41,482 bases of DNA from Candidatus Ozemibacter sp. (GCA_030446435.1 JASURT010000004.1:1-41482); one strand, 5' to 3'. Shown: positions 1 through 41,482, numbered from the stretch's first letter. Numbers and translations: made by a program. Notes: generated from the letters alone by a model not told the origin.

Positions 1-342
1 GCAAGTCTGGCATCCAGTCTTGCTTATGACCCCATAATACTGGTTCAGGGCAGCGATTTTGTTGAAAGAATCAAAAGTTCTGAATTAGTTGACGGAGTTA
101 TTATAAGCGGCCTGTTCAATGCTGAGAAGGGCCGACACGTCCATCCCTGGCAACGCAATGACAGACTTGATAGGTTAAAATGTCTGTTTGAAACAGGCAA
201 GCTTTTATTAACCGTAGAAATGGCTGAACGTAGCCAACAACAAGAATTTATCGAGCGAGAATGTAAAAAACTGAATATTGATTTTTGTTTTCACCAGATT
301 CCGCTCAAAATGAAGGAGATTGAGTATGGCTCGAAGAGATGA
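1..342 (+). CDS. C-terminal part of an unknown protein (truncated at the window edge)
   Basis: Frame 1 is open from base 1 to TGA at 340-342 (...VDGVIISGLFNAEKGRHVHPW...FCFHQIPLKMKEIEYGSKR*). It overlaps the next gene's start by 17 bp. Confidence 0.55.
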   Translation, partial: ASLASSLAYDPIILVQGSDFVERIKSSELVDGVIISGLFNAEKGRHVHPWQRNDRLDRLKCLFETGKLLLTVEMAERSQQQEFIERECKKLNIDFCFHQIPLKMKEIEYGSKR

Positions 343-1090
343 AATTGTCAGATACATCGATGAACTTTTTGCTGAAGTGAATTTTCCTGATTATTCCTAC
401 AACGGGCTTCAGTTCGAAGGAAAAGAAGAAGTAAAAAAAATTATTTCGGGAGTAGATGCAACCGTAGAATTCTTTGACAAAGCAATAAAGAGCAAAGGTG
501 ATTTTGCGCTGGTTCATCATGGATTGTTCTGGAAGGGTGCAGAATGGACCAGGCTCGACCGGATCAACCAGAAAATCTTCAAAACCCTTCTAGATGGTAA
601 GCTGAATCTCTTTGCGCTGCATCTTCCTTTAGATGCTCATCCGACTTATGGTAATAACGCTCTGCTGGCAAAGGCACTTGACGCAAAGGTTGCCGCGCCT
701 TTTGGCGGCAGCAGAAACCCGGTCGGGGTTCTTGCCAAATTTGCCAGGCCGGTAAAGATTGAAGCTCTCAAGAAAAAAATCGAGAAAGAAATTGGCCCCA
801 TAATTACCCATCTTGATTTCGGAAAAAGCACGGTAAAATCTATAGGCATCGTTTCAGGCGGTGGCTGGAGCTCGGTAACTGACCCAATGGTTTATAACGG
901 TGAAGTAGACCTTATACTGACCGGCGAAATAATTCACCAGGGCGTTGCCGCCTGCCGCGATCGCCAGATTCACATGATCTCGGCCGGACATTACGCCACT
1001 GAAATATTTGGTGTAAAAGCCCTGGGGCAGCACCTGGCAAAGAAGTTCAAGCTTGATTTTGAGTTTATAGACTTGCCTACCGGACTTTAA
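326..1090 (+). CDS. Nif3-like dinuclear metal center (YbgI/YqfO) family protein
   Basis: Motifs NGLQFEG, GVDAT, LVHHGLFWKG, LHLPLDAHP, GEIIHQG and SAGHYATE. ATG at 326 has AAGGAGAT just upstream, so it is preferred over the TTG at 320. Confidence 0.85.
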   Translation: MARRDEIVRYIDELFAEVNFPDYSYNGLQFEGKEEVKKIISGVDATVEFFDKAIKSKGDFALVHHGLFWKGAEWTRLDRINQKIFKTLLDGKLNLFALHLPLDAHPTYGNNALLAKALDAKVAAPFGGSRNPVGVLAKFARPVKIEALKKKIEKEIGPIITHLDFGKSTVKSIGIVSGGGWSSVTDPMVYNGEVDLILTGEIIHQGVAACRDRQIHMISAGHYATEIFGVKALGQHLAKKFKLDFEFIDLPTGL

Positions 1091-2871
1091 TTCTGGTTGT
1101 TTGCCAAAGCCTGGCGAAGATTCTTTTCAAGCTGGCCTGGTGATATGTCACCAACCATCCTGATTTGAACAAATTCTTCGCCATCAGGTGAAAGAAGCAG
1201 AAGAGTGGGCAGGCCAACTACTGAATACCTGCTTATCAACTCTTCTGTTTTTTTGTCTGGTTTGGTTGCGTCAATTTTTACCGGCACCATTTTGTTCAAC
1301 AAAGACGATATTTCAGGTCGCGGAAAAACATTCTCTTCAAGCTCTCTGCAGATGGTGCACCAGTCAGCGCGAAAATCGACGAAAATGGGCTTTTTGGCAT
1401 CAGCTGCAGCTTTTTTTGCTTCAGCAAGATCATAATACCAAAAGCTATCAAGCTGTTTCGCCTGAACGCTGTTTTGTGAATCGGGCAGAATCAGACAGCC
1501 CCATTTGGTGGTGGCGCTTATTGCAAAAGCACAGGCAACGGCCATGGTGACCACGCCGAAAGCTTTGAAAACCCTGTGGCTTAGCAGTGAATCTTCAGGA
1601 AGATTTGAAAACAAACCAAGATATGCGGCAAAAGCGGCGAGAACCAGTGCAAGTGCTAACTCTGTCCAGGGTTCGCCAATCAGTGGCTGGGCAAAATACA
1701 ATGAAGCTCCGAGTAATAGAAAGCCGTAGAATTCTTTAACGCGATTCATCCATTCACCGGCTTTTGGAAGTGCATTCAGGGTCCCGGAAAAAGCGCCAAT
1801 CAGCAACAGAGGTAAACTCATACCCCAGGCGAAGAACAGCAGCATTAAAAAACCCAGCATTTGACTGCCGGTGGCTGCGATGAAGGCAAGAATTCCAGCC
1901 AGGGGTGCGGCAACACATGGTGAAGCCATCAGCCCCGAGACCATGCCCATCAGGAAAATACCAAAAAGTCCGGCTTTCTTGACGCTGCCAAGACGATTTC
2001 TTAACGAGCCAGGGGCTTGAATCATGAATACATCGAACATTGAAAATGCAAGCAGAAGAAAAATTATGGCAATCGCCGCCTGAAAAACCGTTCCCTGTAG
2101 AATGCTTCTGATCTGGGCGCCAAAAGTCGCGGCAGCTAGCCCAAGAAGGGCATAGGTAATCGAAAGTCCGGCAACATAGGTTGCCGAAAGGCCCAGCCCT
2201 TTATAAAAACTCTGGTTTTCGTCTCTGCTGCCGATTATCGACAGGGTTATCGGTATCATCGGGTATACGCAGGGGGTAAGGCTTATCAGAAGACCGCCAA
2301 GAAGCGATAACAGTAAAACAACCATTATGCCCTGATCCTTCAGGGTTGCGGCGAAATCTACCAGCCCACCAGGAGTTTGCACACCGGTCGATTCTACCTT
2401 ACGGGTATCGGTTTCTTGCGGCAAAGAAGTCGGTGCTGAAGCTTTTTTTGCTACAATACTCGGGTGAAATTTAAAATCCTGGCTGGTTGGAAAAAAGCAG
2501 GTCTGGTTTGAACAGCCCTGATAATTTACTTTAATGGTAAAGCTTGTTTGCTCTGTCGAATCCGGAAAAAACTTCAACGCGAAAGTATGTGCTCCTTCTG
2601 CGTAAACTTGAACTTCTTCGTCAGTAAAGGGGTCTTTTTTCAGCTGAATATCGGGCCAGATAACTTCAAGCTTGCCGTTCTCGGCTGAAAACTTCATCTG
2701 ATCACGGTATAACATATGGTCTTTTCCGACCATTGCGATGACTTCGGCGTAATAATGATTATCTCTTGCTTCTGAGTTGCCCGCTTTGAACAAAAAATCG
2801 CCCTGAGCGAAAGTCAGAGATGGCAGCAGACTGATCAGAACAGCAAGAATTGCGAAAATTTTTGATTTCAT
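1087..2871 (-). CDS. dsbD: Thiol:disulfide interchange protein DsbD (N-terminal domain, transmembrane CcdA-like core, C-terminal thioredoxin domain)
   Basis: Signal peptide, GCSNQTC, SLTPCVYPMIP, ASPCVAAPLAG, multiple TM segments and a C-terminal RADWCTICRELEENVF thioredoxin CxxC. Confidence 0.92.
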   Translation of the reverse strand: MKSKIFAILAVLISLLPSLTFAQGDFLFKAGNSEARDNHYYAEVIAMVGKDHMLYRDQMKFSAENGKLEVIWPDIQLKKDPFTDEEVQVYAEGAHTFALKFFPDSTEQTSFTIKVNYQGCSNQTCFFPTSQDFKFHPSIVAKKASAPTSLPQETDTRKVESTGVQTPGGLVDFAATLKDQGIMVVLLLSLLGGLLISLTPCVYPMIPITLSIIGSRDENQSFYKGLGLSATYVAGLSITYALLGLAAATFGAQIRSILQGTVFQAAIAIIFLLLAFSMFDVFMIQAPGSLRNRLGSVKKAGLFGIFLMGMVSGLMASPCVAAPLAGILAFIAATGSQMLGFLMLLFFAWGMSLPLLLIGAFSGTLNALPKAGEWMNRVKEFYGFLLLGASLYFAQPLIGEPWTELALALVLAAFAAYLGLFSNLPEDSLLSHRVFKAFGVVTMAVACAFAISATTKWGCLILPDSQNSVQAKQLDSFWYYDLAEAKKAAADAKKPIFVDFRADWCTICRELEENVFPRPEISSLLNKMVPVKIDATKPDKKTEELISRYSVVGLPTLLLLSPDGEEFVQIRMVGDISPGQLEKNLRQALANNQN

Positions 2872-2898
2872 GCTGTTTCCTTCCTTTGCGGGGGGTAA

Positions 2899-3762
2899 TC
2901 AGCCCCAGTTCATTTTCTTACGTAAAACTTCAAAGAAGTTACGTGATTTAAAAACAACGATTTTACCAAGTTCGTGCGCTCTTGAAACTTCTATTTCGTC
3001 GCCATCAAGAAGTCTGAACCCCTCTTGCCCGTCCAGAACCAGGTCGACTTTAGAATGAACGCAGCTGAGTTTGGCGGTAAGAATTTCCTGGTCAGAGGTG
3101 ATTACTGGTCTTGCACTTAAAGTATGGCAATTGAGTGGACACAAAACCATTACGTTGACCCAGGGCGGCACAATAGGCCCCCCCGCTGATAGAGAGTATG
3201 CTGTCGAACCGGTTGGGGTAGAGAAAATTATACCGTCACCGTGATAGGTGTTTACCGTGTTACCAGAGATTGAGACATTGATGTTGATGACTCTGAGCAT
3301 GGTGCCTTTCTGAATAACGATGTCATTCAGGGCTATACCTCTGAACATCTTGCGACCGTTTCGCCTGACCACGGCCTGAAGCATCATGCGGTTTTCGATA
3401 CGAAATTTTCCATCGCGAAGTTTTTCAAGAGTATTAATCGAATTTTTGGGTTCATCGAGGGTTAGAAACCCGAGATGACCAAGATTAATCCCTGCAACCG
3501 GCACACCATCTGCGGCAAATGCTCTTGTCGTTTCGAGAATTGAACCATCGCCACCAAGCACAACGACCATGTCAATTTCGGCAGCCATGTCTTGTCTTGG
3601 CAGACCCAGTTCAGGCCTCTCTACAATTTGCGCCATACTTGGGGTCAGGCGAACGCCTATATCGTTTTCTTCAGCCCACTGAATAAGTTCTTTCAGTATT
3701 GGCGGAAGAGAAGATCTCGCTGGATGGCAGATAAAAGCCAGGTTTTTAAGTTTCTTCTTCAT
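2899..3762 (-). CDS. nadK: NAD kinase
   Basis: VVVLGGDGSILETTR, INLGHLGFLT, NTYHGDGIIFSTPTGSTAYSLSAGGPIV: canonical NAD kinase motifs. Confidence 0.93.
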   Translation of the reverse strand: MKKKLKNLAFICHPARSSLPPILKELIQWAEENDIGVRLTPSMAQIVERPELGLPRQDMAAEIDMVVVLGGDGSILETTRAFAADGVPVAGINLGHLGFLTLDEPKNSINTLEKLRDGKFRIENRMMLQAVVRRNGRKMFRGIALNDIVIQKGTMLRVININVSISGNTVNTYHGDGIIFSTPTGSTAYSLSAGGPIVPPWVNVMVLCPLNCHTLSARPVITSDQEILTAKLSCVHSKVDLVLDGQEGFRLLDGDEIEVSRAHELGKIVVFKSRNFFEVLRKKMNWG

Positions 3763-3773
3763 GATTTAGTTTG

Positions 3774-4922
3774 TCAGTTCGGTGGGAAAATCTGATAATA
3801 GTTACGACCGGATCTTATAGAACGAGCGATGCTTCGCGCAGAAAGACCATAGACCGTTCCTTTATGCTTGTTCGCCAGGCGATCCAGAATTTCAAGAGCT
3901 GATGCTTTCTGCCCTTTTTTGAAATAAAGGTTGGCAAGAAGCAGTTGGGCATCGAGGTTGTCAGGCTCATGCTTAAGGCAGTTGCGCAAAGATAGAATAG
4001 CAGGCTCGGTTTCACCAAGGCGGAAAAGGGTGTCTGCTAGCTGGTAATGGGCTTCAGCCCATCTTGGATACAATACCACGACCTGTTCAAATGCTTTAAG
4101 AGCATCGAGGTAGTTTCGGCTTAGCTTGGCTCTCATTCCGCGATTGAAATCGGTAAAAACCGTGGTAACTTCGGCGCCGATTTCAGATTGCTTACCATGC
4201 TTGCTGCATACTATATCTGAATCTTCATAGCTGTAGGTGCCAGATTCAGGGCAAAGCGGAACAGAAGTTAGAAAGCCGGCAGAAACCATTTCGGTCGGGC
4301 TGAATTCTTTTGTTTTCGGATTACTTGCCAGATATGATTCATAACTGCGTTTCAAGGAAGCCATCGCATGATAACACTGCTGCTTTTGCTTGATCTGTCT
4401 GAAATAAGAAGCCTCTAGAACCTTCTTTTCAACCTGAACGGGCTTTACCATGACCGGAGAGGCCGGGGCATTTTCTTCAACAGGCTTTTGTGGCTGGTTT
4501 ATAACCTGAACCTGCTTTTGTCGGGGTTGAAGAATTCGTTCAACCGAACTTAACGAAGCTTGTGCGTAATCATCGTCAGGGTTTAGCTGCAGAACATTGA
4601 GAAAAATTCTGCGAGCTTCTACGAGTTTGCCTTGTCGTGCTCTTATTGCTCCTTGCAGATTAAGAAGTCTGGTATTTCTGGGGTTTATTGTCAAACCTGT
4701 TTTAATGGCTTTTTCAGCAGCTTCGATATTGTTTTTTCTGGCTTCAGAAAGTGCCATTAAATAATATGTGTCGGCTTTTGGGTTTCTTTCATAGCCTTCA
4801 AGAAGGTCGCGAACCGACACATCAGATTGAAGCTCTTCACTGAATTGAGCCCGTGCAGCCGTATTGGTGGCAGCTAAGCCCAAAACCAAAGCTAAAATAA
4901 GCAGTTTATTTGTCTTAGTCAC
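3774..4922 (-). CDS. Secreted TPR protein with an internal pilin-like C-terminal motif (CPESGTYSYEDSDIVCSKHG)
   Basis: N-terminal signal peptide; TPR-like helical repeats on both sides of a Cys-containing segment resembling the end of pseudopilin-like proteins. Confidence 0.7.
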   Translation of the reverse strand: MTKTNKLLILALVLGLAATNTAARAQFSEELQSDVSVRDLLEGYERNPKADTYYLMALSEARKNNIEAAEKAIKTGLTINPRNTRLLNLQGAIRARQGKLVEARRIFLNVLQLNPDDDYAQASLSSVERILQPRQKQVQVINQPQKPVEENAPASPVMVKPVQVEKKVLEASYFRQIKQKQQCYHAMASLKRSYESYLASNPKTKEFSPTEMVSAGFLTSVPLCPESGTYSYEDSDIVCSKHGKQSEIGAEVTTVFTDFNRGMRAKLSRNYLDALKAFEQVVVLYPRWAEAHYQLADTLFRLGETEPAILSLRNCLKHEPDNLDAQLLLANLYFKKGQKASALEILDRLANKHKGTVYGLSARSIARSIRSGRNYYQIFPPN

Positions 4923-4923
4923 T

Positions 4924-7293
4924 TCAGATTTTCCTTGAAAGTCTTCTTCGCATGAGCTCTGCCCAGCTGATCATATCAGGGTCGGTTGCGGTGCCGGCAA
5001 CCAGGGTGAATTCTTTGAGTGCTCGGGGTGCAAGGCCTTTTGCAAAGTAAATTTTGCCGAGAAGAAAGTGGACTCTCGGGTCGTCTTTGAGAATTTTCTG
5101 CGCTGTAACCGCGTGGCGCAAGGCTTCGTTCAAAAAGCCCAGATTAAGGTTTGCCTGAACCAGATAAAGATGGGTTTCAGCATTTTCGGGCTGCAGTTTA
5201 AGAATTTCTTTATAGCAGCGCATGGCCATTTTAAGTTTGCCCTTTTTACGAAGCAGTTCGGCGTAACACATCAGGCCATCAACGTGTTCCGGGTCTATGG
5301 CCAGCAATCTTTGATAGGCCATAAGTGCTTCATCAGGCTTTTGTATGACTTCAAAGGCACGACCCATTTCAATGTAGGCATAAAGATCTTCAGGGTCTTT
5401 TTCAAGCTGGCTTTTTCTGCTTTCGATGATTCGCGCGCAGCTTGATTCAAGCTTTTTCTGAACCGCTTTAAGATTATTAGCTATCTGTGGATCGGAATAA
5501 TCGAATCCCGCTGCCTTTTTAAAGGCTTTCAGGGCCTCTTCGTAGGCTTTTTGGTTGCTTAAAAGAATGCCGATGTTGTTCCAGATTCCTGCCTGGTCAG
5601 GGGCGCTTGTAGAAGCTCTGATCAATGCAGACAGAGCTTTGTCTTCCTTGCCTTCGGCCTGATAGAGTTTGCCGAGTTCAAGCCATGCTTCAAAGCTTGC
5701 ATCGGGGTTTTCGGTCAGCTTTTCAAGCAGCTCTATCGAGTCAATGGTTCGACCTTGTTTCAAGGCGGCGATGGCCTTCAAAAACAAGCCGTCTGAACTG
5801 TTTTCGGAAAGTCGCAGTATTTCATCGGCCAGGGCTTCAAGATCTTCATATTCTTCAAGCTTTCGAAGCACTTTTCCCAGGCTTATCATTGTTTCCACTT
5901 TGGGATGAAATTGATGAGACAAGGCTTCCTGAAACAATTCGGCGGCTCTTTGATGCATGCCTTTCATATCAACGACTTCGGCAAGACGCTCTAATACAAA
6001 GGGATCATCTGGTTTCAGGCTTAAAGCCAGTGAATATTCTGATATGGCGAGGTCGAGCTGGCGACTTTGCTGATATATCTGGCCAAGCTTGCTGTGTCCG
6101 TATGAATCGGTGGGGTGCAGCATCGTGGCCCTTTTTAGTTCCATCATTGCCAGGCCTGTTTCGCCCATTTCCCGGTAAACCATGCCTAGCTGATAATGGG
6201 CATAAGCGTCATCGGGCGACAGCTGAATACACTTTTGTAATGAATCGCGAGATTCGTTAAGATTGCCTGAACTTCTTTCGAGTATGCCGAGTTGATAAAA
6301 GGCTTTCGACATGAATCGATTCAATTCCAGCGAGCGATGAAATGCTGCTTTTGCTTTGTCTGAATGGCCGGTTCTCATATTGAGAATACCGTGATAAAGG
6401 TATATTTCAGCTATTTCAGGTTCGAATTTTACGCATTCATCCATGGTTTCTAATGCAAGGTCAAGTTCTCCCCGCTCTTCGTGAAGCTGTGCCAGCCTCA
6501 TTAACAAGGCATAATTTTCCGGTGAACGGCGAATTTTTCGCTTTATAGACTGAATCTCTTTTTCAATTCCATCTGAAAGAAATTCTGCAAGGGTTTCGTA
6601 TTTAGGTCTTTGTTCTTTTTCGTATTCTTCAATAGTCTGGGGTTTGGTTTCGTCAACTTCAGCTTCTGCTTCAGTATTCTCTTTGTCTGTAGATAAAGCA
6701 GCCATCTCGTCAGAAGTTAAAACTGAATCAGGTTGCTGAGCTTCGCTTGCTTTTACGGTGCTTTCATATTCCTTGTCCATTTCTTCGAAAGATTCGCCGA
6801 TCAGCGGCAAACCGCCTTCTGAAGTTGGGTAATGTTCCGGAATAGCTTCTGGTTTGGGGGCTTCATTGATTTCGTTGTCTTCAATCAGCCAGAAAGTTAT
6901 CTCGATCAGTCCCCACAGGGCAAAAATACCGCTTAGCAGTCCCGCCCCGAGCAGCGCTATGGGGTATCCGCTTAGCATTTGACTCAGATAAAGCAGGGCA
7001 AAAATGAACCCACCTAAGAATACCTTTAAAAATGCATTTAGCGGGAATTCTGAGCCTGGCCCGGAAACGCGGCGTTCCTCATACATTTCAGCAACCGGGT
7101 CGCCGATTTTTTGTTGCAGAATTCTTGGGTCATTGTTTTCGTCGAGAATTCTGCCACATTGACTGCATATTGCTGCTGCAACAGGATTTCTAAGAGAACA
7201 TTGAGGGCAAACCACCATCAAAGTTCTGTTGCATGCTACGCAACTGATCGCTTCATCATTGTTTACTGCTCCACAACCCGGACAATTAATCAT
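4924..7293 (-). CDS. Membrane protein with N-terminal double zinc ribbon and long C-terminal TPR array
   Basis: CPGC...CVAC and CPQC...CSQC pairs, two TM segments (FLGGFIFALLYLSQML; IALLGAGLLSGIFALWGLIEITFWLI), then many TPR units. Confidence 0.8.
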   Translation of the reverse strand: MINCPGCGAVNNDEAISCVACNRTLMVVCPQCSLRNPVAAAICSQCGRILDENNDPRILQQKIGDPVAEMYEERRVSGPGSEFPLNAFLKVFLGGFIFALLYLSQMLSGYPIALLGAGLLSGIFALWGLIEITFWLIEDNEINEAPKPEAIPEHYPTSEGGLPLIGESFEEMDKEYESTVKASEAQQPDSVLTSDEMAALSTDKENTEAEAEVDETKPQTIEEYEKEQRPKYETLAEFLSDGIEKEIQSIKRKIRRSPENYALLMRLAQLHEERGELDLALETMDECVKFEPEIAEIYLYHGILNMRTGHSDKAKAAFHRSLELNRFMSKAFYQLGILERSSGNLNESRDSLQKCIQLSPDDAYAHYQLGMVYREMGETGLAMMELKRATMLHPTDSYGHSKLGQIYQQSRQLDLAISEYSLALSLKPDDPFVLERLAEVVDMKGMHQRAAELFQEALSHQFHPKVETMISLGKVLRKLEEYEDLEALADEILRLSENSSDGLFLKAIAALKQGRTIDSIELLEKLTENPDASFEAWLELGKLYQAEGKEDKALSALIRASTSAPDQAGIWNNIGILLSNQKAYEEALKAFKKAAGFDYSDPQIANNLKAVQKKLESSCARIIESRKSQLEKDPEDLYAYIEMGRAFEVIQKPDEALMAYQRLLAIDPEHVDGLMCYAELLRKKGKLKMAMRCYKEILKLQPENAETHLYLVQANLNLGFLNEALRHAVTAQKILKDDPRVHFLLGKIYFAKGLAPRALKEFTLVAGTATDPDMISWAELMRRRLSRKI

Positions 7294-7300
7294 TTCTTAT

Positions 7301-7702
7301 TCAATGCCTGCTCTCTTCAAAATGATGATCTATGATGCTCCAATCCCTGTTTATCTGGTATTCGACTTCTTCACAGTCCATTTCCATATACCGACCATTG
7401 TGAGGTAACACTGTTCCTGTGAACCTCAGTGGCTGATATACCTGAAATGATTCAATGCAGCAGTGATCCCAGCTTATGACAAGAAGTCCATCGTCAAAGC
7501 CTTCAAGCAAGGGAGAGTTGTCTCTGTTTGAATTATAATGCTCTTCAAGGCCCGGGTCCATTTCTTTCAATCTGGCCCAAAGGGTCTTTGCGTTGCCCGA
7601 ACCGTTGGCAATAGCCCACATTACGGCCGGTATCGCTGAAGAGGGAATATGACCAGAAGTGGCTTTGCCATCTTCAACCATTATCAGTCGTATTTCACTC
7701 AA
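7301..7702 (-). CDS. Hypothetical protein (133 aa)
   Basis: ORF in a minus-strand operon with 7-8 bp spacing to its neighbours; no family recognised. Confidence 0.6.
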   Translation of the reverse strand: MSEIRLIMVEDGKATSGHIPSSAIPAVMWAIANGSGNAKTLWARLKEMDPGLEEHYNSNRDNSPLLEGFDDGLLVISWDHCCIESFQVYQPLRFTGTVLPHNGRYMEMDCEEVEYQINRDWSIIDHHFEESRH

Positions 7703-7708
7703 AAATAG

Positions 7709-8077
7709 TTACTCCTGCTCTTCAGAGATTTCTTCAGCTTCCCTCCAGAAATAGGCTAGCGGTTCACCCATAATTGCCCCGAAAAGTGCAAGAATGAATA
7801 CCACCAGATACGCTGTTTCGAAATCGATAAAAACATAAACCAGGGGAGAAACTGCGAGCCCGGTTATCATGCCCGCCATGCAACCTATGATTGTCGATTC
7901 ATAAACTGAAATGAAAGCTCCCAATGCTGAACCCAGAAATAAACCCATAAGGGCATATTGCGGGGCAATATTCGATGCAAATATTGCCCCTATCGAGCCA
8001 AAAGATATGACCAGAGTGCAGACCATGGCATAGACCATGAGTCGGGTTGTCTGGCGTTGAGAAGCTAATAAACTCAT
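7709..8077 (-). CDS. Hypothetical small integral membrane protein (about 3-4 TM)
   Basis: Hydrophobic segments throughout; tightly spaced with both neighbours. Confidence 0.65.
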   Translation of the reverse strand: MSLLASQRQTTRLMVYAMVCTLVISFGSIGAIFASNIAPQYALMGLFLGSALGAFISVYESTIIGCMAGMITGLAVSPLVYVFIDFETAYLVVFILALFGAIMGEPLAYFWREAEEISEEQE

Positions 8078-8084
8078 TGTTGCA

Positions 8085-8768
8085 TTAATATTTCAGTATG
8101 GTCTTTTCGTAATAATATTTGTTTCTTGGATTTTCAGCTACAAAGGTGGTCAGTTCTGAAAGGTAGGCTCTGCCTTCAATGGTGGCTGCCTGATTACAGA
8201 TCTGTTTGATTTCAACAAGATTTTGCTGAATTTCTTTGTAAGAATTTCGTGTTTTCAAGGGCTTGGTTACCCTTACGACAGCTCTGAATCTGTCTTGAAC
8301 TGAACCTTCCGGAAGATCCAGCAGTTCGAGTTGAACAATGGTATAGCCATTCAGTGCCAGGGCTTCACGCATGCCGGCAAGAATCTGGCTTCTAAGCTCG
8401 TCGGAAAGGCCTGGTTCACTACTGGGAGGATTCATCCTGGTCCAGTAACCATCAATTTTTTCTTTGATTTCTTCTGAGCGGTCAGAAAGATCTGCTCTGA
8501 TTGATCTGGTATTGGCCAGTTCTACAAGCTGCTCCTGCAAATAAGTGGCTTCGTCTGCTTCTTCATTGGCAGGGTTTGCGGCAATGGCAGCATCTATTGC
8601 TTCTTCTTCGTCTGCATATTCATCATTCTCATTGATAGATTCCATTACGTCCGAAATTATTTCATCCGAGAATCCCAGAAACTGCATATCACCTTTAGGC
8701 GACGCGTATGCAACTGTTGAAGCCAAAAGAAAGGCCATGATTCCTATTTTTAACAGATTTCTTCTCAT
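8085..8768 (-). CDS. Hypothetical secreted/periplasmic acidic protein
   Basis: Signal peptide MRRNLLKIGIMAFLLASTVAYA followed by an acidic helical region; no family recognised. Confidence 0.65.
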   Translation of the reverse strand: MRRNLLKIGIMAFLLASTVAYASPKGDMQFLGFSDEIISDVMESINENDEYADEEEAIDAAIAANPANEEADEATYLQEQLVELANTRSIRADLSDRSEEIKEKIDGYWTRMNPPSSEPGLSDELRSQILAGMREALALNGYTIVQLELLDLPEGSVQDRFRAVVRVTKPLKTRNSYKEIQQNLVEIKQICNQAATIEGRAYLSELTTFVAENPRNKYYYEKTILKY

Positions 8769-8828
8769 CCGAACTTCTCCTGATTTAATTATTTTGAGGA
8801 TTATAACACAAAAAGCAATCTGATTGAG

Positions 8829-9335
8829 CTATGTATTAATGGTAAATCCGTCAAATGCTTCTTTAAGCTTTTCAAGGGTTGTGGCCGGGTCTTCGATGAT
8901 AATTTTTGCACCGGCGGTTATATCTACAAACCCAAGCTCTCTTGAATAGCGGGGAACTACATGTTGATGCAGGTGTTCTATGCTTGCGCCAGAGGCTTCA
9001 CCAACGTTGTATCCAATGTTGTAGCCGGCAGGTTTGTAAATTTCGTCAAGAACATCCATGGTTTTGCCAAGCAGAAAGTTCATATGTTGAAATTCTGCCT
9101 CGGAAAGTTCTCTGGGGTCATTGATATGCCTTGCGGGAAACAATAATAAATGGCCGGCATTGTAGGGGTAAAGGTTGGCGCAGGCGGCTACGAATTCATT
9201 TTTCCAGACCAGAAGATTGGTTACTTCTGGGGAGTTTTCAATAATCGAGCAGATGATACATTTTACCTCGGGTCTTTTGTTGCCGGTGATGTAATCGCGC
9301 TTATTGGGTATGAATAGTTGTCTTTGAAAGGGCAT
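8829..9335 (-). CDS. HIT family hydrolase/nucleotidyltransferase-like protein
   Basis: HIT motif HLHQHVVPR; CxxC zinc-site-like CIIC; YPYNAGHLLLFPARH. Confidence 0.9.
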   Translation of the reverse strand: MPFQRQLFIPNKRDYITGNKRPEVKCIICSIIENSPEVTNLLVWKNEFVAACANLYPYNAGHLLLFPARHINDPRELSEAEFQHMNFLLGKTMDVLDEIYKPAGYNIGYNVGEASGASIEHLHQHVVPRYSRELGFVDITAGAKIIIEDPATTLEKLKEAFDGFTINT

Positions 9336-9336
9336 T

Positions 9337-11019
9337 TCAGGTCCTACTGTCGATTTTCAGATTTTCTTCGATGATTTCAGGGTAGTATTTTCTACCCATA
9401 AATGCAGGAATACTGCCTTCGTATATTATCAGGTCATGGAAGATTTTGTCAGTAAAATCTGTTGAGAATTGATTTTTTAGTGATTGCTTGAGGTCGGTAA
9501 GCAATTCTTTGCCGATTATGTAACTTATCTGACAACCGGGGTTTTGCGAATATCGCCTGATTTCGGCTATCGCAGAAGTTTTATCTATACCAGTTTCTTC
9601 CATTAAAAATTGGGTTGCCTGATCGAAAGTCCAGGATTTGCATTGCAGATTAATCTCGATCTTGATTCTGGCGGCGTGAAAAAGCTGGTCGAGAGAATGA
9701 GTGAAAGCTTCTTCATTTGAACGGTAAAAACCTTTGCTTTTTAGCTGTTCTTCACAATAGTGTGCCCAGCCTTCAATTATTTCGAGATTGTCGGCGAAAA
9801 TTCTGAATCTGCCAGGGTGCAGGTTTTGTCCGGTCAGTTGCAGATGGTGCCCGGGATAACCTTCGTGAAGAGCTGAATTTGCTATTTCTGCGTAATTATA
9901 GCGGGTTGTGTTGGTTCCTTTTTTGTCACGGGTAAGCAGATAGGTGCCTTTTTGAGTTTTCGCAGTTCTTTCTGGACCTATGTATGCCGAAAAAGGAATC
10001 AGGTGAGTCATGAAATCAGGCGTTTCTATGATTTCAAGCTCCTCGTTGTCTGGTAGAGTGGCGAAATCATTTTTCCTTACCCATTCCCTGCTTCTTAACA
10101 TGGCTTCTCGATAGGCACTGAGAGCAAGTTCAAAACTTGGCGGGCAGTGGTTTTTTATCCTCTTCAAAGCCTCATTTCGTGCAGCTGAACAGCTGCCGGT
10201 AGCTTTGCCAAGAATTGTTTGGGTTAGAACTTCCAGCTGAACTCTTGCCTGTTGGGTTGTTTTATCTGCAAGTTCAAGCATTTCACGGTTTGACAACCCT
10301 ATTCGTCTTGCGCCAATGAATGCCTGAAAAGCACTTTCACCCATTGCCCAGTCATGGTCTGCCTTTGGCATGATCGCATGGGTGAACCAGGTTCGGAATT
10401 CTCCGATGGCTTTGTTTGCAGAATTTGCAGCTTTTTCCAATTCTGACGAAAGAACCTGAGGAATTTTGCCCTTTACGCTTTGTTCGATAATACTGATAAA
10501 GTCAGGTAGATTAGCCAATGATTCAAGAAAAATTTCACCCCATAGAGCCGGAACTGTTTGAAAAAGGGTTTTGCCGCTCATCAAATACATTGGCACTGCT
10601 TTGAGCCTTGAAATGACCGATTCTATACGGTCATGCAATGGGGCAAAATCCCGGGCAAAAAGAAGAAATAGCGAATCACCTATGTTCATGGCCAGATCCC
10701 GGCCCATTTTCCAGCGCTTCATGTCTTCATCCAGAAAAAGCTGGGTCGATGCAAAATTTATGGCAATTTCCCGGTCTAAACGCTCTGCAATAGTCAGTTC
10801 CTGTTCGGGCAAGGCAGAAAATGCATCGCGCATTTCCCGCAGAAAAGCACAATTGCGTTCAACCGCATCTGCACCTGTTTCTGATAAAATTCCGTCATAC
10901 AGGTGTTCTCCAAGCCAGGTTGCGGTAACCGGGTTTCTACTCAAAAGTTCTTTATAAAAATGACTTGATATCTTTTCGAAGCCGGGATGTGAATAATCGG
11001 CTTTGCAACGCATTGTCAA
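9337..11019 (-). CDS. DUF885 family protein (putative zinc-dependent peptidase)
   Basis: ALHEGYPGHHLQL motif and full-length DUF885-like pattern. Confidence 0.85.
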   Translation of the reverse strand: MTMRCKADYSHPGFEKISSHFYKELLSRNPVTATWLGEHLYDGILSETGADAVERNCAFLREMRDAFSALPEQELTIAERLDREIAINFASTQLFLDEDMKRWKMGRDLAMNIGDSLFLLFARDFAPLHDRIESVISRLKAVPMYLMSGKTLFQTVPALWGEIFLESLANLPDFISIIEQSVKGKIPQVLSSELEKAANSANKAIGEFRTWFTHAIMPKADHDWAMGESAFQAFIGARRIGLSNREMLELADKTTQQARVQLEVLTQTILGKATGSCSAARNEALKRIKNHCPPSFELALSAYREAMLRSREWVRKNDFATLPDNEELEIIETPDFMTHLIPFSAYIGPERTAKTQKGTYLLTRDKKGTNTTRYNYAEIANSALHEGYPGHHLQLTGQNLHPGRFRIFADNLEIIEGWAHYCEEQLKSKGFYRSNEEAFTHSLDQLFHAARIKIEINLQCKSWTFDQATQFLMEETGIDKTSAIAEIRRYSQNPGCQISYIIGKELLTDLKQSLKNQFSTDFTDKIFHDLIIYEGSIPAFMGRKYYPEIIEENLKIDSRT

Positions 11020-11191
11020 GCCTCCTCAGATATTTTTTCTTTAATTATATCACAATCCTGAAACATAGTGCTTAAACCCGTATAACTTCTCTACTCTTCT
11101 GTTAGGGAACATGCATGCGGGGTTTTTTAGGCAAAAAAATGAAAATTCTGGTAAACTTAATTCCTCACCATGATTTAAGCGGAGTTTAACG

Positions 11192-12016
11192 ATGATAAAG
11201 ATTTTTTATATTGTTTTGTCAGCAGTTTTAATGCTGTGCATGATTCAGCCTTCACAAGCTCAGACAAATGCCTATATTATTCAGAAACCGGATGGAAGTG
11301 AATTGCTGGCAGATGCAGACAGCCCCATTCTTGGTTCAACAACCGTTAAAGTTAAGAAAACCGGAATTGCAGAAGGGTATATTTTTCCGGCCAGCCCCCG
11401 GGGAAAAAAGAAATATCCTCCGGCAGAGAAGATTTTTACCGGGGTTTATTCTTCATATTCAAAATCTGAAACTGAGCCAAAAAACATCACCATCCCCAAA
11501 GAGGTCAGAGGCCTGGAAAATCTTGATCCTGACCTTGCACAGATCGTGAAAGAATCAGGAAACGCAAAAGATGCCGAAACTATCGCCTGGATCACTAAAG
11601 AAGCTGAAACCTATCATGACCCTTTTCTTGATTGTGGCAGCCAGACTTTGCGGTTATGGATAAAGGATTACAAAGCATTAGCGGGCATGGAGCCCTGTCG
11701 GGAATGCTTTCACAATACAGGCAATGCTCCTGCTTTTATTCGTAAAGAATGTGGCGGTCTTGACCTGGCGACTGCGGGGGTGCTGCTTGACAATGCCGAA
11801 TTTAAAGGCTGGGTCGAAAGCCATTTGCCGGTTAAAAGCGCGGTTTTTCTAACAAGCAGAAAGATGCTGATCTACCCGAAACAACAGATGTCGCCTCAAG
11901 GGCTGAAAGAATTGGCCCATGAAACTGCCATGGCTTATCGAAGACACACCTGGAAAGTAATAGAAGTGATGGCGAAAAACTCTGAAGACGATCTTGAAAA
12001 TTTCAGCTCGTTTTAA
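11192..12016 (+). CDS. Hypothetical secreted protein
   Basis: Signal peptide MIKIFYIVLSAVLMLCMIQPSQAQ; Cys-containing central domain (DCGSQT...EPCRECF...KECGG); no family recognised. Confidence 0.65.
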   Translation: MIKIFYIVLSAVLMLCMIQPSQAQTNAYIIQKPDGSELLADADSPILGSTTVKVKKTGIAEGYIFPASPRGKKKYPPAEKIFTGVYSSYSKSETEPKNITIPKEVRGLENLDPDLAQIVKESGNAKDAETIAWITKEAETYHDPFLDCGSQTLRLWIKDYKALAGMEPCRECFHNTGNAPAFIRKECGGLDLATAGVLLDNAEFKGWVESHLPVKSAVFLTSRKMLIYPKQQMSPQGLKELAHETAMAYRRHTWKVIEVMAKNSEDDLENFSSF

Positions 12017-12028
12017 GAAAGGATTCTA

Positions 12029-12586
12029 TTGATGATAAGCAGAGAAAGAGCTTTCGAATTATTACACGATCATCTTAAAACCGAAAATCTTATAAAGCAC
12101 AGCCTTGCGAGCGCTGCTGTGATGAAAGCCGTTGCAAACAGACTTCAGCAACCCGATTCCGACTGGGAAATTCTCGGGCTTTTACATGACATGGATCTTG
12201 ATACAACCCGGGATGACATGAAAAGTCATGCCAGAGTTGCCGCAGAGCTGCTTAAAAAAGAAGGGCTGAAAGATGAGTATCTTAAAGCGGTCATGGCCCA
12301 TAATGAAGAAACCGGAGTAGAAAGAGAAACTGTGTTAGACCACGCTCTGGCAGCTTCTGAAAGCATTACCGGGCTGATTATTGCCTGTGCGATGGTATAC
12401 CCTGATCGGAAAATTTCTTCAGTTAAGCCAAAATCAATTAGAAAACGCATGAAGGAAAAGGGGTTTGCGCGAAACGTATCACGTGAAAACATTCTTGAAT
12501 GCGAAAAAGCTGGTATTCCGTTCGAAGAGTTTGTCGAAATTTCACTTAAAGCCATGAGCGAGATTCAAGATAAGCTGATTGATTGA
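12029..12586 (+). CDS. HD-domain (HDIG-type) metal-dependent phosphohydrolase
   Basis: HSLASAAVMKAVA, LLHDMDLDTT, HNEETG: HD-superfamily pattern. Confidence 0.82.
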   Translation: MMISRERAFELLHDHLKTENLIKHSLASAAVMKAVANRLQQPDSDWEILGLLHDMDLDTTRDDMKSHARVAAELLKKEGLKDEYLKAVMAHNEETGVERETVLDHALAASESITGLIIACAMVYPDRKISSVKPKSIRKRMKEKGFARNVSRENILECEKAGIPFEEFVEISLKAMSEIQDKLID

Positions 12587-12587
12587 C

Positions 12588-13937
12588 ATGAATGATCTTT
12601 TCGACTTCGAGTCTTCATCAGGAAATATTCAAAAGCAAGCTCCCTATCAGCCTCTTGCTGATAGAATGCGCCCAACCAGAATAGAAGACATTCTCGGCCA
12701 GGAACACATTCTGGGGGAAGGCCGCCCATTGAGAATTCTTCTCGAAGCTGGCTTGAGTGGTTCAATTATTTTCTGGGGCCCCCCGGGTTGCGGTAAGACC
12801 ACACTGGCAAGAGTTATGGCACAAACCTCAGATGCAGAGTTTGTTCAACTATCTGCCGTTACTTCAGGGGTAAAAGATCTTAAGCAGGTATTTGAACGAG
12901 CCGCCAATCTCAGACGTTCGAACGGGCGAAAAACTGTGCTTTTTGTCGATGAGATTCATCGCTTCAACAAAGCCCAGCAGGATGCGCTTTTACCTCATAT
13001 TGAATCGGGTACGGTCGTTTTTATTGGTGCCACCACCGAGAACCCCAGTTTTGAAGTGGTTTCGGCATTGTTGTCACGTTGTCAGGTGTTAACACTTAAA
13101 TCTGTTGCCGAAGATGCTTTGATAAGCATAATGCTGCGGGCACTTGATATCGACAATGATTTAAAGCGCAATCCTCAGGTCGATGTCGCTGAAGATGCTC
13201 TTGCCAGAATTGCTTTAATGGCGGCCGGCGATGCCAGAATCGCTTTGAACGTATTAGAAACCTGCTGCGAAATTGCTCGCCAGCAGAATCCATTTCAGCC
13301 GTCGGTTAATGCCCAGCTGGTAGCAGAGAGTTTTCAATCAAAATCATTGAGATATGATAAGGGCGGCGAAGAACATTACAACCTTATTTCGGCACTTCAT
13401 AAATCCATGCGCGGCTCTGACCCCGATGCCAGTCTTTACTGGCTTTATCGAATGATAGAAGGTGGTGAAGATTGCCGATTCATTTTGCGACGTATGATTA
13501 GATTTGCGTCTGAAGATGTTGGTATGGCAGACCCCTTTGCTTTGACCCTTGCCATGTCGGCTGCGCAGGCTTTTGATTACGTTGGTCCGCCCGAAGGACA
13601 CCTTTTCCTGGCTCAGCTGGCAGTTTATCTCGCTGCTGCACCGAAAAGCAATTCGATATATACAGCCGAGGCTGTAGTTAAAAAGACGATTCGTGAAGGT
13701 AACGAACCAGGCGTTCCTTTTCACATAAGAAATGCCCCGACGGGAATGATGAAAGAGCTTGGCTATGGGCGCAGATACAAATACCCGCACGATTATGCCA
13801 ATGGCTTTGTTCACGAAACCTATCTACCTGAAGAGATTGAAGGACAGAGATTCTATACCCCGAAAAAGATCGGCAAGGAAAAGATTGCCGCAGAACGTCT
13901 TAAGCTATTCTGGCCAGAGCGCTATGATAAAAAATAG
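12588..13937 (+). CDS. rarA: Replication-associated recombination protein A (RarA/MgsA AAA+ ATPase)
   Basis: RPTRIEDILGQEHILGEGRPLR, Walker A GPPGCGKTTLA, VLFVDEIHRFNKAQQDALLPHIE, GATTENPSFEV. ATG at 12588 preferred over the TTG at 12579. Confidence 0.95.
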   Translation: MNDLFDFESSSGNIQKQAPYQPLADRMRPTRIEDILGQEHILGEGRPLRILLEAGLSGSIIFWGPPGCGKTTLARVMAQTSDAEFVQLSAVTSGVKDLKQVFERAANLRRSNGRKTVLFVDEIHRFNKAQQDALLPHIESGTVVFIGATTENPSFEVVSALLSRCQVLTLKSVAEDALISIMLRALDIDNDLKRNPQVDVAEDALARIALMAAGDARIALNVLETCCEIARQQNPFQPSVNAQLVAESFQSKSLRYDKGGEEHYNLISALHKSMRGSDPDASLYWLYRMIEGGEDCRFILRRMIRFASEDVGMADPFALTLAMSAAQAFDYVGPPEGHLFLAQLAVYLAAAPKSNSIYTAEAVVKKTIREGNEPGVPFHIRNAPTGMMKELGYGRRYKYPHDYANGFVHETYLPEEIEGQRFYTPKKIGKEKIAAERLKLFWPERYDKK

Positions 13938-14406
13938 TAATGAGTTGAAGAACTTGTTTAAGAGAATAGGCTACAGGTGCTGGCAATTTAAGCAGGTTTT
14001 GTTTCCGGTAATCGATCAGAATTTGTGGCATGAAGCTATTCTTGCATTGCCATCAGACTGGCGGCCACATCTAAAGAAGCTTCGCCCTTCAGAAAGAGCG
14101 CATGTTCTGAGGGTATACAAAGCTGTTAAAGAAGATAATAGCCTGACAGAGAAAGAAAAAGAGCGTTTATTGATTCTTGCATTGGTGCATGACATTGGTA
14201 AGGGTATAACCCGACATAGTTTATGGTTTAAGATTGCCAAGGTGATTTTCCCGGTTTCCAATGCTGCGCATTGCATAGAAGGGGCTTTGCTGCTTAGACG
14301 TCTCGGCGCAGATAGAAAATTGATCAGACTGGTGTTAAGACATCATTCGACTATGCAAAATGACGAATTGTTAAAAAAGTTTCAAGGCTTTGATGATCGA
14401 CTGTAA
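13924..14406 (+). CDS. HD-domain protein (predicted phosphohydrolase)
   Basis: ERAHVLRVYKAV, LVHDIGKGI, AAHCIEGALLL, LRHHS. ATG at 13924 (MIKNSNELK) overlaps the rarA stop; the track start at 13759 lies inside rarA. Confidence 0.75.
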   Translation: MIKNSNELKNLFKRIGYRCWQFKQVLFPVIDQNLWHEAILALPSDWRPHLKKLRPSERAHVLRVYKAVKEDNSLTEKEKERLLILALVHDIGKGITRHSLWFKIAKVIFPVSNAAHCIEGALLLRRLGADRKLIRLVLRHHSTMQNDELLKKFQGFDDRL

Positions 14407-14413
14407 AAAATAA

Positions 14414-14442
14414 TTGCAGTCCGGGTGTGATTCGAATAGATT
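14414..14442 (+). promoter_or_regulatory. Putative sigma70-type promoter for ferritin (TTGCAG-17 bp-TAGATT)
   Basis: Hexamers at 14414-14419 and 14437-14442, just upstream of the ferritin RBS GGGAGG. Confidence 0.45.
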
Positions 14443-14472
14443 TTATTAATAAACATAAAGGGAGGCAAAGAC

Positions 14473-14997
14473 ATGTTGAACAAAAAAATGGCTACCGCAA
14501 TCAATAACCAGATCCAGGAAGAAATGTATTCTTTCTATCTATATCTGGCCATGGCAGAATACGCCGCAGACAAAGGACTTCCGGGTATGCAGCACTGGAT
14601 GCGCAATCAGGCAATGGAAGAAATGTCACATGCGGTTCGTTTCATGAATTATCTTGAAGAAAAGGGTGCTGCAGTAGAGCTTAAAACCCTGAAAGCGCCG
14701 CCCAAAAGCTGGAAAAGTCCAAAACATGCTTTCGAAGAAGCATTGAAGCACGAAGGCCATATTACAGGCTGCATCAATAATCTTGTTGATCTGGCATTGT
14801 CTCTGAAGGATCACGCCACCGTCAATATGCTTAACTGGTTTGTGGGCGAACAGGTCGAAGAAGAAGCCACTGCCAAGGGCGTAATCGACATGATCAATCT
14901 TACCGGCGCGGCCCCAGGCGGTATGTTTATGGTCGATCGTGAGCTTGCAGCCAGACCGGCTGCTGTAGATCCCATGAATCCGACTGCTCAGGCTTAA
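14473..14997 (+). CDS. ftnA: Ferritin
   Basis: NNQIQEEMYSFYLYLAMAEYAADKGLPGMQHWMRNQAMEEMSHAVRF...WFVGEQVEEE: bacterial ferritin with ferroxidase ligands. Confidence 0.93.
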   Translation: MLNKKMATAINNQIQEEMYSFYLYLAMAEYAADKGLPGMQHWMRNQAMEEMSHAVRFMNYLEEKGAAVELKTLKAPPKSWKSPKHAFEEALKHEGHITGCINNLVDLALSLKDHATVNMLNWFVGEQVEEEATAKGVIDMINLTGAAPGGMFMVDRELAARPAAVDPMNPTAQA

Positions 14998-15040
14998 ATA
15001 AAGCAAAAAAACGGGCGGTCTGTAAAGCTCTGAGATTTCA

Positions 15041-15114
15041 AAAAACCGGCACTTAGTATGGTTCGATAAGTTTACGAACCCACTCTTAAGAGAGTCTAAG
15101 TGACCGTTTTTTTT
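15041..15114. terminator. Putative bidirectional terminator with nested three-way-junction fold
   Basis: Outer stem CACTTAG (15050-15056)/CTAAGTG (15096-15102) encloses hairpins GGTTCG-9-CGAACC (15060-15080) and ACTCT-TAAG-AGAGT (15082-15095). It is flanked by an A run on the left and a T run on the right and lies between convergent genes. Confidence 0.65.
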
Positions 15115-15193
15115 AATCCAGTGACTGTTTTATGAAACAGCGTATTTTCAGCCAATAAGCTTCTTGTGACAGCCTTTGTTTTTTTCTAAAGTG

Positions 15194-16015
15194 TCAAAGA
15201 CTCAGGCCGCCCGAAAATTTGAGCAGAAAAAATCTGATATCCCGAATCGGGTTTCCTGCCAGAGCATTTAAAAAACCGTAAGCATTTGTAACCAGTGGCG
15301 AAAGAAGAAGACTCAGGCCACCCAGCGCGAAGAGAATCAAAAGAATGAATGGGGCAACCTCTTCAAAACGCCTGTATTGAAGCCGATATCTGGCAGGCAG
15401 AATGAAAGAAACTATTCTTGAGCCATCGAGCGGCGGAATTGGCACCAGATTGAAGATGCCAAGACCAAGGTTTATGAAAACCAGAGTCTCGAGAGTGCTT
15501 TGGCTGAATAAAACCAGCAGAGGCGATACTTCGATATGATTCAGGGTCATGGCAAGGCCTTTCATCATGAACATTCCCAGCGTTGCCAGAATAAAATTTG
15601 AAAGCGGCCCCACGATGGCTACTGCGGCCATTGCCCGGGCAGGTATTCTAAAATTGTTCGCATCAACCATTACAGGTCTGGCCCAGCCAAAACCTGTAAA
15701 AAAAAGCATCAGCGCACCGAAAAAATCAAGATGTCTTAAAGGGTTTAAGCTGATTCTGCCCATTCGTCTCGGGGTGGGGTCGCCAAGAAAGTCTGCCATA
15801 AGAGCGTGGGCCAATTCGTGAACTGTCAGCGACAGTAAAATAACCGGTATAAGAATGATATATCTGAACATCGTGGCCATAAGATTTTCAGGGCTTTGTA
15901 AAGCAAGGCTTACCGCAAAGAGAAATAAAATCAAACCGCCAATTATGATCAGCTTATCGAAAGATTCTTTTGGCATGCCGCCGGGCGGTCGAAAATTATA
16001 GATTCTTGTATTCAT
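15194..16015 (-). CDS. Site-2 protease family (M50) membrane metalloprotease
   Basis: VHELAHALMADFLGD (HExxH) and PIPPLDGSRI motif, multiple TM segments. Confidence 0.88.
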   Translation of the reverse strand: MNTRIYNFRPPGGMPKESFDKLIIIGGLILFLFAVSLALQSPENLMATMFRYIILIPVILLSLTVHELAHALMADFLGDPTPRRMGRISLNPLRHLDFFGALMLFFTGFGWARPVMVDANNFRIPARAMAAVAIVGPLSNFILATLGMFMMKGLAMTLNHIEVSPLLVLFSQSTLETLVFINLGLGIFNLVPIPPLDGSRIVSFILPARYRLQYRRFEEVAPFILLILFALGGLSLLLSPLVTNAYGFLNALAGNPIRDIRFFLLKFSGGLSL

Positions 16016-18617
16016 CTCGGGCTATTTCCAGTTCCTTTTCTTTATTGATTTGCTGACCCTCAAGTTTTAGTTCGAGAATTTTTTTGAAAATTGCTCTCAT
16101 ATGAGGGCCGGGTTTTATGCCGATTTCTATGAGATCTTTCCCGGTAATTTCGGGCTGAATACCTCTCAATTCAATGATAAAATGCAGAATTTTCTTTGAA
16201 TTGTGCTTTTCAAGCGAAAAAGCCATCATGGCCAGCAGTGCTTCAATCGGAAAATCGTTCAGCAGATGAAATAAAGCAACGTTGTCATTGAAATCAATAG
16301 ATGCAATTTTTTTTGGCACTTCTTCAAGCCCTTTAAGAGCGCTGATTACCAGCACTCTTCTCGAGTGGGGCGTGCCGATTGAATCAAGAATTGCCCCCGC
16401 CTGTTCAGAAGAAATTGCTGACAACAGGCCGGCCCAGAGAATGGCTTCTTCGTCGATGTTTTCTTCTATTACTCTGAATCTTTTTACCAGACCCTTAACC
16501 AATCTGAATCTGCCTGGTATCATGGAAATGTCTTTGAGCTCATGACTCAAAGCCTGCATTAGACCAGCATTGAAGAGCTCTTCAACCATTTTGTGGGGCC
16601 TGTTTTCGTTTAAACAACGAGAAATCTCACTGCCAATGCGTTTCTTAGAGAGCTTTTGGGTGCAGCCTCGATGTATGGCCAGATCAAAGGCCCTTCTCGT
16701 GTCTTTTTCGAGAGAAAAGTTGAATCTTTGCGCAAAGCGAATAGCTCTGAATAGTCTGGTCGGATCTTCGATAAAACTGAAAGAATGAAGTATGCGGATT
16801 TTTTTCTGCACCAGGTCGGAATAGCCGCCAAAAAAATCTTTGAGACTCAGAAAAGAGTCCGGGTTAAGACTCAAGGCGAGAGCATTAATCGAAAAATCTC
16901 TTCTGAAAAGATCGTTTGAGAGCCCTGAAAATTCAATCTGAGGCAGAGCGCCCGGGTCCGAATAATGCTCTATTCTCGACGAACTGAAATCTATTTTCAT
17001 GTCTTCAAGATAAATTCTGGCGGTATGAAATCGATCGAAGACCTTGAAATCGCAGTTGAATTCTTCGCTTAGGGCCTTGGCGAAGGGTATTGCGTCACCA
17101 ATGACAACCACGTCTATATCAAGGTTAGGGCTTTCCATCAGCAGATCTCTGACAAAACCGCCGACCGCGAAAACGTTCAGGTTTCTGGTGGCCGCGGTTT
17201 TACCAATTTTAGATAAAATGTGAAAAACCCTGAGTGAAAAAACTCTTTTAATAATATCTTCAATGCTTGCAGGAGAAGGAAGAACAGCCTGCTCGGCCAG
17301 TGGTAGAAAGTCTGGCGGCAGCGGAAGATGATCTGGCAGGGCTCTTAAAAGCTCACGTGCGGTAATTATGCCGATTGCTTTACCTTCTTTAATTACCGGC
17401 AAACGGGTCAGGTTGAAGCGAACCATAATGTTTTTCAAAACTCTAACCGGGGTCGATGGACCAACTGACGGGGCACTGGTTGGAAGATAATGGCCGATTG
17501 CTTCATCGAGAAGTTCCATTTGTACGGCTCTATCAAGGTCGCGTCGGGTGATCAGGCCTGCAAATTCATGGTCCTTTAAAACCACCAGCGACATGATGTT
17601 GAATTTCAGCATGGCATCCATCGCTTCTTTAACCGTTGAATTCCAGTCTATGCACTGTGGCGAGACCGACATGATTTTTTCTGCGGTCAGATCAGGCGGC
17701 AGGAACCGGTAAAGATAGTCTTTGATAATTTTTGAATTCAGCTGGTAACCATTGCTGCCAAAGTTAAAATTGACCCAGTTTCGATTGATTTTCGGGCGAA
17801 AGTCCTTGAATACTTCAGCAAGATCGATTTCTGAAAGAGAGCTTCTGGCCCAGACGCGAGAGAATTTTCCCGAGGTCAGGCAAATAACCATAATTGGTGG
17901 TGAGATATCTGACCATACAGCGTCTACGACAGGCTCAATATCTTGAACCTGCCCCGAAGTGTTGATGCAGATAAGCGAAATCGGCCAGTTACCCGGATGA
18001 ATATCCTCTATGTTTTTTAGCATGCTCTGGTAAAGTCCTATTTGCCCTTCTCGAAGCCCCAGTATAACGCTGTTGGCGATTTTTCGAGGTGAAAGGTTCT
18101 GGCGCCGCAGTTTAGCAAGCATCTCGAGGTCCAGTCCTGTGACTTTGGCGGCCAGCCCGGCCCAGGTCTTTTCTGTGATGGCCATGGTAAAAAGGTAAAA
18201 GTCTTCTTTGTCGAAGTTAAGGCCACGCTTGAAGCTAAGGCTTAAAAGATGAGAAGTAAGACTGCAGGTTCGCGAAAATCTGGTTTCGCTTTTGAATGGC
18301 AGCCTGCTTTTGCGATTGGTGTAAAGAAAGCATCTTAATGTGCGCCGACTTAACTGATCAACCAATTCCGGATTGTGTCTCGATAAATTTATGCCGATCA
18401 GATGAACGGTTGAAACTCTATTAAAATCAAGATCTCTGAAATTTATGGTTTTAAACCAATCCTGCTTTCGTGCGAGTTCCCAGGCATTTTGCCTTAATCT
18501 TACCGGATGCAGAATCTGGGCAGCAGGATTCGCGGCCAGAATACACCTGGCAGCCCCAAGTGAATCCAGGTCGGCGTCATGTGCGAATGCTATCAGTTCT
18601 ATACTGCCGGTTGTCAT
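15996..18617 (-). CDS. tRNA nucleotidyltransferase / poly(A) polymerase family protein with N-terminal DHH-like domain and CBS pair
   Basis: N-terminal HDADLDSLGAA (DHH-like motif I), CBS pair (MSVSPQCIDWNSTVKEAMDAM...PVRVLKNIMVRFNLTRLPVI), nucleotidyltransferase core VGGFVRDLLMESPNLDIDVVV and RRDFSINALAL. Confidence 0.88.
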   Translation of the reverse strand: MTTGSIELIAFAHDADLDSLGAARCILAANPAAQILHPVRLRQNAWELARKQDWFKTINFRDLDFNRVSTVHLIGINLSRHNPELVDQLSRRTLRCFLYTNRKSRLPFKSETRFSRTCSLTSHLLSLSFKRGLNFDKEDFYLFTMAITEKTWAGLAAKVTGLDLEMLAKLRRQNLSPRKIANSVILGLREGQIGLYQSMLKNIEDIHPGNWPISLICINTSGQVQDIEPVVDAVWSDISPPIMVICLTSGKFSRVWARSSLSEIDLAEVFKDFRPKINRNWVNFNFGSNGYQLNSKIIKDYLYRFLPPDLTAEKIMSVSPQCIDWNSTVKEAMDAMLKFNIMSLVVLKDHEFAGLITRRDLDRAVQMELLDEAIGHYLPTSAPSVGPSTPVRVLKNIMVRFNLTRLPVIKEGKAIGIITARELLRALPDHLPLPPDFLPLAEQAVLPSPASIEDIIKRVFSLRVFHILSKIGKTAATRNLNVFAVGGFVRDLLMESPNLDIDVVVIGDAIPFAKALSEEFNCDFKVFDRFHTARIYLEDMKIDFSSSRIEHYSDPGALPQIEFSGLSNDLFRRDFSINALALSLNPDSFLSLKDFFGGYSDLVQKKIRILHSFSFIEDPTRLFRAIRFAQRFNFSLEKDTRRAFDLAIHRGCTQKLSKKRIGSEISRCLNENRPHKMVEELFNAGLMQALSHELKDISMIPGRFRLVKGLVKRFRVIEENIDEEAILWAGLLSAISSEQAGAILDSIGTPHSRRVLVISALKGLEEVPKKIASIDFNDNVALFHLLNDFPIEALLAMMAFSLEKHNSKKILHFIIELRGIQPEITGKDLIEIGIKPGPHMRAIFKKILELKLEGQQINKEKELEIARDEYKNL

Positions 18618-18625
18618 AAAAGTGT

Positions 18626-20827
18626 TTATTTATCAAGGCCTTCGCGTTTCAGAATCTCGAAGAAAACTTTCACGATTTCAGGGTCGAGCTGAGAACCTGC
18701 AGCCTTTTTCATTTCCTTTTTAACATAATCGAATGGAAAAGCATCACGATAGGGCCTATCGGCAATCATTGCGTCATATGTGTCGGCAACGGCAAGAATT
18801 CTTGCGCCAAGAGGAATCTGGTCAGCTTTTAGACCCAGCGGATACCCACTTCCATCAAACTTCTCATGATGATAAAGAGTCAGCGGCGCGATATCTTTTA
18901 GTAGTTCAACCCTTTCCATGATATTTGCGCCATATTCCGGGTGTCGTTGAAGTTCATTTATTTCCTCGGCGGTAAGGTGACCTTTTTTAGAAAGTATTAC
19001 ATCTTTCACGCCGATTTTGCCGATGTCGTGCAGAAGACCGGCATATCTGACAGTTTCAATTTCTTCTTCCGTTAAATCAAGCTCGATGGCGATTTTAACC
19101 GCGTATTCCATTACCTTGGTGCTGTGACCATGAGTATATGAATCTTTTGCTTCAATGGCCGCTGCCAGAGCCATTACCATAGACAAATACTGCTCTTTCA
19201 TGTTTGCGTAAAGCTGAGCGTTTTCAATGGCAATGCTGGCCTGGGATGCAAAGGTTGAAAGCAGATCGATCTCATCCTGAGAAAAATCACGTGGTTTACT
19301 GGTGTAAATTGTGATTACACCAATGGGCTTGCCTCGCTGCATAATTGGAACGGCCAGTAAACCGGCGAGCTTTTCGCGCTTTATCATTGTGGTATAACGG
19401 GTTCGTGGGTCTTTGCGCGCATCAACGACTGAAATCGGTAATTTTTGTGAGAAGCAGTTGCCGATGATGCCTTCGCCAACCCTTATGGCGGTAGAAGTGA
19501 GAAAAGATTTCGATAAGCCACGCGAAGCTCTGACTTCAAGCAGCTCCTGGGTTTCGTCAAGCAGTCTTAACTCGCATCTGAGCGCATTCATCATTTCCAT
19601 CGAGAAATTCACGATTGAATCCAGAACTTCATCGAGAACCAGCGTTGAAGTGATCGATTGAGAAATCTCAAATAGAACTGATATTTCATCTATTCTTCGT
19701 TCAAGATAAAGACGAATTTTAACGTTCTCTACGGCAGTAGAAAGCAAATTCGAAAGGGTGGTGAAAGTGCGAAGGTGTTCGCGGTTAAAAGCTTTGTTTC
19801 GGGTCGATGAAATGTTGATCAGGCCGATGTTTTTGCCCTGAACCGTTAAGGGAACGGTCAAAAAGGACTGAATTTTGCGACGAAAAACTTTTTCCATATT
19901 CAGGGTTTTCTGTCCGGGCAAAAACAGCTGCTGACATCTAACCAGGCGTGACTCTTTACCGTGTATTTTTAAGCTGATTTCATTTATGTGAGTCGATAGA
20001 TTATCAAGACTAGAAGGAGAAAGAGGCAGCTTTGAAACAAAATACCTGGTTTCCTCATCATCTTTGAACAGGCATACCACCCCCAGATCGTGCTGTATCA
20101 ATTGAGAGAGATACTCGAACGACAACCCGATCAAACCTTCGAGAGTTTGTACCGATGAAAACCTTTTGGCCAGAACGTTCAGCTTTTCCATTTCTCTGAT
20201 TCTGCTGCTTCGTTCTTCTTCCAGGTTTAGGTGTTCAATCGCCATAGCTGCAAGATTGGCAAAAACCGTGGCTTCTTCAAGGTCGTTTATGGTGAAGGAA
20301 TTTTTCTTTTTAAGGTTGCCTATCGAAACGACTCCAACGCATCTTGTATTGGTAGTGAGCGGAATAATTATCGCTGAGTTGAAAGGCGAATTTTTAAATA
20401 GACTGTCATTCATTTCTCCGCTGTATAACAGGCGTTGGCGGCTCGAAAAGGCACTGCGCATCAGTAGAGCTTCTCCGGTAAGGTCTTCTGCAGAAACCTT
20501 TGGCTGATTATTCGGAGGACAGGGGGCGAAACCGAATTCATCTTCTGAATTCAGAATTGTTCGGCGGTCAGGGCAGGGAATTGAAGCTGGGCGCTTTCTT
20601 CTTGCCCCAACGGCTTCAGAAATTTTAAGTTCATAGGTTTCGGCGTCGAGCAATAAAAAGTAGACTTCATCTGCGTTCAATGCTTCTTTAATCGATTTGG
20701 CCATTGATTTCAGCAGATCTGTCAGCTCCATACCCGATGAAAGGGCCATGGAAATATCTGAAAGTCGTGAAAGTCTTCTAAATGTCTGTTCGGTCGAATT
20801 GGTTAGTTTCTTTTTTTTAGCTGGCAT
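18626..20827 (-). CDS. GAF-domain HD-GYP c-di-GMP phosphodiesterase-like protein
   Basis: GHSTKVMEYA, GLLHDIGKIGV, RHPEYGANIME, YHHEKFDGSGYPLGL; GAF domains upstream. ATG (MPAKKKK) at 20827 assumed, overlapping the upstream gene by 11 bp; the track ORF extends to 20896. Confidence 0.9.
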   Translation of the reverse strand: MPAKKKKLTNSTEQTFRRLSRLSDISMALSSGMELTDLLKSMAKSIKEALNADEVYFLLLDAETYELKISEAVGARRKRPASIPCPDRRTILNSEDEFGFAPCPPNNQPKVSAEDLTGEALLMRSAFSSRQRLLYSGEMNDSLFKNSPFNSAIIIPLTTNTRCVGVVSIGNLKKKNSFTINDLEEATVFANLAAMAIEHLNLEEERSSRIREMEKLNVLAKRFSSVQTLEGLIGLSFEYLSQLIQHDLGVVCLFKDDEETRYFVSKLPLSPSSLDNLSTHINEISLKIHGKESRLVRCQQLFLPGQKTLNMEKVFRRKIQSFLTVPLTVQGKNIGLINISSTRNKAFNREHLRTFTTLSNLLSTAVENVKIRLYLERRIDEISVLFEISQSITSTLVLDEVLDSIVNFSMEMMNALRCELRLLDETQELLEVRASRGLSKSFLTSTAIRVGEGIIGNCFSQKLPISVVDARKDPRTRYTTMIKREKLAGLLAVPIMQRGKPIGVITIYTSKPRDFSQDEIDLLSTFASQASIAIENAQLYANMKEQYLSMVMALAAAIEAKDSYTHGHSTKVMEYAVKIAIELDLTEEEIETVRYAGLLHDIGKIGVKDVILSKKGHLTAEEINELQRHPEYGANIMERVELLKDIAPLTLYHHEKFDGSGYPLGLKADQIPLGARILAVADTYDAMIADRPYRDAFPFDYVKKEMKKAAGSQLDPEIVKVFFEILKREGLDK

Positions 20828-22943
20828 TGTAAATGGTGCTTTCTTCAAAGGTTCTGACCTGATTGCGGCCGTTGTCTTTCGCACGATAAAGGGCAATGTC
20901 TGCTGCCTCTATAAGGTTCGAAGTTTTTTCGCACTCGGTAACTCTGGTGCAGGCAACTCCGATTGATAATGTCACAGACAATTCCTGATCATCTTCTATG
21001 ATTTTCGATTCTTCAACTTTGCTGCGAATTCTTTCTGCAAAGTGTTTGGCCCCTTTCAATGAGGTTTCTGGAAGGATAACCGCGAACTCTTCGCCACCAT
21101 AGCGTGCAACCGTATCAATCTGTTCTCTTATTGAATGACCAAAAATTTCCGCCACATGGCGTAAAACTTTATCACCTACCAGGTGACCGTAGGTGTCATT
21201 GAATTTCTTGAAAAAATCTATGTCTATAACCATCAGTGACAAGGGTTTGTCGTAGCGTTTTGCCCTGATAAATTCATGTGCAAGGGTTTCCTGAAAATAT
21301 CGATGATTGAAAAGTCCGGTTAAAGGATCTGTAAAGGCGAGTTTTTCTGTGCGTTTATGAATCAGGGCATTTTTGATGCTGGTAATAAAAATACCCGTGA
21401 ACTGAGATGTGACATCCAATTCATGATTGGTGAAAGGGTCGTCAGTTGCTCTGGAAAGGTGTATCAATCCTGCAACACGGTCTCCTATGACTATAGGCAG
21501 ATGAAGAGTTTGTTTGAATTTGCCGTAAGGCTTTTTGATTGATTTTTGCGGTTTGAAGAACGCAGGTTTGAAAAAATTCTCTTCTGTAAGAGCCGGTTCA
21601 GATGGGTATTCTCTGAAAACACCAAAGATGTGTTTTGCCAGCGCATTCTGGTATCTGGGTGAAATCGACTCAGAAGGCTGAACTATCAGGCGGTATGTTT
21701 CATCAAGATCGTCAAATAAAAGTATCGCGATAGAGGTATAAGAAATGACTTTGCTGAATTGATTGAAGGCTTTTTGCAGAATTACATAGGGATCAAGAGT
21801 CGATGCCAGATCTTTGCTGATATCAAGAAAAATTCTATTTCTGGTGGCGTTTTCTAGAAGCATTACATGGTCTTCACGAATTCGCTGAAACATTTTCTCT
21901 CTTTCAAGGGCCATGCTGAGGTTTTGCGAAATGAGATAAAGAAAACGATAATGTTTTATCGCTTTGTCATGGTCGTCAGAGTGGTAATGCCTGCTTACTA
22001 AAAGAAGATGAGAAGGGTGGTTTTCGACCAGAAGAGGAATACAGAACAATTCTCTTGGCGTTTTGTTTTCTTCGAAAGTGAGCGATAAAGGTGGCTGAAT
22101 CTGTTCGTTCTCAAAAGAGCTGACAGGCCATGAATCCATAAGTTGCGTTCTTAGCCTGCTCGATACCGAATCGAACATTTCTTTCAGCTGCGATTCTTTA
22201 AGACGATGAGATGCCAGAATTTCAAATTCAGGCGATTTTTGATTCTTTTCCGGGTAGCCCTGCTCTTTAGATCTTGTAAGCTTGATTACCGCAGAGCGTT
22301 CTAGTCCGAGCAATTCTGACAGCTTGGTCAGAAAAAGATTCAGGCTTGTGAAAAAGTCGCTTGAGTCAGCAAGAACGCAGGATAAAGTGTAAAGACCGCT
22401 TATTTCACGGCGATTTTCATTGATTGTTTCAAGCAGATTTTCTTTTTCGATCAGCCCGGCAATTGTTGTATCTACCGAAGCAAGCTTTTCCAGATCAGAG
22501 CGGGTAAAACCATCCGTTCTGCCTTCGCGGTTGAAATTCATTACTCCGATGATTCTATTGCTTATCTTCAGGGGCACAGAAAGAAAAGAACCGTTGTTTT
22601 CACGATTTCTGAGTTTGATCTTTTCGTCAGCTTTTGCCAGGTCTTCTACTATAATTGGTTTTCCGCTCGCGAAAACTTTTCCGGCGATGCCTTCCGTAGC
22701 GGCGACTTTTGCAACCGGCCCTTTAGGCTTTCTTTTCAGGCGAGGGTGCTGTGATGAAACATAGAGTTTCAGACACTTTTCTTCTGAATCATAAACCATT
22801 ATCGAGCCTGAAGATGCATCGAGAAAAGATACGGTTTCTGAAATTACAGATTCGAGCAATTTGTGTAGATCACTGCTGTTTGCTGACTTTATGGCAAGTC
22901 GCGTGTGAAAATCAAGAATTTTTCTGGCTTCTTCTGTGACCAT
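20817..22943 (-). CDS. GAF-domain diguanylate cyclase (GGDEF)
   Basis: DPLTGLFNHRYF, DIDFFKKFNDTYGHLVGDKVL, ARYGGEEFAVILP; GAF-like domains in the N-terminal part. Confidence 0.92.
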   Translation of the reverse strand: MVTEEARKILDFHTRLAIKSANSSDLHKLLESVISETVSFLDASSGSIMVYDSEEKCLKLYVSSQHPRLKRKPKGPVAKVAATEGIAGKVFASGKPIIVEDLAKADEKIKLRNRENNGSFLSVPLKISNRIIGVMNFNREGRTDGFTRSDLEKLASVDTTIAGLIEKENLLETINENRREISGLYTLSCVLADSSDFFTSLNLFLTKLSELLGLERSAVIKLTRSKEQGYPEKNQKSPEFEILASHRLKESQLKEMFDSVSSRLRTQLMDSWPVSSFENEQIQPPLSLTFEENKTPRELFCIPLLVENHPSHLLLVSRHYHSDDHDKAIKHYRFLYLISQNLSMALEREKMFQRIREDHVMLLENATRNRIFLDISKDLASTLDPYVILQKAFNQFSKVISYTSIAILLFDDLDETYRLIVQPSESISPRYQNALAKHIFGVFREYPSEPALTEENFFKPAFFKPQKSIKKPYGKFKQTLHLPIVIGDRVAGLIHLSRATDDPFTNHELDVTSQFTGIFITSIKNALIHKRTEKLAFTDPLTGLFNHRYFQETLAHEFIRAKRYDKPLSLMVIDIDFFKKFNDTYGHLVGDKVLRHVAEIFGHSIREQIDTVARYGGEEFAVILPETSLKGAKHFAERIRSKVEESKIIEDDQELSVTLSIGVACTRVTECEKTSNLIEAADIALYRAKDNGRNQVRTFEESTIYNAS

Positions 22944-25807
22944 TATCGGGTTCCCTTGAATTTTAGTGTGAGTAAGGTTAGATCGTCGTGTGCTTCTTTA
23001 GAACCTCGCCATTTTATGGCTTCGGCAATCAGGTTTTCAGTGATTTCAGATGCGCTCAGTTCGCTGAAACAATCGAGAAAGCTCTCGATTCTATCGCTGC
23101 CGAACATTTCGTTGTTTTCAGAATGTTCTTCTGAAAGACCGTCGGTAAACATTATCAAACAGTCTGAATCGGTCATTTGAAATTCCTGTTTGTCATATTG
23201 TACCGGAAGGCCCTGTATTCCCAGTGGGGGGCCACCTTTTGTTTCAATCAGCCTGATTTCTTTGTTAAGTCTGACCATAAGAGGCCCGTGCCCGGCCGAA
23301 GACATCTCTGCCTTGCCGGTTCTGGGGTCGATGGCAACGATTTGCAGGGTAACAAAATGGTAAGAGTCGAGTTCTTTCGACAGCTTGTTGTTAACCTTTT
23401 CAAGAATGGTTGTCAGATCAACCGTGTCTTGAACTACAGATCTCAACACCATTCTTGAAACAGCCATCAGAATGGCTGCTGGCATGCCTTTGCCTGAAAC
23501 GTCGCCGAGCGCAGCGAGAATTCGGCCATCATCGAGGGGAATGATATCGAAGAAATCGCCGCCAATTTGCCGGGCAGGTATGCTTTTTCCGAACATTTCA
23601 ATATTTTGCGGTAGTTCTGCAAACGACTTCGGCAGCAACGACATTTGAATGTCTCTGGCATCTTTTAGCTGGCGGTCGAGCAGTTCTTTTTCATGCTTCG
23701 CTTCAAGAAATCTTACTTTTTCAAGTGCCGTTACCACGAGATGGGCTATGGCTTCGAGCAGTTGCTGATCCTGTTGAGTAAAGGTCAGGCCGTTGGCCTT
23801 GTTGTTAACATTGATGACTCCGATTACCTTTTCTTCACCTTTTCCGCGCTTGCTGACCAGAGGAACCGAAAGAAGAGATCTGTTCAGATAGTCTTCCATC
23901 GAACGTTTTCTGAACGCACCTTCTTTTTCGATATTATCAATACGAATCGATTTACCATGCTGGGCAACGAAGCCGGAAATTTCGCCACCAATCGGGATTT
24001 TGGTCGATTCTTTAATGCCCGGCGGCAGACCGAATTCTTTTCTTATGAAGAGAAATTGCTCGGTTTCATCAAGGGTTAAAAAAGAGATTCGGTTAACCTT
24101 CAGTAGCCGACGAATGATGGCGATCATTTCATCAAAAAGAGAATCTGAGTCGGAAAGCTTTGACATTAACCCTTCAAGCGCTTTTATGGTGTCGAGTTTT
24201 TCGGCATAATTTCGCGCAACCTGCAAAGAAGCACCAATGCCGTTGAGCAGAATAGGTATGAGCTTTTGCAGAGTTTCTTCTGATAGATGTTTGTTAGCAG
24301 AATGTTCATAAAGAATTACCGCTCCAAGCGATCTTGGGGTAAGCAGATCTGGCGAAATTACCTGGGCTTGCGGGGTTGCCGAAAGGGGCAGAATATAACG
24401 AATCGGCAGCGGGTAACGTCCGTCGCGATTGTCAAATACGGCTCCTTCGTTTATAAGGTCATAAATATAAGGGTGTTCATTCATCGCGGAATGAATATCA
24501 AAATTCTCAGGAACCGGGCCGCCAAGTTGGGTGGTTACTTCGAGTTCCTGAGTTTCAAGCGAATTGATAAGAATTGCGCCGGAATATTGGCGAAACAGGT
24601 TGTTAAGGCTTTCTACCAGCTTAAACAGTATCGCGCCGATGTCTACCGACGAGTTGATCGTGTTACAGGTTTGGTTAATCTGCTGCAGCATTCTTGCTTC
24701 AAGAGCCTCTCGGCGAAGCTGGTGCAGATGACTGAAATAAAAGCCAAGCTGATTGGCCAGCATGGGCAAAATCTTTGACCTGTGATTGATATAGCGACCA
24801 AGATTGTTTTTCGATGTGAATATTCCCAGGTGACCAAAGCTTATACCGCCGGCCTGGCATGAAAAAACCAGCGGGATCAATCTTTCTTTACGGTCCTGGC
24901 CCGCTTCATTTCTGATAATATCGCGCGATATTATTGAGCGTTCGGCCAGAGCATCGAATTGTTTTACCGCATCGATCATCTCGCGAACATCGTCATCCAT
25001 TTCCTGCTCAGGCAGAAGAGAAGTTACCACAAGCTCATGCATAAAACCCGGTGCGGCATTTTGCAAAATGAAAACTGTATGAAGGTTCAATTCCTGTTGA
25101 ACCCTTGTCATAAATCTTACCAGAACCGGCTTGTCTTCTTCGAACCATTGCGACGCCTGCAGTTTTTCCTGTTCTATGGTTAGGGCGATTGCCCGGTTGT
25201 TTGCAGTAAGAATCAGCTGGGTTTCACGTATGAAAGATAAAAGCCTGTCTAAATCATTGCTCGATCTGGTTAAAAGATGCTCGGCGAATTGATATTTCGA
25301 AAAAAGCTTATTTGCGAGCAAATCAGAAAAAAGATGCCATTCTTCAAGATTTTGACATTCATCTGGGAATTCGCTCTTGATTATCAATATAAGATCGCCG
25401 AGGTGGTAGCCGTCAGTAATATAAGGGCTGACAAAAACGAAAAAATCTTCGCCGTTAAACCGTTTTCTGTGCCAACTTTCAAGTTTTAAGGTTTCGCTGT
25501 CAGAAAGGTTGCCCGAAAAATCGGTTGCTGATTCAATTTCTTCAAGAAATGCTTTATCTGAGGCAATATAGTGCCATGAGCCATCGATTTTTCCAGAATA
25601 GATTCTTAGAACTACCCCTGAAAATCCTTCCAGTTCTTCCAGAAAGTTGGTTGATAACTCGGAAGCCTGGTGAAAAGTAGAAATTTCTTCAGCTTTAAGA
25701 AGGGTTTTTAGAAAAGAGTTTTTCAATTTTTGCTCCGGGTTGGGGGTAGCAGAATATGCGCTTGATTCTTGAAAAGTATAAACCTTTTTCTTTGCCTGTT
25801 CAAGCAT
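22943..25807 (-). CDS. GAF-domain SpoIIE/RsbU-type PP2C serine phosphatase
   Basis: DARDIQMSLLPK, IGGDFFDI, LGDVSGKGMPAAILM, SSAGHGP, IMFTDGLSEEHS. Confidence 0.92.
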   Translation of the reverse strand: MLEQAKKKVYTFQESSAYSATPNPEQKLKNSFLKTLLKAEEISTFHQASELSTNFLEELEGFSGVVLRIYSGKIDGSWHYIASDKAFLEEIESATDFSGNLSDSETLKLESWHRKRFNGEDFFVFVSPYITDGYHLGDLILIIKSEFPDECQNLEEWHLFSDLLANKLFSKYQFAEHLLTRSSNDLDRLLSFIRETQLILTANNRAIALTIEQEKLQASQWFEEDKPVLVRFMTRVQQELNLHTVFILQNAAPGFMHELVVTSLLPEQEMDDDVREMIDAVKQFDALAERSIISRDIIRNEAGQDRKERLIPLVFSCQAGGISFGHLGIFTSKNNLGRYINHRSKILPMLANQLGFYFSHLHQLRREALEARMLQQINQTCNTINSSVDIGAILFKLVESLNNLFRQYSGAILINSLETQELEVTTQLGGPVPENFDIHSAMNEHPYIYDLINEGAVFDNRDGRYPLPIRYILPLSATPQAQVISPDLLTPRSLGAVILYEHSANKHLSEETLQKLIPILLNGIGASLQVARNYAEKLDTIKALEGLMSKLSDSDSLFDEMIAIIRRLLKVNRISFLTLDETEQFLFIRKEFGLPPGIKESTKIPIGGEISGFVAQHGKSIRIDNIEKEGAFRKRSMEDYLNRSLLSVPLVSKRGKGEEKVIGVINVNNKANGLTFTQQDQQLLEAIAHLVVTALEKVRFLEAKHEKELLDRQLKDARDIQMSLLPKSFAELPQNIEMFGKSIPARQIGGDFFDIIPLDDGRILAALGDVSGKGMPAAILMAVSRMVLRSVVQDTVDLTTILEKVNNKLSKELDSYHFVTLQIVAIDPRTGKAEMSSAGHGPLMVRLNKEIRLIETKGGPPLGIQGLPVQYDKQEFQMTDSDCLIMFTDGLSEEHSENNEMFGSDRIESFLDCFSELSASEITENLIAEAIKWRGSKEAHDDLTLLTLKFKGTR

Positions 25808-26053
25808 CGAATCTTTGCTGACAGGGGTGATAAGCAGTTCGGCCGAATTTGCTGATGATTTCTATGCAAAATTGCTCTAGGCAAGCCTTTAAAGGAAAAA
25901 GCGGATGCGTCTTTAAAGCCGTTCAGTTACAATGCAATGTACAGCGTTTCCTTGTGACACTGACAAAATTAGGATGTCTTCTTTAAAGTTTAAAACTTTT
26001 ATTTGTCTGAAACGTAGTATAAAATAAAATTGAATTCTTTGTAGGAGAAAGAT

Positions 26054-27151
26054 ATGAAAAGGCTTCTTTCTTTAACGGTTCTCGCAGCTTTGATGCTCAG
26101 TTCGCCAGCTTCAGCCGGTACAAATCCTTTCGCCGGTGAAGAAGTTAAAATTGAGCAGTCATCCGCCAGGGCGGCTGCAAGCAATGAAAAAGTGGTTTTG
26201 TCAGGAAAAACTAACGTAAGCCGGGCTGATCTTGATAAGGCCATTGGCAAACTAGAGGAAGCGAATAAAAATTATTCTGAGCTTCTGAAAAAATTTGCCA
26301 AAGATCCTTCTAAATTTGCCGACGAAAATGGCGATTACAGGGACTTTATCAAGCAATTAGAGCAACTTTCGAAACGGCTTACCGAGATTTCTGAAAAACT
26401 AAAAAAAATAGCTGAAACCCTGCCGGAAAAGGCTGCTGAAAAGCCGAAAAACGACAAACCCAAGAATGACAAGCCAAAAACTATCGAAGGTACGGTAAAA
26501 GTTGGCACCAGTCTTAACGTAAGGACCGGACCCTGGGGAACCATCATCGGCAGCCTTCGCAACAACAATAAAGTTAAAATTCTCAGCAAGAGTGGCGATT
26601 GGTATAAGATCGATTACAAAGGCAAAACAGCATATGTTCACGCCAACTATGTAAGCACTCCTGATAAGAAAGCAGGCACAACTCCGGTCAAAACTCCGAA
26701 AGCTGCGCCCAAAGCTGCTCCAAAAAACAGCGTCAGGTCTGGCGGCGGATTGACTTCAGCGCCTTGTTCGCCTATGCCATCGAGAGCTTCAAGTGAATTT
26801 GGCTGGAGAACACACCCCACATTGCGAACAAGAAAATTTCATAGTGGTATCGATCTGCCGGTGCCAAACGGCACCAGACTTAATGCTCTTGGTAATGGCA
26901 CGGTTGTGGCCGTTGGCTATGAATCAGGCGGTGGAAGATATATCAAAGTAAGATATGACAATGGCTACGAATCATTCTACTGCCATCTTAAAAGCACTTC
27001 AGCGAAAAAGGGTCAGCGAGTTTCTGCCGGTCAGGAAGTTGCCCGATCAGATAACACCGGCCAATGGACTACCGGGCCTCATCTGCATTTCGGTCTGAAG
27101 AAAAACGGTCAGTATGTTAATCCAAGGTCAGCGGGAATTCCGTTGCCGTAG
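26054..27151 (+). CDS. Secreted SH3-domain M23 family peptidoglycan endopeptidase
   Basis: Signal peptide, SH3 (GTSLNVRTGPWGTIIGSL...AYVHANYV), M23 core FHSGIDLPVPNGT...GPHLHFGL. Confidence 0.92.
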   Translation: MKRLLSLTVLAALMLSSPASAGTNPFAGEEVKIEQSSARAAASNEKVVLSGKTNVSRADLDKAIGKLEEANKNYSELLKKFAKDPSKFADENGDYRDFIKQLEQLSKRLTEISEKLKKIAETLPEKAAEKPKNDKPKNDKPKTIEGTVKVGTSLNVRTGPWGTIIGSLRNNNKVKILSKSGDWYKIDYKGKTAYVHANYVSTPDKKAGTTPVKTPKAAPKAAPKNSVRSGGGLTSAPCSPMPSRASSEFGWRTHPTLRTRKFHSGIDLPVPNGTRLNALGNGTVVAVGYESGGGRYIKVRYDNGYESFYCHLKSTSAKKGQRVSAGQEVARSDNTGQWTTGPHLHFGLKKNGQYVNPRSAGIPLP

Positions 27152-27173
27152 TTTTTCGATAAGGGTGATAAAA

Positions 27174-28184
27174 GTGAATAAGAAAATAAAATTATTGTTT
27201 TTGATTATGGTTGTTTCTGCCGCGCTGATTTCTGCGGCAGTTGCCCAGGAAGGCGAATTCAAGAGAATCAATGCTCTAAACTATCATAAGAGTATGTTCT
27301 CGGCCCAGCAGCCCACAGAATTGCTCAGAATACCTCTTGGTTCAGGCAGATCAGAAGTGGGTGGAGGCGAACAAGATCCTGAAGTCTATACCGAGGGCGT
27401 GCCGTTCGCTTTCAGACCAGTTGAAAATGGAAAAGTCTGGGTATTGGATTCAGCCAATCAGGCTTTGAAGCTGTTTGCCGCCGACGGGTCGGTAATGAGA
27501 AACTTCTCACTGAAAGAATATGGCAAAATTGTAAGAGATTTTGCACTTGATGGCGAGCATGGTTTCTGGTTGCTCAGTCCGATTGAAGGCTTTATTTACA
27601 GGCTCAATGAAAAGGGTGAAGAGGTAAGTAAAATAGAGGGCTTTTTCGATGCGCGTGCTATTGAATCATCAGTAAGAGGTGATCTGCTTGTCGATATGCC
27701 TTTGCTTGCATCTGTGTTGAGATTTGGTTCTGACGAGCTTTTGCGTGACCAGCTTCCTTACGGCAATGGTTTGAGTCTGGTCGAGGGAACTGGTGGAAAA
27801 TTGCTCGGTCTTGAAGTTTCTGAAAAGAATGTTAAACTTAATCTCCGCTCCGTTGCCTCACCATCACAGGACATTACTCTGGCAGAATTTCCTCTGTTGA
27901 TAAAAGACGAGGCCGTGAAATATGCCGGTGCCGAAATTCTCGGCAAAGATGCATCAGGCAATCTTTACCTGAATCTTATTGCCTGTCATGATCAGGGGCC
28001 GATTTATCAGGACCGGTTGTTGAAATGTACGATTCTCGGCAAAATACTGGCTCAGACCGATATTTTAACCGTGCCATGTCTTACACCAGATTTGCCCAGA
28101 ACCAGGGTTGTCACTCCGGATGGCAATGTTATGACTTTCTATCTGAAGGGTAATGACTACGTTCTCGCAGTGTACAAAATTTGA
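27174..28184 (+). CDS. Hypothetical secreted protein, possible beta-propeller/NHL-like
   Basis: GTG start (VNKKIKLLFLIMVVSAALISAAVAQ) after the M23 stop, so the track start at 27114 is probably too early; repeated short beta-strand-like segments (VWVLDSANQALKLFAADGSVMRNF). Confidence 0.6.
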   Translation: MNKKIKLLFLIMVVSAALISAAVAQEGEFKRINALNYHKSMFSAQQPTELLRIPLGSGRSEVGGGEQDPEVYTEGVPFAFRPVENGKVWVLDSANQALKLFAADGSVMRNFSLKEYGKIVRDFALDGEHGFWLLSPIEGFIYRLNEKGEEVSKIEGFFDARAIESSVRGDLLVDMPLLASVLRFGSDELLRDQLPYGNGLSLVEGTGGKLLGLEVSEKNVKLNLRSVASPSQDITLAEFPLLIKDEAVKYAGAEILGKDASGNLYLNLIACHDQGPIYQDRLLKCTILGKILAQTDILTVPCLTPDLPRTRVVTPDGNVMTFYLKGNDYVLAVYKI

Positions 28185-28193
28185 AAAATACTA

Positions 28194-28222
28194 TTGAAAA
28201 ATCAGAGATAGCATGTTACACT
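28194..28222 (+). promoter_or_regulatory. Putative sigma70 promoter for rpsT (TTGAAA-17 bp-TACACT)
   Basis: Hexamers at 28194-28199 and 28217-28222 with 17 bp spacing, 38 bp before the rpsT ATG. Confidence 0.6.
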
Positions 28223-28259
28223 TAGAATCCTGATTTTGAATTTAAGAAAGGTGATTAAC

Positions 28260-28532
28260 ATGGCTAATACATTGTCAGCAGAAAAAAATGCTCGTAAAGC
28301 TGCTCGTCGTCACACTCGTCGTGTGGCTGTAAAGTCTGAACTCAAGACTTATCGTAAGAAAGCTCTTGCTGCCGCTGAAACCAAACAGTCGGCTGAAGAC
28401 GTTAAAAGACTTACTACCGAGGCTGTAAGAAAAATCGCTAAAGCAGCTTCTAACAAGTATATTCATCCAAGAACTGCTGCAAGAAAAATCAGCCGTCTTG
28501 TAAAGGCTATCAACAGAGCTCAGAACGCCTGA
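28260..28532 (+). CDS. rpsT: 30S ribosomal protein S20
   Basis: MANTLSAEKNARKAARRHTRRVAVKSELKTYRKKAL...IHPRTAARKISRLVKAIN; ATG at 28260 with AAGAAAGG upstream. Confidence 0.95.
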   Translation: MANTLSAEKNARKAARRHTRRVAVKSELKTYRKKALAAAETKQSAEDVKRLTTEAVRKIAKAASNKYIHPRTAARKISRLVKAINRAQNA

Positions 28533-28566
28533 TTTTTATTTAGCATTCTAAGAATTAACTTATTAG

Positions 28567-28605
28567 CCATTTCCCGGAGATGCCAAGGGTATCTCCGGTT
28601 TATGG
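28567..28605. terminator. Hairpin terminator between convergent rpsT and holA
   Basis: CCGGAGAT (28574-28581)/ATCTCCGG (28591-28598) perfect stem, extended by CCAT/ATGG, followed by a T-rich stretch. Confidence 0.7.
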
Positions 28606-28607
28606 TT

Positions 28608-29735
28608 TTAGGCAGGTTTAGACAAAAAATCGCAGACAAAATTCTGCAATGCTGTTTTCGGGTCTGGTACTCCCGATTTGAATTTAAGATCTGTTTCAAT
28701 GAGTTTTGGCCAGACTTTAACCAGGCTTGAATAACTGAAGTTCAAAGCCATGTGCAGATGTTTTATTTTTACCGGGTTGTTGAAGCCGAGACTCGAAGCC
28801 AGCGCAGGTGGCATGGTTTCGGCGGTGTTCTGAATTCTGGCAACCAGGCTTTTCTTTTCCTGGTTTGAACGAAAATCGCTTTTGGTTGCAATTTTTGCGT
28901 ATTGCTGCAGCGAAGATTCAATCTCAGAAAACAAATCGGGACGATCGATGATCAGCTCGTGTAACAGTCTGAATTCACGCAATTGTCGACAAAGGAGAAA
29001 CCATATTTTTTGCGAAGCTTCGCCACTGTTGACCAGAATCTCGATTGTTCTAAGAGCATCTTTTAGTTTGCGGTTGCCAAAACTTTCGAGAAAATCGAAT
29101 ACTGAGTCTTGTCTGAGGTATCTTACGGCCTCTTTGACAAGGTTCTTTTCTATGGTTTTTTTGGGATTGGCAATTACAAGTTTTTTAAGTTCCTGGTAAA
29201 GAATGGCAAGATTTGAGCCGGTTAGGTCGATTAGAAGCTCGGTTGCGTCAGAAGAAATTTTTCCTCCAAGTTCTGCCGCTTCTTTTTTGACCCATGCAGG
29301 AAGCTGATTTTCAAAAGGTCGCCAAAAATCAATTTTTTCGCTTTGCTGCTTGAAAGCGGTGCTGATCTCGCCGGCAACTTTAGCATCGCTGGTCGTGAAG
29401 ATCAAATAAGTGTTGGCGGGAACCCCGCTTTGCGAGATCTGGCCAATGAACTTTTTACGAGAACCTGCATTAACACTGTTGATGTGTTGAAAGAAAAAAA
29501 ATCGCGGGCTTGGGTTGAAGGAAAAGCTGAAAATTTCATGTTCGCTTAAATCGGTTGCTTTTCCCGAGCAGTCCATTCGAAAAACATTTTCGGTTTGATC
29601 GGCTTCAGGAACAAGCCTGTCGAGAATTTTCTGAAAAGCTCTTTCTTTTAAAAAATCTTCGGGGCCGGCAAAAATGTATACCGGTTGCGAGAGTTTTCCT
29701 GCTGAGATTTGTTTTTCAAAAGTTGCCAGGTCCAT
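28608..29735 (-). CDS. holA: DNA polymerase III subunit delta
   Basis: QPVYIFAGPEDFLKERAFQKIL...LIFTTSDAKV...LTGSNLAILYQELKKLV...WFLLCRQLREFRLL. Confidence 0.88.
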   Translation of the reverse strand: MDLATFEKQISAGKLSQPVYIFAGPEDFLKERAFQKILDRLVPEADQTENVFRMDCSGKATDLSEHEIFSFSFNPSPRFFFFQHINSVNAGSRKKFIGQISQSGVPANTYLIFTTSDAKVAGEISTAFKQQSEKIDFWRPFENQLPAWVKKEAAELGGKISSDATELLIDLTGSNLAILYQELKKLVIANPKKTIEKNLVKEAVRYLRQDSVFDFLESFGNRKLKDALRTIEILVNSGEASQKIWFLLCRQLREFRLLHELIIDRPDLFSEIESSLQQYAKIATKSDFRSNQEKKSLVARIQNTAETMPPALASSLGFNNPVKIKHLHMALNFSYSSLVKVWPKLIETDLKFKSGVPDPKTALQNFVCDFLSKPA

Positions 29736-29766
29736 TTATTTCGCTCTGATTCCTCTTAAAAGAAAA

Positions 29767-29805
29767 GGGGTTGCCCCTCTCGACCAGTCGGTCAAGGGCA
29801 ACCCC
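29767..29805 (-). terminator. Rho-independent terminator of the M18 aminopeptidase gene
   Basis: Perfect 10-bp stem GGGGTTGCCC (29767-29776)/GGGCAACCCC (29796-29805) with inner GACC/GGTC stem; on the minus strand it is followed by TTTTCTTTT. Confidence 0.85.
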
Positions 29806-29811
29806 GGTTCT

Positions 29812-31257
29812 TTAATAAGCGTTCTGCATAAAAGCTTTGTAGGTAGAAACGGTGTAATGATAATCGACTTTCGAAATTATTTCGAAGGGAGAATGCAGGC
29901 TTAATGTTGGCAAGCAGACATCGAGAACATGCATGTTCAGATTTGAAAGCAAGAATGCTACAGTTCCGCCGCCACCTTCGTCTACTTTTCCCATTTCACC
30001 AAACTGATAAGGAATCTTTTCCTTGATCAGCATTTGTCTTATGTAATTGATGAATTCAACATCAGCTTCGCCGCTGAACATTTTTCCGCCGGAACCTGAA
30101 TATTTGCTGATCCATACTCCTTTACCAAGAAAAGCCGAATTCAAAGGATCATGAGTGGCTTCAAATGAAGGGTCGATCGGAGGGCTTGTGTCAGCTGATA
30201 TGACCATGGTTTCAGATATGGCCGTACGGATTGCCGCAAAAGATGATTCGCCAGAGGTGGCTTCGACAAGCATTCCGAGAAAATCTGTTACCATCATTGA
30301 CTGTGCGCCGTTGGCACCACATGAGCCGATTTCTTCTTTGTCGACCAGTAATACCGCACAGGTAAACTCGGGTATCTTTACTTCGCACAAAGCGTCGTAT
30401 GCTGCGAAAACGCATCCGCGGTCATCGTGGCCGTAGCCGCCGATCAAAGATCGATCAAGGCCAACGTCGCGTGAGGTAAAGGCCGGCACCACATGTAGTT
30501 CTGCCCAGGCAAGATCTTCTTCTTCCAGGCCGAGTTCATCGTGAAGATAGGTGATTACCGTTTCTTTGATACGATCGTTTTTGTTTTCGTCGTCTTTTGC
30601 TTTGGCGACAGGCTTATGACCGACAATTATATTCAATTCTTCGCCCATAATCGTGGCATTTGATTTGCGGTCATCCTGAATTTTGCGACTAAGATGCGGC
30701 GCGATATCAGTGATTGTGAAAACAGGGTCAGTCGGCTTTTCACCAATCTTGAAATTGATTTTTTTGCCGGCTCTGGTGATTGCAAATCCGTGAAGAGCCA
30801 GTGGCATAGCTGCCCACTGAAACTTTTTTACCCCGCCGTAATAGTGAGTCTTGAATAGAGCCAGACCGTGTTTTTCATAAAGAGGAGTCTGCTTGATATC
30901 AAGTCTGGGCACATCGTGGTGGGCGGCGATCAGGCGAAGACCGTCTTTAGCCGGCTTTTTTCCGATAATGGCCAGGCCCATGGCACGATTCTTGTTGATA
31001 AAATAAACTCTGCTGCCCGGTTTTAGTTTTTTGCCTGAACCCAGGGGTGGAAGAGGTTTAAAACCAGCTTTTTTCGCCAGAGTTTCAATGTAAATTACTG
31101 ATTCTCTTTCAGTCTTACAATTGTCGAGATAGTCTTTGTAACGCTGGGCCCTTTGTTCAAGAATCTTGTTTTCTTTTTCAGGAAGGCAGTCCCAGGCGTT
31201 AGGAATCTTGAGTTTGCCAGGAGTGTTGTTTGAACTTTTCTTGCTAGTTTTTGCCAT
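29812..31257 (-). CDS. M18 family aminopeptidase
   Basis: IAAHHDVPRLDIKQTPLYE, GYGHDDRGCVFAAYDAL, VDKEEIGSCGANGAQS, SADTSPPIDPSFEATHDP. Confidence 0.88.
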   Translation of the reverse strand: MAKTSKKSSNNTPGKLKIPNAWDCLPEKENKILEQRAQRYKDYLDNCKTERESVIYIETLAKKAGFKPLPPLGSGKKLKPGSRVYFINKNRAMGLAIIGKKPAKDGLRLIAAHHDVPRLDIKQTPLYEKHGLALFKTHYYGGVKKFQWAAMPLALHGFAITRAGKKINFKIGEKPTDPVFTITDIAPHLSRKIQDDRKSNATIMGEELNIIVGHKPVAKAKDDENKNDRIKETVITYLHDELGLEEEDLAWAELHVVPAFTSRDVGLDRSLIGGYGHDDRGCVFAAYDALCEVKIPEFTCAVLLVDKEEIGSCGANGAQSMMVTDFLGMLVEATSGESSFAAIRTAISETMVISADTSPPIDPSFEATHDPLNSAFLGKGVWISKYSGSGGKMFSGEADVEFINYIRQMLIKEKIPYQFGEMGKVDEGGGGTVAFLLSNLNMHVLDVCLPTLSLHSPFEIISKVDYHYTVSTYKAFMQNAY

Positions 31258-31396
31258 ACATCCTTTCCTTGCTTTAATAGGTTTCTATGCCAGACATACT
31301 AGCATAATTTTGCAATTTTGAGATAAAGTAAATATTATTTAGTATGCCAAAGAGTTAAAATAATCTTTATTGAATAAAGATGAAACCGGGTGAAAA

Positions 31397-32341
31397 ATGG
31401 ATAAGAAAAAAATCGCAGAATTACTGGTTAAATTGCAGCAGTCACTGCAAAAAGTGATAATCGGCAAGCCCGAGCAAATCGAAAAGACCCTGGCCTGTCT
31501 GTTGGCTGACGGTCATTTGTTGCTTGAAGATCTACCCGGAGTTGGAAAAACTACTCTTGCTTCTGCTTTAGCAAAAGCAATTGGGGGGTCATTCAGTAGA
31601 ATTCAGTTTACTGCCGACCTGTTACCCTCTGATATCATCGGCACCCGTATTTATCGCAGACAGCGCGAAGACTTCGAATTCGTAAAAGGACCCATATTTG
31701 CGAATGTCGTTCTTGCTGACGAGTTGAACCGCGCCCCGCCGAAAACGCAAAGCGCCTTACTTCAGGCAATGAACGAATATTCTGTCAGCATCGATAAGCA
31801 ACATTACGAACTTGCGGTGCCTTTTATGGTTATTGCAACACAGAACCCGCGTGGGTTTCATGGTACTTACCCATTGCCGGAATCTCAAAGAGACAGGTTT
31901 CTTATGCGAATCTCTCTTGGTTACCCAGATCCTCTCGCAGAGAAGCAGATATTAAAAAAGTATTGGGGCATTGAAGAACTTTATCAGGTTGAATCGCTTT
32001 TCAGTCTCGATGAAATAAAACGTTGCCAGAACCTGGTTAAAGAGATCGAAATACCTGATCATGTATATGATTACATTACTCGTTTAACCAAAGCTTTACG
32101 TTCGCACGAAGAGGTTGACCTGCCCGTCAGTCCAAGAGGCAGTATTGGCCTGATGCGTGCGTCACAAGCGCTGGCATTTTTACGAAATCAGGAATTCGTA
32201 ACTATAGATCTGATTAAAGAGCTCGTGCCGGCCATATGGTGCCATCGCATCGGGCTTAAAGGGGCTGCAAGCTTTTCTGGTGAAGGTGCCTCGACCAATT
32301 GGATCGAGCACGAAATACTGCAAAGGGTAGAAATTGACTAA
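31397..32341 (+). CDS. MoxR-family AAA+ ATPase
   Basis: LLEDLPGVGKTTLASALA, RIQFTADLLPSDIIGT, LADELNRAPPKTQSALLQAMNE, ATQNPRGFHGTYPLPESQRDRF. Confidence 0.95.
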   Translation: MDKKKIAELLVKLQQSLQKVIIGKPEQIEKTLACLLADGHLLLEDLPGVGKTTLASALAKAIGGSFSRIQFTADLLPSDIIGTRIYRRQREDFEFVKGPIFANVVLADELNRAPPKTQSALLQAMNEYSVSIDKQHYELAVPFMVIATQNPRGFHGTYPLPESQRDRFLMRISLGYPDPLAEKQILKKYWGIEELYQVESLFSLDEIKRCQNLVKEIEIPDHVYDYITRLTKALRSHEEVDLPVSPRGSIGLMRASQALAFLRNQEFVTIDLIKELVPAIWCHRIGLKGAASFSGEGASTNWIEHEILQRVEID

Positions 32342-33275
32342 AGCCGGAATCAAAGTGCGACTTACATTTTATGGTAAAGTTGCTATTTTTCTCGCAGTTT
32401 TTCTGCTGTTCTCTGCACAGAATACTGGCAATAATCTGCTGTTTCTTATGAGCAGCTGTTTTATTGCCGCTGTTTTTCTATTCGGAGGTTTAGGTTATAA
32501 AAACCTTAGTGGCGTCGATGCCATTCTGGAGCCGCCTGAAGTCGTTTATGCCGACGAACCGGCAACTCTTAAATGCTTTGTTTACGAAAAAGAGAATCGC
32601 AACCATTATTCTCTCGGGTTTGAAGAAGATTTTGCCGGTCAGATTTCATCGGGCGATGCCCTAATGTTCAAGACTTCATTTAAAGCTCCTTCGCGAGGCC
32701 GTTACCACCTGTGTGATTTTTGCATCTATTCTCTTTTTCCATTTGGACTGACAATATCAAGTTTGAAATTACCTGAGACAGAAGTCTTTGTTGGTCCCGC
32801 AAGGGCAAAAAATCTACCTGCTCCTGTAGATAAAGAGATTGGCGGCGCAATTCAGAAGTTTCACTCTGGAAAAGATGGGGAATATTGGATGCAAAAGCAC
32901 TATCAGACAGGTGAAGATGCTTCGCTTATCAACTGGACCATTTCAGCCCGCTCTGACTCTGAATGGGTTTTGCTTAAAGCTCAGAACTATGGTTTTCCTG
33001 AAAAGCTTTATTTCAATTTTTCAGGAATAGAAGGAGAGTTATTCGAAGATTGTCTTGAGATGGTGATGGGTATCATTTTTCGCTTGAGAAACGCCGGAAG
33101 CAGTGCGTTTGTCTGGGCTGAGCAATTGAACGGTGATTATAACTGGCTATCGATTTCAGATAACTATTCTTTGCTTGTTCGTTGGCTTGCCAAAGTGAAA
33201 AATGCTGCGGAAATCCCCGTGCCCAGCGGCGAATGCAAGGGCATCGAGTTCGCTGACCTATTGCAGGATAGCTGA
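32334..33275 (+). CDS. DUF58 domain-containing protein
   Basis: TM-rich N-terminus followed by the DUF58 pattern (YQTGEDASLINWTISARSDSEWVLLKAQ); overlaps the moxR stop, likely TTG start. Confidence 0.85.
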   Translation: MTKAGIKVRLTFYGKVAIFLAVFLLFSAQNTGNNLLFLMSSCFIAAVFLFGGLGYKNLSGVDAILEPPEVVYADEPATLKCFVYEKENRNHYSLGFEEDFAGQISSGDALMFKTSFKAPSRGRYHLCDFCIYSLFPFGLTISSLKLPETEVFVGPARAKNLPAPVDKEIGGAIQKFHSGKDGEYWMQKHYQTGEDASLINWTISARSDSEWVLLKAQNYGFPEKLYFNFSGIEGELFEDCLEMVMGIIFRLRNAGSSAFVWAEQLNGDYNWLSISDNYSLLVRWLAKVKNAAEIPVPSGECKGIEFADLLQDS

Positions 33276-35374
33276 TGAGAATAACCAAAGAAAAAATTGA
33301 AGACTCTCGAAAAATAAATGGCATTGGTCTGCCAACGCTTGAGTTGACCCGGGCTTCTTATGAAATTACCCCGGGTTTTTATCGGCTGTTGGTTTTGCTT
33401 TCATTGCTGGCGTTGTTGTCGATCTGGACGACCGGTTATCTTAAGCCTCTGGTGTCAGGTCTGATGATTCCTATGTTCATAATGTTGCTGCTGGGCAGAA
33501 CTTTGTTTTGTTTTCCCCGTCTTATTCAGGTTCTTAGTGTCGGGGTTCTGGTATATTCTTTCGTATTGTACAACCGGGGTGGTTTGCCTGGGGTTGTGGT
33601 TTTATTGCAGTTCACTGCTCTGATTTTGTTTCTACAATTGCAGATTTCGGTTAATTCGCGCTCTGTTTCAGGGTTGCTGGTTCTTTCCATAATGATAATT
33701 CTTGCCGTTGCAGCAATGAATGTGAACTTTCTTTTTCCATTAAGTCTTTTGCCCTATCTGATTGTTTTTTTTACAATTCTTCATAAAATTTCTGTTTTCA
33801 GACATGTAAGACATTACAAATTGCCCACAGATGCTTCCAGGGAAGCTTTTTCAATAGGTTTGCCGAGAGTTGTCTTTTTTATGGTGATGTTCTTTTTGAC
33901 CTGGACATCGCTTTTTTACATGATTCCCAGATCAGAAAGTTACGGCATAGCTTCTGAAGCTTCAAGAAGACGTTTGAAAGGTTTCAATGAATCTTTGCAG
34001 CTCGGCGAGGGCGGATTGCTTGAGGATAATCCTGCGGTTGTCATGAGAGTCAGGCCAACCGACACCGAAGCATTGTCTGCTTCAGTTGTGCGACGATTAA
34101 GGTCAAAATTGCTCAGGGGCACGACCTTCGCAATGTATTCAAACGGACGTTGGGACAGGCATCGGACTCGACGATACTTCATCGACCTGCGTAAGACACT
34201 TGGTGAGCTTGAATTAATGAGCCAATATCCGAAAGACAAGAATCTGCATCAGCTCGAGATAATTCTCGAAAATACCGATCCTCCGGTAATCTTTTTCCCT
34301 GATCAAACGGTTAATGCTGACATTGATGCTGAATTCATCGGAGTCGAGTCAGACAGGTCGATGTTTTTTCTGGGCAAAAGTTCGGCGAGAAGACGGTATC
34401 TTGCCAGAGTTCTTCTTAATCCACTTGAAATACGAGATGCACCGGTTGAAGCAATCGATTTGAAGGGCCTGCAAAGAATTTATCTGTCAAGGGTGGGCAT
34501 AGACCAGAGAATTCATCAGCTTGCCGAGCAGATTGCTTCTGGTACAACCACTATAAACCAAAAAGTCCAAAAGACCATGGATTGGCTTAACAGAAACTGT
34601 TTATATTCTCTCTATGAAGAGTTCGAAAGAGGTGTAGACCCGGTTTATCAGTTTCTGTTCAGCAGTAGAACCGGGGCTTGCGAGCATTTCGCTTCCGCAA
34701 TGACTTTGCTTTTGCGATCTATGCGTGTGGCCGCAAGACCCGTGAATGGCTATACAATGGGTGACTGGAACGAACTCGGAAAATTTTTTACTGTCAGGCA
34801 GAGGCATGCTCATACCTGGGTCGAAGTCTATTTTCCTGAAAGTGGTTGGGTGCCATTTGATCCAAGTCCGCCAGCAGATTTTTACGAGCCCGAAGGCGAA
34901 ATTGAAAAGCTTGTGGTTCTACTATGGGAAATTTACGAGGGGCAGTGGTTCAATTACGTATACAGCTTCGATCAGAGAACGCAGATGATGGGTTTCAGGC
35001 GAATTTATGACTCTCTGGGAGATACATACCAGAAAGCGAAAAAGGTTTTTGGTATGAAGAAGGTCTGGCTTTTTTCTTTAATCGTTCTTGGTTTTGGTGT
35101 TCTGATCAAGTATCGCTATAAAAGGCGTGGAAAACGCAGCTGGATTCCGGAATGGTATCAAAAATGGGAATCTACGCTTGCAACTTCTCGGCATTCGTGG
35201 GAAACTCCAGCAGAGTTTCATCGTAGAATAGTTGCAGATGGGTTTATAGCTAAAGACAAACAATCTATTCTCGCTGAACTTGCTCATCTTGTCGATAAGC
35301 ATACTTTGAAAAAAGAAAACAGCTTTACTTTAAAGAAGCGAGCAGAAGAGCTCATAAAAGACCTGAATAAGTAG
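33275..35374 (+). CDS. TgpA-like transglutaminase-core membrane protein
   Basis: N-terminal TM cluster, transglutaminase core TGACEHFASAMTLLLRSMRVAARPVNGY...HAHTWVEVYFPESGWVPFDPSP (Cys/His/Asp triad), TM and C-terminal helical domain. Confidence 0.92.
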   Translation: MRITKEKIEDSRKINGIGLPTLELTRASYEITPGFYRLLVLLSLLALLSIWTTGYLKPLVSGLMIPMFIMLLLGRTLFCFPRLIQVLSVGVLVYSFVLYNRGGLPGVVVLLQFTALILFLQLQISVNSRSVSGLLVLSIMIILAVAAMNVNFLFPLSLLPYLIVFFTILHKISVFRHVRHYKLPTDASREAFSIGLPRVVFFMVMFFLTWTSLFYMIPRSESYGIASEASRRRLKGFNESLQLGEGGLLEDNPAVVMRVRPTDTEALSASVVRRLRSKLLRGTTFAMYSNGRWDRHRTRRYFIDLRKTLGELELMSQYPKDKNLHQLEIILENTDPPVIFFPDQTVNADIDAEFIGVESDRSMFFLGKSSARRRYLARVLLNPLEIRDAPVEAIDLKGLQRIYLSRVGIDQRIHQLAEQIASGTTTINQKVQKTMDWLNRNCLYSLYEEFERGVDPVYQFLFSSRTGACEHFASAMTLLLRSMRVAARPVNGYTMGDWNELGKFFTVRQRHAHTWVEVYFPESGWVPFDPSPPADFYEPEGEIEKLVVLLWEIYEGQWFNYVYSFDQRTQMMGFRRIYDSLGDTYQKAKKVFGMKKVWLFSLIVLGFGVLIKYRYKRRGKRSWIPEWYQKWESTLATSRHSWETPAEFHRRIVADGFIAKDKQSILAELAHLVDKHTLKKENSFTLKKRAEELIKDLNK

Positions 35375-35383
35375 ATATAGTCG

Positions 35384-38332
35384 ATGATAAAAGTTTCTGA
35401 CCGCAGGTTTTCTCGTCTGAAGAGCTGGGCGCTGATTTTTTTTCTCAGTCTTTTGCCGGGTATTATCTTCCTATGGGACTGGAACCCTGAAGGCGAGGGG
35501 GATTTTCGCCGGGAAATCGTTTCTCAGGAATGGTTTCGCCGAATGGACAAGGTTGCGGATCGGTTTGGGAAAAGTTCTGACCGAAGCTTCTGGTGCTCTC
35601 TTTCTGTTGAACGCTTCAAGAATCTGGTTTACCGAGAACTTGAATCCAAAAAAACATTGAGTTCGGCATTTGCAAAATCCTGGGCAAACTACCGGCCTGA
35701 TAACTTTCCAAATGCCTCTGTTCAAGTCTTTTTTAAACAGAAAAAAGCCTGGCAAAATCAGTCCTTTGGCCCTCGTGTTTATACTTCAGATTACCTGGTC
35801 AGAAAGCTTTTTTCTGAAATGGTTTTGAAGGCGGGAAATTTTGCAGACAATCTTTCTGACAAAAACTGGGAACAGAGAATTAAAACCCTTTTTGGTCACA
35901 TGATTTTTCCGGATTTGTTTTTTGAAGAAAACAGAAGCACCCCCTTTTCTGCATTGATAAAAAAAAGACCCTACAGGGTTATCTGGGATTTTATTTACGA
36001 TAAGAAGAATCAGACGATAATCGGTGGCTACTTTTTCTATTTTCCAGAAAATTACGATGAAAAGATATTGCCTGGTAAATTGATATTACAATACTGGCAG
36101 ATGATTTGTGATGAAGAAGGCATTTATCCGGTAATGCTGCCTCTCAATTCTGAAGACCCCAGTTTGATCGTTCATTCGGCTATTGATAAGCCACAACTAA
36201 GAAAAGATCTTGAAAAGTTCAGGTTAAACTACATTAAGCGAGTTCCAAGCCCAGTACCTGAATTGGCTGATAAAGCCAGATTGCCGGGCGAGATTTCCGG
36301 CTCTACTTTCAATGTTGGCTCTTACCTTGCCCGCCTATGTATCCTCAGTGCCGAATGCGGACATGTTGGTCTGATTCTGGGTTCTCGGCCTGCCCCACAA
36401 AACACCTTAAGGCAGCAGATTTCAGATGTTTATTTTACAATCGCCGCCATTTTTTGGGGAATGTTTTTGTTCAGACTTGTTTTGTTCAGAGAAGTTCCGA
36501 CTGTCAATCTCAGGTTCAGGGTCATGGCGTGGTTTCTTGCTTTCGCAGCTTTTCCGGCAGGCCTTACTATCAGCGCCTGGTCTTCATTGATACAGGATTT
36601 CGAAGATTACAGAATCGAACAGATGCAGAAGGCATTACATCAATCAGTTTTAAATATCGAAACCGGTTTGTCTAAAATTGATTCGTTTTTTCTCGAGGCA
36701 TCGAAATCGGTTATCAATAAAAAGGGTTTTCTCGATTCTATAATCGAACTTCCAGAAAATCCTGAGAATGACGAAAAAGTTTTTGAAAAAGTTTTCTCTG
36801 ATTACCATCAGAAAGGAATCGATATTGACTCTGCAATGCTTATCGTGCAGGGCGGCTGGTGTTTTCGCAGTTTTAAAAAAGAATCGACCGCCAAGGATAA
36901 GGCCGGACTGAGAAATGGCATCGCTGCGCTTATAAATCAAGTGTTCGCAAACGCAAATCCTGAGGTTTACCAAAGATTCACGCCGCCAGGCGGAAAATAT
37001 GCAGACAAAAAAGTGCCGGCTATTTTGAATATGGCAGATCTGGATGTTTACGACAATGTAAAGTCATTGCGAGACATTTTTGATGGCGTATCTGACATCA
37101 ATAGCGACAACAAAAACTATCTTCAGTTCCTTTATCAGTTCAATGCTTTCAATGGGCCATTTGCCGTCCTGGTAGTTCATTGGGACTGGACTGAAATGGT
37201 GGAAAAAAAGATTCGGCTTTTGATGGCCGAAGAGAGTCTGAGATTCAAGAAAAGCTGGGGAGTGGTGCCTGACTTTTCTGTTTTCAGGGCCAGTCCACAA
37301 GGCATAATGCCCGTTTGCCATACCGGTCATTCTTCGCAGATGCAGAAAATGGCTGAGTTTCCCGTCAGTAAGTTAAGCAGATTTTTAGACAGTTTTTCTG
37401 CTTCTATCATGGTCCCATCTGCAAGATTGCCTGATTTGCGCATGGTCGCAAGGGCTTCTGTTGCAGACGTAAAACTGCTGGTCGCAGAAGAAAAAGGCAT
37501 GATCGTTTTTTCTGTGACAGCCCTTTTGCTGATTATCGTGATTGGTGCTTCAGGCGCAACTATCTGGATCACACGCCCGATTAAAAAGATATCAGAAATA
37601 CTTGGCAGTTTGAGTTCGGCAAATGAACCGGGTACATATTGCCCTGCAAGAAAAGACGAGCTTGGTCTGGCGGCAAGATCGATTACAAGAATGACGGAAT
37701 GGATTCTGCAGCGGCAAAGGCTGGTGAAATTCATTTCGCCAAAGGTTCTGGAAGTGGTTTCCGGCGGCAATGCCTTTAAAGCTGGTGCCGGCACTTTGCA
37801 GGAAGTAACGATTCTGGTTTCAGATATTAGATCTTTTACCACGATAACTGAAGAGCAAACAGTGGAAGAGGTTTTTGAAATGGTGAATAATCACCTGGCC
37901 CGAATGGCTTCGGATATTAAAGATTGTTCGGGGATTATCGATCGGTATGTTGGCGATGCTGTTTGGGCTGTGTTTTTTGATCAACATCCCAAAGGCGGCA
38001 TCAATGCTCTTAAAGCTGCGCAAAAGATGATGAAATCGCATCGCCAGATACAACAGGACCGGTTGCATGCCAACAAGTTTCGTTACGACATAGGTATTGG
38101 AATCGTCAAAGGAAAAGTTCTGGCGGGAGTTATGGGTGATTCAAGTGTCAGGCTTGATTACACAATCGTAGGCGAAGCCTTGAATGAAGCCGAACGTCTT
38201 GAAGATCTTTCCAAAACCGCCGGTTTAACCGGTATCGTCTTTTCAGAAGAACTCCGGGAATGTGCTTTGAAAGCCGAAATTCCTTTTGTAAAACTTGCTG
38301 CGGAAGTTTGTGAGGTGTCTTCGCTTGAGTAG
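35384..38332 (+). CDS. Membrane-bound HAMP-class III nucleotidyl cyclase (catalytic metal Asps present)
   Basis: TM segments and HAMP region (TRPIKKISEILGSL), cyclase domain ILVSDIRSFTT, DRYVGDAVWAVF, RLDYTIVGEALNEAERLE. Confidence 0.9.
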   Translation: MIKVSDRRFSRLKSWALIFFLSLLPGIIFLWDWNPEGEGDFRREIVSQEWFRRMDKVADRFGKSSDRSFWCSLSVERFKNLVYRELESKKTLSSAFAKSWANYRPDNFPNASVQVFFKQKKAWQNQSFGPRVYTSDYLVRKLFSEMVLKAGNFADNLSDKNWEQRIKTLFGHMIFPDLFFEENRSTPFSALIKKRPYRVIWDFIYDKKNQTIIGGYFFYFPENYDEKILPGKLILQYWQMICDEEGIYPVMLPLNSEDPSLIVHSAIDKPQLRKDLEKFRLNYIKRVPSPVPELADKARLPGEISGSTFNVGSYLARLCILSAECGHVGLILGSRPAPQNTLRQQISDVYFTIAAIFWGMFLFRLVLFREVPTVNLRFRVMAWFLAFAAFPAGLTISAWSSLIQDFEDYRIEQMQKALHQSVLNIETGLSKIDSFFLEASKSVINKKGFLDSIIELPENPENDEKVFEKVFSDYHQKGIDIDSAMLIVQGGWCFRSFKKESTAKDKAGLRNGIAALINQVFANANPEVYQRFTPPGGKYADKKVPAILNMADLDVYDNVKSLRDIFDGVSDINSDNKNYLQFLYQFNAFNGPFAVLVVHWDWTEMVEKKIRLLMAEESLRFKKSWGVVPDFSVFRASPQGIMPVCHTGHSSQMQKMAEFPVSKLSRFLDSFSASIMVPSARLPDLRMVARASVADVKLLVAEEKGMIVFSVTALLLIIVIGASGATIWITRPIKKISEILGSLSSANEPGTYCPARKDELGLAARSITRMTEWILQRQRLVKFISPKVLEVVSGGNAFKAGAGTLQEVTILVSDIRSFTTITEEQTVEEVFEMVNNHLARMASDIKDCSGIIDRYVGDAVWAVFFDQHPKGGINALKAAQKMMKSHRQIQQDRLHANKFRYDIGIGIVKGKVLAGVMGDSSVRLDYTIVGEALNEAERLEDLSKTAGLTGIVFSEELRECALKAEIPFVKLAAEVCEVSSLE

Positions 38333-41300
38333 AACTTCGGCAAAACAAAAGCTTATCGCGCCCAGCAGATCATTCTTCATCGTAACAATGGTATGCTTCG
38401 TCATGATCGGAATTCTAATGATTTTGAATTACGCTGACAAAGCTCTAAGGCAGGCTGAAGTCGAAAGAGCGACCTCTGAGGCCAGAGACAAACTCTTATT
38501 GGACCTCAGGCTATTGCAAAAAGCGGCTGTTGCAGAAGTGCATTTTGGCAGTAACTTGTATTCAAAATTGTCTGAGCTGGCAGAAAGTGTTCCAGAAGGC
38601 GAAAACTGGCAGAGGCTTATTGATAAGCATTTACAGGCAGAGACGCAAAGCTGGAGCGGCCAGCCGGCATGGTTTATTTATGATTATGAACAGTTAAACT
38701 ATTTTTCAGGTCTTTCAGGGCAACCGCCGGCTAATAACGCCATTTCTGGCGGCCAAAAACATGCGTTCTCAGAAAAAATTGTCCGGTATTTTTGCCTTAA
38801 AGGAACCTATAACTTTACCAATATACCAATACCTCTGGAGATAGCTGATACGGTCGGAGAATATTTCGAGGCGGCTATCGACGAAAAAGTTGCCAAAGAC
38901 CAGTCTGACTTTATCAGATCATCGATGGCCAGATTTAAAGAAATAAGAATAGATGACGAGCCTTTTTACATTGCCTGGTTCCCTTTGTTTAAGCGAGATT
39001 GGGCAGAATCTCCACTTCGATTTTCGAAGATTGATCTGGCGAAATTCGACAAGAGGCAGCTGGCAATGATGCATTTGCATGGGCTGGTGGCTCTGGTGTT
39101 TTCTGATGAAGATTTTGCAGCATTGCGCAAGAAAGATTTTCGCCGTGCACTTATTGAGAACTATGCTCGTACAGGCTGCAAAATAAGGTTTAAAAGGTAT
39201 GCGAGTTTGAATCAAAACGAACAGAAAAGATTTTTGATTCCGCAGACACACCTGATGAAAGATGGCAGGCTTGTTGGAACGGCAAGAGTCTTGTTGGATG
39301 AGTATTTTCTGGTATTCGCAGAGAGAGTATCTGAACTTGATACCAGACTGGCAAAATCAAAAAGAATTCTTGGTTTTATTCTGAAGCTGTGCTGGTTTGT
39401 TTTTGGACTTCTGGTTGTCGGTAACTATTTTATAATGGGCAGACAAATTGAACACAAGATCGTGGTCCAGCTTATCGTTTTCATTCTCTGGATCCTTTTT
39501 CCTGCATATTATATTGGTTATTGTGCTACAGAAAGATATGTTCTTGAAAAGCAAACCGCATCGATGTCTTATCTTAAGAGCGGTTTGAGTGAGCTTACCA
39601 GAGCGTTTGACAGCTCGATAGAACTTTACAAAACCTGGGTTTGTGATAGAATTTCAACTGCTTTGGACAAGAGTGTTGCCGGGCGAAAAATAGATCTGAA
39701 GACAATGAGCGAAAGCGAAGCCCGTTTTTTGCTCGATTCAATTCAAAGAGAGCTTCTTGCGAACGGCGTATTTTCAAAGAATCTTATTCTGGTTGACTCG
39801 GGCGGAAGAATTTATTCGTATCTTTTTGGCGCAGATTCGAAAGAAAAAAAGTTTTTCCAAAGCTTTTTCCGGGCTTTTTACCTTCCCACAATTACCAGCC
39901 GGATAAAAGATGTTTCTGACGTTGATAACAAAGCCGGTAGCGATCTTTTGCTCGGCGCTCAGGCCGAAGAACTGGTTTCGATTGCCAGAAGTATTGTGCC
40001 GGTTCGGTCACTATCAGAGATGGCGATAAAGAGAGTTTCTCTTGACCACTTTGAAGGTTTGGGCGATCAGGCCTTTATTTTTCACAAATATCTGGGGCAA
40101 AAAACTGAAGCAAGCACGGTAATTCAGGTCGGAATCTTTTTGCCCTCGATCGAAAGAAACTGCATGCTTGACTGGATCGAGAATTATTCAGATTCAAAGT
40201 TCAAAAATCTTGACTGGGTCATATCTCGTCGCGATTCGCCGTCGTGGTTTCTCAGAGCTCCTTTCTGGAAAGCCATAAAAACTGGCAAAATGGGTTTGCT
40301 CAATCCGGTATACGATTTTCTACCTGAAAGACTTCTTTTCTGGAGTCATGTTGGAAACCGTCTTAGTGAGCCTTTTTCTACCACAATTGATTTTGCTGGA
40401 AAAAAGGTTTTGTTTTCGAGCTTTAAAGGCCAATCAATGCTTGAATACCAGATAGGCGCATTATTGCCTCTTGATAATCATTATCAGAATCTCGAAAGAT
40501 TTCATCGGGGCCTTCTTCTCGCAGTTACGGCAATTTTCATCGTTTGCGCGCTGATTGGTTTCAGAATGGCCCGAGGTTTCATGGAACCGGTAAAGAGTCT
40601 GGCAGAAAACGCAGAGAGAATTATGGCGGGGAATTTTTCGGCCCGAATTGGTGATAATTGGGAAGACAGTGAAATTTTTGAACTTGGTCGAAGTTTTGAC
40701 AAGGTTGCCGCGGACCTGGAAACCGGTCGAACTTTGAAAAAATTTGTCTCTGACAGCGCGCTTGAGGTGATTCAGGGTAAAAGCGAAGAACGGACAAATT
40801 TGCGTAAAAACCAGGCAGTCGTTTTGTTCTTACGCCTGGATAATTTCTGGAGCCAGACTCAAAGTATGGCACCCGAAAAAGCTGTATTTGAATTGAACAG
40901 ATTTTTCAGTCTTGTATGTCGAGAAGCTGCTATGGTGGGATGCGATGTAAATAAGTTCATTGGCGAAAAGACACTTGCTGTTTTTCGTATCGATTCAGAA
41001 GATTCGGTTGCCGAAGTTGCTCGAGCCGCCGCAAATTTTTCGCTTAAGCTGGTGCAGATTTCAGCTTCTCTCGATGGAATTTTTTCTAATTGTAGAATCA
41101 GGGTGGGTATAACCCTCGGTAAAGTGCTTTCGGGTACAATTGGTGGTGAAGATACCAGGCTTGAACAAACTTTGGTTGGCGATACCGTCAATCTGGCTTC
41201 AAGACTTTGTACATTTAAAAGTGAATATTCTATTCTTACCAACTCTCTTTTTGCAGAGGCTTTGAATAGCGCTGATGCTGAATCTTTGCAGGTTGTTAAG

Positions 41301-41375
41301 ATTCCTGATCAGGTGATCAAGGGTAAAAAGGAAGCTGTAAGTATTTATGCTTTGAAAAAATCAGGTGAAATCTGA
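38325..41375 (+). CDS. Membrane-bound HAMP protein with degenerate class III cyclase homology domain
   Basis: Same overall layout as the preceding gene; cyclase-like VVLFLRLDNF, NKFIGEKTLAVF, LEQTLVGDTVNLASRL. TTG at 38325 with upstream GAGGTG chosen; the track start is 38295. Confidence 0.85.
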   Translation: MSRTSAKQKLIAPSRSFFIVTMVCFVMIGILMILNYADKALRQAEVERATSEARDKLLLDLRLLQKAAVAEVHFGSNLYSKLSELAESVPEGENWQRLIDKHLQAETQSWSGQPAWFIYDYEQLNYFSGLSGQPPANNAISGGQKHAFSEKIVRYFCLKGTYNFTNIPIPLEIADTVGEYFEAAIDEKVAKDQSDFIRSSMARFKEIRIDDEPFYIAWFPLFKRDWAESPLRFSKIDLAKFDKRQLAMMHLHGLVALVFSDEDFAALRKKDFRRALIENYARTGCKIRFKRYASLNQNEQKRFLIPQTHLMKDGRLVGTARVLLDEYFLVFAERVSELDTRLAKSKRILGFILKLCWFVFGLLVVGNYFIMGRQIEHKIVVQLIVFILWILFPAYYIGYCATERYVLEKQTASMSYLKSGLSELTRAFDSSIELYKTWVCDRISTALDKSVAGRKIDLKTMSESEARFLLDSIQRELLANGVFSKNLILVDSGGRIYSYLFGADSKEKKFFQSFFRAFYLPTITSRIKDVSDVDNKAGSDLLLGAQAEELVSIARSIVPVRSLSEMAIKRVSLDHFEGLGDQAFIFHKYLGQKTEASTVIQVGIFLPSIERNCMLDWIENYSDSKFKNLDWVISRRDSPSWFLRAPFWKAIKTGKMGLLNPVYDFLPERLLFWSHVGNRLSEPFSTTIDFAGKKVLFSSFKGQSMLEYQIGALLPLDNHYQNLERFHRGLLLAVTAIFIVCALIGFRMARGFMEPVKSLAENAERIMAGNFSARIGDNWEDSEIFELGRSFDKVAADLETGRTLKKFVSDSALEVIQGKSEERTNLRKNQAVVLFLRLDNFWSQTQSMAPEKAVFELNRFFSLVCREAAMVGCDVNKFIGEKTLAVFRIDSEDSVAEVARAAANFSLKLVQISASLDGIFSNCRIRVGITLGKVLSGTIGGEDTRLEQTLVGDTVNLASRLCTFKSEYSILTNSLFAEALNSADAESLQVVKIPDQVIKGKKEAVSIYALKKSGEI

Positions 41376-41416
41376 GAAACTTTTACCATCGCTATTTTTC
41401 GGCGGGGTACATCGGG

Positions 41417-41445
41417 TTGACAATTTATTTCAGATGTATTATAGT
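41417..41445 (+). promoter_or_regulatory. Consensus-like sigma70 promoter (TTGACA-17 bp-TATAGT) for a gene starting beyond the window
   Basis: TTGACA at 41417-41422, TATAGT at 41440-41445, RBS-like AGGAGA near 41475-41480. Confidence 0.65.
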
Positions 41446-41482
41446 AGATTCCTTCTAATTCAGAGTTCAACCTCAGGAGATA

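Follow-up and report, generated by a model that had tools for sequence, protein, structure and literature searches.

Do two adjacent bacterial genes, each of which encodes a membrane protein with an incomplete class III cyclase domain, specify the two halves of a single enzyme? The question is raised by a locus of Candidatus Ozemibacter sp. (GCA_030446435.1, JASURT010000004.1:1-41482), where the whole stretch of DNA that was analysed, here called the window, is 41,482 nucleotides long. The window genome is a metagenome bin (84% complete) that belongs to the Candidatus Riflebacteria (Ozemobacteraceae) and yields 36 cyclase-domain matches. Within class III dimers the metal-binding Asps are contributed by one protomer and the Asn, the Arg and the triphosphate Lys by the other, and in the mammalian heterodimer one of the two sites works and the other does not (PMC2576301).

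Organization of the locus

The two genes, referred to as P1 and P2, are arranged in tandem, and the features on which the following sections rely are listed below in window coordinates.

31397-32341, plus strand: MoxR ATPase upstream of P1, recognized by Pfam, gene order as in Ca. Ozemobacter sibiricus (locus L143)
32334-33275, plus strand: DUF58-like gene upstream of P1, without a Pfam match and named from its position and its homology to L143
33275-35374, plus strand: TgpA-type transglutaminase upstream of P1, recognized by Pfam, gene order as in L143, TgpA also found in locus L125
35384-38332, plus strand: P1, C1-type subunit of 982 amino acids (ORF, Pfam, transmembrane prediction, AlphaFold2 model)
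37568-37696, plus strand: HAMP linker of P1 (amino acids 729-771), weak and below the cut-off with the single sequence, clear with the family profile
37694-38329, plus strand: C1-type cyclase domain of P1 (amino acids 771-982), with metal residues D814 and D858, R854 at the substrate-Lys position, T927, N934 and R938, without a KGK loop
38310-38332, plus strand: gene overlap, with a Shine-Dalgarno-like GAGGTG and a TTG start within the end of P1, read from the sequence; orthologs overlap similarly
38325-41375, plus strand: P2, C2-type subunit of 1016 amino acids, TTG start at 38325 (ORF, Pfam, HMM alignment, transmembrane prediction)
40707-41372, plus strand: C2-type cyclase domain of P2, metal Asps replaced by Arg and Glu, Lys/Thr/Asn/Arg and KGK loop retained

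Both proteins match the Guanylate_cyc family (PF00211), P1 with 45.3 and P2 with 46.6 bits against the Pfam cut-off of 21.9, and four transmembrane helices are predicted in each (in P1 at amino acids 12-30, 349-367, 380-398 and 705-723). The layout of P1, for which the AlphaFold2 model has a mean pLDDT of 86, comprises two extracytoplasmic modules, a HAMP linker and a class III cyclase domain in which the two metal Asps are retained. The HAMP linker of P2 scores above the Pfam cut-off, and a profile built from P1 relatives matches solved HAMP domains.

The overlap of the two genes, which had been claimed in the first-pass annotation, is real, as the TTG codon at 38325 lies 8 bases before the P1 end in the context GAGGTG-tcttcgc-TTGAGTAG, and is likely to reflect translational coupling; tandem orthologs overlap as well (ATGA junctions in L143 and L126, and a TTG start just 5′ of the stop codon in L125). 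The possibility that P1 and P2 are a single fused gene split by a frameshift was rejected, since P1 stops where other C1 domains stop; it is also countered by the GAGGTG that precedes the TTG start and by the similar overlaps in the tandem orthologs.

Two further Riflebacteria genomes share the TgpA-P1-P2 locus, and the closest relatives of P1 and P2 are likewise tandem genes (L125, L143 and L126). The P1 ortholog of L125 is 32% identical over 967 amino acids and is flanked by a TgpA gene upstream and by the start of a P2 homolog downstream, and in L143 the MoxR-DUF58-TgpA genes are found upstream with one gene inserted. Elsewhere in the window (18626-25807) the minus strand carries a signalling cluster that consists of a GAF-rich HD-type (PF13487) protein, a GAF-GGDEF diguanylate cyclase and a GAF-SpoIIE phosphatase.

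Catalytic residues of P1 and P2

The motif states that had been reported for the two proteins were read again from the DNA, and every codon proved correct. The P1 codons are D814 at 37823, R854 at 37943, D858 at 37955, T927 at 38162, N934 at 38183 and R938 at 38195; those of P2 are Arg at 40833, Lys at 40953, Glu at 40965, Thr at 41169, Asn at 41190 and Arg at 41202, with the Lys of the KGK loop at 41319. An HMM alignment of the six catalytic positions assigns D R D T N R to P1 and R K E T N R to P2. The full class III set (two metal Asps, Lys, Asp/Thr, Asn and Arg) is present in P1 and P2 together and in neither alone, and the two proteins meet the C1/C2-type pattern in which one member has the metal Asps and the other has Lys/Thr/Asn/Arg and a broken metal site. 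The Thr at 41169 of P2, in place of the base-selecting Asp, meets the class IIIb criterion, the nearest catalytic domains being those of the CyaB/CyaC/OaPAC type.

The first-pass annotation had further pointed to the Asn and Arg of the NEAER motif in P1. Both residues are present, but they cannot be regarded as a defining trait; they are a leftover, given that one or both are missing from almost every other C1-type domain. The closest P1 ortholog (L125) reads DRDTQD and has neither residue, thus the lineage as a whole has not kept the Asn and Arg of P1. Among 91 C2 domains only one is more divergent than P2, which still keeps Lys/Thr/Asn/Arg.

Complementary pairs in the family

From the loci that were read, 93 non-redundant pairs were collected (50 fused and 43 tandem), a count that is approximate as some genes were seen via two loci (for example L047/L077 and L106/L165). 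Complementary residues were found in 92 of the 93 pairs, the exception being a wrongly paired triad, and since no correctly paired member of the family departs from the complementary loss, it cannot be put down to chance. Among the C2-type domains Lys, Thr, Asn and Arg are each kept in 92 of 92, which answers one objection anticipated at the outset, namely that these residues might be free to vary in the second partner; 91 of 92 are without the first metal Asp, and the remaining domain has lost the second. This last domain (L128, 4555-5154) reads DKNTNR and is the only C2-type domain with the first metal Asp kept, its metal site still being broken. In the C1-type domains, which were classed by their metal Asps, it is the Lys, Thr, Asn and Arg positions that drift, and in the C2-type domains the two metal positions. 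The triphosphate Lys sits in the KGK loop, and this loop occurs in 84 of 91 C2 domains versus 14 of 91 C1 domains.

Fused members are single ORFs of about 1,500-2,500 amino acids with the order membrane-C1-membrane-C2. In an alignment of 48 natural fused segments the columns are on average 23% identical, and D84 and D128 (C1) along with K1022, T1093, N1100 and R1104 (C2) are invariant. Six tandem pairs have the reversed order, with the C2-type gene first and the C1-type gene second (L023, L156, L157, L158, L161 and L151), and are still complementary, so complementarity tracks the pair and not the position of the gene. Some loci are more elaborate: L201 is a triad of two C1-like genes and one C2-like gene, L161 has a complete cyclase beside its reversed pair, and a 140-kb contig (C152 of genome G002; loci L075, L076, L138 and L139) carries three consecutive fused C1-C2 genes of about 2,130-2,145 amino acids each.

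The triads L161 and L201 were mis-paired and were left out of the co-variation analysis, for which 91 pairs remained. Distances among the C1 domains co-vary with those among their C2 partners (Mantel r 0.89, the best of 999 shuffles reaching 0.08). A tree built without the six motif columns places the C1 domains in one clade (support 97) and the C2 domains in one or two groups, the position of P2 being unsure owing to its long branch. For a second objection that had been foreseen, that gene 1 might occur in the absence of its partner, no clear example was seen; the apparent orphans are mostly truncated loci, some belong to a mis-paired triad, and not all of them could be resolved.

The sources are metagenome-assembled genomes, one record name does not fit, and it could be argued on these grounds that fused ORFs and complementary residues are artefacts of assembly or binning. 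This is scarcely credible in view of about 50 fused ORFs of similar layout that come from many independent assemblies, long contigs among them, without internal stops, and of the three fused genes that follow one another in one 140-kb contig.

The window genome itself contains nine completely visible C1/C2 pairs, eight of them tandem and one a fused ORF of 1995 amino acids, and in all nine one member has both metal Asps and the other has Lys/Thr/Asn/Arg and a broken metal site. The stand-alone cyclases of this genome keep all six residues (DKD[T/D]NR), and the families f2-f8 of the same phylum are, where the locus was read, single-domain proteins that also have all six.

These data bear on two accounts in which P2 would take no part in catalysis. 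In one, P1 is an active homodimer with Arg standing in for the substrate Lys, and P2, itself without catalytic activity, only senses or regulates; P1 does retain both Asps, Thr, Asn and Arg, and P2 has no metal site whatsoever. Such an arrangement is unlikely, as nearly all other C1-type domains, the L125 ortholog included, lack Asn and/or Arg and could not function by themselves, P1 has no KGK loop, and Lys/Thr/Asn/Arg, for which a purely regulatory pseudoenzyme would have no need, are kept without exception in C2-type domains. A weak P1 homodimer nevertheless remains possible on the residues alone, because P1 keeps Thr, Asn and Arg and differs only by the Lys to Arg replacement and the absent KGK loop. 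In the other account neither protein is an enzyme, the decayed cyclase folds serving as dimerisation or ligand-binding modules of receptors. Although each domain is incomplete by itself and P2 is highly divergent, one full residue set per pair, conserved in about 90 pairs, is not what decay leaves behind, and this account is considered very unlikely.

A probable heterodimeric adenylyl cyclase

It is highly probable that a single membrane-bound adenylyl cyclase of class III (IIIb-type) is made up of P1 and P2, each forming one half. The heterodimer that had been put forward in the first-pass annotation gains support from the complementary residues, their conservation, the co-divergence of the partners, their fusion in relatives and the conserved locus, all of which are apparent at the level of sequence; the formation of the heterodimer is itself an inference, and activity, product and ligands are untested. 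P1 would be the C1-like half that supplies the two metal Asps, and P2 the C2-like half that supplies the substrate Lys, the Thr, the ribose-orienting Asn, the transition-state Arg and, from the KGK loop, the triphosphate Lys. With the metal Asps from P1 and Lys/Thr/Asn/Arg from P2, a heterodimer would be complete at one catalytic site and degenerate at the other, like mammalian membrane and soluble adenylyl cyclases, and any role of the degenerate site is a matter of inference. A homodimer of P1 would be without the substrate Lys and one of P2 without any metal ligand. The overlap of the genes would allow the halves to be made together, and in many relatives the halves are fused into one chain.

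That the product is cAMP is likewise inferred. The base-selecting positions carry Lys and Thr, the combination that marks class IIIb adenylyl cyclases, and both residues are invariant in C2, which argues against cGMP or another cyclic nucleotide as the product. The PDB title of Cya2 (2w01), which is close in structure, names it a guanylyl cyclase; the closest sequence matches of P1 and P2 are, however, the adenylyl cyclases OaPAC, photoactivated cyclase beta subunit and CyaB, and a product other than cAMP seems quite unlikely. Domains that bind cyclic nucleotides occur in ten ORFs of the window genome, thus cAMP receptors are plausible.

Fold and sensor modules

One natural fused segment was modelled as a single chain with AlphaFold2 (mean pLDDT 81.8, pTM 0.62). 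The best solved matches of this model in Foldseek are human AC5, AC9 and AC8, which span both halves over 1,130-1,200 columns with query TM-scores of 0.28-0.33, versus 0.14-0.18 for single-domain cyclases. For a model, scores of this size are about what would be expected from superposing both domains at once, and the match is suggestive only because the rmsd is high (about 26-34 Å) and the C1:C2 interface was not measured.

Each half of the putative enzyme would consist of two extracytoplasmic modules, four transmembrane helices and a HAMP linker in addition to its cyclase domain. As each half has sensor modules of its own, two different sensor halves may converge on one active site, although control by these sensors is inferred. 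The extracytoplasmic modules of P1 are confidently modelled at amino acids 33-341 (window 35480-36406) and 400-693 (36581-37462). The second begins with a long helix that is followed by two beta sheets, and perhaps has a dCache-like fold, an impression that rests on the modelled secondary structure only. No Pfam family match was found for the sensor modules of P1 and P2, and no sequence match to a solved structure was found outside the HAMP and cyclase domains.

Distribution and significance

A fused dimeric class III cyclase was described in a 2022 review as unknown in bacteria (Schultz 2022, PMC9552081), and literature searches on the cyclases of Riflebacteria brought up no relevant work. 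Class IIIb catalytic domains, HAMP linkers and C1/C2 complementarity are each known; their combination in a bacterium was not described in the literature searched and is new as far as that search goes, yet priority is not proven and the 2022 statement is dated. Among the matches listed, no two-domain ORFs were encountered in a sample of 59 genomes from the phylum of a locus titled Desulfonema, nor in a sample of 60 genomes from the phylum of a locus titled Terriglobia. Loci titled Cohnella, Terriglobia, Chloroflexi and Desulfonema have single domains that read DKDTNR or, once, DKDTNG. An apparent spread to another phylum, suggested by loci L160 and L195 of 'Ca. Methylomirabilis' (DYKG01), was rejected, since its genome yields the same contig positions as G001, a genome from the genus to which the window belongs; the public name Candidatus Methylomirabilis for DYKG01 appears to be wrong.

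Taken at the scale of the phylum, it is likely that membrane adenylyl cyclases of the mammalian C1/C2 design arose independently in the Riflebacteria and underwent a massive expansion there. They would be obligate heterodimers in which one site is active and the other degenerate, many of them fused into one chain with two modules. If this is true, then the sequence of duplication, subfunctionalisation and fusion, held to be a eukaryotic event, happened in bacteria too, and dozens of natural fused and unfused versions would make it possible to test what fusion and the degenerate site are worth. Riflebacteria genomes hold both forms together, in many paralogs with different sensor halves, and bacterial heterodimeric cyclases are possible tools for two-input cAMP signalling.

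Comparison with known cyclases

The closest solved relatives of the Riflebacteria domains, by sequence as well as fold, are the bacterial class IIIb enzymes OaPAC, bPAC, CyaB, Cya2 and CyaC, all of which form symmetric homodimers from chains that each carry the full residue set. The mycobacterial Rv1625c/Cya, which is taken as the progenitor of the mammalian enzymes (PMC9433096, PMC9552081), is also a membrane-bound bacterial class III cyclase but differs in being a homodimer with two productive sites, encoded by a single gene and having six transmembrane helices. Heterodimeric guanylyl cyclases, such as mammalian soluble guanylyl cyclase and the NeoR/RGC proteins of fungi, resemble P1 and P2 in that homologous class III subunits are encoded by separate genes; unlike them they are eukaryotic and GTP-specific, and RGC1/RGC2 have no catalytic residue missing (PMC8815786). 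Human ADCY10, a class IIIb pseudoheterodimer that is matched by the profile of P1 relatives, shares two complementary catalytic domains with one competent site (PMC4506562), but is cytosolic and has neither membrane modules nor HAMP.

A parallel in design is offered by the class IIIa pseudoheterodimers ADCY1-9, which likewise combine two membrane modules with two cyclase domains, have the metal Asps in C1 and the Lys, Asn, Arg and loop Lys in C2, possess one active and one degenerate site, follow the same order as the fused relatives, and include the best structural matches (AC5, AC9 and AC8) of the fused segment. The Riflebacteria proteins differ in having Thr rather than Asp as the second base-selecting residue, HAMP linkers, and in each half four transmembrane helices with large extracytoplasmic modules instead of six transmembrane helices; their pairs are often two separate genes, the TM-C1-TM-C2 single chain being found only in fused relatives. 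By the criteria of the mammalian type the window pair therefore fails on the single-chain layout (it is two genes), on six transmembrane helices per half and on the base-selecting Asp. Because in sequence they stand nearest to homodimers of bacterial class IIIb and not to mammalian class IIIa enzymes, the likeness of the C1/C2-type Riflebacteria cyclases to the mammalian enzymes would, judged from these relationships, best be read as convergence.
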